The notes below the pieces were generated by a model. That model did not search any database. It was not told the origin of the DNA and worked only from the letters and a program-made list of their open reading frames with translations. A stretch of 46,341 bases of DNA from Vulcanimicrobiota bacterium. Lineage in GTDB: Bacteria; Vulcanimicrobiota; Vulcanimicrobiia; Vulcanimicrobiales; Vulcanimicrobiaceae. Of this stretch, positions 1-46,341 are shown in pieces (position 1 is the stretch's first letter; every line of letters begins with the position of its first letter). The position numbers and the translations under genes were made by a program. The stretch spans positions 1-46,341 of the forward strand of contig JAFAXE010000136.1 of the NCBI GenBank assembly GCA_019241305.1, in the 5' to 3' direction.

Positions 1-482
1 AAGGTCCATGGATTGAGTGCCAAGGAGAGCATCGCAGCCACCAGTAACGCCAACGCGGCGCGTGTTGAGAGTGACGGCCACCCGCGCACGATGTCGAGCG
101 TCCAGAAGGCTGCAAGCAGGTCGGCGCCCACGTTCAAGAGGTCTTGAATCGCTTTTAACACGAGCGGCGACTGCGTCAGCATCCCTAAGATCGCCATCGG
201 CCACAGCGCTATGGCGAAGTGGTCCTCGTAGAACGGCAGGCTGATCATCGTCGAGAACGGGTTCAGTTTGCCGTGCGAGATGAGACTCCAGGCCTGATAA
301 AAGATGCCGAAGTCCATCGTCAGCGCAGCCCGCCGCACTTCGTAGTACGAAAACCCGATCATCGCTGCGGCTTTTATCGCAAACACTGCGATGATGAACA
401 GATAGAGCCGGCGATCCCTCAGCAGGGACGAGCTCGTTGCGGGAACTGAAAGGGATTCGTAAGTTGTTTCGGTATCTCGCAC
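1..482 (-). CDS. DUF2079-type polytopic membrane protein, 5' part only
   Basis: This open frame runs off the left edge of the window, so only about the first 160 residues are visible. After a short polar N-terminus it shows a first membrane helix (LYLFIIAVFAIKAAAMIGF), then the sequence DFGIFYQAWSLISHGK and a later EDHFAI segment. These resemble the DUF2079 family of predicted GT-C-like envelope membrane proteins. Two or three further hydrophobic segments follow before the edge. I chose the GTG at 480-482 because no ATG precedes the first helix in this frame; no clear ribosome binding site supports it. The lipoprotein on the plus strand starts only about 20 bases away in the opposite direction, so any promoters must lie inside the coding sequences. 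The family call comes from recalled motifs, and the function is unknown. Confidence 0.7.
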   Translation of the reverse strand, partial: MRDTETTYESLSVPATSSSLLRDRRLYLFIIAVFAIKAAAMIGFSYYEVRRAALTMDFGIFYQAWSLISHGKLNPFSTMISLPFYEDHFAIALWPMAILGMLTQSPLVLKAIQDLLNVGADLLAAFWTLDIVRGWPSLSTRAALALLVAAMLSLALNPWT

Positions 483-503
483 GTTACGTTGACTTCTTCT
501 GCC

Positions 504-1364
504 ATGCGCCGGTGCACAATCCTTGCTGCGGCGCTGCTCTGTGCGCAAGGCTGCGCAATTGCCTCTGCTTCACGAACGATCGTTCCACTTCCGCGCCGCT
601 CGATTGCTGCTTCGCCGATGGGCTCGCATCGCGTGGCGGTGCTGGCAGGCGATGCGCGCGCCAAGGCCGTCTATGTCATCGACATTTCGCACGACGCCGT
701 GGTCTTTAGTTTTGGCGTCGACAAGGAGACGACCGGTCTTACCGCGCTGTCCGACGAGGGGCCGCTGTTGCTCAGCGTGGGCGGCACGAAAGGCGCTCCG
801 GGAAGCGGAGCGATCGAACGTTGGACGATCGATGGAACGAGGACGGGAGACCTTCCGCTGCCTGCACCGGGACTCGCTCTCACGCAGAGGGTTGGGCATG
901 TGGCGTACGTTCTCATCGGGAAAGGGCACGCGCGCGCGGCAGTTCCGATCAACACGTTTCCCTTTTTCTTGATGCGCCCCATTCCGCTGGAAGCGGACGT
1001 CAATGCGCTCGCGCAATGCCATTTTTCGGACGAAGGCTCGTTCTTGCTGTACTCGACCGCCAATCGGAAGCTGGCCGCTCGCAACCTCGCGACGGGGCGA
1101 ATCGTGCGCAGCGATATCGCTGCACTCGCGCCGGCCTGCATCGATGGAGTCAACAGCGCGTACGCGATTGCACGCACGTCGTCGACCGCGAACGCCATCG
1201 TGCTGAGCGTCCCGAACCTTTCGCAGACCTCGGCGCTTCCGCTTTCGCTCGATGCCATCGCGCTGTACGGGACGGTGGATCACCGGCTCATGGTGATCAA
1301 TTCCTCGCGACGCGTCGCGACGGCGGAGATCCTGCCGCGGGCTGAGGTAGAAAAAGGACCTTAA
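504..1364 (+). CDS. Putative lipoprotein, propeller-like, paralogue of the gene at 3668-4606
   Basis: The 286-residue product begins with a short basic, hydrophobic signal (MRRCTILAAALL) ending in AQGC, so Cys17 could be lipidated, though Gln at -2 of the lipobox is unusual. The mature part contains segments such as RVAVLAGDARAKAVYVID and IERWTIDGTR that look like strands of a beta-propeller surface protein. It is clearly homologous along its whole length to the product at 3668-4606; shared stretches include VAYVL, AVERW/AIERW, ETG and DHRL. I prefer ATG 504 to the upstream TTG at 489 because it gives a normal signal peptide. It converges with the GT-C-like gene, leaving 13 bases between the stops. 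No enzymatic motif is visible. A role as an envelope accessory protein is inference. Confidence 0.72.
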   Translation: MRRCTILAAALLCAQGCAIASASRTIVPLPRRSIAASPMGSHRVAVLAGDARAKAVYVIDISHDAVVFSFGVDKETTGLTALSDEGPLLLSVGGTKGAPGSGAIERWTIDGTRTGDLPLPAPGLALTQRVGHVAYVLIGKGHARAAVPINTFPFFLMRPIPLEADVNALAQCHFSDEGSFLLYSTANRKLAARNLATGRIVRSDIAALAPACIDGVNSAYAIARTSSTANAIVLSVPNLSQTSALPLSLDAIALYGTVDHRLMVINSSRRVATAEILPRAEVEKGP

Positions 1365-1377
1365 CGCCGGTCCCCGG

Positions 1378-3666
1378 TTATTGGCTTTCGATTCCGCCGA
1401 AGTCGCCACGGACCGTCCCTGGCTCACCGTGGTGCTGCCCGGCAAGGATGTTGATCTCAACCTGGGAGGTATCGGAGAGCATGAAGTCGGCGTCCCGTTG
1501 CAGTTGAGCGGGATCGACTTCGATGGTGTTCCACGCGCCGATTCGTCCGGGTACCTGGAACATGGTGAACTGATCGTGCTTGAAAACTTCCGCGTGGAGC
1601 AGCGCTGAGTCGACGACGTAATAGGCGTGATGGCCGAGCGAATCGATCATCTCGATCCCGAAGATGCTACGCGGATACGCACCCTCGCCGACATAGTTTT
1701 GATACGGCCGTAGGAGCGCGGAGAAACGCCGAAGCTTTCCAGGGAGTTTCTGTCCGACCGACGCGACATGCCATTCGTCGTCGGGTGAGGCTGCGACCGC
1801 ATACGCCAATCCACCGCGGTGCTTGCCCAAGTCAATGCGGCGAATCCAGCCCGTCGCGAAATCGGTCGGCGAAATGTCCCAACCGACCGGCGTCGATGGC
1901 CGCCCCGGAAGCCATGAGGTCAGCATCGGGTTGGCAATTCCGCCGGCGATCGGCTCGAGCTCGATCGGAGCGGAATACGCCTGTGTGCCGGCGTCTGCGT
2001 CGATCGCGACGACCTGCACGGAGTGGTCGCCGGACGGAATCTCCGACTGCACGTTGGGAGCCTTGATCGTCACGTCGCGGTTGAGCCCGGGCGAGACGGT
2101 CAGCGGCTTTGCGGTCCAGTAAATAAAGTCGTCGCCGCTTCCCTGAAGCAGGACGCCGAAGCGGATCGCACGCGGATGCTGCCGCTCCGGATTCGCAAGC
2201 CGAACGTTGAACGCGTTCACGTTCTTCGTTGCGTTATCGTAGCCGTAGTGTAAGATCGACACGCGCATATCGTATGCCGCCACGGTGGTGCCGCGGACGA
2301 TCATGAAACCGACGACGATCGTTGCCAGCGCTGCGACCGCGATCGGCGCCCAGGCGCGGCGGCGCTCGGCGGATTCGGACCGGAGCCAGATTTCTCCGGG
2401 GCTGGAGAAAGCGTACGCCATCAGCGCTACGGGCCAAAACATGAAATAGTTCTGCAGTGACCGCGCCGCGAAGAACAGCGCGATACCGGGAGCGAGGAAC
2501 GGCACGAAGCCGAACCGTCGGCGATCGACGGCGTAGAAAACAAGGAGCAGACCGAGCACCGCGGCGGACAGCGTCGTCAGCGTGTGCAAATCGGTGGCAT
2601 AGACGTTGGCCGTCGTCAATTGGACGATCCCGGAACCAAACGCGATCAGATTTCCCGCCATCGGCGTCATGACGCCGCTCAACCAGCGATGCGGATCCCA
2701 GATGATGAACGGCGCGTTCGGGATGAAAAACGTCAGGAGCAGGACGCAGAGTGGTTCGAAAAAGCTCAGCCACCGGCGGCGTTCGACCGCCGTGAAGGCC
2801 CAGGCCACGATGGCGAACGGAACGATAAACCACGGCGACTGTTTGAAGCCGCATGCCAAGCCCAAATAGAAGGCCGCAAGCGCCGGCTTCGAGCGCCAAT
2901 AATAGGCGCACAAAACCGCCGGAAGCGCCCAAATAATATCGGTGACGGAACCCAGGGTGTATTGCGTATACACCGGATCGGCGAAAAGAATCACCGGCGC
3001 CAGCGCTTTGAAGGGCCGCGGGGCGATGACGACGAGCGTCGCGAGCAAGCCGAGGTGCGCAGCGATGCTGAGCCACAGCGCGCTTTGTCCGAGGAGCGCA
3101 AACGGAACGTAAACGAGGAAGCTCAGGGCGGGGTAGGACTGCGCGAAGATCGCGCCGCCGGTCACCGTCGGCGTCACCAAGTTCGTCGGAACCCCGAACA
3201 AACCGAATGCCGGCTGCATGTTTGCTGCATAGGGATTGACACCGCGCGTCAACAGCTCGGCGGAATAGGCATTGAAGAGCATCGCGTCCGTGCCGTACGC
3301 GGTGGCACGGAAGAGCGTATAGTTGACGGCGTAGGCCACGAAGGCCAACAGCAAACCCGTAATCGCCATGTTCTCGCGCCGGCTCGGGGCGACGGTATTC
3401 AGCGAGCCATACCACGCGAGCGCAAAGCCGAGCGCATAGCAGAGGAGGCTCGACCACAAAGAAACGATGTGGACGTTGGCCTCGATCTCTTGCCACAAGT
3501 GATAGCCGGTGCCGATTAGGACGGCTGAGGCAATGTACACCCCAATCTTCGTCGCGATCTCGGCCGTTGGTGACGACGCATCGGTCGTCGCTTTGGGGCG
3601 TTCCGGAACGACGCCTAGCGACGGCGCTTCGACGCCTGGCTCGAAAACGGGTCTCGTCAGCGACAC
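1378..3666 (-). CDS. GT-C-like polytopic membrane protein with large extracytoplasmic C-terminal domain
   Basis: The 762-residue product has a cytoplasmic N-terminus of about 45 residues, some ten to twelve membrane helices to about residue 460, and then about 300 soluble residues with beta-rich character. An early loop holds YGTDAMLFNAYSAELLTRG followed by NPYAAN. An acidic residue before a LLxRGxxPY motif is typical of lipid-linked-sugar glycosyltransferases of the GT-C fold (GT87/PMT-like). The likely role is transfer of a sugar from a polyprenyl carrier outside the membrane, but donor and acceptor are unknown. The start is GTG at 3664-3666, one base after the stop of the upstream lipoprotein gene, so the two are probably co-translated. 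The soluble C-terminal domain is longer than in most relatives and could bind the acceptor; that is inference. Confidence 0.75.
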   Translation of the reverse strand: MSLTRPVFEPGVEAPSLGVVPERPKATTDASSPTAEIATKIGVYIASAVLIGTGYHLWQEIEANVHIVSLWSSLLCYALGFALAWYGSLNTVAPSRRENMAITGLLLAFVAYAVNYTLFRATAYGTDAMLFNAYSAELLTRGVNPYAANMQPAFGLFGVPTNLVTPTVTGGAIFAQSYPALSFLVYVPFALLGQSALWLSIAAHLGLLATLVVIAPRPFKALAPVILFADPVYTQYTLGSVTDIIWALPAVLCAYYWRSKPALAAFYLGLACGFKQSPWFIVPFAIVAWAFTAVERRRWLSFFEPLCVLLLTFFIPNAPFIIWDPHRWLSGVMTPMAGNLIAFGSGIVQLTTANVYATDLHTLTTLSAAVLGLLLVFYAVDRRRFGFVPFLAPGIALFFAARSLQNYFMFWPVALMAYAFSSPGEIWLRSESAERRRAWAPIAVAALATIVVGFMIVRGTTVAAYDMRVSILHYGYDNATKNVNAFNVRLANPERQHPRAIRFGVLLQGSGDDFIYWTAKPLTVSPGLNRDVTIKAPNVQSEIPSGDHSVQVVAIDADAGTQAYSAPIELEPIAGGIANPMLTSWLPGRPSTPVGWDISPTDFATGWIRRIDLGKHRGGLAYAVAASPDDEWHVASVGQKLPGKLRRFSALLRPYQNYVGEGAYPRSIFGIEMIDSLGHHAYYVVDSALLHAEVFKHDQFTMFQVPGRIGAWNTIEVDPAQLQRDADFMLSDTSQVEINILAGQHHGEPGTVRGDFGGIESQ

Positions 3667-3667
3667 G

Positions 3668-4606
3668 CTACTTTTGCGGAGCCTTCATCGCCAGCGCGCT
3701 GTCCGAGAATACCTCGATGTTGCTGAGGCGGCTGGTGGAATTCAACGCCGCAAGGCGATGATCGTCGGTTTCGATCAACGTGGTAACGTCGCTTGACGCT
3801 GGGACGAGACCTTGCTGCAACAGCGTCGGAATACCGAGCACGACGATGCTCCCCGCGGCAAACGTGCGCTGTAGCGCAAACACTTGCTGACGCCCTTGGA
3901 GACAGGTCGGCGATTCTCCCGAGACGCTGCTTCGAACGACCATCCCCGTCTCGACTTGCCGGACCACGATCGGAGTGCCCCCGTTGGGTGCACTTCCGCT
4001 ATACAAGAGATAGGGAGTCGAACCGATGAGGCACTGCTGAATCGACTTCGCGTTGGCATCGAGCGGCAGCGCTGGCCCCACGTGCATCGATGGAAGATAG
4101 AGGGGAACCGCGGTGCGTGCAGCTCCGTGCCCAACGAGCACGTAGGCAACGCCCTGCACCACGCGCGAGATTCCCAGCGCTTCCGCGGGCATCGGAGCGA
4201 CGCGGAGCTTCTGGCCGTCCATCGTCCAACGCTCGACTGCTCCCACGGCACGTCCGCGATTGTTGACCGCGCCAACGCTGATCAATAGTGGCCCGTCGCC
4301 GCCTTCCGCCGCGATGCCCGTTGCCTCTTTCGTGACGCTGAAGCTGCGGTGTAGTGCACCGGTCGTGAGATCGACGATGAAGATGCCTTTCGACATCGGC
4401 GAGCCCGCGAGGATCGCGACGCGATGCCCAGGCAAGGCGACGGCGGCGATTGCTCCTCGCGGTCCCGCAACGAGATGGTTGCTCGGACGGAACGACGACG
4501 CGCAGCCGCTCATTGCGGCGGTGGCACAGAGCAGTGGGACACACGCGAGCGCAAGTGCGCGCAGCGGAGCCCACCGGCTTCGAACGGACACAACAGAGAA
4601 AGTCAT
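3668..4606 (-). CDS. Putative lipoprotein, paralogue of the gene at 504-1364
   Basis: The 312-residue product has a long signal peptide with basic residues (RSRWAPLR), a hydrophobic core, and MSGC at residues 32-35, a good lipobox with Cys35 as the lipidated residue. The rest is propeller-like, with repeated motifs such as HRVAILAGSPMSKGIFIVD, VGAVERWTMDG and VQGVAYVLVGHG, and aligns along its length with the plus-strand paralogue at 504-1364. It is the first gene of a two-gene unit, and its stop is one base from the start of the GT-C-like gene. The shared orientation suggests it works with that enzyme on the outer face of the membrane. Start codon choice is uncertain: ATG 4606 has only a distant AGGAG upstream, and GTG codons follow closely. 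I see no catalytic signature. Confidence 0.75.
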   Translation of the reverse strand: MTFSVVSVRSRWAPLRALALACVPLLCATAAMSGCASSFRPSNHLVAGPRGAIAAVALPGHRVAILAGSPMSKGIFIVDLTTGALHRSFSVTKEATGIAAEGGDGPLLISVGAVNNRGRAVGAVERWTMDGQKLRVAPMPAEALGISRVVQGVAYVLVGHGAARTAVPLYLPSMHVGPALPLDANAKSIQQCLIGSTPYLLYSGSAPNGGTPIVVRQVETGMVVRSSVSGESPTCLQGRQQVFALQRTFAAGSIVVLGIPTLLQQGLVPASSDVTTLIETDDHRLAALNSTSRLSNIEVFSDSALAMKAPQK

Positions 4607-4764
4607 ACGGTGTAAGGAAGGCTCCTGCGACTACAGTCGACTGTAGCGCGTGCCGCCGGCGTTCCAGCGGACACGGCGTCACCTAAAAATTTCTGACCCG
4701 CGGCCCCTTCACTGCACCGTGCCCGGGGCTAGTCCCTGCCCGATGCGGTGTTATGTGCGTGGGA

Positions 4765-7473
4765 TCAACGACCGAGGGAAGCCGCGTCCAGCGCGGACTG
4801 CCCAGCGGCAAGTCTCGCGATGGGTACGCGGTATGGAGAGCAGGAAACGTAGTCGAGGCCGATTTCGTCGCAGAACGCGATGCTCGAGGGCTCGCCCCCA
4901 TGCTCCCCGCAGATACCGACCTTCAGGTCGCTGCGGGTTGCTTTTCCAGCCTTGACCGCAATCCGCATGAGTTCACCGACACCGTCTCGGTCGAGCACCT
5001 GAAAGGGATCTTCGCGAAGAATCTTCTTTTCGAGGTACCGTGGAATAAACGAAGCCTCAGCATCGTCGCGCGAGTAACCGAACGTCGTTTGCGTCAGGTC
5101 GTTGGTGCCGAAGGAGAAAAATTCAGCCACCTCCGCGATTGCAGCGGCGACAACGCAGGCTCGAGGCAGCTCGATCATCGTCCCGATCCGGTAGGGCACG
5201 GCGACACCGTGCTTGCCGATGACCTCATCCGCAACGGCTTTTGCCGCGTCTCGCGTCGCTTGCATCTCCGTGCGCGTTCCCACTCCCGGAATCATCACGT
5301 CGGGACGCGCGTCGATTCCCCGTTCCCGTAGCGCGCACGCCGCCTCGAAAATCGCACGTACTTGCATCGCATAAATCTCGGGATACACGATTCCGAGCCG
5401 GCAGACGCGTAACCCGAGCATCGGGTTCTGTTCGTGCAGCTGACGGACGCGCGCGAGCACCGCAGCCTTCCGTTGAAATTCCGGATCCGATTCGCCCTTA
5501 CGCACCCGTAGTTCCGTCGTGGTGACGAGCAACTCTTCGAGTGAGGGAAGAAATTCGTGAAGCGGCGGATCGAGCAGACGGATCGTCACCGGGTAGCCGG
5601 CCATCGTCTCGAGGATCGCTTCGAAGTCACTGCGCTGGAACGGTAACAGTTTTCCGAGCGCCGCTTCGCGAGCTTGCGGCGTGTCGGCAAGAATCATCTC
5701 TTGGACCACCGGCAAGCGATCGCTTTGCATGAACATGTGCTCGGTGCGGCACAGTCCGATTCCAGTAGCGCCCAACTCGCGTGCACGGCGCGCGTCTTCC
5801 GGGGTGTCGGCGTTCGCCCACACTCCAAGCCGCTTCTCGCCGTCGGCCCAGCGTAAGAATTCCGACAACCATTCCGGCAGTTCGGACGGCGGGGGAATGA
5901 GCCGCAGATGCCCGACGATGACCGCTCCCAACGTCCCGTCGATGGTCAGGGGCGTACCTTCTTTTAAGGCGCGGCCGTTGAGCGTGGCAACGTTGGCGCG
6001 TTCGTCGACCACCAGCGCTTCGCAGCCGGCGACGCATGGCTTCCCCATCCCACGCGCGACGACGGCCGCGTGTGACGTCGCACCCCCACGCGCGGTGAGG
6101 ATTCCCTTCGCGGCGATCATGCCGTGAACGTCGTCCGGCGTCGTTTCCGTCCGGACCAGGATGACATCGCGTCCTTGTGCCGCTTGAGCAACGGCCGCAT
6201 CCGGATCGAACACGATCGCACCGGCGGCTGCACCGGGCGACGCGTTGAGCCCGCGGGCCGCAACGTCATACGTCTCTTTTGGATCGATGCGCGCGTGGAA
6301 GAGCTGTTCCAGCGACGCGGCTGAGACGCGCCGCAACGCCTCGCGACGCTCGATGAGGCCCTCGTGCACCATGTCGCGCGCGACTTTTACCGCGGCCTCG
6401 GCGCTGCGTTTGGCGTTGCGCGTCTGCAGCATGAACAAGGTTCCCCGCTCGACGGTGAACTCCAGATCCTGCATATCGCGGTAATGCCGCTCCAGCCGCT
6501 CTGCGATCTCGGCAAACTGGCGGTAGATTTGCGGTTGATCGCGGCGGAGCTCTTCAATGCGCTGCGGGGTACGAATTCCTGCCACGACGTCTTCCCCTTG
6601 GGCGTTGATGAGGTACTCTCCGAAGAGCACGCGTTCTCCCGTATTGGGATTCCGCGTGAAGGCGACGCCGGTTCCAGAGTCGTTTCCGAGGTTTCCGAAC
6701 ACCATCGTTACGACGTTGACTGCCGTGCCCCAGTCATCGGAAAGTTTGTTATACCGCCGATACTCAAGGGCGCGCTTGGAGTACCACGAGTCGAAAACCG
6801 CGCGAATGGCTCCGTAAAGCTGCTCGTGAACGTCGCCCGGGAACGATGCGCCCGCCTGCTCTTGGACGATCGTTTTGAAGCGAGCGACAATCGAACGCCA
6901 GTCGTCGGTGCTCAGTTCCGGATCGTTCGCGACGCCGCGATGTTGCTTCGTCTCCTCGATGACGCGTTCGAAGCGCTCCTTTTCCACGCCCAACACGACG
7001 CTTGCGTACATGGCGATGAAACGGCGGTATGCGTCCCATGCGAAACGCTCGTTGTTGCTGAGGCACGCGAGCGCGGCTACCGTTTCGTCGTTGAGCCCGA
7101 GATTCAGAATCGTATCCATCATCCCGGGCATCGAGACGCGAGCGCCGCTGCGGACCGATACGAGCAGGGGCTCCGTCGTGCCGCCAAAGGTCTTGCCCGT
7201 CTTTCGTTCTAGCTCGCGCATGGCGGCGTCCACCTCATCCACGAGCCCATCCGGGAACGTGCGACCGCGGCGGTAATAGTCGAGGCACACTTCCGTCGTG
7301 ATGGTGAAGCCGGGAGGGACCGGCAGTGCGGCTCGCGTCATCTCGGCAAGTCCCGCCCCTTTTCCGCCCAGGAGCTCTTTCATGGAACCGTTGCCGTCCT
7401 CGAATTTCCAGATGCGCTTCTCGTGCGGAGCATCGGGACGCAGCGCCGGCTTGGATGCCAACACGTCGGACAT
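4765..7473 (-). CDS. ppdK: Pyruvate, phosphate dikinase
   Basis: The enzyme interconverts pyruvate + ATP + Pi and PEP + AMP + PPi in the cytosol. The 902-residue product has the three expected parts: the N-terminal nucleotide-binding domain (LLGGKGAGLAEM, then SVRSGARVSMPGMMDTILN), the swivelling phosphohistidine domain (GGATSHAAVVARGMGKPC, catalytic His468), and the C-terminal PEP/pyruvate TIM barrel (FGTNDLTQTTFGYSRDD, then CGEHGGEPSS with catalytic Cys855, and SCSPYRVPIARLAA). I chose ATG 7473 because AAGGGG lies about eight bases upstream and the protein then begins at the family's usual position. A longer frame would add 71 residues that match nothing and overlap the divergent ligase gene. 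The presence of PPDK suggests reversible, pyrophosphate-linked glycolysis or gluconeogenesis. Identification is very secure. Confidence 0.97.
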   Translation of the reverse strand: MSDVLASKPALRPDAPHEKRIWKFEDGNGSMKELLGGKGAGLAEMTRAALPVPPGFTITTEVCLDYYRRGRTFPDGLVDEVDAAMRELERKTGKTFGGTTEPLLVSVRSGARVSMPGMMDTILNLGLNDETVAALACLSNNERFAWDAYRRFIAMYASVVLGVEKERFERVIEETKQHRGVANDPELSTDDWRSIVARFKTIVQEQAGASFPGDVHEQLYGAIRAVFDSWYSKRALEYRRYNKLSDDWGTAVNVVTMVFGNLGNDSGTGVAFTRNPNTGERVLFGEYLINAQGEDVVAGIRTPQRIEELRRDQPQIYRQFAEIAERLERHYRDMQDLEFTVERGTLFMLQTRNAKRSAEAAVKVARDMVHEGLIERREALRRVSAASLEQLFHARIDPKETYDVAARGLNASPGAAAGAIVFDPDAAVAQAAQGRDVILVRTETTPDDVHGMIAAKGILTARGGATSHAAVVARGMGKPCVAGCEALVVDERANVATLNGRALKEGTPLTIDGTLGAVIVGHLRLIPPPSELPEWLSEFLRWADGEKRLGVWANADTPEDARRARELGATGIGLCRTEHMFMQSDRLPVVQEMILADTPQAREAALGKLLPFQRSDFEAILETMAGYPVTIRLLDPPLHEFLPSLEELLVTTTELRVRKGESDPEFQRKAAVLARVRQLHEQNPMLGLRVCRLGIVYPEIYAMQVRAIFEAACALRERGIDARPDVMIPGVGTRTEMQATRDAAKAVADEVIGKHGVAVPYRIGTMIELPRACVVAAAIAEVAEFFSFGTNDLTQTTFGYSRDDAEASFIPRYLEKKILREDPFQVLDRDGVGELMRIAVKAGKATRSDLKVGICGEHGGEPSSIAFCDEIGLDYVSCSPYRVPIARLAAGQSALDAASLGR

Positions 7474-7521
7474 GCGCGACCCCTTAGGGTCGGGCAAACC
7501 GGATTCCGCCTCGATCGTCGC

Positions 7522-8562
7522 GTGAACGAAGCGGAACGCCGGCAGCCCATCGTCCCGATGGAGATGCGCTCGGTAAGCGCGATCCCGCGCGAGCCGGGAT
7601 GGCAATACGAACCGAAGTGGGACGGCTTTCGCTGCCTCACAAGCCGCGACGGCGACGACGTCGTCATGGATTCGAAAGCCGGTCAACCGCTGACGCGTTA
7701 CTTTCCCGAAGTCGCCGCTGCCCTCGCCGCCGTTGACGGGGAGCGTTTCACACTGGACGGCGAGTTGGTGGTCCCGCTTGCTGGGGCATTATCGTTCGAT
7801 GCGTTGCAGCAGCGCATTCATCCGGCGGCAAGCCGCGTCGCAATGCTTGCACGGACGACGCCTGCGCTGTATCTCGTTTTCGACGTGCTCGACGACGGAA
7901 TCCGAAGCCTGCGCGAAGCGCCGCTGCACCAGCGGCGTGCGGTGCTCGAACAGTTCGCGCGTCGCTTTGAGCCCGGCGGCGCCTTACGCCTGAGCCCTGC
8001 AACGACGTCACCGGCGGTCGTCGATGAATGGTTCGCCCGTGTTGGAGGCGCACTTGACGGCGTCATCGCGAAGCGCTTGGACGCGCCGTATCACAGCGGC
8101 CGCACGGATGCCGCGGTAAAGGTCAAGAAACAACGCACCGCGGACTGTGTGGTCGGCGGCTTTCGCTACGCGGCGAACGCGCGCGACCGCGTTGGGAGCC
8201 TGCTCCTCGGCTTATACGATGCGGAAGGACTGCTGGACTACATCGGTTTTTGCAGCGCCTTCAGCGCGCCGGAACGCGTTTCGCTCCTCGCGCGCCTTCG
8301 GCCACTGATGGGCCGCGGCGGCTTTAGCGGCGGCGCTCCGGAGACGGCACCGTCCCGCTGGGACCGCGGACGCGAGCGGGACAAATCGTACGAACGGCTC
8401 GCTCCAGAACTCGTCCTGGAAGTCGGCTTCGACCAAGTGACGAGCGGTAGGATCCGGCATGGGACGCGTCCGCTTCGCTGGAGGACCGACAAGCCGCCCG
8501 AGGCGTGCACGAGCGAGCAGTTGGAGGTGGCGGGGAGCGTTGCCGCGTTACTCGATCCATGA
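7522..8562 (+). CDS. ATP-dependent DNA ligase (LigD ligase-domain type)
   Basis: The 346-residue product has the nucleotidyltransferase motif I EPKWDGFR, with Lys32 as the residue that takes AMP from ATP. Further ligase motifs follow: FTLDGELVV, LYLVFDVLDD, DGVIAKRLDAPYHSGR and AAVKVKKQRTADCVVGGF. The C-terminal half is the OB-fold domain, ending in LELVLEVGFDQVTSGRIRH-like sequence (ELVLEVGFDQVTSGRIRH). It seals nicks in DNA, probably in repair or end-joining. No polymerase/primase or nuclease domain is fused to it, and no ku gene is in the window. The start is set at GTG 7522, which gives the usual N-terminus; the frame is open further upstream but would overlap ppdK. It is divergent from ppdK with 48 bases between starts. 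The family is certain; a specific role in non-homologous end joining is inference. Confidence 0.9.
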   Translation: MNEAERRQPIVPMEMRSVSAIPREPGWQYEPKWDGFRCLTSRDGDDVVMDSKAGQPLTRYFPEVAAALAAVDGERFTLDGELVVPLAGALSFDALQQRIHPAASRVAMLARTTPALYLVFDVLDDGIRSLREAPLHQRRAVLEQFARRFEPGGALRLSPATTSPAVVDEWFARVGGALDGVIAKRLDAPYHSGRTDAAVKVKKQRTADCVVGGFRYAANARDRVGSLLLGLYDAEGLLDYIGFCSAFSAPERVSLLARLRPLMGRGGFSGGAPETAPSRWDRGRERDKSYERLAPELVLEVGFDQVTSGRIRHGTRPLRWRTDKPPEACTSEQLEVAGSVAALLDP

Positions 8563-8576
8563 TACGGAGTGTTGCT

Positions 8577-8595
8577 CGCTTCGCGCGACGAAGCG
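8577..8595 (+). terminator. GC-rich hairpin downstream of the ligase gene
   Basis: CGCTTCG, a 5-base loop CGCGA, and CGAAGCG form a perfect 7-bp stem 14 bases after the ligase stop. There is no T-run after it, so it may be a Rho-dependent or mRNA 3'-end hairpin rather than a classical intrinsic terminator. Bases 8596-8701 up to the next gene show nothing else I can name. Confidence 0.4.
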
Positions 8596-8701
8596 CCGGA
8601 ACAGCACGTTCTTCCATTGGCCGCCGCAGCGGAGGAGCTCGGACGCCCCGGCGGCATAGCAAGCGGAAATCTTTCCGAAATCGTCTATTCTTTCTGCTCC
8701 G

Positions 8702-10081
8702 ATGTCCCTACGTCGGTCCGTTTCTCTGGAGTTCATGAAGCTTCGCGTCACCGTGGCGCCCGTTTTGGTCGCCCTTCTTTCTCTCGTCGTCGCGGTCGTT
8801 GCCTCGGCTGCGCCACTCAGTTTACGTCGCCAACGAGGCGACGAATTCCGGACTGCCGTACGTGAAAAGATCAAGCACGTCGTCATCGTGATTCAAGAAA
8901 ATCGCAGTGTCGACAACTTCTTCAATGGCTTTCCCGGCGCCGACACGGTTCGCGTCGGCCAGAGCCATGACGGTCCGGTCTTCCTTCATCCCGTCGATCT
9001 CAACTGGCCGGCGGACATCGATCATCAACATCGCGCCTTCGTCACTGAATACGACGCTGGCAAGATGGACGGCTGGGATTTCGTGGCCACGCATCCGCGG
9101 CAGGACCCTGACTTTCCCTACGCCTACGTGCCTCGCGATCAAGTCGAACCATACTGGGATATGGCTCGGCAGTATACGTTCGCCGATCGCATGTTCCAGT
9201 CCAATAGCGGACCAAGCTTCCCGGCGCATCTCTACCTCGTCGCGGGCCAATCCGACTTCGCTGCCAACAACCCGAACCACATCGAAACCGGACACTATGC
9301 GTGGGGCTGTGACTCGCCGGAAAACGCGACCGTTTCGCTCATCGGCCCGCGCGGCAACGAAATCAAAGGACCGTATCCCTGCCTCAACTTCCGGACGCTT
9401 GCCGACGAGATGGACGAACACGGCGTCTCTTGGCGATACTACGCGCCCGCAATCGACAGCGTCGGCAACATCTGGTCGGCGTTCGACGCGATACGACACA
9501 TTCGCTTTGGTCCTGACTGGGGGAACGTCATCTCGCCCGAGACGCGCGTGCTGACGGATATTGCCAACAATGACTTGCCGTCAGTGACGTGGGTCGTACC
9601 GACGGCGCAGAACTCCGATCATCCATTTCCACGCAAGAAGTCCGAGGTCGACATTGCGGTCAGCGAGCAGCATGGCCCGGAATGGGTTGCCTCGATCGTC
9701 AATGCGATCGGTGAAAGCGATCTGTGGGACAGCACCGCCGTCTTCGTCGTCTGGGATGACTGGGGCGGCTGGTTCGATCACGTCTCTCCGCCGCAGCTTG
9801 ACCGTATGGGGCTCGGCCCGCGGGTACCGTTCATCGTCATCTCGCCGTACGCAAAGAAGCGCTACGTCTCACATGTGCAGCATGAATTCGGAAGTATCCT
9901 GAAGTTCACGGAAGACGCGTTTTCGCTACCCCGGCTCGGGACGACCGACGTGCGCGCCGACGCCTTACGGGATTGCTTCGACTTCTCGCTCGCGCCGGCG
10001 ACCTTCGTCCCGGTCCCGTCCCAATTGACGGCCGGCTACTTCTTGCGATCGCGCTCGACTCAGCGTCCGGATAACGACTAG
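8702..10081 (+). CDS. Secreted phosphoesterase (phospholipase C / acid phosphatase family)
   Basis: The 459-residue product starts with a signal peptide (basic start, then [18 protein letters not shown]) and then has [18 protein letters not shown], the hallmark N-terminal metal-binding motif of the PF04185 phosphoesterases (bacterial phospholipase C, AcpA). Other family features are [27 protein letters not shown] and [13 protein letters not shown], followed by [14 protein letters not shown] near the C-terminus. It likely hydrolyses phosphodiester or phosphomonoester bonds outside the cytoplasm; the substrate cannot be read from sequence. Two starts are possible: ATG 8702, or ATG 8735, which gives a more typical signal peptide ([15 protein letters not shown]). 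Neither has a convincing ribosome binding site. Its stop overlaps the stop of the convergent small gene by four bases. Confidence 0.9.
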
Positions 10082-10422
10082 GTCGCCATCCGGACGGACA
10101 CGGACTCGCCTCCTCCAGGTGGCGGGGGCTCCGCCTCGAGTGAGCCGTACTTTTCGGCGTAATAGGAATCTCGCAGATTGCCGAGCTGGAGATCGCGTCG
10201 CACCGGCGTGTCGTCACCGCGCAGCACGGTGGCTTCGCGGAGCAGTGTGACGTATGCCGCCATGCGGACGTTCTTCCAGTCAGAAATGCGCCACCGCTGC
10301 GGCGCCATGACGAGAAAGTCGTATGAGGGAAGCCGTTTCGCGCGTTCGCTGAGCGGTACGAGCCGCACGCGGAAACCCTCGCAGGCGTAGATCTGTTCCT
10401 CGACTTGCGCGACCGTCGGCAT
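10078..10422 (-). CDS. Small hypothetical protein
   Basis: The 114-residue protein is not one I recognise. It starts [17 protein letters not shown], has a mixed alpha/beta-looking middle ([18 protein letters not shown], then [18 protein letters not shown]), and ends with a proline/glycine-rich tail (EPPPPGGGE). It has no signal peptide and no membrane segment, so it should be cytosolic. I set the start at ATG 10422, five bases after the stop of the upstream propeller gene, with a weak AGG nearby; the frame is open further upstream inside that gene. The position suggests co-transcription with the secreted propeller. The coding call rests on the codon pattern and context, not on homology. Confidence 0.6.
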
Positions 10423-10427
10423 GAAGC

Positions 10428-11396
10428 CTAATACGGCAGGCCGGGTGGTGATGCGGGACTGGCCGCGACCCCGGCGTAGGCGCCGCTCGGTATCGCGATG
10501 CGCTGTTGCGGACGCGTATCGGGTCCTGGATATGCCCAACGCTGGAGCTGGCCGCTTCCCGTATCCTCGATGAACGCATGACGCTCATCTCTATCGAGTG
10601 CAATGGCAAACGGGTCGATATCTTTGGTCGCAAAGGCGTCCGTCATCGTCGTGGAGCCGGGGGCGAAATCACCGCAGGCGGGCAACGCTTGATCGCAAAT
10701 GAGCAACGCTCCGGTGCTCGTCGTCTGAATTCCACCAGGTGCCTGGAGCGTGATGCCCAGGTTCATCGCGGTGCCGCTCCCGCCGATCCACTCATCGACG
10801 CCTCCGACACCGGTCGGTCCGTTGGTGTGCAGGAAGGTGACGTAAAGATTGCCCTGGTCATCGAGCGCATCGTAGAACGCGTAGGTCATGTAGGGGTCGG
10901 TGAGCGTCGAGGTCGGCGTCGTGCTGCCGTGCGCGTACACTTCGATGGCACCGGGTTGGCTGTTACCCTGCACGAAATTCGAGACGTACGCGGTGTTTGT
11001 GCGATCGTTCACCGCCACATCGACCGGTGAACCGACGGTATCTTGCAGCGTCTTGATCGGCGTCGGATTTCCCGGTGCAAATTCGTACACGGCGTGCGCC
11101 GCTTGATCCGCAACCCAAAGGTTTCGGTGGCGGTCAACAAAGATGCCCTGCGGGTTCTTGAAACCCGTAACGGAACCGCACGGCATCTTCGCATTGTGCT
11201 CCTGGTCGTACATGTAAATGGAAAGATCGTACGAAACGGCGTACACGATGCGTTTCGAGCAGGCCGACGTGGTTTGTCGCGGCACCGCGCGCAAGGTCGA
11301 TACACGCAGCGAGCGGCTCGACCAAGCAGGGAGCACGAAAAGCGCGATGGCGGCCACGGTTCCGATTGAAGCCGCGGAGAAACGACGAGCAACCAT
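10428..11396 (-). CDS. Secreted NHL/SMP-30-like beta-propeller protein
   Basis: The 322-residue product has a signal peptide (MVARRFSAASIGTVAAIALFVLP) followed by repeated propeller blades. These include the blade-like sequences PQGIFVDRHRNLWVADQ, SPVDVAVNDRTNTAYVSNF and GAIEVYAHGSTTPTSTLTDP. Such GSTTP-type propellers are abundant in uncultured soil phyla such as Eremiobacterota, where their function is unknown. ATG 11396 is well supported by GGAGG eight bases upstream; the frame stays open for 57 further codons that look non-coding. The region 11397-11642 separates it from the divergent LuxR-type gene. It may bind a surface ligand or polymer; no catalytic residues can be pointed to. Confidence 0.82.
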   Translation of the reverse strand: MVARRFSAASIGTVAAIALFVLPAWSSRSLRVSTLRAVPRQTTSACSKRIVYAVSYDLSIYMYDQEHNAKMPCGSVTGFKNPQGIFVDRHRNLWVADQAAHAVYEFAPGNPTPIKTLQDTVGSPVDVAVNDRTNTAYVSNFVQGNSQPGAIEVYAHGSTTPTSTLTDPYMTYAFYDALDDQGNLYVTFLHTNGPTGVGGVDEWIGGSGTAMNLGITLQAPGGIQTTSTGALLICDQALPACGDFAPGSTTMTDAFATKDIDPFAIALDRDERHAFIEDTGSGQLQRWAYPGPDTRPQQRIAIPSGAYAGVAASPASPPGLPY

Positions 11397-11555
11397 GACA
11401 AAGACCTCCGGGACGTGAGGATAGCGAAAGACGACGCGACGAAAAGCGCCGGAGCCGTCCAAAACCCTTGTGCGACGATCCTCCGAAGCCACCCTACCGT
11501 CCGCCCACATGAAGCGCGAGCAGGGGGCTGGCAACGCTGGACCAAAACGGGCCAT

Positions 11556-11580
11556 CCCGCGCTGCACCGATAGGCGCGGG
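11556..11580. promoter_or_regulatory. Inverted repeat in the divergent intergenic region
   Basis: CCCGCGC, an 11-base spacer and GCGCGGG form perfect 7-bp arms between the propeller gene (minus) and the LuxR-type gene (plus). A second, weaker pair (ACCGC-acgga-GCGGT) lies at 11605-11619, just before the LuxR-type gene. Either could be an operator or a 5'-UTR hairpin; in such GC-rich DNA chance is also possible. Confidence 0.3.
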
Positions 11581-11642
11581 CTTGTTGCCTGCTGGCTGTC
11601 GCCGACCGCACGGAGCGGTGGACCACAGAACGGAGTCGATTC

Positions 11643-13208
11643 GTGAACCTTGAAACTCAGCGCGCTTCACACGGCCACGCGTTATCGGCGCAGCGGACAG
11701 AAGCGTTGCAGGCCTACCTCGAGGCGGACTACCAGCGAGCCCTCGATCGGCTACGCGCCGTCCCCGAAGGCAAACGGTGGACCGAAGACCACATTTTGGA
11801 AGCCCGCATTCTCCTTCGGTTAGGGGACGCCGCCCGATCAGGCACGGTCGCCGCCGTGGCACAAGACACGGCAGCATCGGTCGACGAGCGCGTCCTCGCG
11901 AGAGCGCTCCTCGCCGCCGCGCTCGACCGTGATGGACGGTCAGGCCACGCTGCCGCCGCGTTTCGGGAGGCGCGTGCCGAGGCGCCTAAGGCCCATCGAA
12001 CGATTCGCGCCGAGCTGGGATACTTCGAAGCGGTCTCCTCCTGGTCGAGCGGCGACCTCGCGCGCGCCGGACGGCTCGTCGAGAGCGCACTGAAGGATGC
12101 TGACGACGTCGTCCGTGCGCTCTTGTTGCAGTTGCGTGGTTGGATCGAGATCCGCCGCGAACGCTATACGCAAGCGGCTGAACACTTTGATGCGGCGCTG
12201 TGTGCTTCGCAACGATCGCGTTACCGTGATGTCCGCCTCGAAGCTCGGCTGATCCATGCGTTGTCCGTCATCGCGACGGAAACGATCGACGTACCACTAG
12301 CAAGCCGCGTCGACGAGCTCGCAACGGCGTTCTCGTGGAATGACGGCGTCGCTCGGGAACGTTTCAATACGACGACGTGCCGCCGGTTCGCGGCCCTTTT
12401 GCGTGGAGAGATGCAGGAGGCGTATCGCCTAGGACTGCTCGCCATCGAGCTCGCGCCTACCGCGGCGTTCTCTGCGATCGCTCATACCAACCACGCCGCA
12501 TTGCTGCGCTTCGTTGGCGACAACTTCTCGTCGCGCTATCACTTCGGTATTGCGCGACGGCGCATCGCCGAAACGCACTGGTCCGTCGCGGACGTCGAAG
12601 AACATGTCGCGCTTGCAAACTATGCCATCGAGGCCGCACCGGCGGATCCTGCAAGCGCGGCACAGGCGCTCACGATCTATCGTTCGGTGTCGGCCTTCTT
12701 AAAGCGTGACCTTGCCCTCGAGCGCGATCGGCGGACGGAGGGTTTTGGTGACTTTGCCGAGGGACGCGTCGCCGAGGCGCTCGGCGATGCAGAGCGCGCG
12801 CTCGATTCGTACGACCGTTCTTTGCGGTGCTGGTCTGCGCTGGGCTATCGGATGCGCGCCGCGATCGTCGCGCTCGACGTTGCTCGTCTTTCGCCCGACC
12901 ATCGCAGTCCTCGAGAGACGGCGGCAGCGCTCGAACGTGCGCCGCATGCATGGTTCGCGAAGTATACCACCGCCCCGCCACCTTCCGGCCGAGTGCCGCA
13001 TCTCACCAAAGCGCAGAGGCGCGTCTTCTCGCATCTCCTTGCGGGCAAAGCCTCAAAGGAAATCGCGCGAGCCCTCGGCCGCAGCGATTACACGATCCGC
13101 AATCAGACAAAATGCATCTTTCGGGCCTTCGACGTGCGAAGCCGGGCCGCACTCCTCGTTCGCTGTCAGCGGGAGGGTATCACCGCTGACGACGCCGACG
13201 ACGGTTAG
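11643..13208 (+). CDS. TPR-containing LuxR-family transcriptional regulator
   Basis: The 521-residue cytosolic protein consists of helical TPR-like repeats over about residues 15-440 (for example ALQAYLEADYQRALDRL, LRGWIEIRRERYTQAAEHF and AEALGDAERALDSYDRSL). A LuxR/GerE helix-turn-helix at about 452-515 follows (HLTKAQRRVFSHLLAGKA, then SKEIARALGRSDYTIRNQ). There is no N-terminal ATPase (no Walker A), so it is not a full MalT/LAL regulator, and no receiver domain is present. The TPR array probably senses a peptide or protein partner. GTG 11643 is preceded by ACGGAG with good spacing. Its stop overlaps the stop of the convergent SISGGGPA repeat gene by two bases. Control of neighbouring exported proteins is inference from position only. 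Confidence 0.85.
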   Translation: MNLETQRASHGHALSAQRTEALQAYLEADYQRALDRLRAVPEGKRWTEDHILEARILLRLGDAARSGTVAAVAQDTAASVDERVLARALLAAALDRDGRSGHAAAAFREARAEAPKAHRTIRAELGYFEAVSSWSSGDLARAGRLVESALKDADDVVRALLLQLRGWIEIRRERYTQAAEHFDAALCASQRSRYRDVRLEARLIHALSVIATETIDVPLASRVDELATAFSWNDGVARERFNTTTCRRFAALLRGEMQEAYRLGLLAIELAPTAAFSAIAHTNHAALLRFVGDNFSSRYHFGIARRRIAETHWSVADVEEHVALANYAIEAAPADPASAAQALTIYRSVSAFLKRDLALERDRRTEGFGDFAEGRVAEALGDAERALDSYDRSLRCWSALGYRMRAAIVALDVARLSPDHRSPRETAAALERAPHAWFAKYTTAPPPSGRVPHLTKAQRRVFSHLLAGKASKEIARALGRSDYTIRNQTKCIFRAFDVRSRAALLVRCQREGITADDADDG

Positions 13209-13423
13209 ACTGGGCCGCCGCCGCTAATCGAGGCCGGGCCGCCGCCGCTAATCGAGGCCGGACCGCCGCCACTGATCGAGGCTGGGCCGCCGCCACTAAT
13301 CGAGGCCGGGCCCCCGCCGCTGATCGAGGCTGGGCCGCCGCCGCTAATTGAGGCCGGGCCGCCTCCACTGATCGAGGCCACGTGTACTCCCAAAGCGAGA
13401 AGCAACGCAAGCAAAAGCGACAT
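13205..13423 (-). CDS. 72-residue exported protein of seven SISGGGPA repeats
   Basis: The product is a 16-residue hydrophobic N-terminus (MSLLLALLLALGVHVA) followed by seven 8-residue units SISGGGPA, the last ending in V. It contains no lysine, arginine, aspartate or glutamate. ATG 13423 is preceded by a perfect AAGGAGG at ideal spacing; the frame also opens ten codons upstream, but without this support. The seven units share the peptide while their codons differ at 13 synonymous third positions, with one amino-acid change (the final A to V). That pattern is strong evidence for a translated, selected peptide and argues against a simple DNA repeat. The N-terminus could be a signal or membrane anchor lacking the usual basic residues. 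I recognise no family. A structural or surface role, or a peptide precursor, are guesses. Confidence 0.75.
   Translation of the reverse strand: MSLLLALLLALGVHVASISGGGPASISGGGPASISGGGPASISGGGPASISGGGPASISGGGPASISGGGPV
13208..13375 (-). repeat. Seven tandem 24-bp coding repeats
   Basis: Seven uninterrupted 24-bp units in one frame encode S-I-S-G-G-G-P-A. Read on the minus strand, the commonest codons are TCG ATT AGC GGC GGC and then GGC CCG GCC. Five of the other units carry two or three third-position differences, and the last has one plus GTC in place of GCC. There are no spacers, so this is not a CRISPR array. Confidence 0.95.
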
Positions 13424-13446
13424 GAGATCCTCCTTGCCGGACGCTG

Positions 13447-13465
13447 CCGCCATGCCGCATGGCGG
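13447..13465. promoter_or_regulatory. 8-bp-arm palindrome upstream of the repeat protein gene
   Basis: CCGCCATG-CCG-CATGGCGG is a perfect inverted repeat starting 24 bases upstream of the SISGGGPA gene start and about 190 bases upstream of the divergent DUF5916-type gene. Position and symmetry suit a dimeric regulator or a 5'-UTR hairpin. No -35/-10 pair is obvious nearby. Bases 13466-13656 hold no other recognisable element. Confidence 0.4.
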
Positions 13466-13656
13466 GCAGGGTCAGTACTCAGCGATGGGACGTAGTTAAT
13501 CCTGGCTATATTGCCTCTGGCGTCAAGGCTTGGAAGCGAGCAGCAACCTTTTTGGCCGGAGGGCAGGCGAGCGTCTCTGCACGGCAAGCGAGAAACTGGC
13601 ATGCCTTCCGAAGTCGCCGTTGCTGCAGTTATCGGCGGTCAACCGTACATCAATCA

Positions 13657-15783
13657 GTGATCCCGCTGCATTGCCGCGTCTCGCTCTCGGCGCTGGCGCT
13701 CGTCGTTCTGGCTCCCTGGCTCGTTGCTGCGGCGTCGTCGGCAACCGCAACGCAAGGCACCGTCATCGTGCCGAACGTTGCTTCTCCGCCGCCCCTCGAT
13801 CCGCACAGTCCCCTAGAGAGTTGGCACGACACGGCCAGCGTCGCGCTGCCATGGGACGTGCAACACCAACGCCGCGCTTCGGAGGCCACGACGGTGCACA
13901 TGGCGGCGGATGCAACGAATCTCTACGTGCGCTTTGACGTTGCGCAACGCGAAGGACTGCTCGCGCAACAACACACCAACAACGTCGGCGACGGCACGGA
14001 TGACGAAGTGTGGGTCGACCTGTGGCCGAACGGCAACAGTGGTTTCTATTATCAGTTTGCGGCGACGTCGAACGGGACGCACTTTCAGTACTCCTCGGAA
14101 AACACGGCGTACGCGCCGACGTGGGACTCTTTCGGCGCACCCAACAGGGATGGCTTTACCGTCACCATGCGCATTCCACTGCGCGTCATTCGTGGCAAAG
14201 GTGGCACGTCCAGCTGGAAGATTCAGTTCGTGCGCATCGTTCGCTCGACCGGCGAACGGCAAATCTGGAGCTATGAGCCACAGCAGACGAATGGCGATGA
14301 CGTACGCTTCGCCGGCGGCCTTTCGGGTTTGGCTCCCGCGGCCGTAGCTCGTCCACAGCCGCGGGTCGGCGTTTACGCGCTCGGCGCCCTCGGTTCTTCG
14401 CCGGGGCTCTCAACGTCGCGCATGGGAGCGGATTTTTCGCTACCGCTCACCGCCACCACGTCGTTTTACGGAACGGTTCATCCGGACTTTTCGAATGTCG
14501 AGGTCGATCAACAGACGATTTCGCCGACGGCATTCCTGCGCCGTTACAACGAGGTCCGGCCCTTTTTCACGCAGGGCGCGTCGTTCTACAATAACTTCTC
14601 GTGCGACGTCTGTCCGCCGCTGCAGGACCTCTACACGCCCGCGATTCCGACGCCGCGCGATGGCTACGCGTTTGAAGGAAAGGTCGGCCCGTATCAGCTC
14701 GCTGCCTTCGACGCCATCGGGGCGAACCGTAACGATGGTGCGGCGGCGCTCGCCTACTCGACGCCCGATAATCACTGGACCCTTTCCAGCCAGACCGTCG
14801 CAGCCAATCTTCCGGGCCTCACCGATCACGTCGATTCCAGTGGGGTTCACTACAACGACGGTAAGCACATCGACGCGTTCTTCGACTACGGGAGCGACAG
14901 CGGCACGCGCGTGCTGGACGGCGCGCAGGCCCAGCGCTATGACGGTGGCGGTTACTACTTCACGAGTACCTTCGGTCTTGGCGCAGCGATTCGCAAGATC
15001 GGCCTCTACTACAATCCACTCGACGGCTACGTGCAACACCCCGACATCGCCGGTTACGGCGCTTTTTCGAACAAAGTCTGGCTCTTCGGCGGCAACTCGA
15101 AGCTCAACAGCATCCAGTTCGGCGCCTTCCTCGACCGGTACCACGACCACACGGGAGCCCTCGACCAGACCGACAACGCGGTTTGGATCGACTTCCTCAC
15201 GAAAAACCTCATCGATCTGAATGAGGTCGTCGGCTCGGGTTATCTGTTACTGCCGTCCGGCGTTATGACACCCGTTTCACAAAATGGCCTTCAGCTCACC
15301 TGGCATAGCGGCTCGGCCAACGATCCCGGCAACAATCTGTATCACGGCTCCTCCGCGACGCCAACGAGCGTGCTCTGGAACACCGGGCGGTTCGGGCCCG
15401 GGCGGCTCGACACGTGGATTCGCACTTCGACGATGCGGGCCGGCATGCGGGGAACGCTCTCGCTCGAGGTCGACGACACGACACAATGGCTCGATTCGGG
15501 CACGCGAAACGTCCAGTGGCTTCAGCGTTTGGCGTACACGTACGCGACCGGCGCCGACTCTTCGATCGCCATCGGCGTTCGCCGCATCATCGGGACCCCG
15601 CCGCTCATTGACAGCACGCAACCTCCCGGCTACACCAACGCCTATAATCTCTCACTCGCATACCATCGCCGCACTCCGCACGACGAACTTTATTTCGCCT
15701 ACGGCGATGCGAGTCAATTGTACACCGTGCCGCAGTGGATTCTGAAGTGGATTCACTATCTCGGAGCGGAAAAGGGAACGTAA
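13657..15783 (+). CDS. Outer-membrane DUF5916-type protein with N-terminal CBM9-like domain
   Basis: The roughly 708-residue product has a signal peptide (LSALALVVLAPWLVAAASSA). A carbohydrate-binding family 9-like beta-sandwich follows (about 35-210; motifs HMAADATNLYVRFDV, DDEVWVDLWPNG and SWKIQFVRI). The C-terminal part is long and rich in alternating aromatic beta strands. The junction motif TVHPDFSNVEVDQQ with NEVRPFFTQGASFY is typical of DUF5916 proteins, thought to be outer-membrane beta-barrels. It supports a diderm envelope. The true start is uncertain: GTG 13657 gives a clean signal peptide but no ribosome binding site, and the frame is open back to 13459. It sits next to the SISGGGPA gene and diverges from it. 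A binding or transport role for a polymer is inference. Confidence 0.82.
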   Translation: MIPLHCRVSLSALALVVLAPWLVAAASSATATQGTVIVPNVASPPPLDPHSPLESWHDTASVALPWDVQHQRRASEATTVHMAADATNLYVRFDVAQREGLLAQQHTNNVGDGTDDEVWVDLWPNGNSGFYYQFAATSNGTHFQYSSENTAYAPTWDSFGAPNRDGFTVTMRIPLRVIRGKGGTSSWKIQFVRIVRSTGERQIWSYEPQQTNGDDVRFAGGLSGLAPAAVARPQPRVGVYALGALGSSPGLSTSRMGADFSLPLTATTSFYGTVHPDFSNVEVDQQTISPTAFLRRYNEVRPFFTQGASFYNNFSCDVCPPLQDLYTPAIPTPRDGYAFEGKVGPYQLAAFDAIGANRNDGAAALAYSTPDNHWTLSSQTVAANLPGLTDHVDSSGVHYNDGKHIDAFFDYGSDSGTRVLDGAQAQRYDGGGYYFTSTFGLGAAIRKIGLYYNPLDGYVQHPDIAGYGAFSNKVWLFGGNSKLNSIQFGAFLDRYHDHTGALDQTDNAVWIDFLTKNLIDLNEVVGSGYLLLPSGVMTPVSQNGLQLTWHSGSANDPGNNLYHGSSATPTSVLWNTGRFGPGRLDTWIRTSTMRAGMRGTLSLEVDDTTQWLDSGTRNVQWLQRLAYTYATGADSSIAIGVRRIIGTPPLIDSTQPPGYTNAYNLSLAYHRRTPHDELYFAYGDASQLYTVPQWILKWIHYLGAEKGT

Positions 15784-15884
15784 CCACAACGACGTCGCAG
15801 CGAACGCTCGACCGCTCACCGCTCGAGTAGGTTTGAGCGTGCCGCCCCACGGTAGGTTGTGCCCGCAAAGAAAGGAGCGCACCC

Positions 15885-16091
15885 GTGTCAGTCGCACGCG
15901 TTACAGAAATTAGTTCCACTTCGCCTACCGGCTTTGAGGAGGCGATCCGCAAGGGGATCGAGCGCGCGAATCAGACGTTGCGCGGCGTCGAAGGCGCCTG
16001 GATCAAGGAACAGACCGTCGCCATCAAAGACGGCCGAATCGAATCCTACAAAGTCAATATGTTGATCACGTTCGTTCTCGAAGGAACCTAG
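15885..16091 (+). CDS. Dodecin family flavoprotein
   Basis: The 68-residue protein has the dodecin beta-alpha-beta-beta layout: VARVTEISSTSPTGFEEAI (strand and helix), then the turn at GVEGAWIKEQTVAI, and a final strand YKVNMLITFVLEGT. Trp39 matches the tryptophan that stacks on the flavin in this family. Dodecins form hollow twelve-subunit particles that bind and buffer flavins in the cytosol. The start is GTG 15885 with AAAGGAG at good spacing. It stands alone, with the M61 peptidase gene 48 bases downstream in the same direction. Confidence 0.93.
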   Translation: MSVARVTEISSTSPTGFEEAIRKGIERANQTLRGVEGAWIKEQTVAIKDGRIESYKVNMLITFVLEGT

Positions 16092-16139
16092 CGACACCGA
16101 GCTCAGAAAATCGTGGCCGCGGGAGTCGCCGAGGTCACG

Positions 16140-18053
16140 ATGGAACGCGGCGCCATGGCCCTCACCCGAGTTCTTTGTGGCGCCGCGCTGAGCGTTTTGA
16201 CGATCGCCTTCTCCGTCGCGCCGGCCGCAGCCCAGACGGCGCCGATCAGGCTGCTCGTCGATGCGTCTTCCGCACCCGTCACCAGCGTCGTTCACGTTCA
16301 TGAGACGATTGAGGTACGGCCGCCACGCGCGGATCTCGCCTATCCGCGCTGGGTTCCCGGAGAACACGGACCGAACGGTCCAATCGCGGACCTCAGCGGA
16401 TTGCGCGTCAGCGCACGCGGCGTCCAATTACCGTGGACCCGCGACTTCGCTGACTTGAACGAATTTCATATCGCGGTGCCGTCCGGTGTATCGGAGCTCG
16501 ACGTCGACTTCGACTTTCTTGGGAGCGGCGGCGGTACGTACGGTGAATCGCGTCTCGCAACCAGCACGATCTTGGCGATCAACTGGAACCAGTTTTTTGT
16601 GTATCCGCAAAACGCGAATATCGCGAAGGTTCTGGTCTCGCCGACCGTCGTTCTACCAGGAGCAACATGGACGGCGGAAACCGCGCTCCCCGGAGCGGTG
16701 CGCTACGGAAACCGCGTCTCGTACGCGCCGGCGACGCTAGAACGGCTCGTCGACTCGCCGCTGGACGCGGGTGACGTCTTCCGCCGCTTCATGCTGCTCG
16801 ACCGAGGTGGTTTCACGAACGAGATCGATGCGTTCGCCGACCGGCCGGATCAGCTGGCGCTTCCGGAACGCCAATTGGGCGGGTTCAAAGCGATGGTCGC
16901 CGAGATGGACGCCGTGTACGGCGCGCGTCACTGGCAGCATTATCATTTCCTGCTGACGGTGAGCGACGCCATGCCTGGCAACGGCGTCGAACACGGAAGC
17001 TCCAGCGACGATGGAACGGAAGGCGACGGCCTCACGGACCCCGCTGGAATCGTCGATACGGCTGGCCTGCTGGCGCACGAATTCAATCACTCATGGGACG
17101 GAAAATACCGGCGGCCCGCAGATCTCGCGACGAATAATTTTCAGATACCCGAACAAACGGAACTGCTGTGGATCTACGAAGGGATGACACAGTTCTACGG
17201 CGACCTCATCCCCACACGCGCCGGTCTTTGGACGCCACAGCGATATCGTGAGGTCCTCGCCAACGTCTACGCCGTCGAGGACCACGCGCCGGGACGGTTG
17301 GTTCGCCCACTGATCGACACCGCAACCTCGGCACCGTTTTTGTACCACGCACCCCGCGTCATGACGGCGGAGCGGCGTTCTGCCGGTGACTTTTACATCG
17401 AGGGCGAGCTGCTTTGGCTCGACGTGGCCGCCAAACTCGACGCAATGTCGCACGGAGCGCGCTCGTTGGACGGCTTCTGCCGCCGCTTTTTCGGCATGGA
17501 AAACACGCCGCCAATCGTCAATCCGTATACGTACGGACAGTTCGTCGCGGCCCTATCAGCCTATCAGCCCTATGACTGGAACGCCTACTTTCAATCGCGT
17601 GTCTATGCCGTCGCTCCACATCCTCCGAGCGGCTTTGAATCGTTGGGATGGCGCCTCGTCTACAACGATACGCCGAACGAGGCCGCACTCGAACGGCAAA
17701 AACGCCGGCATGGCTTCGACGCGGCGTTTTCGCTCGGGTTTTCAGCGGACCATTCCGGGACACTGACCGACGTCATGAGCGGTTCGCCGGCGGCGCGAGC
17801 GGGGCTCGGCGTCGGTGATACGCTCGTAGCCGTGAACTCGCGAGAGTACTCCCCTGATGTGCTGCGCGACGAGATTCGGTCCGCCGAACGCGGCTCTGGC
17901 CCGATGCAGTTTCTCGTGAAGAAGAATGGGCTTTTCCGTACCGTCGCCGTGACGGCACACGAGGGGTTGCGGTATCCCCACCTCGTCCGCATCGCAGGGA
18001 CGCCCGACCGGCTCGAGTTGCTCGTCGCGCCGCACCGGCGACCCGTTCCGTAG
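16140..18053 (+). CDS. M61-family metallopeptidase with PDZ domain, exported
   Basis: The roughly 637-residue product has a signal peptide (VLCGAALSVLTIAFSVAPAAAQ). A beta-rich N-terminal domain follows (about 35-190), then a gluzincin catalytic domain containing LLAHEFNHSWDGK, with HExxH-type His ligands near residue 312 and the glutamate ligand in YEGMTQFYG. A C-terminal PDZ domain follows (about 530-605; SGSPAARAGLGVGDTLVAVN). This is the M61 (glycyl aminopeptidase) architecture, and the protein likely trims peptides in the periplasm. I chose ATG 16140 because GAGG lies just upstream; ATG 16155 and an upstream GTG are alternatives. A small CCGTAG/CTACGG hairpin overlaps its stop at 18048-18069. 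Confidence 0.92.
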   Translation: MERGAMALTRVLCGAALSVLTIAFSVAPAAAQTAPIRLLVDASSAPVTSVVHVHETIEVRPPRADLAYPRWVPGEHGPNGPIADLSGLRVSARGVQLPWTRDFADLNEFHIAVPSGVSELDVDFDFLGSGGGTYGESRLATSTILAINWNQFFVYPQNANIAKVLVSPTVVLPGATWTAETALPGAVRYGNRVSYAPATLERLVDSPLDAGDVFRRFMLLDRGGFTNEIDAFADRPDQLALPERQLGGFKAMVAEMDAVYGARHWQHYHFLLTVSDAMPGNGVEHGSSSDDGTEGDGLTDPAGIVDTAGLLAHEFNHSWDGKYRRPADLATNNFQIPEQTELLWIYEGMTQFYGDLIPTRAGLWTPQRYREVLANVYAVEDHAPGRLVRPLIDTATSAPFLYHAPRVMTAERRSAGDFYIEGELLWLDVAAKLDAMSHGARSLDGFCRRFFGMENTPPIVNPYTYGQFVAALSAYQPYDWNAYFQSRVYAVAPHPPSGFESLGWRLVYNDTPNEAALERQKRRHGFDAAFSLGFSADHSGTLTDVMSGSPAARAGLGVGDTLVAVNSREYSPDVLRDEIRSAERGSGPMQFLVKKNGLFRTVAVTAHEGLRYPHLVRIAGTPDRLELLVAPHRRPVP

Positions 18054-18126
18054 GGATCCGCCGCTACGGGATGACGCGGGGCCTCCGTAACATCGGCGCC
18101 GCCACACTGCGAAAGCGCACCGCCTA

Positions 18127-18840
18127 ATGGAAGCGCCCGTCATTGACGGCTTTCGGCACCGAGGTCACCATCACGTCTCCCGCATTGAAAGCTTCAGCGA
18201 TACGGTCTTTGCCTTCTCGTTGACGCTCCTCGTCGTTTCGCTGACCGTCCCCCGGACGTTCGATGAGCTGCTGCGCACGATAGCGGGATTCCCCGCATTC
18301 GCCGTGAGCTTTGCCTTGCTCGCGCAGATCTGGTACTACCAACACCGCTTCTTTCGGCGGTATGGACTGACGGATCGTACCACGATCGCTCTCAACATCG
18401 CGCTGTTGTTCGTCGTGCTGTTCTATACGTACCCGCTCAAGTTCTTGTTCGCAAGCCTTCTCTCGCTGATGAGCAATACCACCGACGTCATGCGGCCAGA
18501 GCAGACGTGGGAACTCTTTCTCGTGTACGGACTGGGCTATGCGGCGATGTTCTTCGTCTTCGTCTTATTGTACCGCCACGCGCTCGGGCAAAAAGAAACC
18601 CTTGAGCTGACCCCGCGAGAGGTCTTCCAAACACGTTTTTCTATTGCGTTCAGCGTGCTGCAAATTGGGGTCGCAGTGCTTTCAGTGCTCATCGCCTTGG
18701 GATTCACGCAGGTGCATGCATACGCGCTGGCCGGGTTTTGCGGCGGAATGATCTATCCCGTTGGCATCACCCTTGGCAGCATCATGATCCGGCGCGCGTA
18801 TCGCGACGGTGGGCGAGGGCTCGAATCCACAGCGCCCTGA
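18127..18840 (+). CDS. TMEM175/DUF1211-family membrane protein, putative potassium channel
   Basis: The 237-residue protein has about six membrane helices and the family's diagnostic first-helix motif RIESFSDTVFAFSLTLLVV (RxxxFSD type), which lines the potassium filter in bacterial TMEM175 channels. It has one six-helix repeat, as in bacterial members that assemble as tetramers. The start is ATG 18127. Its last 59 bases overlap, on the opposite strand, the 3' end of the MFS gene, so the C-terminal tail (RRAYRDGGRGLESTAP) and the MFS tail are encoded by the same DNA. No regulatory site is visible in the 73 bases upstream. Confidence 0.88.
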   Translation: MEAPVIDGFRHRGHHHVSRIESFSDTVFAFSLTLLVVSLTVPRTFDELLRTIAGFPAFAVSFALLAQIWYYQHRFFRRYGLTDRTTIALNIALLFVVLFYTYPLKFLFASLLSLMSNTTDVMRPEQTWELFLVYGLGYAAMFFVFVLLYRHALGQKETLELTPREVFQTRFSIAFSVLQIGVAVLSVLIALGFTQVHAYALAGFCGGMIYPVGITLGSIMIRRAYRDGGRGLESTAP

Positions 18841-20398
18841 ACCGGCCCTGCGGCCGATCCGTACGAACTGGCGTTCTGCTGCGGTAGGCGTACGCCGCAT
18901 AGGCGACCGCGACGAGCGACACCGCGCCGGAGACGACGCCCGCCACATGCATCCCACCGATGAAGCCGCCGTCGATACTATCCCGCAGCGTGTGCGGCGG
19001 CAAGCCGAAGTGGGGGCTTCCCTGTAAGACGGACCAGAGTCCACCATGGTGGATCGCTGCTGCAATCGCATCGCGAACCGATGGTGGCGCGTTCAGTTCG
19101 AAGAGCCGTTCACGCAGCGATGACTGCATGAACGCTCCTAGCAGCGAACCAAATACTGCCGTTCCGAAGACGGCGCCAAGCGGGCGTCCCAGGCTCAGCA
19201 TCCCCGATGCAAGGCCATCGTCTTGCTTGTCGACCACGCTCATCGCCAAATCGTTGATGGGCGTAAACGCAAGGCCCCATCCCAAACCGCATAGCCCAAG
19301 GGGGATCATTGCCAGGGCCGCCGGCGTTGTAGCATGAAACCCGACGAAGGTCAGGAGGCCGCAACTGGCGATGCCCATCCCCAACAGCGCTGCGCCGCGC
19401 TCGCCAAGCCGGCGCGCAACAGGCTCACTAAACTGATTCGCGAGAAAGAACAGCACGTTGTTCGAGAGGAGGAACCAGCCCGCCCCGAGCGCGCTGACTC
19501 GTGCCACGTCCTGTAAGAAAAGGCTGGCAATGAGATAGAGCGTGAAGAAACCGCCGTTGATGACGAAAAGAGTCCAAACGCCGGCCGCAAACAGCGGCTG
19601 AACCAGGAGCGAAAAGCGGATCATCGGCGAGGAAACGCGCCGCTCGATGAGCGCAAACGCGGCCGCCCACAGCACCGCAAGCAGGGCAGCCGCGACGATG
19701 ATCCGGGAATGCCAACCGAACGCGTTTCCTTCAATCACGGCAAAGCTAAAGCTCACGAGCGCAAGCGCACTCGTGATTTGTCCCCAAAGGTCCAGCTTGC
19801 GCGAGCGGTCCGGCTGCGACTCAGGGGTATGGACAAAGGCCGCATAGAGCACGAACAACGAGATCGGTACGTTCACGAAAAAGACGCTGCGCCATCCGAG
19901 TGCCTGAACCAAGATGCCGCCAACCGCGGGTGCGGTAACTGCGCCGAGTCCCGCGATCGTGGCGAAGGTGCGAATCGTCCGCTCGATCGCCGCCTGTCCT
20001 TCGACCATCGAAACGAGGATGCCGAGCGGCAGCGCCAACGTGATCGCCCCGCCGATGCCTTGCACGAAACGGGACGCGATCAGGATACGGGGTGACGGCG
20101 CGAGACCGCTTCCGATGGAACCGACGATGAAAATGATGACGCCGACGACGTACACGCGCTTTCGGCCGTAGAGATCTCCGAGCGTCCCCGCAGCCAGCGT
20201 GAAACCGGCCTCCATCAAGCCGTAGGCGCTGGCGATCCACTGTTGGTCGGCGAGCCCGGCTCCAATGGAACGCTCAATGCTTGGTAGCGCGAGATAGACG
20301 ACGGCGATGTCGAACACCGCCATGAACGACGCGACGTACAGCCCTGCCTGTGCGACCGCAAGCGAACGCGCCTGCGCCGGCACGAGCGCCGACGTCAT
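18782..20398 (-). CDS. MFS drug exporter, DHA2 (14-helix) family
   Basis: The 538-residue protein has about 14 membrane helices. Its family motifs are the loop 2-3 motif A GTLGDLYGRKRVY and the antiporter motif C GLGAVTAPAVGGILVQ. It should export hydrophobic compounds in exchange for protons. ATG 20396-20398 overlaps the stop of the upstream RND gene (ATGA joint), so the two are one operon and probably coupled. Its last about 20 codons, rich in arginine (RFRALWIRALAHRRDTR), lie antisense to the end of the TMEM175-like gene and look like an extension gained by readthrough of an older stop. No MarR or TetR regulator gene is adjacent. Confidence 0.92.
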   Translation of the reverse strand: MTSALVPAQARSLAVAQAGLYVASFMAVFDIAVVYLALPSIERSIGAGLADQQWIASAYGLMEAGFTLAAGTLGDLYGRKRVYVVGVIIFIVGSIGSGLAPSPRILIASRFVQGIGGAITLALPLGILVSMVEGQAAIERTIRTFATIAGLGAVTAPAVGGILVQALGWRSVFFVNVPISLFVLYAAFVHTPESQPDRSRKLDLWGQITSALALVSFSFAVIEGNAFGWHSRIIVAAALLAVLWAAAFALIERRVSSPMIRFSLLVQPLFAAGVWTLFVINGGFFTLYLIASLFLQDVARVSALGAGWFLLSNNVLFFLANQFSEPVARRLGERGAALLGMGIASCGLLTFVGFHATTPAALAMIPLGLCGLGWGLAFTPINDLAMSVVDKQDDGLASGMLSLGRPLGAVFGTAVFGSLLGAFMQSSLRERLFELNAPPSVRDAIAAAIHHGGLWSVLQGSPHFGLPPHTLRDSIDGGFIGGMHVAGVVSGAVSLVAVAYAAYAYRSRTPVRTDRPQGRFRALWIRALAHRRDTRAGS

Positions 20399-23300
20399 TC
20401 AGCGAGTGGCGATGTGGGTGAAGGAGGAACCAAAGGCGAGGGCCGCGGCACGCTCAGTTGCGCGGTCGTCGACGGCACTCGCCGGCGAGAGGTGAAGCGC
20501 CCGCCTGCGCGACGGGACAGGAGTAAGTACAGCGTCGGAACGACGATGAGGGAAAGAACCGTCGAAGTCGCGAGTCCACCGATCACGACCGTCGCGAGCG
20601 GCGCCTGCGTCGAACTTCCCGTTTCGATCCCGAGCGCCAGCGGCATCATCCCACCCATCGTCGCAAGCGTCGTCATGAGGATGGGCCGGAGCCGGAGCGG
20701 ACCCCCATGGAGGAGCGCTTCGCGCGCATCCATCCCTTCTTCACGCAGTTGCTTCGTAAATTCGATGACGAGGATTGCGTTCTTCACCGCGATGCCGACC
20801 AGCATGAGGGAACCGATGAAGGCGGTGAGCCCAAAGGCGCGCTGCGTCAGAACGAGCGAGCCGACGATGCCGACAAGCGAAAGTGGGACCGCCATCATGA
20901 TGACGAGCGGGTCGACGTACGACTCGAACTGCGCGGCCAGTACCATGTAAATCAGCACGATGGCGAGACCCACCGCCAGCCACAGCGAATTGAAACTCGT
21001 TTGGCCGCGCTCAATCTCGGGCCCGTATTCCCACCGATAACCAGTTGGGAAGGGAAACGCGCGCATGATGCGCCCCGCGTCGGTCAAGATCGGTCCGAGC
21101 GGGCGTCCGTTGATGGGAGCTTGGATTTCGATTCGCCGTTGACGGTCTTCCCGGCTAATGGCGGAAGGTCCGAGCGTCGTCGAGAGCTGCGCGACGTTCC
21201 CTAAGGTGAGACCGAGCGACGACGGAGCGCTCGTCGCACTGGGACTCGGCGAAACCGGCGTAAGCTGCAGATCGCGCAGCGAGCGGTACGTGCGGCGCTC
21301 CTGCGGAGCCAGTTCAACGATGATCGGATATTGCAGCCCGTTGAGTTGATAAAACGATGCGATGGAACCGTTGGTCGCGGTGCTGATGGTTTGCGCCAGA
21401 TCGCCCGTGCCGAGCCCCGATTGCAGCAGTTTCGTGCGATCGATCGCAACGTCGATTTCCGGTTGTGAATTCGTTACATTCTTGTCCGGGTCGCCGACGC
21501 CCGGAATCTTCGAGATCGCCGCCATGACTTGATCCGAAATGGTTTGAAGGCGCTGGAGGTCTGGGCCGAAGATCTCGAGTTCCAGCGCCGTTTGGCCTTG
21601 TGAGATCTGACGCTGCACGATATCGATCGTCTGGCCGCGCACGATCGTACCGACCAGCGCACCGTCCAGCGCACCCGGCTTACCGAGCTTCTTGCGCCAC
21701 TCGTTGACGAACGACGCGGCGCCGCTGCCGCTCGTTCCGGGACGCAGCGTCACTTGCAAACTGGCCCGATTCGTGATGGAACGCGCGTTGTTCCCGTTGC
21801 CGGTCTGACCTACCGTTGCTCCGACGGCGACCACGCGGGGATCTGCGAGCATCGCTTTTTCGACGTCCGACGACACGCGGTCGGTGACGGCCACTGCGGT
21901 GCCATTCGGCGTTTGCAGGTTGAATTGTACGAAACGAGAGTCGGAGGGCGGGAAGATTTCGGTAGCGAGCACGCCCAGCCGCAACGCGAGCAGGGTGAGC
22001 GCTAAGAGGGCGACCGCGGAGCCTAGGACAGGCAAGGGGCGGTCCAAACAAAATGCCAGCGCTCGGCGATAGAGCGCTTCAAACCGTCCGTACGCGCGGT
22101 CGAACGCGGCCCTAAAACCTCGCCGCTGCGTCGGCGTAATACGAATCAATTCTGCGGAAAGCATCGGAACGGCGGTAATTGCGACGAGCAGCGAGATCGC
22201 GACGCCCGTCATCACCACGATAGCGAACGGTGTGAAGATGAGCCCCTGCAAACCTGGGATCAGCATCAGAGGGAAAAAAACCGTCACGACCGTGATCGAC
22301 GAAGCGACGACCGCCCCGAAGATTTGCGTCGTTGCGCCTTCCGCGGCTTCGTCCGCCGGCATGCCGGTTCGCAAGAAGCGGGAAATGTTTTCGATGACCA
22401 CGACGGCGTCATCGACGATGAGTCCGACGGCAAGCGCCAACCCACCGAGGGTGATGACGTTCAGCGTCTCGTGCAGCGTGTAGGCAACGAAGAGCGTGCC
22501 AAGAATCGAGACCGGCAGCGAGACGGCGACGATCAGCGTGGCACGCCATGAGTGCAAGAACAACAAAACGATGAGCGTAGCCAGAATCGCGCCGTAAATC
22601 GCGGTATGTTCCAACGCCCTGACGGCGTCGAGGATGAACTCGCGCTGGTCCAGCAGCGTTACGAAATGCATGCTCGGGTAGCGCCGGTTGATTTCGGCGA
22701 TCTTTTGGCTCACGCCGGCGGCGACGAATACCACGTTGGCATCCGGTTGGGCCGTTACCGTCAACTGCACCGCCGGCACGCCGTTCAACCGCGAGAAAAT
22801 GCGCTGCTCTTGAATCGCGTCGCTCACGTTCGACAAGTCGCGGAGCCGCATCGGGACGCCGTCGCGAACGGTGACGATCGTGTCGGCGATCTGTGCGGGG
22901 GTACGGTACAGCGCGTTCGTCCTGATGCCGTATTCGGTCGGGCCGATCTTGACGACGCCGGCCGGAAGGTCGACGTTCTCGTTTTTCACGCGGGTGAGCA
23001 GGTCGTCGAGTGAGAGCCCAGCCGCGGCGAGTTTGCGTTGCTCCGGTTCGATGACGATGGCGCGTTGCGTCACGCCTGATACGCCGACGCTACCGACGCC
23101 TCGTACCGAAGCGAGCTCGTCGGAGAGTTGATTGACCACGAGGTCGGAGAGGTCACGTTGCGAGCGGCTCGCGTCCGTGACGGCCAACGACAGCACCGCG
23201 GTCGCATTGGGATCGGCTTTGATGACCTGCGGTTCACTCAGGGCCGGATCGTTCGGCAAGGAGGCCCGAATGCGCGCAACCTGCTGCTGGACGTCGACGG

Positions 23301-23613
23301 CGGCGACGTTGATATCGGTCCCATACACGAACTGAACGCGGACCGTCGACTGTCCCGGGTATGAATTCGACTCGAGGATGTCGATGCCAGAAACGCGGCT
23401 GACCGCGTTCTCGATGGGGCGCGTGATCGTGCTCTCGATCGTTTCCGGGGCGACGTTGCCGTAGGCGACGCTCACCGTGACGACGGGCGGCGCGAACGAC
23501 GGCAAGAGAGCGACGCCCAGTCGCGGAGCCGCAAAGACACCTAACACGACGATCGCCAGCGACAGCATCGCCACCGCGACCCGGCGTGTCACTGCGAACC
23601 GCGCGACGCTCAC
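20395..23613 (-). CDS. RND efflux transporter, HAE1/AcrB type
   Basis: The 1072-residue protein matches the full length of AcrB-like pumps. It shows TM1 (AVAMLSLAIVVLGVFAA), two large periplasmic loops, and the TM4 proton-relay motif GLALAVGLIVDDAVVVIENI with its Asp-Asp pair. The C-terminal half ends with the usual TM10-12 segments (FIGSLMLVGIAVKNAILVIE and GIETGSSTQAPLATVVIGGL). It starts at GTG 23613 and is followed immediately by the MFS exporter. AcrB-type pumps normally need a periplasmic adaptor and an outer-membrane channel. No adaptor is on either side here: upstream is a divergent exported-protein gene and downstream is the MFS gene. Either the partners are elsewhere or the pump works without them. 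Confidence 0.95.
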   Translation of the reverse strand: MSVARFAVTRRVAVAMLSLAIVVLGVFAAPRLGVALLPSFAPPVVTVSVAYGNVAPETIESTITRPIENAVSRVSGIDILESNSYPGQSTVRVQFVYGTDINVAAVDVQQQVARIRASLPNDPALSEPQVIKADPNATAVLSLAVTDASRSQRDLSDLVVNQLSDELASVRGVGSVGVSGVTQRAIVIEPEQRKLAAAGLSLDDLLTRVKNENVDLPAGVVKIGPTEYGIRTNALYRTPAQIADTIVTVRDGVPMRLRDLSNVSDAIQEQRIFSRLNGVPAVQLTVTAQPDANVVFVAAGVSQKIAEINRRYPSMHFVTLLDQREFILDAVRALEHTAIYGAILATLIVLLFLHSWRATLIVAVSLPVSILGTLFVAYTLHETLNVITLGGLALAVGLIVDDAVVVIENISRFLRTGMPADEAAEGATTQIFGAVVASSITVVTVFFPLMLIPGLQGLIFTPFAIVVMTGVAISLLVAITAVPMLSAELIRITPTQRRGFRAAFDRAYGRFEALYRRALAFCLDRPLPVLGSAVALLALTLLALRLGVLATEIFPPSDSRFVQFNLQTPNGTAVAVTDRVSSDVEKAMLADPRVVAVGATVGQTGNGNNARSITNRASLQVTLRPGTSGSGAASFVNEWRKKLGKPGALDGALVGTIVRGQTIDIVQRQISQGQTALELEIFGPDLQRLQTISDQVMAAISKIPGVGDPDKNVTNSQPEIDVAIDRTKLLQSGLGTGDLAQTISTATNGSIASFYQLNGLQYPIIVELAPQERRTYRSLRDLQLTPVSPSPSATSAPSSLGLTLGNVAQLSTTLGPSAISREDRQRRIEIQAPINGRPLGPILTDAGRIMRAFPFPTGYRWEYGPEIERGQTSFNSLWLAVGLAIVLIYMVLAAQFESYVDPLVIMMAVPLSLVGIVGSLVLTQRAFGLTAFIGSLMLVGIAVKNAILVIEFTKQLREEGMDAREALLHGGPLRLRPILMTTLATMGGMMPLALGIETGSSTQAPLATVVIGGLATSTVLSLIVVPTLYLLLSRRAGGRFTSRRRVPSTTAQLSVPRPSPLVPPSPTSPLAE

Positions 23614-23724
23614 GAAGAGCGATTACCCCGCCGGACCGTCCCTCCTGCAGCGGGAGACCGCCCCTGTCGAGAGAGAAACCAAGCGGGAAAGCGCTTCTGT
23701 TCCGTCACGTTAAGGAGATATTTC

Positions 23725-24234
23725 ATGTCCATCAACCGGACCACGCCGTTTTTTGTGACGGCGCTGTTCTTGTGCCTCGCCGCATTACCCGTACGTGCCC
23801 AACACGCGGGATCATTCGTTCACGTGAACAACTGCAATCCGTCGATGAATCTGCACACGACCACGTACACCCCGGGATATTGGGGCGCGGCGCGCTGGTG
23901 GTGGGATCCGTATGGAACGCGGTTCTACGCACCCGCGAGCACGAGTGCGAACGCATGGCTCGGCATCGACTACGTTAACGTTTCGTCCAAGACCATGCAC
24001 ACGATCGAGTTCGGACTCGTGGCAAACGGCGTCCTCAAGGCCGAGGTGCGCGATGTCGGCACCTTTAGTCCCAACGCCGAGATCAAGCACCGCTTCCCGC
24101 TGAGCCCGAACGTGTTCCCAATTGGCACGGGCCTGCCGCGCTGCGTTCCGCTGCGCATTGCGTTCGCTGACGGAACCCATTGGAGAAACCCCGCGCTGCC
24201 GCACCGGAACGATCACATTTACTTGCATCCCTAG
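23725..24234 (+). CDS. Exported protein of unknown function
   Basis: The 169-residue product has a signal peptide (ALFLCLAALPVRAQ) and a mature part of about 145 residues in which two cysteines (near residues 33 and 147) could form a disulphide. The middle part, LGIDYVNVSSKTMHTIEFGL followed by GTFSPNAEIKHRF, reads like an immunoglobulin-like beta fold. I recall similar DVGTFSPG-type exported proteins from uncultured soil phyla but know no function. ATG 23725 is strongly supported by TAAGGAGA upstream. It diverges from the RND gene with 111 bases between starts, so the two may share a control region. It ends just before a perfect hairpin and is probably monocistronic. Confidence 0.8.
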   Translation: MSINRTTPFFVTALFLCLAALPVRAQHAGSFVHVNNCNPSMNLHTTTYTPGYWGAARWWWDPYGTRFYAPASTSANAWLGIDYVNVSSKTMHTIEFGLVANGVLKAEVRDVGTFSPNAEIKHRFPLSPNVFPIGTGLPRCVPLRIAFADGTHWRNPALPHRNDHIYLHP

Positions 24235-24243
24235 GGAGTAAGG

Positions 24244-24263
24244 TGCATCCGTCGCCGGATGCA
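24244..24263 (+). terminator. 8-bp hairpin after the exported protein gene
   Basis: TGCATCCG-TCGC-CGGATGCA is a perfect 8-bp stem with a 4-base loop, nine bases after the stop at 24234. There is no T-run, so it is either a Rho-type or 3'-end-stabilising hairpin. It separates this gene from the sugar operon beginning at 24325. Confidence 0.5.
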
Positions 24264-24324
24264 GCCGCAGACCAACGGCCGGGGCCGGCAGGAGCGCGCC
24301 GGTGCCCGGCCTCATCGTTGACCC

Positions 24325-25092
24325 ATGCTACTGCAAGACAAATCCGCAATCGTCACCGGCGGTGATACCGGCATCGGGGCCGCCATCGTCCGCGCACTCG
24401 CTTCGGAAGGCGCGCGCGTCACGATCGACTATGTCGGCGATTCGACGCCGGCAAAAGCCTTACAAGATGAATTGACGAAGGCCGGCCAGCACGCGCTGGC
24501 CGTAGCGGGCGACGTCTCGAAAGCCCACGATGTGGAGCGTCTCGTAGCCAGCACAGTTGCGGCCTTCGGAGGTCTCGACATCCTCGTGAACAACGCGGGC
24601 GTCGAGCACCGGTATCCTTTCGTCGACACGCCCGACGAGGTGTGGGATTTGGTGCTCGGAGTAAACCTGCGGGGACCGTACCTCTGCAGTAAGGCGGCGG
24701 CTCGGGAGATGATTTCGCAAGGGCGCGGTGGGCGCATCGTCAACATCTCGTCGGTGCACGAGGACGTGACCGCACCAACGAATGCGCCCTACTGTGCCGC
24801 GAAGGGCGGTCTGCGCATGCTGATGCGCACGATCGCCGTCGAACTCGCGCAGCACAAGATCACGGTGAACAACGTGGGTCCCGGAGCCATCGATACGCCG
24901 ATGGACGCGGCGACGAAGCGCAATCCGACGCTCGATGAAGAGTTGCTCGGTGAGATCCCGCTGCGGCGCTGGGGAAAGCCCGAAGAAGTCGCCGGCCTCG
25001 TCGTGTGGCTGTGTAGCGATGCCGCAGGCTATGTCACCGGAGCCAGCTTGTTCATCGACGGAGGCATGATGCGTCAGGCCGGCTCGCTCTAG
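24325..25092 (+). CDS. Short-chain dehydrogenase/reductase (SDR), glucose-dehydrogenase-like
   Basis: The 255-residue NAD(P)-binding enzyme has the classical SDR signatures: the cofactor motif VTGGDTGIGAAIV near the N-terminus, LVNNAGVEH, a catalytic serine in VNISSVHE, YCAAK with the catalytic Tyr and Lys, and a C-terminal YVTGASLFIDGGM. It resembles glucose 1-dehydrogenase and 3-oxoacyl reductase-like SDRs, so it probably oxidises or reduces a sugar or polyol. ATG 24325 is fixed by a TGA two codons upstream in frame; no good ribosome binding site precedes it. It is the first gene of a three-gene unit, and its TAG overlaps the next GTG start (TAGTG). The neighbours suggest a carbohydrate substrate; its identity is not readable. 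Confidence 0.9.
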   Translation: MLLQDKSAIVTGGDTGIGAAIVRALASEGARVTIDYVGDSTPAKALQDELTKAGQHALAVAGDVSKAHDVERLVASTVAAFGGLDILVNNAGVEHRYPFVDTPDEVWDLVLGVNLRGPYLCSKAAAREMISQGRGGRIVNISSVHEDVTAPTNAPYCAAKGGLRMLMRTIAVELAQHKITVNNVGPGAIDTPMDAATKRNPTLDEELLGEIPLRRWGKPEEVAGLVVWLCSDAAGYVTGASLFIDGGMMRQAGSL

Positions 25093-27551
25093 TGGCGGTT
25101 TACGATCTCGTCCCGACCGCCGAAGCCCAGGGCTCGGTCGTCGATACGCGCTTCGCCTACATCCTGCAAGACGATGAAGTGGCGCAGGGCAGCACGATCG
25201 GCGCACCTCGCTGCTGCATCATCATCAAGCCGACCGGCGCCATCCAAAAGATCTATTGCCCCGACGCCGGCTACGATTTCTTCGGCGCCGTCGCAGTCCA
25301 CTATTGGGACCGGCGCAGCAAGGCGCGCTTGCACGGGCATCACGGCGAATTCCACATTCATCCCGAGCGGCAAGATCATATTTTTCGGCTTGAACGCGGC
25401 GTTCGCGTTCACGAACAAGTGTTTCCCTTCAACGATCGCTGGACGGACGTCGCGTCCATCCCGCCCCCTGCGGTGTATTACCGCGTCCATCTTCGCAATG
25501 AAGGCGACTCGCCGGTCGCTTTCGATGCCTACGGCTTTTGTGAGTTACGGGGTAACACGTCGCCGGACGTCAGCGCGGAATACGACCCCCAACTCGAAGG
25601 AATCGTGGCCTGGAACCGCTCTGCGCCAACATTTGCGCGGCTGTTCTGCCGAGTCGGCGGCAACGATGGCTGGACGGTAACGTCGGACCGTGGGATAGTC
25701 CCTCTGCAGCGTTCTCCAGGGACGCTTTCCAACGACGTTGCGCTCGAAGGTCCCGATCCGATCGCCGTCCTGCGCTGTGCCGTCGATCTCGCGCCCGGCG
25801 AGGATCGGTGGCTCGACTTTCTGTGCGTCTTGTCCGCGAAGTCAAAAGAAGAGCTCGCGTCGTTTCGAAAGCTTTGCCCCGAGGGCGCTGAGGCGGTGCT
25901 TCGGACGAATGCGTATTACTGGGAGTTCCTCCGACGGTCGGTGATGCGGACCCCGGATCAAGACGTTAACCAAGGCGTGCTTTGGGCCAAGGCCAACATG
26001 CTACGGGTCCAGACCTTCGCGCCGACCGGTTGGTGCTTTACCAACGACCCAACGCGCAGCAACAACAGCGTGGGACGCGACACCGCCTGGATGTCGTTTG
26101 GTGCCGACTATCTCAATCCCGACTTCGCGCGCGAATCGCTGGAAGCGTATTTTCGGCTGCAAGAGCCGAGTGGCAAAATCGTCGAGTACTACGACGTGCG
26201 CAACGAGAAGTGGAGCGACTACGGTCTCAACGTCAACGATAATACGCCGCTCGTCGTCATCGCACTCGCGCATCACGCGATGGTTACCGGAAACCGCGGG
26301 TTCCTGGAACACTGTTACCCCTCCGCCGTCCGAGCCATGGAATACATGCTCTCGCAGCGTAACGACCAAGGACTCGTGTGGTGCACGGCGACCGGCACGT
26401 CGGATTGGGGCATCATCGGTTGGCGTAACGTCATCCAAAACTATCGCATCAGCGGTGCATCCACCGAAGTGAACTCGGAGTGTTATGCCGCGCTCCGCGT
26501 GCTGGGCGCGATGGCTCGCGCCCTCGGCAAAGAGGACGATGCGGCCAAGTACCAACAAGAGGCCGAGGCGCTCGGCAAGGCCGTCAACACCCATCTCGTC
26601 AATCCCGAAACGGACCTCTACTATCTTACGATCGACGTCGACGGGACTCGCCGCACCGACATCACGGCCGATCTCGTCTTTCCCGTGCTGTTCGGGGTCG
26701 CTCCGCCGGAGCGCGCGGCGCGAATTATCAGCGCTCTCAGCGATGAAGCGTTTTGGACTGCGGCGGGCATTCGAACCGTCCCACGCGACGATTTAACGTA
26801 CGGACCGATCAACGGTTACGGTCTGCTCGGTGGTGTCTGGGTCGCGGTAACGTACTGGTATGCCTTCGCGGCGGCAAAGTACGAGCCGTCGCTTATGGCA
26901 AGCGCGCTCGCCACCAGCTTTCGGCACTTCGCTACCGACCCGCGTCGCAACAACACGGTGCCGGGACAATTCTCAGAGTGGCTCCACGGTGAGATTCTCG
27001 TCAACCAAGGCATGATGCTCTCACCATGGGATGCCCCGCGCTATCTGTGGGCGGCAATCGAAGGGGCGGCCGGACTGAGCACGCTCGCCAGAGAGCCGTC
27101 GATCGACCCGGCGCTGGAGGGACAATGGCGCTGGGTAACAGTCGTGAACCTGCCGTTTCGCGGCGGCACGATTGGATGGATCGCGTGCCGGATGCCGGAC
27201 GGCATTCACGTCCACACCACGTCCACCCTCGGCTCGCGCTATCATTTGCGTCGATACACCGAAGACATCACCGAGCGCGTGCGCACGATCGACGCCTTCT
27301 CGGCGCCGGTTGCGTTTGCGAGCGACGACCGTACGATCATCTTTATCGGCAACTCACACACGCGCACGCTCGCAACAGCGGCCTCGCTTTCCGGTTTGCC
27401 GAAGGAACGCTACAGTGTTCGTCTCTTTTCCACCATCTTGAACGACTGGCAGAATCTTGGCACCGTGGAAGCATCGGCAATTGAAGACGGCATCCCGGTC
27501 GTTGCCGACGCGCACGGCTTCGCCATCATTTCGCTCGAGCCCGCGTCTTAG
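25092..27551 (+). CDS. Six-hairpin glycosidase-like enzyme, unassigned GH family
   Basis: The 819-residue cytosolic-looking protein (no signal peptide) has an N-terminal beta-supersandwich domain (about 1-270). An (alpha/alpha)6-barrel follows from about 280 to 690, with SVGRDTAWMSFGADYL, GTSDWGIIG and PGQFSEWLHGE as the most conserved-looking stretches, and then a small C-terminal beta domain. The fold resembles amylo-alpha-1,6-glucosidase, GH63, GH15 or GH94 relatives. Asp in GTSDWG and Glu in SEWLHGE are candidate acid/base residues; that is inference. GTG 25092 shares one base with the SDR stop, and its own TAG overlaps the next GTG start. It probably cleaves or phosphorolyses a glycoside taken into the cell; linkage and sugar are unknown. 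Confidence 0.72.
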   Translation: MAVYDLVPTAEAQGSVVDTRFAYILQDDEVAQGSTIGAPRCCIIIKPTGAIQKIYCPDAGYDFFGAVAVHYWDRRSKARLHGHHGEFHIHPERQDHIFRLERGVRVHEQVFPFNDRWTDVASIPPPAVYYRVHLRNEGDSPVAFDAYGFCELRGNTSPDVSAEYDPQLEGIVAWNRSAPTFARLFCRVGGNDGWTVTSDRGIVPLQRSPGTLSNDVALEGPDPIAVLRCAVDLAPGEDRWLDFLCVLSAKSKEELASFRKLCPEGAEAVLRTNAYYWEFLRRSVMRTPDQDVNQGVLWAKANMLRVQTFAPTGWCFTNDPTRSNNSVGRDTAWMSFGADYLNPDFARESLEAYFRLQEPSGKIVEYYDVRNEKWSDYGLNVNDNTPLVVIALAHHAMVTGNRGFLEHCYPSAVRAMEYMLSQRNDQGLVWCTATGTSDWGIIGWRNVIQNYRISGASTEVNSECYAALRVLGAMARALGKEDDAAKYQQEAEALGKAVNTHLVNPETDLYYLTIDVDGTRRTDITADLVFPVLFGVAPPERAARIISALSDEAFWTAAGIRTVPRDDLTYGPINGYGLLGGVWVAVTYWYAFAAAKYEPSLMASALATSFRHFATDPRRNNTVPGQFSEWLHGEILVNQGMMLSPWDAPRYLWAAIEGAAGLSTLAREPSIDPALEGQWRWVTVVNLPFRGGTIGWIACRMPDGIHVHTTSTLGSRYHLRRYTEDITERVRTIDAFSAPVAFASDDRTIIFIGNSHTRTLATAASLSGLPKERYSVRLFSTILNDWQNLGTVEASAIEDGIPVVADAHGFAIISLEPAS

Positions 27552-28654
27552 TGCCGGAGCTCTTCGGTCGCGCGCTCTCCCGCAGAGAACTGGAAGCCCG
27601 CGTCGGTTCCCTCGACCAACTTGCGGGCATTACGGAGCTGACGCACGATACCGGACGCGGCAAAGGCGTGCGCATCCTACGCCTGTGCACGGGACCACTG
27701 ACCGTGGAGATCGTCGCCGATCGCGCGCTCGATATCGTCCATGCAACGTATCTCGGCGTGCCGTTCGTCTGGCGTAGCGCCAATGACCTTGCCGCTCCGG
27801 CATACTACGATGCGCGCGGAGATGAATGGCTGCGTTCCTTCTTTGGCGGCTGGTTGACGACGTGCGGTCTCTCCAACTTCGGCCCGGCGGGAAGCGATGC
27901 GTCGGGCGATTTTGGACTACACGGCCGCATCGACAACACGCCGGCGGAACAAATCAGCGCCGTAACGCGCTGGGATTGCGACCGCTGCGTTCTGGAAGTC
28001 GAAGGCACGGTACGCGAAACAAAAGCGCTTTCGACTCGCCTCGTCTTGCGGCGACGCTGGTGGAGCGAACTCGGGAGCGCGACGCTCCATCTGGAAGACC
28101 GCGTGAGAAACGAAGGCGGCGAGCCGGCGCCGCACATGATCCTCTACCACTGCAATGCCGGCTTTCCGTTGGTCGACGCCGCGACGCGCGTCTACGTCTC
28201 GCACAACGCGATTGCCCCGCGCGATGCGGCCGCGGCCTCAGGGCTCGCACGGTGGAACTACGGTGGCGAGCCGCAGGCAGGGTTTCGGGAGCAGGTGTTC
28301 ATTCTCGAGCCGCGCGCTTGCCGCGACGGCAAGGCGCGTGGGGTGATCGTGAACGCGGGACTGCTGGACGGTGGAGGGCTCGGCTTCGAAGTTACCTTCG
28401 ACCCTACGGCCTTGCCGGCGATCTTCACCTGGCGCAAGTTGGGATTCGGCGACTACGTCATGTCGCTCGAGCCGGCGAACACGGCGGCAATCCAGGGCCG
28501 CGCGTATGCCGGCGCGCATGCCATGCTGCCGTTCCTCGAACCGGGCGAGGAACGGATTTACGCTCTCGAGTTCGCGGCGCTCACACGCGATGCGCTGCGC
28601 GAAAGCATCGCCACGATCGAAAGCGCGAACGCAACCGCCGCGGCCCCACGGTAA
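27551..28654 (+). CDS. DUF4432 aldose-1-epimerase-like protein
   Basis: The 367-residue protein has the galactose-mutarotase-like beta-sandwich of the DUF4432 family. The recognisable parts are VEIVADRALDIVHATYLGVP, the FFGGWLTTCGLSNFGP motif, DFGLHGRIDNTPAE with a candidate catalytic His, and a C-terminal EPANTAAIQGRA. Members sit in sugar catabolic operons and are thought to epimerise or bind an aldose derivative. GTG 27551 overlaps the TAG of the glycosidase gene (TAGTG), so the three genes should be translated together. Its last 97 bases overlap the 3' end of the MFS gene on the opposite strand. Family membership is fairly sure; the substrate is unknown. Confidence 0.85.
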   Translation: MPELFGRALSRRELEARVGSLDQLAGITELTHDTGRGKGVRILRLCTGPLTVEIVADRALDIVHATYLGVPFVWRSANDLAAPAYYDARGDEWLRSFFGGWLTTCGLSNFGPAGSDASGDFGLHGRIDNTPAEQISAVTRWDCDRCVLEVEGTVRETKALSTRLVLRRRWWSELGSATLHLEDRVRNEGGEPAPHMILYHCNAGFPLVDAATRVYVSHNAIAPRDAAAASGLARWNYGGEPQAGFREQVFILEPRACRDGKARGVIVNAGLLDGGGLGFEVTFDPTALPAIFTWRKLGFGDYVMSLEPANTAAIQGRAYAGAHAMLPFLEPGEERIYALEFAALTRDALRESIATIESANATAAAPR

Positions 28655-29742
28655 ATCGCGACGAGCGGCAGTCCGGCATCGTCGCGGAGAATCCCGACGA
28701 CGAAGGTTCCCACGCCTTCGCCGGACATGAGCGCAGCAACCATGACGCCGGCCACTCGATCGGCATCGGCCGGCAGCGCGTCGAGCGAAAGCGATATGGC
28801 GTAGGGGAACACGATGCTGCACGCGAGGCCGCCCAGGATGAAACCCATCACGAGTTCTGCCGGAATTTGCCACAACGGCAACGCAACGAATGCAAGAGCG
28901 ATCAGCAGCGGGAATGTCACGTACGCGAACGAGGGTGTCAGTCTGCGATAGAGTGGCGCGATGGCGAGCCGGCCGGCAGTAAGCGCTAGCCAAAAGCCGG
29001 TCAGGGCCGCTTCGCCTGCACCAAGCGAGAAGCGACGATCGAGATGCACGAACGTCGTGGCCCAGCTGGAAAACGTCCCTTCGCAAAACCCGTAGAGCAG
29101 CGCGGCCGTCGCAAACAAGACGAGTACGAACGACACGCGGCGTGCCGGCGCCGCCATCCGTGTGCGCGCTGGAACGGTGCAACGGGACGAGAGAACCAGC
29201 ACTGCGATGAACGCTACGAGCAACAGCGCGGGCCAAAGTTCCCACAGTCCAACGCTGACGAAGCCGGCAATCAGGATTGGCGTAAGGCTCGTACCCAGAC
29301 CCGTGCACACGTTCGCCAGCGTAACGGCAACCGTTTCGTTGGGCGGTAACAGGGAAGCGAGCTCGTTCACCGCTGAAAAGTTGAGGCCGAATCCCATCCC
29401 AAGCGCCGCAGTATCGATCAACAGGAGGTCGTAGGCGAACGGTCCCGCGAGCCGCGAGACCATGAGCGCCAACAGCGCAATGGCATTGGCCACGATGCCG
29501 AGGCGCAGCGCACCCAGCACGCTGCGGCGTCGTGCGATAGCTGCCGTGATGCTCGCGCCCAAAATTGCGCCGAGGGTAAGCGGTACGAACAGTGCGCCGA
29601 AGGCGCGCGCGCCGGCATGATACGGTGCCGCCGTGAAAACCGTCGCCAGCGCTGGAACGAGCGTAAATGCGAAGCCCTGCAGCATACCGGCGCCGTACAC
29701 CACGACGGCCATGCGCCGAAGATTTGGCGCGCTCGGTTTCAA
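28558..29742 (-). CDS. MFS transporter, 12-helix, possible sugar carrier
   Basis: The 394-residue protein has about 12 membrane helices with short loops, for example GAGMLQGFAFTLVPALATVF at the start and MGFGLNFSAVNELASLLPP in the fourth or fifth helix. It looks like FucP-like or other solute MFS carriers rather than a drug exporter. The start could be TTG 29742 or ATG 29712; neither has a good ribosome binding site. It faces the SDR-glycosidase-DUF4432 operon tail to tail and overlaps the DUF4432 gene by 97 bases, so its last 32 codons are antisense to coding sequence. The setting suggests it carries the sugar used by that operon, but opposite orientation means it is not co-transcribed. Confidence 0.85.
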   Translation of the reverse strand: MKPSAPNLRRMAVVVYGAGMLQGFAFTLVPALATVFTAAPYHAGARAFGALFVPLTLGAILGASITAAIARRRSVLGALRLGIVANAIALLALMVSRLAGPFAYDLLLIDTAALGMGFGLNFSAVNELASLLPPNETVAVTLANVCTGLGTSLTPILIAGFVSVGLWELWPALLLVAFIAVLVLSSRCTVPARTRMAAPARRVSFVLVLFATAALLYGFCEGTFSSWATTFVHLDRRFSLGAGEAALTGFWLALTAGRLAIAPLYRRLTPSFAYVTFPLLIALAFVALPLWQIPAELVMGFILGGLACSIVFPYAISLSLDALPADADRVAGVMVAALMSGEGVGTFVVGILRDDAGLPLVAIYRGAAAVAFALSIVAMLSRSASRVSAANSRA

Positions 29743-29793
29743 CTGCGTTCTTTCAGCATCCCGATCGCGCGGGTGGGGCGATCTGCGTTTTCA

Positions 29794-29806
29794 TGTCAGC
29801 ATGACA
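29794..29806. promoter_or_regulatory. Short inverted repeat upstream of the MFS gene
   Basis: TGTCA-GCA-TGACA is a 13-base perfect-arm palindrome about 50 bases upstream of the MFS gene start and inside the 76-base gap between MFS and lhr. It has the size of a GntR- or TetR-like half-site pair. No promoter boxes are clear around it. Confidence 0.3.
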
Positions 29807-29818
29807 CGGGCGCAGAAG

Positions 29819-32800
29819 CTACGCTGAGCGGATGTGCGCGTCGCCGCCGGAGATTGGTTCCGGTGCGCTCGGCGTCATCCACCCCCCAAGATTGAGCGGA
29901 TCGATCGCTGGTAGCGGGATGATATCATCGGCGATTGGAGCGCGGCGAACCGCGCGCAACGCGTCGAGCGCTTCCGGAAGCGCGAACTGTTCACCGATAA
30001 ACGCTTCCACGAAGCGGCCGCCGCGAATCTGGCCTTGCGCCTCCATGCGGCGTAGGGCGTACAGCAGCTCACGCCACGGCGGTGCAAGCCTTTCGCGGAC
30101 GACGAGATCGCGAAACACCACCCCGTATCGTGCCAAGAGCCGGCGTGCAAATGCTTCCACGTCGCGACTTTCATGTTCCGGAATGATTTCCGTCCAGCGT
30201 CCGCTCGAGTAGCGCGGGCGGGAGGCGCGCGCTTTTTCGCCGAGCCGGCGTTTTGCATCGGCAAGTGAGCGCAGTGCATCGAAACCATCCGCCGTCACCA
30301 GTCCGGCCGCGATGAGCTCCCAGAGCCCCTCCTCCACTTCGGCGGGAAGACGCCGCGTGTCGCGCACCATATCTCCGAAGAACGGGGCGCCGCGCCGCCG
30401 CATCGCAGCGAGCACGTCCTTGGCAGCGTGCGAAAGCGCCGACTCGTCGGCATCGCCGCGTGCGACGAGCGTTTCGGCGCCATCGCGCGCAAAGATCGAA
30501 ATAGGCACCAGTTTCGTCGGCCGCACACGCCGCCGACGCTCTTCCTCGGTGTGCGGCGCTAAGGCGGGATGCAGCGAAAGCCGTCCCCACATCACCTCGC
30601 CCGACTGGCACAACTTATCGAGGTATTCAGTTTTGTAGCCTGAAACGCGCCGCGGAAGAATTTGCGACTCCCAGGCGATCGCCGGCGCCTCTACCCCTTC
30701 GAGTTGACGCACAATTTGGAGCGTCCCGTCGATGCCGTGCAGCCGCGACTGCGGGGCCACGTGCTGCCAGCGTTGCAAGAACCGTACGAAGTCGGCGGTA
30801 GAAACCGGCTCGATCTCGCGCCGCAGCGTCCCGAGCGTGCGCCGGTGAATCCTCGCGAGCACGCGGCGGTTGCACCATTCCTCCGCGGCGCCCGGACGAA
30901 AACGGCCGCGTAACGCTTGTCCTTCGGTTTCGAGCTGGATAAGCGCCGCCTCGATCACGTCGCGCGGCAACGCAAAGCGCTCCGCGAGCTCGGCCGCGGT
31001 GACCGGACCGCCGGATTCCAACCACCCACGAACGACTTCCGCAGTGGCGGCTTCACGCGTTTCGGGCAGCGACACCGCCCCACCAACCGCAGCGATCTCC
31101 GGTTCAGCTCGCCTTCCCGGGTGCACGAGGGCGAACAGCGCAAGGCGTTCCGCGCACACCCAAAATGGCGTGCCGTTGGCAACGAGCGTCGTGGCGCGCC
31201 GCTCTTCTACCAGTGCTTCGAACCACGTGCGCCATTCCTCGATCGGCGGTAAAGCGATAAGGGTCAGCAGCGCATCGTGCAACTCATCCGCGTCGCGAAC
31301 GAGAGGCCACGACTCCGCTGCGACTTGTTCGATCGCCGCCGGGTCCAAGATTCCTACGCCGGTCGCTCGATCGTCGCTTCCGGTGAGGGCGCGCAACTGA
31401 ACTGCTCGGGTACGGCGCTCTTCCAGCGGCGCATCGTCCAGATAGGCGTAAGGATTGGCGTTCAGAATCTCGTGCGAAAAGGCCGAGGGCGATGCCGTCT
31501 CAACCGCGAGCGTGCGCAATTCGCCGCGTTCGCGCGCGCCCAAGATTTCCTTGAGCGCGTCCACGTCCATCGCTTCGCGCAAACAATTGTCGATCGTCTC
31601 GCGTACGAGAACGTGATCGGGAATTCGGGGCGGTCCTGTCAGGTTTTCGGGGCAGGCCGCAAGATCGGGGAAGACCGACGCCATGAGGTCCTCGGCCCGC
31701 ATTCGCACGAGTTGTGGCGGAACTTTCCGTCCACCGTTCCAGCGTAGAATCGCGAGCGAACGCGTCGCATTCCAACGCCAGCGCGCCGCAAATACCGGCG
31801 CGGTGAGTACGGCCTGGGTGAGCACGTGCTCAACGCTCGCCGTGTGCAAAAACTCGAAGACCGCGTCGAGTGGAAAGGCGTGCTGCTCGGAAAGCGAGAT
31901 GACGATGCCGTTGTCGGTCGCCGCCGCCTGTAATTCGAGGTTGAACGAACGGCAGAACCGCTTGCGTAATGCCAGCCCCCACGCGCGGTTGACGCGGGCT
32001 CCAAACGGCGCGTGCAAGATCAGTTGCATCCCGCCACCCTCATCGAAGAAGCGCTCCGCCACGACGGTGGTACACGAGGGAACGACGCCCAGTACCGCCT
32101 TTCCGTTGCGCACGTAGGCCACGGCTTGCTGTGCGCCGGCCCGATTCAAGCCGCATTCGCGTTCCAACCAGGCGAAGGCCGCCTCGTCTTCGTCCGCCGC
32201 ATCGATGTCCTCGCGCAAGCGCGACACGTCCCGCGACAACTCGAGCGTGCGGCCAAGACCTTCACCGTTCCAGAACGGAATGGAGGGCGGCGCACCGTGG
32301 GCGTCTTCGACGCGCACTTTTCCCGAGGCCGCCTCAACGCGGCGTATCCGCCACGACGTCGTTCCGAGGAGGAAGATGTCACCGGCCATCGATTCGATTG
32401 CAAAATCTTCGTCCAGCGTGCCGACCTGCGTGCCTTCCGGTTCCGCCACGACGGCGAAGTCGGCGCGATCGGGAATTGCGCCGCCGGAAGTAATTGCCGC
32501 GAGGCGCGCCCCCCGGCGCGCGCGCACTCGGCCGTTGACCCGGTCGCGGTGCAGAAACGTGCCGCTCCGGCCTCGTGACGTCGAGATGCCGTCCGCGAGC
32601 ATGGAGATGACCTCGTCGAAGTCTTTGCGCGACAGTTCGCGATACGGATGCGCGGTCCGCACGAAGGCATACAGATCGTCTTCGCGCCACTCGCCGGTCG
32701 CACAGACGGCGACCAATTGTTGCGCCAGAATGTCGAGGGGCGCCGTCGGGATGCACAAACGATCCATCGCTCCGTTGCGAATGGCGCGCACGAGCGCGGC

Positions 32801-33961
32801 ACATTCGATCAGTTCGTCGCGCGTCGTGGCAAACAGCACGCCCTTTGGAAGCGCGCCGATCCAGTGCCCGGACCGGCCGATGCGCTGCAGCCCGACGGCG
32901 ATGGAACGCGGTGAGCCGATTTGCACGACGAGATCGACGGAGCCGATGTCGATGCCGAGCTCGAGCGAGGCGGTTGCGACGACCGCACGCAGCACGCCTT
33001 CCTTTAAGCGTGACTCTGCCAGAAAACGCAGATCCTTGGAGAGACTGCCGTGGTGCGGCAGCACCACTCCTTCGCCCAAGCGTTGCGACAGATTGAAAGC
33101 GACGCGTTCCGAAAGCCTTCGTGTACCGACGAAGACGAGGGTCGTGCGGTATTGCGTAATGAGTGCTGCGACACGGTCGTACACCTCGGCCCACATCTCG
33201 TTGGTGGCGACGTGGCTCAGCTCGTCATTCGGGACGACGACCGACAGCTCCATAGCGCGGCGGTGGCCAACGTTCACGATCGACGGCACGCGTCCAGGCG
33301 ACAAATATTCTGCTACGGCGTCGATCGGCTTCACCGTCGCCGAGAGTCCCACACGTTGCGGCTTTGGATTTCCGTTGGAGGTCACGAGATGATCGAGGCG
33401 CGCCAGCGTCAGTGCAAGATGCGAGCCGCGTTTGTTGCCGGCCATCGCGTGAATTTCGTCCACGATGATCGTATGCACGCGTTCGAGCGTCTTTCGGGAG
33501 CGCTCTGCCGTCAAGAAGATGAACAGCGATTCCGGCGTGGTCACCAGAATGTGTGCCGGAGTGCGAACCATTCTTGCGCGTTCCGATGCCGTCGTATCAC
33601 CGGTGCGCACCGCCGTGCGTATCTCGGGAAGCGGTGCGCCGCGTTCTGCGGCGAGCGCCGCGATGCCGGCAAGGGGCACCTCGAGGTTGCGGCGGACGTC
33701 GTTGGTCAACGCCTTGAGCGGCGAGACGTAGACGACGAGCGTCTCGTCGGCGAGACGGCTCTCTTCGGCCCGACGTACCAAATCGTCGATTGCGGTAAGG
33801 AAGGCCGCCAGCGTCTTACCGGAACCGGTAGGCGCAGAAATCAAGACGTCGTGGCCAGCCCGGATCTCGGGCCAACCGCAAACCTGCGGCTCCGTCGGGG
33901 CGCCGAAGCGCCCTTCGAACCAGGCGGCAGTAAGCGGATGGAATCCGAAGGTGGAGTCCAT
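29819..33961 (-). CDS. lhr: Lhr-family ATP-dependent helicase
   Basis: The roughly 1380-residue protein has the Lhr order: two RecA-like helicase domains with Walker A SAPTGSGKT (about 43-51), DEIH box IIVDEIHAMAG (about 160), SLELGIDIGSVDLVVQIGSP and QRIGRSGHWIGA (motif VI). A winged-helix and Lhr-specific domain follow to about 860, and then a C-terminal extension of about 500 residues. Lhr is a 3'-to-5' helicase that prefers RNA:DNA hybrids and is linked to DNA repair. The length is close to that of full-length bacterial Lhr. I placed the start at ATG 33961, which gives the usual N-terminus (FHPLTAAWFEGRFG); 37 upstream codons are open but unconvincing. It stands alone. Bases 33962-34236 upstream hold no gene and no clear promoter. 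Confidence 0.93.
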   Translation of the reverse strand: MDSTFGFHPLTAAWFEGRFGAPTEPQVCGWPEIRAGHDVLISAPTGSGKTLAAFLTAIDDLVRRAEESRLADETLVVYVSPLKALTNDVRRNLEVPLAGIAALAAERGAPLPEIRTAVRTGDTTASERARMVRTPAHILVTTPESLFIFLTAERSRKTLERVHTIIVDEIHAMAGNKRGSHLALTLARLDHLVTSNGNPKPQRVGLSATVKPIDAVAEYLSPGRVPSIVNVGHRRAMELSVVVPNDELSHVATNEMWAEVYDRVAALITQYRTTLVFVGTRRLSERVAFNLSQRLGEGVVLPHHGSLSKDLRFLAESRLKEGVLRAVVATASLELGIDIGSVDLVVQIGSPRSIAVGLQRIGRSGHWIGALPKGVLFATTRDELIECAALVRAIRNGAMDRLCIPTAPLDILAQQLVAVCATGEWREDDLYAFVRTAHPYRELSRKDFDEVISMLADGISTSRGRSGTFLHRDRVNGRVRARRGARLAAITSGGAIPDRADFAVVAEPEGTQVGTLDEDFAIESMAGDIFLLGTTSWRIRRVEAASGKVRVEDAHGAPPSIPFWNGEGLGRTLELSRDVSRLREDIDAADEDEAAFAWLERECGLNRAGAQQAVAYVRNGKAVLGVVPSCTTVVAERFFDEGGGMQLILHAPFGARVNRAWGLALRKRFCRSFNLELQAAATDNGIVISLSEQHAFPLDAVFEFLHTASVEHVLTQAVLTAPVFAARWRWNATRSLAILRWNGGRKVPPQLVRMRAEDLMASVFPDLAACPENLTGPPRIPDHVLVRETIDNCLREAMDVDALKEILGARERGELRTLAVETASPSAFSHEILNANPYAYLDDAPLEERRTRAVQLRALTGSDDRATGVGILDPAAIEQVAAESWPLVRDADELHDALLTLIALPPIEEWRTWFEALVEERRATTLVANGTPFWVCAERLALFALVHPGRRAEPEIAAVGGAVSLPETREAATAEVVRGWLESGGPVTAAELAERFALPRDVIEAALIQLETEGQALRGRFRPGAAEEWCNRRVLARIHRRTLGTLRREIEPVSTADFVRFLQRWQHVAPQSRLHGIDGTLQIVRQLEGVEAPAIAWESQILPRRVSGYKTEYLDKLCQSGEVMWGRLSLHPALAPHTEEERRRRVRPTKLVPISIFARDGAETLVARGDADESALSHAAKDVLAAMRRRGAPFFGDMVRDTRRLPAEVEEGLWELIAAGLVTADGFDALRSLADAKRRLGEKARASRPRYSSGRWTEIIPEHESRDVEAFARRLLARYGVVFRDLVVRERLAPPWRELLYALRRMEAQGQIRGGRFVEAFIGEQFALPEALDALRAVRRAPIADDIIPLPAIDPLNLGGWMTPSAPEPISGGDAHIRSA

Positions 33962-34236
33962 GGCCGAACGTTTGTTCGATTCGAAGACGATGCGATCCTC
34001 GGCGACCGGCACGTTTCCCAGGACCGTTGAACGAGGGTTTCGGGTGCGGCGTCCAGCCCATGCAGGCGTCAATTGACAGGCTACGCGTAACCCCGATCCC
34101 CCGCCGCTTCATCGGAATGCTAAGACGAGATAGAGAGCGGCAGCGGAGCGTGTGCCCAGCGGTCATGAAGAAGCTCTGAAGGTAGCGCCTTGATGCGCTC
34201 AGAGACCTCTCATATCGGGGTCAGATACTCGGGCGT

Positions 34237-34701
34237 ATGAAACACGCAGCACTTCTATTCGCAATCCTCACCTCGGCTGCGCTTGCGGCATGCAGCGGCG
34301 GCAGCGGCAGCAGCGGCACCGGCCGCTACACCCCACCGACCGTCGTCCCAAGCGTTCCTCCCACGACCCCGCCCACGACGCCTCCGACCGGCGGCGTCCT
34401 CGCGACGCACAACATCAATGGTGGCACGGCGTTCGTCGACGCGAACAACCACGCGGTCTACGTGTTCGACGGAGACACGAAAGCTAACGTCTCAACGTGC
34501 AACGGCGGATGCGCCGCAATTTGGCCGCCCGTCGCGCCTCCAACCAGCAACTTGCCGGCACCGTTCGCACAGTTCACCCGCGGCGACGGCAGCGTACAGC
34601 TCTCGTATAAGGGCAAACCACTGTACACGTTTGTCAACGACACGCAGCCGTTCGTCGCGACGGGCGACGGCGTCAACGGGTTCCACGTAGCGCGACCGTA
34701 A
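34237..34701 (+). CDS. Secreted-repeat lipoprotein (PF03640/COG4315 type)
   Basis: The 154-residue product has a lipoprotein signal peptide ending LAAC, with Cys19 as the lipidated residue. A low-complexity Ser/Gly/Pro/Thr linker follows (VPPTTPPTTPPTGG), and then two secreted repeats: AVYVFDGDTKANVSTCNGGC with AAIWPP, and a second one in VQLSYKGKPLYTFVND. Proteins of this family carry paired cysteines and tyrosines and occur on the surface of many soil bacteria; their function is unknown. ATG 34237 has no strong ribosome binding site. It ends eleven bases before a 16-bp hairpin that lies between it and the convergent propeller gene. Confidence 0.88.
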   Translation: MKHAALLFAILTSAALAACSGGSGSSGTGRYTPPTVVPSVPPTTPPTTPPTGGVLATHNINGGTAFVDANNHAVYVFDGDTKANVSTCNGGCAAIWPPVAPPTSNLPAPFAQFTRGDGSVQLSYKGKPLYTFVNDTQPFVATGDGVNGFHVARP

Positions 34702-34711
34702 TTCTATAAAG

Positions 34712-34749
34712 CTGTTCCCGCAGAACGTGATCGCGTTCTGCGGGAACAG
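34712..34749. terminator. 16-bp perfect hairpin between convergent genes
   Basis: CTGTTCCCGCAGAACG, a 6-base loop TGATCG, and CGTTCTGCGGGAACAG form a perfect 16-bp stem. It lies between the ends of the secreted-repeat lipoprotein gene and the PQQ-like propeller gene, where a bidirectional terminator is expected. The flanks are A-rich on one side (AAAA) and TTTATAG-like when read on the minus strand, without a long T-run. Confidence 0.8.
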
Positions 34750-34789
34750 AAAACCGGAGCGACGCGAAACTTCGGCGCCGACGCGGCGC

Positions 34790-36112
34790 CTATGCGTCCT
34801 GAGACCAGTGAATCGTGTTCAGGGGAATCGCGGAGATACGCCCCGTGTTGCTCCCAATGATGAGCGAACCTCCTACGATGATCGGCGATCCGACGTTGAA
34901 GGACGTACTCGTCTTGCGGGCACCAATCAAGCGGCCTGAACCCGCGTGGAGCGCCCACAAATATCCCTGCAAATCTCCAAAGTACACGATGCCGGCTCGT
35001 GCTACCACGCCACCCTTGACGGCGCCGTGCACGCGGCGACGCCAGAGTACTTTCCCGCTCGCCGGATCGATCGCGTGCAGATACGGTGCAACGGCGCTCC
35101 CGACGTAGAGACGATCGTGATACAAAAGCGGTATCGCGGACTCGTTACGCGGCGGCACCGTCCCTGATTCCAACGCGACGTCCCAATGGAGCTTCCCGGA
35201 ACGCGCATCGAGCGCGTACACGTGCTCCTGCGCGGCGACGCCGGGATCGACCGGCGGCCCACCCTTCACGGGCGCGAGGTAATCGCAAAAAATGGTCTCG
35301 CCATCGCTTGCCGGCGGACAGTCACCAACACCGGAGTTCTGCGACGATAATTCCCACTTCCAGGCAAGGCCGCCGCTTCCGCGATGGATCGCCATGACGC
35401 GATTGGGAAAGATACCGGTGGTGACCAACAGGTCGTTCGCGACGGGAACGGCACCAACCATCGACGCGACCGTGTGAACGTTGCGGCGGTACAGCGGTTT
35501 CCCCGTGCGCGGATCGAGTGCCACGATGACGCCATCGCCATCGTGGTGGATCAGGACACCGTCCGCGATTGCAGCGGTGGGTTGCCCCGTGCCGGTGAGC
35601 GGATAGAACCAGCGCCGTCGACCGGTTTTCGCATCGAGCGCGAGGATGCCGCTGCGACCACTACCGACCCGCACTCGTTTGCGTGGCGCGATCGTCGTGG
35701 AGTCGGCATTCCCTTCGCCGACGATGAGCATGCCGTCATAGACGAGTGGATTCGATTTGAGACCGTTGTGCGCGCGGTACGTCCAACGAATGCGACCTGT
35801 CGCCGCATCGATCGCGTAAAGCACTCCCCCGTTCGTTCCAACGTACAGAATGCCGTTAACGACGGTAGGACTCGCGGAAATCTGACCGTGCGTCTCGACA
35901 TTCCAAGCCGGCGCTCGCGGTGCGTCGATGACAGGATTGTGCGCGTCGTTGAGGCGGAATTGCGTCCACGATTGCGGCATGGCGAGGGGCCGCTCCGCGA
36001 CGACGGCGGCGGGCTGGGAATCGCCCGTCGCTTTCCCCATTGCCCAGCCCACGGCGAGAAGCGTCGTCAGCCCGGCGGCTGCGAGCAGGGCGTTCGTGCG
36101 ACGCTGGACCAT
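34790..36112 (-). CDS. PQQ-like beta-propeller protein, membrane-anchored or exported
   Basis: The 440-residue product has an N-terminal hydrophobic segment (NALLAAAGLTTLLAVGWAMG) that could be a signal anchor. About seven to eight PQQ-repeat blades follow, with the repeated pattern LYAIDAATGRIRWTY, ILALDAKTGRRRWFY, VYALDARSGKLHWDV and LHAIDPASGKVLWRRR. Such quinoprotein-like propellers either bind PQQ as dehydrogenases or, like BamB, act as scaffolds. The conserved Trp docking motifs are present, but I see no dehydrogenase active-site disulphide, so a non-enzymatic role is as likely. ATG 36112 lacks a clear ribosome binding site. It is a distant relative of the propeller at 43795-45030. Confidence 0.85.
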   Translation of the reverse strand: MVQRRTNALLAAAGLTTLLAVGWAMGKATGDSQPAAVVAERPLAMPQSWTQFRLNDAHNPVIDAPRAPAWNVETHGQISASPTVVNGILYVGTNGGVLYAIDAATGRIRWTYRAHNGLKSNPLVYDGMLIVGEGNADSTTIAPRKRVRVGSGRSGILALDAKTGRRRWFYPLTGTGQPTAAIADGVLIHHDGDGVIVALDPRTGKPLYRRNVHTVASMVGAVPVANDLLVTTGIFPNRVMAIHRGSGGLAWKWELSSQNSGVGDCPPASDGETIFCDYLAPVKGGPPVDPGVAAQEHVYALDARSGKLHWDVALESGTVPPRNESAIPLLYHDRLYVGSAVAPYLHAIDPASGKVLWRRRVHGAVKGGVVARAGIVYFGDLQGYLWALHAGSGRLIGARKTSTSFNVGSPIIVGGSLIIGSNTGRISAIPLNTIHWSQDA

Positions 36113-36225
36113 GGCAATGGATTATTCCCTATTTCTGTTGCACGTATGCAGCCGCTTAACGTTGCTGCAGCCTCGCTGGGACCGGCCGGTACGGGAAGTA
36201 CGCAGCCTTCCGAGAAGGCCACGAG

Positions 36226-36405
36226 ATGAACAGCTATACGCTTGACGCGGAGCTTTTGGCGTCGCTGTTACGAGAAGCAGAAGCGGCGCACGCCGCCTAC
36301 GAGAAATCCCTCGGCCACGCCGATGCCGACTGGCCGGCGTGGTACGCCTCCTATATCATCGACGAACTCGAACGGCGGGAGCGCACCGAAGTCGGCGGCG
36401 GCTAA
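36226..36405 (+). CDS. Small 59-residue helical protein
   Basis: This short frame reads MNSYTLDAELLASLLREAEA, continues with AHAAYEKSLGHADADWPAWY and ends ASYIIDELERRERTEVGGG. The AHAAYEKSLG and DADWPAWYASYI parts resemble short proteins I recall from other bacteria (pattern H..YE...G..D.DWP.WYA.Y), usually next to or fused with small-molecule-binding domains. AGAAGG-like sequence precedes ATG 36226 at about nine bases. It lies between the start of the PQQ propeller gene (divergent) and the end of the DUF4239 gene (convergent). The function is unknown; the coding call rests on the motif and third-position GC preference. Confidence 0.65.
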   Translation: MNSYTLDAELLASLLREAEAAHAAYEKSLGHADADWPAWYASYIIDELERRERTEVGGG

Positions 36406-36420
36406 ACGACGCACCTCGCG

Positions 36421-37248
36421 TCAGGGAGCGGAAACGGGGGTGCGGAAGCGCTCCATGTTGTTGTTCTCAATGACGAACGTCCACGCTTCGGACGTGACCC
36501 GGAGTCCGTTGCTATAGGGGCGGTCGAATTCGACCACGACGCCGAAGAGCAGCCCAATCATCCCCGTGACGAGCGCCGTCATCGTCAGTTGTAACACGCG
36601 GCTGCAGCCGAAAAGAAAGACGAAAGCCGTCAGCAACATCCAACCAAAGATCAGCGCAAGATAGAGCGCCCCAGGAATCTGACGGGCCGCATCGATCAAC
36701 CGTTTGCGCCGGTCGTTCGAAACCGCCTCGAGGTTGTTCACGACGATCTGTTGCGATGAGGATTGGTCAAACGCTTCTCCGATGGACGCATTGTGCCGAA
36801 TCGGTGCACGGGCCACGGTCTCGAAAACTTTTAAGAGCAGATCGCGCGCGCGCAGATCCTGCCGGTCCTCGGCCAATAACGGCCATTCGAAGTCCCGAAC
36901 TCGAAAGGCGTAGTCCGCCAAGAGCGTGCGCACGCGGCGCTGGGTCGGCTGCGGCAGTACCCCCGCGGTGGCGAAGCTCTCCGCAACGTCGCTTGCTTCC
37001 GTATCCGCATTGCGCTGCGCCGCGTCGAAGTTGCCCCACGCGGCAGCAACCAGGAATGCGAGCACCACCGCGAACATCAGGCCGACGATCGAAACGAGAA
37101 ACCCGGCCACGTCGTGGTGCGGAATGAGCACGTCGCTCTTGACGAAGCGCCGAAACGCGTCGTGAAGTACCGCCGCGATGATGGCCGGTATCGCCGCGAA
37201 TAAAACGAGCGCGAGCCATACCGGCAACACGTCCAAGAGATGCTGCAT
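36421..37248 (-). CDS. DUF4239 membrane protein
   Basis: The 275-residue protein has two N-terminal membrane helices (LPVWLALVLFAAIPAIIAAV, and GFLVSIVGLMFAVVLAFLVA followed by AAWGNFDAAQ). A helical soluble middle of about 110 residues follows, then two C-terminal helices (LYLALIFGWMLLTAFVFLF and TALVTGMIGLLFGVVVEF). This fits DUF4239 (bestrophin-like in some annotations), of unknown function. ATG 37248 is preceded by AAGGAG at good spacing, 17 bases after the glyS stop, so it is probably the last gene of the glyS transcript. No functional residues can be assigned. Confidence 0.82.
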   Translation of the reverse strand: MQHLLDVLPVWLALVLFAAIPAIIAAVLHDAFRRFVKSDVLIPHHDVAGFLVSIVGLMFAVVLAFLVAAAWGNFDAAQRNADTEASDVAESFATAGVLPQPTQRRVRTLLADYAFRVRDFEWPLLAEDRQDLRARDLLLKVFETVARAPIRHNASIGEAFDQSSSQQIVVNNLEAVSNDRRKRLIDAARQIPGALYLALIFGWMLLTAFVFLFGCSRVLQLTMTALVTGMIGLLFGVVVEFDRPYSNGLRVTSEAWTFVIENNNMERFRTPVSAP

Positions 37249-37265
37249 GCCCTGCGCTCCTTCGA

Positions 37266-38609
37266 CTAGGTGGGAAGCCGCTCCTCAAAATAGGCGGCAA
37301 GCGCGTCGCTCGCGACCCGTTCCTGCGCCATGGAATCGCGGTCGCGGACCGTGACCGTTGCATCCTCTAACGTGTCGTAGTCGACCGTCACACAGTGCGG
37401 CGTACCGATTTCATCCTGCCGGCGGTACAGTTGTCCGATGTTCCCCTCGTCATACTGCGTACGCATTCCCGCGCTGCGCAGCTCGGCTTCGATGCGCCTT
37501 GCCCGCTCGACCAATTCCGGTTTGTTGCGCGCAAGCGAAAAAACCGCAACATTCACCGGCGCAATCGCGGGGTGAAAGCGCAGGACGACGCGTTCGGCGT
37601 CCTTGCCGTTCGCGTCGACGGTTTTCTCGCGAGCATAAGCGTCGACCAGCACCACCAGCGTCGTGCGGTCGAGCCCGGCCGAACTCTCGATCAGGATTGG
37701 GGTGTACTTGCTCTTCGTGGCCTCGTCGAAGAACGTCAGGTCCTTCCCCGACAGCCGCATATGCGCATCGAGGTCGTACGTGCCGCGATGCGCGATGGAT
37801 TCGAGTTCGCCCCAGCCCCAGGGAAACTCGTACTCCACATCGGTGCAGGCCTGCGCATAGTGCGGCCGTTCATCGGGCGACAATTCGTGAAAGCGGAGCT
37901 TTTCGGGGCGCACGCCATAGCGTGAGTACCACGCCTTGCGCGCGGCGACCCATTCCCGGTACCAGTCGAGGTCGCGTCCGTCGTGCGGAACGAAGAACTC
38001 GAGCTCCATCTGGTCGAATTCACGCATGCGAAACGTAAAGTTGCCGGGCGTGATCTCGTTGCGAAAAGCCTTTCCAATTTGCGCAACGCCGAAGGGCGGC
38101 TTCTTGCGCGCGGTCTGATAGATGTTTTTGAAGTTGACGAAGATGCCCTGAGCCGTCTCGGGGCGCAGGTACGCGAGCGAGGCGCTGTCTTCCAACGGCC
38201 CGACGTTCGTACGCAGCATCAAATTGAAGTCGCGCGGCTCGGTGAGCGTTCCGCGCATCCCGCAGTTCGGGCACTGCTCGAACGACTGAAGATGATCCGC
38301 GCGGAAGCGATGTTTGCAATGACGGCAGTCGATGAACTGATCGACGAACACGTCGACGTGGCCGGAGGCTTTCCACACGAGCGGATGCATGATGATAGAG
38401 GACTCGAACGGCACGACATCCTGGCGGGCGAGCACCATCTCGCGCCACCACGCCTGGCGCACGTTACTCTTCAGCTGCGCGCCCAGCGGCCCGTAGTCGT
38501 ACAGGCCCGCGATACCACCGTACACCTCGCTCGAGGGGAAAACGAAACCGCGCCGTTTTGCGAGGGCGGAGATTTCTTCCATCGTGGCACTGCGCTCAGG
38601 GGCCATCAT
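37266..38609 (-). CDS. glyS: Glycyl-tRNA synthetase, single-chain alpha2 type
   Basis: The roughly 447-residue class II synthetase charges tRNA-Gly with glycine in the cytosol. It shows the N-terminal VYGGIAGLYDYGPLGAQLK, a zinc-like insertion with two CxxC pairs (CRHC and CPNC), the YLRPETAQGIFVNFKN segment, motif 2 FRNEITPGNFTFRMREFDQM, and the C-terminal anticodon-binding domain (FHPAIAPVNVAVFSLARNKP). This is the alpha2 form found in archaea, eukaryotes, Thermus and Actinobacteria, not the alpha2-beta2 form of most Proteobacteria. The start is taken at ATG 38609, 25 bases after the upstream MmcQ/YjbR stop; ATG 38606 and ATG 38582 are also possible, and the frame is open further up. DUF4239 follows 17 bases downstream. 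Confidence 0.94.
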   Translation of the reverse strand: MMAPERSATMEEISALAKRRGFVFPSSEVYGGIAGLYDYGPLGAQLKSNVRQAWWREMVLARQDVVPFESSIIMHPLVWKASGHVDVFVDQFIDCRHCKHRFRADHLQSFEQCPNCGMRGTLTEPRDFNLMLRTNVGPLEDSASLAYLRPETAQGIFVNFKNIYQTARKKPPFGVAQIGKAFRNEITPGNFTFRMREFDQMELEFFVPHDGRDLDWYREWVAARKAWYSRYGVRPEKLRFHELSPDERPHYAQACTDVEYEFPWGWGELESIAHRGTYDLDAHMRLSGKDLTFFDEATKSKYTPILIESSAGLDRTTLVVLVDAYAREKTVDANGKDAERVVLRFHPAIAPVNVAVFSLARNKPELVERARRIEAELRSAGMRTQYDEGNIGQLYRRQDEIGTPHCVTVDYDTLEDATVTVRDRDSMAQERVASDALAAYFEERLPT

Positions 38610-38634
38610 GAGACGCGACCGTTCGCGCCCCGGT

Positions 38635-39102
38635 TCAGCGTTTCTTGTTCGTACGCGTTGGCGAGCCGGTGCGTTTACCGGAGCGGCCCGGCCGTGCAGT
38701 TGTGCGCTTTGCAGCGCCGGTTTCGAGGTACGCATCGACGGCACGCTTTGGAGCGCGCGCTAGCCATGCTTCAACGACGACCTCTTTGAGCTTGTTCGCT
38801 CGAATCTTCGGGAGGCGAACAAGTACGGCAGGATACCCATTGAAGTGCGGCGTCGTAAAAAACACTGAGGGATCGCTTTTGAGCAAGACCTCTTTCATTT
38901 CGAGGTCGGCGGTGCGGACGCCCAAAATCGGACCTTTTGGCGCCGCATCGCCCAGGGCGACCAAATCTGATTTCCGTAAAGGCCGCTCCCACACAAACAA
39001 CGTATCGTTGACCACCCACGCCATGTGTCCGTGCGACAGAGTTTCCTCCGTTCCGCCCGGCAGCGCGAGCGCATAGCGCCGGACGTCACGCCATGAAGCC
39101 AT
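38635..39102 (-). CDS. MmcQ/YjbR-family protein
   Basis: The 155-residue protein begins MASWRDVRRYALALPGGTEE and shows MAWVVNDTLFVW, SDPSVFFTTPHFNGYPAVLV, and VVEAWLARAPKRAVDAYLE. This is the layout of the YjbR/CyaY-like alpha/beta family, probably a small nucleic-acid- or metabolite-binding protein; no catalytic residues are known. The last 30 residues are a basic Arg/Lys/Thr tail (RTTARPGRSGKRTGSPTRTN), which may bind nucleic acid. It sits between rlmN and glyS on the same strand. The start ATG 39102 overlaps the end of a possible small frame running down from rlmN. Confidence 0.85.
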   Translation of the reverse strand: MASWRDVRRYALALPGGTEETLSHGHMAWVVNDTLFVWERPLRKSDLVALGDAAPKGPILGVRTADLEMKEVLLKSDPSVFFTTPHFNGYPAVLVRLPKIRANKLKEVVVEAWLARAPKRAVDAYLETGAAKRTTARPGRSGKRTGSPTRTNKKR

Positions 39103-39220
39103 AGCGAGCGTTTCGACGCCTCACGCAAAAGCGCTTGCCAACAGCGCGGCCACTTCTTCCAGCTCGATGCGGTCCTTCGTTTGTGAAGGCGTTCACGCGA
39201 TCGCTCAGAGTCTCGTTCAT
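39086..39220 (-). other. Possible small or frameshifted ORF downstream of rlmN
   Basis: An ATG overlaps the rlmN stop (TAATG), a classic coupling joint, and opens a 44-codon frame beginning MNETLSDRVNAFT that then turns arginine-rich and poor. From about 39184 to 39121 another frame reads TKDRIELEEVAALLASAFA, a much better protein-like sequence, ending in TGA. A one-base shift would join them into a 32-residue helical protein. This may be a decayed gene, a sequencing indel or chance. A CCTTC/GAAGG inverted repeat lies just at the junction. Confidence 0.25.
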
Positions 39221-40332
39221 TAGCGCGATCCGTGTGCCTTCGGCTGCGTCTCGGCTTGCAACTGGCCGCACGCGGCCGCGATGTCGCGGCCCATGGGCAC
39301 GCGTACCGTGGTGGGAATGTGATGCGACTCGAGGATCTTTTGAAACGAGCGGATGCGGCCTTCCGCCGTGCCGGCGAACGACGCATCCGGCGTTTGGTTG
39401 TATGGAATGAGGTTGACGTGGTAAAGCCTTCCACGCAGCAGAGCGGCTAGCGCACGGGCAGTTTCCTCGTTGTCGTTCACGCCGGCCAGCATCACGTATT
39501 CGATGAAGACTTTCCGACGCGTGCGCGCGATGTAGCGGTCGGTAGCAGCAATCAGCGCCTCCAGGGGATAACGCCGGTTGACCGGCATGAGAACCGACCG
39601 CTGTACATCCGTTGGGGCATGCAAAGAGATGGCGAGGTTCACTTGACCGTAGCGCTCGGCAAAGCGGTCGATTTCCGGCACGAGGCCGACCGTCGAGATC
39701 GTGATGTGCCGGTGTCCAAGAGCGAAGCCGTGGGGATCGGTCAAGAGCGCGACGGCCCCCATGACTGCGTCCGCGTTTGCAAGCGGCTCGCCTTGCCCCA
39801 TGAAGACGATGTTGGTGATTTTCTTGCCGCGCGACTTGAGCTCGCGTGCAAAATAGCGAGCCTGGTCGAAGATCTCGATGGCCTCGAGATTTCGCGTAAA
39901 GCCACCTTGTCCGGTGGCACAGAATGCGCACTGATAGGCGCATCCCGCTTGACTGGAGATGCAGACCGTCGTGCGCTCACCATAGTGCTCCATGAGGACG
40001 GCCTCGACCTCGGCCCCATCCCCCAACCGGAACAAGCCTTTCGTGGTCTGGCCGTCTCCGGAACGCTGCAGGACGACGGGCCAGAGTGACTCGAGCTCGA
40101 ACCCGTCCTCTACGAGCCGTTGCCTGATCTCATGAGGCAAGACGCTGATCGCCTCAACATCATCGACAAGTTCTCGCGTAACGGCGCGATAGAGCTGATT
40201 CGTGCGGTACGTACGAACGCCGTACGCTCGGAGAAAGGCATCTACGTCACCGAAGCCGGCGCGCCGGAGTTTCTCCTCAAGCCAAATGCTTTGTGCACTC
40301 GTCGGAGCGGAGTCCGTTGCGGCGCTCACCAT
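39220..40332 (-). CDS. rlmN: Dual-specificity RNA methyltransferase RlmN
   Basis: The 370-residue radical-SAM enzyme methylates C2 of A2503 in 23S rRNA and A37 in some tRNAs. The iron-sulphur motif is CAYQCAFC within SSQAGCAYQCAFCATGQGG. Other family parts are NIVFMGQGEPLANADAVMGA, ISTVGLVPEIDRFAE, NLAISLHAPTD and the C-terminal DIAAACGQLQ, whose Cys is the methyl-carrying residue. ATG 40332 overlaps the last bases of the uracil-DNA glycosylase gene, so the two are coupled. Identification is secure. Confidence 0.96.
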   Translation of the reverse strand: MVSAATDSAPTSAQSIWLEEKLRRAGFGDVDAFLRAYGVRTYRTNQLYRAVTRELVDDVEAISVLPHEIRQRLVEDGFELESLWPVVLQRSGDGQTTKGLFRLGDGAEVEAVLMEHYGERTTVCISSQAGCAYQCAFCATGQGGFTRNLEAIEIFDQARYFARELKSRGKKITNIVFMGQGEPLANADAVMGAVALLTDPHGFALGHRHITISTVGLVPEIDRFAERYGQVNLAISLHAPTDVQRSVLMPVNRRYPLEALIAATDRYIARTRRKVFIEYVMLAGVNDNEETARALAALLRGRLYHVNLIPYNQTPDASFAGTAEGRIRSFQKILESHHIPTTVRVPMGRDIAAACGQLQAETQPKAHGSR

Positions 40333-41012
40333 CGTTCAGTACGAAACAACTCGGCCTGCACGACGCTCACCTCGAGCGCAACGGCAGGTTGTGGCGGTGG
40401 CTCATCGAGCCTCGCCCGAACCGCCTTGAGATCTTCCCACACGAGCCGCTTGACCGCGTTGATCTCACCGCCCGTCTGCCGCAAAATGTACGCGGGGTGG
40501 AACGAGACCATCAGCGGAATGTCATGCGGCCCGATATACCACTGGCCACGCTGTTTTGTAATAGAAAACCTCGGCCCGAGAAAGGACTTGGCAGCCGGGG
40601 CCCCCAGCGCGAGGATCACCTTCGGCCGAATCACGTCGATTTGCTCGTCAAGGTACTGGCGGCAATTCGCCATCTCGTCGGGCTCAGGCGCACGGTTACG
40701 AAGTTTCTGGCCGTCGAAGAGCGTCGGCCGGCATTTGACGGTGTTGCAAATGTAGACGGCTTCACGCGGCAGGCCGATCGCAAGTAACATGCGATCGAGC
40801 AATTCGCCGGCCCGGCCGACGAAGGGACGCCCGAGCTCGTCCTCCGTTTCGCCCGGGCCCTCTCCCACGACCATCAGTGCGGCGCACGGATCACCTTCGC
40901 CGTAGACACTGCGCTTGCGCGTCGAACCGATCGCGCATTTTCGGCAGCGGTCGACGATGACGGCAGCGTCAACGAGGAATCGCTCCCGTCCGCCGCGGTC
41001 CTCTAGCGCCAC
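40326..41012 (-). CDS. Uracil-DNA glycosylase, family 4 (Fe-S type)
   Basis: The roughly 228-residue enzyme removes uracil from DNA in base-excision repair. It has motif A GEGPGETEDELGRPFVGRAG and motif B FHPAYILRQTGG. Cysteines for a [4Fe-4S] cluster are visible in DRCRKCAIG and in CNTVKCRP with ENCRQ-like NCRQYL. The start is GTG 41012, overlapping the tail of the glycosyltransferase gene by ten bases; the frame is open further upstream but without likely coding sequence. It overlaps rlmN downstream by seven bases. Its place inside a translation-related cluster suggests constitutive expression. Confidence 0.92.
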   Translation of the reverse strand: MALEDRGGRERFLVDAAVIVDRCRKCAIGSTRKRSVYGEGDPCAALMVVGEGPGETEDELGRPFVGRAGELLDRMLLAIGLPREAVYICNTVKCRPTLFDGQKLRNRAPEPDEMANCRQYLDEQIDVIRPKVILALGAPAAKSFLGPRFSITKQRGQWYIGPHDIPLMVSFHPAYILRQTGGEINAVKRLVWEDLKAVRARLDEPPPQPAVALEVSVVQAELFRTERW

Positions 41013-41890
41013 AGCAAGCGCCTCGCGCCGAGCGCCGCACCTCCGATGAGGGCAGCGTAGAGCACATACCGCCCCGCCAGCGCCGCGACGAGCGCCGCAT
41101 ACCAGGCGACGCCGTGGTGTTTGAGCCAATACTTACGACGCGAACGTTGCTTGTGCCGTTCGACGCTATACAATCCTCGCGCGCTGCCTTGCCCCGCGTG
41201 CACCGCGACGCTGCTCGGAACGAACCACACCTCGTACCCCGCATCGCGCACGCGCCGGGCATAGTCGACTTCCTCGTGATACAAAAAAAAGCGCTCGTCG
41301 AAAAGGCCGACGTCCCGAAAGAGGGAGCGACGGATCGCCAGAGCCGCGCCGATCGCGAGATCTACCTGCCGCTCCGTGTCGTAGTGCCAGCCGCGTAATG
41401 AGGCGCCGTTGGCAAAGCGCTGCAAGAACGGCCATTCGCCCCATGCACTCGAGCGCAGAAACGCACCGAGCCACGTATCGAACTCGCCGCAGGATTGCTG
41501 CACGCTCCCGTCCGGGTCGAAGATGCGCGACCCTGCAATCCCACAGGCCGGATGCGCATCCATGAAATCGACGATGTTCGCAAGAGCGCGGTCGCGGATT
41601 TCCGCATCCGGGTTCAGAAGATACACGTACTGCGATGTGGTCGCGAGGAACGCACGGTTGCAGGCCGCACCGAAGCCAAGGTTGCGGCCGTTCTCGACGA
41701 TCTGAACGCGGTCGCCGTACCGCTTTCTGATGTACTCACGGCTGCCATCGCTCGAGCCGTTATCGGAAACGACGACACGCGCGAATTGCGGATCTTCATG
41801 CAGCTCGCTCAGCGCGAAGATGGAGTCGAGCGCGGTAGCGATCTTGTCCTTGTCGTTCCAGCAAACGACGATGACGTCAACCCGTGGCAT
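41003..41890 (-). CDS. Family 2 glycosyltransferase (rhamnosyltransferase-like)
   Basis: The roughly 295-residue protein has the GT2 GT-A fold: DVIVVCWNDKDKIATALDSI at the N-terminus, VVVSDNGSSDGSREYI, NLGFGAACNRAFL, YLLNPDAEI with the acidic metal-binding position, and FDERFFLYHEEVDYARRVRD holding the catalytic-base acid. It resembles WbbL-like rhamnosyltransferases that build surface polysaccharide. A hydrophobic C-terminal segment (ALVAALAGRYVLYAALIGG) may anchor it to the membrane. ATG 41890 lies two bases after the prfB stop; the frame is open upstream inside prfB. Sugar specificity cannot be read. Confidence 0.9.
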   Translation of the reverse strand: MPRVDVIVVCWNDKDKIATALDSIFALSELHEDPQFARVVVSDNGSSDGSREYIRKRYGDRVQIVENGRNLGFGAACNRAFLATTSQYVYLLNPDAEIRDRALANIVDFMDAHPACGIAGSRIFDPDGSVQQSCGEFDTWLGAFLRSSAWGEWPFLQRFANGASLRGWHYDTERQVDLAIGAALAIRRSLFRDVGLFDERFFLYHEEVDYARRVRDAGYEVWFVPSSVAVHAGQGSARGLYSVERHKQRSRRKYWLKHHGVAWYAALVAALAGRYVLYAALIGGAALGARRLLWR

Positions 41891-41892
41891 CG

Positions 41893-43000
41893 CTAGGCGC
41901 TCAGGCGGTGACGCTGCTGAAGGTACGGCCAAATGAACGGATCGATCGCGCCCTCGAGGACTGCGGTCGCGTTGGACGTGTCGACGTTCGTCCGGTGATC
42001 CTTCACCATGGTGTACGGCTGCAACACGTACGAGCGAATTTGCGAGCCCCATTCGTTGGCGCGCCGTTCGCCGCGCAACTCGGCCAGCTTCTGCTCACGT
42101 TCCTCCATCTCACGCTGCACGAGCTTCGCGCGCAAAATGTTCATTGCCACATCTCGGTTTTGAATTTGCGAACGCTCTTGCTGCGAGGCAACGACGATGC
42201 CGGTCGGCGTGTGCGTAATCCGAATCGCGGACTCCGTCTTGTTGACGTACTGGCCACCAGCGCCGCCCGACTTGAAGGTTTCGATACGCAAATCTTCCGG
42301 TTTGATCTCCACGTCGACTGCTTCGCCGCTTTCGACTTCCGGAACCACGTCAACCGACGCAAAGGAAGTATGCCGGCGGTGCTGCTGGTCGAAAGGCGAG
42401 ATGCGCACCAAGCGGTGCACCCCGCGTTCGCTCTCTAACATTCCGTAGGCGTTGCGTCCGCGCACGAAAAACGTGATCGACTTCAAGCCGGCTTCTTCCG
42501 CGGGCGATTCTTCCGCGACGAGCGTTTGGAAGTTTTTCTGTTCGGCCCACCGCAGGTACATGCGAGCCAGCATTTGCGTCCAGTCGGCGGCATCGACGCC
42601 GCCGGCACCGGCGTGAATCGTCACGATGGCGCCGTGGTCATCGTACTCGCGGTCGAAATTCGCCGCTAAATCAAGGGCGTCGAGGCGCGTCGACACCTCT
42701 GTGAGCGACCGGTCGACCTCTTCTGCAGCACCAGCCTCCTCGCCCAGCACGTCGAGCGTCTCCTCTGCGTCGTGCAGCAAGCGCGCGATCGCATCGAACG
42801 AGTCCACGTCGTCGCGCACGTCCGCAAGCTGTTTCATGACGCGCTGCGCCGCTTCTGGGTCATCCCAAAAACCCGGCTGGAGGGAACGAAGCTCGAGCTC
42901 GGTTAGACGACGGCTCTTGGCGGTATAGTCAAAGACGCACCTTGAGCGCGTCGAGCCGTTCGCTAAGGCGGTCAATCTGGGCGGTCTGCGCTTCGCTCAT
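41893..43000 (-). CDS. prfB: Peptide chain release factor 2, with +1 programmed frameshift
   Basis: RF2 ends translation at UAA and UGA codons in the ribosome. The gene begins at ATG 43000 with 23 codons (MSEAQTAQIDRLSERLDALK, then VRL) and meets TGA at 42931-42929. A +1 shift at CTT TGA C then continues the frame as DYTAKSRRLTELELRS, giving about 368 residues, the normal RF2 length. The GGQ loop is in FKSGGAGGQYVNKTESAIRI. The usual stop-recognition tripeptide SPF lies in RISPFDQQHRRH. A naive call would start late in another frame and give a false N-terminus. The gene heads the cluster leading to the glycosyltransferase two bases downstream. The shift lets RF2 control its own amount. Confidence 0.95.
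42928..42943 (-). promoter_or_regulatory. prfB +1 programmed frameshift site
   Basis: On the minus strand the site reads AAGGTG CGT CTT TGA C. AAGGTG acts as the internal Shine-Dalgarno-like stimulator three bases before the slippery CTT; TGA at 42931-42929 is the in-frame stop, and C after it makes termination weak. This matches the E. coli arrangement in order and spacing. The ribosome slips from CTT to TTT and reads GAC next when RF2 is scarce. Confidence 0.95.
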
Positions 43001-43300
43001 ACGTCACACTTTCTGCAGTGGCCGAAAAGGCCTCTCCCACGCGCAAAGTTTTTGCAAGTCGACCCCCTGGCGCGGATTTCGGAGCACCCCCATCCGAAAG
43101 ACGTCATGACGTTGTTGCGTTTGCAATCGCCGATAAAAGTCGTCGCCGGATTTCCGGTATCCAGCGACATGCCGACTTTATGCCGCCACGTTTTAGCGCA
43201 TCTTCGTTTGCACCGATATCGTTTACTTCAGAGTTTCTTCATTCGGCTCGCCTAGGCTTTGGAGCATCTTGCACGCGAATCCATACGGAGAACATCCCAC
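43001..43300. promoter_or_regulatory. Divergent intergenic region with 12-bp palindrome
   Basis: The 300 bases between prfB (minus) and the small exported-protein gene (plus) hold no convincing gene; one open frame in it has no good start or composition. ACGTCATGACGT at 43101-43112 is a perfect 12-bp palindrome about 100 bases upstream of prfB and could be an operator. I see no clear -35/-10 pair in either direction, but both genes should have promoters here. Confidence 0.4.
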
Positions 43301-43750
43301 ATGCAAATGAAACCCATGATGATCGCCGGCGCTGCCGCCATCGCCGTCATTGCTTCGGCAAGCCTGGCCATGGCACATGTCCCTAGCGCCAACACCATCA
43401 GAATGGTTGCCCCTCGATCATCGGTGAGCTTAACCGGTACGTATCCGGTGACGATCACACATACGGAATTCAATAACGGCACGGGGTGCCTGTCGCTGAA
43501 CGGCAATGGCAAGGGCGGCTCGGCTTCCCTCACCTTTGGCAGCCAGAGTTATCCGCTCGGCTCATTCATCGTCGTTGACGGCCTACTGGTGGTAACGATC
43601 ACCGAACCGCTGAGCGGCCAGAACGGCGCACTGATGTTCATGGCTCCCAGCAGCCACGGCAACATCGGCGACGGCGTCTTCGAGAATGTCGAAGGCGGCG
43701 CAAACGACGGCTCTGGAAACGTAGCCTTCGGCTCGAAGAACGGCTGCTGA
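43301..43750 (+). CDS. Exported protein of unknown function
   Basis: The 149-residue product has a signal peptide (MIAGAAAIAVIASASLAMAH) and a mature part rich in Gly, Ser, Asn and Thr, with beta-like stretches such as SLTGTYPVTITHTEFNNGTG and SFIVVDGLLVVTITEPLSG. Two cysteines are near residues 60 and 149. I recognise no family. ATG 43301 is supported by GGAG at good spacing; the frame starts earlier but without such support. It is the only plus-strand gene in this core cluster, and the next gene, a propeller, converges with it. Confidence 0.75.
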   Translation: MQMKPMMIAGAAAIAVIASASLAMAHVPSANTIRMVAPRSSVSLTGTYPVTITHTEFNNGTGCLSLNGNGKGGSASLTFGSQSYPLGSFIVVDGLLVVTITEPLSGQNGALMFMAPSSHGNIGDGVFENVEGGANDGSGNVAFGSKNGC

Positions 43751-43761
43751 CGGTCTCGCGA

Positions 43762-43785
43762 ACGGGCTCGCTACGGCGGGCCCGT
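43762..43785. terminator. Hairpin between convergent genes
   Basis: ACGGGC, a 12-base loop and GCCCGT form a 6-bp GC-rich stem between the ends of the exported-protein gene (43750) and the propeller gene (43795). The position fits a bidirectional terminator; there is no T-run. Confidence 0.4.
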
Positions 43786-43794
43786 CCGCAATTC

Positions 43795-45030
43795 TTAGCT
43801 TGGGAGTGACCAGGCGCAGACGTTCGTGCCGCTACATGCGCCGTAGACCACTCCGTTCACGACGATTGGCACGCCGTATGCGGCGGACGAACCAGAAGCA
43901 AGCCAGAGATACGCTCCGTTTGTCGCAGCAAGTGCGCCCGGTATGTTACCCGGTGAAGGTTCGAGTAACGAGTAGACAACGCCGTTTCCGATTGCTGCCT
44001 GATTGCCTCCGGCAGTCCACACTCGGACCCCCGAACCATGCCGGCCTCGGGCACGAGCCTTGTATGCGTACAGTTCGAAACTACAAGGCATGAAGACATC
44101 GTGGTACGCAAACGCCGGCAAGCCGTAGGAACCGCAACCGGAATTGCTCCACAAGACATCGCCGGTTTGGGCTGATAGAACTCCGAAGAAAGAACTGCCA
44201 GCGACGCCGACAAGGCCGTTTGCCGCACTCACGCCTTCAACGCTTCCACCGTTAAGGCTCCGGCTCCAGATGCCCCGACCGTCCTGTGCATTCAGGGCGA
44301 TGACCGATCCCTTATTACAGTCAACCCCTGCCAGCAATTCACCGTTGTGAATGGCGGGTGGGCTGCCGCCGTTGAGGGAGCAACCTCCGCTCTCGGCTTT
44401 CGACCAGACGACGCTACCGTCGGTCTCGTTCAGCGCGATATAGGCGCATGACGTGCCACACGCGCCGAAGTAGACATTGCCGCCGGCGACGGCTGGCGCC
44501 GTTTCGGCATAGCTGGTTGCTCCCGGTGCGGTGTAGCTCCAGACCAGCGCCCCCGTCGATGCGTTGAGCGCACACATACCTTGGTAGCCGCTGTTCGGCA
44601 GCGTGCAAACCGTGAACACCATACCGGAGTCGACGGCCGCGACGCTGCCGCTCGTGCTGTAGCCGCTTCCAGTCGGACGGCGCCAGAGGCGCGTTCCCGT
44701 CGACGCGTCGATGGCGAAAAGCGTGCCGTTGGCCGACGCCGCGTACAGGACGCCGTTATCATAAACGACGTTGCCCGCATTATTGCCCGAGCCGGTCGAG
44801 AACGACCACGCTTGCTGCAGCTGGGCGACATTGCTTGGGTTCAGAGTCGTTTCGAGCGGATTGAATCCGTCATGCGCGGCGTCGTAGCCGAGCTGCGGCC
44901 AGTTCGCTTGACGAAAGGTGTTCGGCCTGACACTTCGATGTGGTCGTTGCACCGAAGTACCGGATCCCGCTTGCACGCGCGGGCTTTGCGCTGCGCTGGT
45001 GAAGCTCGCCAAGAGCAACGCGACGAACAC
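43795..45030 (-). CDS. Secreted PQQ-like beta-propeller protein
   Basis: The 411-residue product starts with a hydrophobic signal (FVALLLASFTSAAQ) and then has about seven PQQ-repeat blades, for example LFAIDASTGTRLWRRPTGSG, MCALNASTGALVWSYTAPG, YIALNETDGSVVWSK and GVLSAQTGDVLWSNSGCG. Several blades carry Cys residues, suggesting disulphides. It starts at GTG 45030, eight bases after the secA stop. The signal peptide from that GTG has no basic residues; initiation at an upstream CTG in the same frame would add [10 protein letters not shown], with the usual positive charge, and would overlap secA. It is related to the propeller at 34790-36112. The role is unknown. Confidence 0.82.
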   Translation of the reverse strand: MFVALLLASFTSAAQSPRVQAGSGTSVQRPHRSVRPNTFRQANWPQLGYDAAHDGFNPLETTLNPSNVAQLQQAWSFSTGSGNNAGNVVYDNGVLYAASANGTLFAIDASTGTRLWRRPTGSGYSTSGSVAAVDSGMVFTVCTLPNSGYQGMCALNASTGALVWSYTAPGATSYAETAPAVAGGNVYFGACGTSCAYIALNETDGSVVWSKAESGGCSLNGGSPPAIHNGELLAGVDCNKGSVIALNAQDGRGIWSRSLNGGSVEGVSAANGLVGVAGSSFFGVLSAQTGDVLWSNSGCGSYGLPAFAYHDVFMPCSFELYAYKARARGRHGSGVRVWTAGGNQAAIGNGVVYSLLEPSPGNIPGALAATNGAYLWLASGSSAAYGVPIVVNGVVYGACSGTNVCAWSLPS

Positions 45031-45038
45031 GGCGTGCG

Positions 45039-46341
<1,303 letters not shown>

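Follow-up and report, generated by a model that had tools for sequence, protein, structure and literature searches.

Communication through gene-encoded peptides that are sensed by cytosolic TPR receptors is known so far from Firmicutes and their phages. The published signature of the RRNPP systems (Rap, Rgg, NprR, PlcR, PrgX, and also AimR) consists of a small exported propeptide of 10–100 aa and a TPR receptor of 250–500 aa, encoded by adjacent genes; the corresponding survey covered viruses and Firmicutes, and clusters with N-terminal TPRs were discarded from it (PMC10075063). Here, we describe a locus of comparable logic from a Vulcanimicrobiota bacterium of Candidatus Eremiobacterota, found in a 46,341-nucleotide stretch of contig JAFAXE010000136.1 (hereafter, the window). 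The cultured member of this phylum has a Gram-negative wall (PMC9758169). We believe that the locus encodes a secreted multi-copy precursor of a peptide signal together with its cognate one-component TPR–LuxR receptor, and would give this reading a probability of roughly three in four.

As in the RRNPP systems, a small leader-bearing precursor gene adjoins the gene for a cytosolic TPR receptor and transcription factor, and several differing pairs occur in one genome. The product of the window precursor gene (72 aa) falls within the propeptide range, the presence of TPRs in the receptor is indicated by profile matches to PDB chains, by a structural model and by Foldseek, and the two genes are direct neighbours, being convergent with a 4-bp overlap at the precursor stop; the linkage counts given below extend this to other loci. 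At the same time, RRNPP receptors consist of an N-terminal HTH followed by C-terminal TPRs, whereas the window receptor has its TPRs first and a LuxR/GerE HTH last, and its 521 aa lie outside the 250–500 aa range. Furthermore, the precursors of this family often carry several tandem copies of the peptide, and the hosts are of the Gram-negative type. With regard to the basic and then hydrophobic stretch by which RRNPP propeptides are Sec-exported, the comparison points both ways: the window leader is hydrophobic, with no Lys or Arg among its first seven residues. The reversed domain order, the unrelated HTH, the longer receptor and the diderm cells thus place the system outside RRNPP, despite its RRNPP-like logic.

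The precursor gene occupies positions 13205–13423 of the reverse strand (ATG at 13423–13421, TAA at 13205–13207), with an AAGGAGG ribosome-binding site (13429–13435, reverse strand) 5 nt ahead of the ATG. Its product has the layout MSLLLALLLALGVHVA-(SISGGGPA)6-SISGGGPV: an uncharged hydrophobic leader of 16 residues (13376–13423, reverse strand) is followed by seven peptide copies encoded by a tandem array of 24-bp units (13208–13375, reverse strand), and Lys, Arg, Asp and Glu are absent from the entire protein. TRF reported a single array of 7.0 copies × 24 bp at 13212–13379. A sequence-only reading of the same DNA had already given the position, strand, frame and sequence of this 72-aa repeat gene, along with the perfect ribosome-binding site, the hydrophobic start, the missing charged residues and the seven units ending in an A-to-V change, all of which we found to be as stated. 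It saw the repeat gene, but missed both the convergent TPR–LuxR partner and the wider set of such pairs within the order.

The proposed cognate receptor gene (11643–13208, forward strand) codes for a protein with a predicted N-terminal TPR superhelix and a C-terminal LuxR/GerE HTH. The matches to TPR domains were weak, and the HTH was placed at residues 452–506 (12996–13160, forward strand) by domain matches and the model. A profile built from 70 regulator homologues matched TPR and LuxR-HTH chains in the PDB, and the AlphaFold2 model (pLDDT 94.1, pTM 0.85) shows a continuous all-helical repeat superhelix followed by the HTH. With this model, Foldseek returned many TPR proteins, including NprR, a peptide quorum sensor of Bacillus (5dbk, E 3e-4, TM 0.57 by target). 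Such profile and model-based matches speak to the predicted fold of the receptor, not to its ligand. Regulators of the MalT/LAL type have an N-terminal ATPase domain, helical repeats and a C-terminal LuxR HTH. The window regulator shares with them the helical repeat domain and the HTH, but it has no ATPase domain (Pfam), its model is helical throughout, and the ligand that we propose is a peptide. Likewise, a LuxR-type HTH and an adjoining signal gene are reminiscent of the LuxI/LuxR acyl-homoserine-lactone systems; here, however, there is no autoinducer-binding domain (only the HTH and TPR-like matches were of note in Pfam), and the proposed signal is gene-encoded. The surroundings in the window include genes with Pfam matches to an NHL repeat, a DUF5916-like domain, a phosphoesterase and an M61 peptidase. 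The NHL-repeat protein gene (10428–11567, reverse strand) is divergent from the receptor gene and might be a target of the system.

At E ≤ 1e-25, 70 of the 103 order genomes contain the TPR–LuxR regulator, and a single genome may hold as many as 13 matches. In the rest of the phylum, a single genome had a match at E ≤ 1e-40, and it carries a GVSGGGPV precursor (L186). Named relatives come nearly all from Candidatus Eremiobacterota MAGs, many of them from palsa and other soils, with one record titled Rhodospirillales. No copy of the regulator turned up on plasmids, and viral contigs gave no match to a genus-level alignment of the regulator (A2); thus, these searches gave no evidence of the pair being carried by mobile elements.

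Searching the genome contigs with the 72-aa protein found no related loci, as the short repeats are too divergent for that search, and the repeat peptide belongs to no family in Pfam or NCBIfam. The peptide search of the order yielded three real relatives, judged by their build and position: SVSGGGPL/SVSGGGPA in genome G094, two copies of SVTGGSPD in G095, and MSLLLVLLISLGLAPSAAPD-NTVGGGPV...NTVGGGPV...NTVGGGPV*, beginning with MSLLLVLLISLGLAPSAAPDN, in G096. In each case, a homologue of the window regulator follows immediately downstream of the precursor. Out-of-frame repeats or stop codons in relatives, which the sequence-only reading had named as a refutation, did not occur. Other weak tblastn matches to the peptide, present in many genomes, were mostly out-of-frame or compositional and were set aside.

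More generally, the regulators often have at their flanks short leader-bearing ORFs, each with one or more copies, up to many, of a peptide resembling D/S-x-x-G-G-(G)-P. These include DSVGGGPP (several copies), VVGGGPTPAG (×9), SVGGGPPVNPT (a long array), DTPGGPIPI (×3), the DTSGGPM type (×3), YNGSGPPG (×3), the DVLNGGPS type (×3) and STHGGAVD (×7), while another family in the order has EGSHPPY (×3) and DGTLPPY (×2). The related precursors measure 38–203 aa, a few of them exceeding 100 aa, and numerous ones hold a single peptide. They lie mostly upstream of the regulator on the same strand; in a clade near the window receptor they are convergent, as in the window. Each of the three full-length-type TPR–LuxR genes in the window genome comes with a precursor of its own, and the three differ: SISGGGPA ×7, SIGGGGA/VFGGGHP/TLGGGPSP (1 bp upstream) and EGSLPGVSGG/EGSLTNLSGG. 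Among the functions offered by the sequence-only reading, a secreted peptide precursor fits these observations; a surface fibre does not, since the short peptides of the relatives range from a single copy to many and are linked to one regulator family. Overall, its interpretation is partly supported.

As we imagine it, the hydrophobic leader would bring the precursor to or through the inner membrane, and proteases would cut the tail at the repeats, liberating several peptides of about eight residues (SISGGGPA/V) from each precursor. The peptide would re-enter the cell, for instance through an oligopeptide ABC transporter, and bind to the adjacent regulator, in the concave groove of its TPR domain, altering, in one direction or the other, how the C-terminal LuxR domain binds DNA. 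Expression of the precursor gene, and perhaps of other genes, would then respond to peptide concentration, as a measure of cell density or in self-sensing. Export is the weak link of this mechanism. Sec signal peptides devoid of Lys or Arg near the start are unusual, and these residues are absent from the first seven positions of the window leader and of 37 of the 47 non-lipoprotein leaders. As for uptake, oligopeptide-binding proteins (PF00496) are encoded in 103 of 103 order genomes, with 14 in the window genome; being common in bacteria, they are permissive only.

The leaders also bear on the possibility that the precursor stays anchored as a membrane protein or lipoprotein, its exposed structural or stress-sensing tail controlling the regulator with no free peptide involved. 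A lipobox-like motif was detected in 28 of the 75 precursors, all 28 of which have Lys or Arg near the N-terminus, and the window leader might serve as a single membrane-spanning segment. Still, a cytoplasmic TPR–LuxR protein has no evident route to a periplasmic tail, and near-identical repeats, often ending exactly at the C-terminus, are better suited to release. We therefore regard an anchored sensor as improbable, although it fares better than the other alternatives.

Many identical short peptides are cut from one secreted precursor in the case of the yeast alpha-factor and of multi-core RiPPs. In a RiPP or bacteriocin reading, each repeat would be a core peptide, modified or antimicrobial, whose production the TPR–LuxR protein would merely regulate; a leader followed by repeated cores is indeed a known RiPP layout, and a regulator is nearby. 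A conserved tailoring enzyme, as in multi-core RiPP clusters, was found neither in the window nor among ten neighbours at ten loci, and these neighbours (DJ-1/PfpI, HAD hydrolase, aminotransferase, PLD, WhiA, integrase, RpoB and three with no Pfam match) revealed no dedicated exporter and no common function, leaving the regulator as the only constant neighbour. Many precursors, furthermore, contain just one peptide, and the type of peptide goes with the receptor. When 11 peptide classes, drawn by hand from the peptides, were placed on a FastTree tree of 118 receptors, 10 changes were needed, which is the minimum possible; 23 precursors that fit no class were left out. As one genome may contain many receptors (G096 is an example), this means that the peptide type follows the receptor lineage, not the genome. 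The tree shows a stable peptide–receptor pairing rather than specificity, and linkage together with common descent explains a part of the result. Hence, a RiPP precursor seems to us an unlikely explanation, ranking just after the anchored sensor, and the locus differs from the alpha-factor and RiPP cases in being bacterial, in having no modification genes found and in its TPR–LuxR receptor partner.

The window units differ from the consensus unit at 14 bases, and 13 of these differences are silent, the sole replacement being GCC to GTC in the final codon. The sequence-only reading counted the silent differences correctly but called them 13 third-codon positions; they are 13 deviating cells, spread over 7 third-position columns that vary. 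Random placement of the same base changes gave an expected mean of 5.5 silent differences, and 13 were reached in none of 20,000 draws. The silent pattern recurs in the (STHGGAVD)×7 array, where 19 of 19 base differences are silent, and in the VVGGGPTPAG ×9 array (13 of 14), which supports the earlier proposal of selection on the peptide unit. On the forward strand, an open antisense frame at 13212–13499, for which no start codon is listed, reads perfect (LIEAGPPP) repeats. As this frame shares the third positions, a point that the sequence-only reading missed, silent changes alone cannot identify the coding strand, and it is the ribosome-binding site, the start codon, the hydrophobic leader and the relatives of the same type that point to the reverse strand.

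The open, repeat-perfect antisense frame, and the fact that the array abuts the regulator gene, might be taken to mean that the repeat acts as DNA or RNA, either as iterons bound by the regulator or as a translational leader, and that its reading frame is incidental. The peptide is constant although the units vary at most third positions, in the window as in the unrelated (STHGGAVD)×7 array, and what the loci have in common is the peptide design, with a recurrent ribosome-binding site and leader, rather than the DNA; we consider an element of this sort very improbable.

The association of precursors and regulators was further assessed on 76 regulators that had been retrieved solely through their similarity to the regulator, with no reference to the peptide. 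Linkage was counted within 400 bp upstream or in convergent orientation, and control long ORFs were taken from 400 kb of the same genomes. A leader ORF with a GG(G)P-type motif accompanied 45 of the 76 regulators against 7 of 168 controls; the Fisher p of 3e-21 is too small, as same-genus loci are related and the motif pattern, applied equally to the controls, was written after the first loci had been seen. The motif-free test for an exact 5-mer repeat gave 22 of 76 against 3 of 168, with a p of 7e-10 that is likewise too small. Precursors were absent from all 14 loci with an HTH-only LuxR match, which came from genomes with no full-length match. Gly/Pro-rich repeats are common in GC-rich DNA, but a chance or neutral expansion unconnected to the regulator is contradicted by the linkage counts against same-genome controls, by the HTH-only loci and by the silent-only divergence, and is hardly credible. 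About 40% of the regulators had no detectable partner by the criteria used, including L047 and L093, the nearest relatives of the window receptor; a small-ORF search beside these two and beside L082, L071 and L089 gave no convincing precursor.

Promoter sequences add a further aspect to the signal–receptor reading. In the precursor promoters of genus g5, the 20-bp element GTACTAGTATATTCGTACTA varies little or not at all, while its flanks have diverged. Genome-wide, it occurs in 8 of the 9 g5 genomes, once in each, except for a second copy with 2 mismatches in G020. In 7 of the 9 genomes searched, it lies 46–58 bp upstream of the precursor start; in G025, the stretch that carries it is short and shows no precursor. 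The element's core GTACYAGTA, which belongs to a 10-bp palindrome, is seen again in a sister clade; it was found with 17 of 75 precursors, compared with 7 of 5320 control windows. A conserved element in this place suggests that the precursor gene may be a main target of its own regulator. The g5 element was not seen in the window. A perfect dyad, CCGCCATG-CGG-CATGGCGG (i.e., CCGCCATGCGGCATGGCGG), does lie just upstream of the precursor ribosome-binding site (13447–13465), and is the sole copy in the genome at up to 1 mismatch; that it is an operator, or else a hairpin, is a guess. Scans for sigma-70 promoters and terminators were uninformative.

In the literature searched, which included few subscription papers and preprints, neither TPR–LuxR peptide receptors nor pairs of this kind in Eremiobacterota are described. 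Apparently, then, a large family of peptide genes beside matching sensor-regulators has gone undescribed. We find it fairly probable that this is a diderm peptide-signalling family that evolved separately from RRNPP, with many pairs per genome, tandem precursors, TPRs followed by a C-terminal LuxR domain and promoter control by the precursor's own receptor. If so, peptide communication would extend to a diderm phylum of soils and peat with few cultured members, there would be a second architecture for peptide reception, and about 75 candidate peptide–receptor pairs would offer predicted signals ready for synthesis and testing. A repeat unit of the precursor points directly to the mature signal.

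Several loci deserve a separate comment. A cleaner array than that of the window is MLSVILAVAMALFGGAAM-(STHGGAVD)×7 in G065:C54 (L109:3003–3227, reverse strand), with a perfect set of 7 × 8 residues. At L049 (G101:C8), one receptor apparently lies between two different precursor genes, the upstream one reading ...DVGGGGPVT...DVGAGGPTP (partly masked) and the downstream one ...DTSGGPINH...DVGGGGGPINH. Finally, the g32 precursors (L121–L125, L216 and L220) are single-copy, and a conserved tail with cysteines, GGGPxxxCxExxCPDPTPTP, forms their end; the signal that they give may thus be of another kind than that of the repeat precursors.
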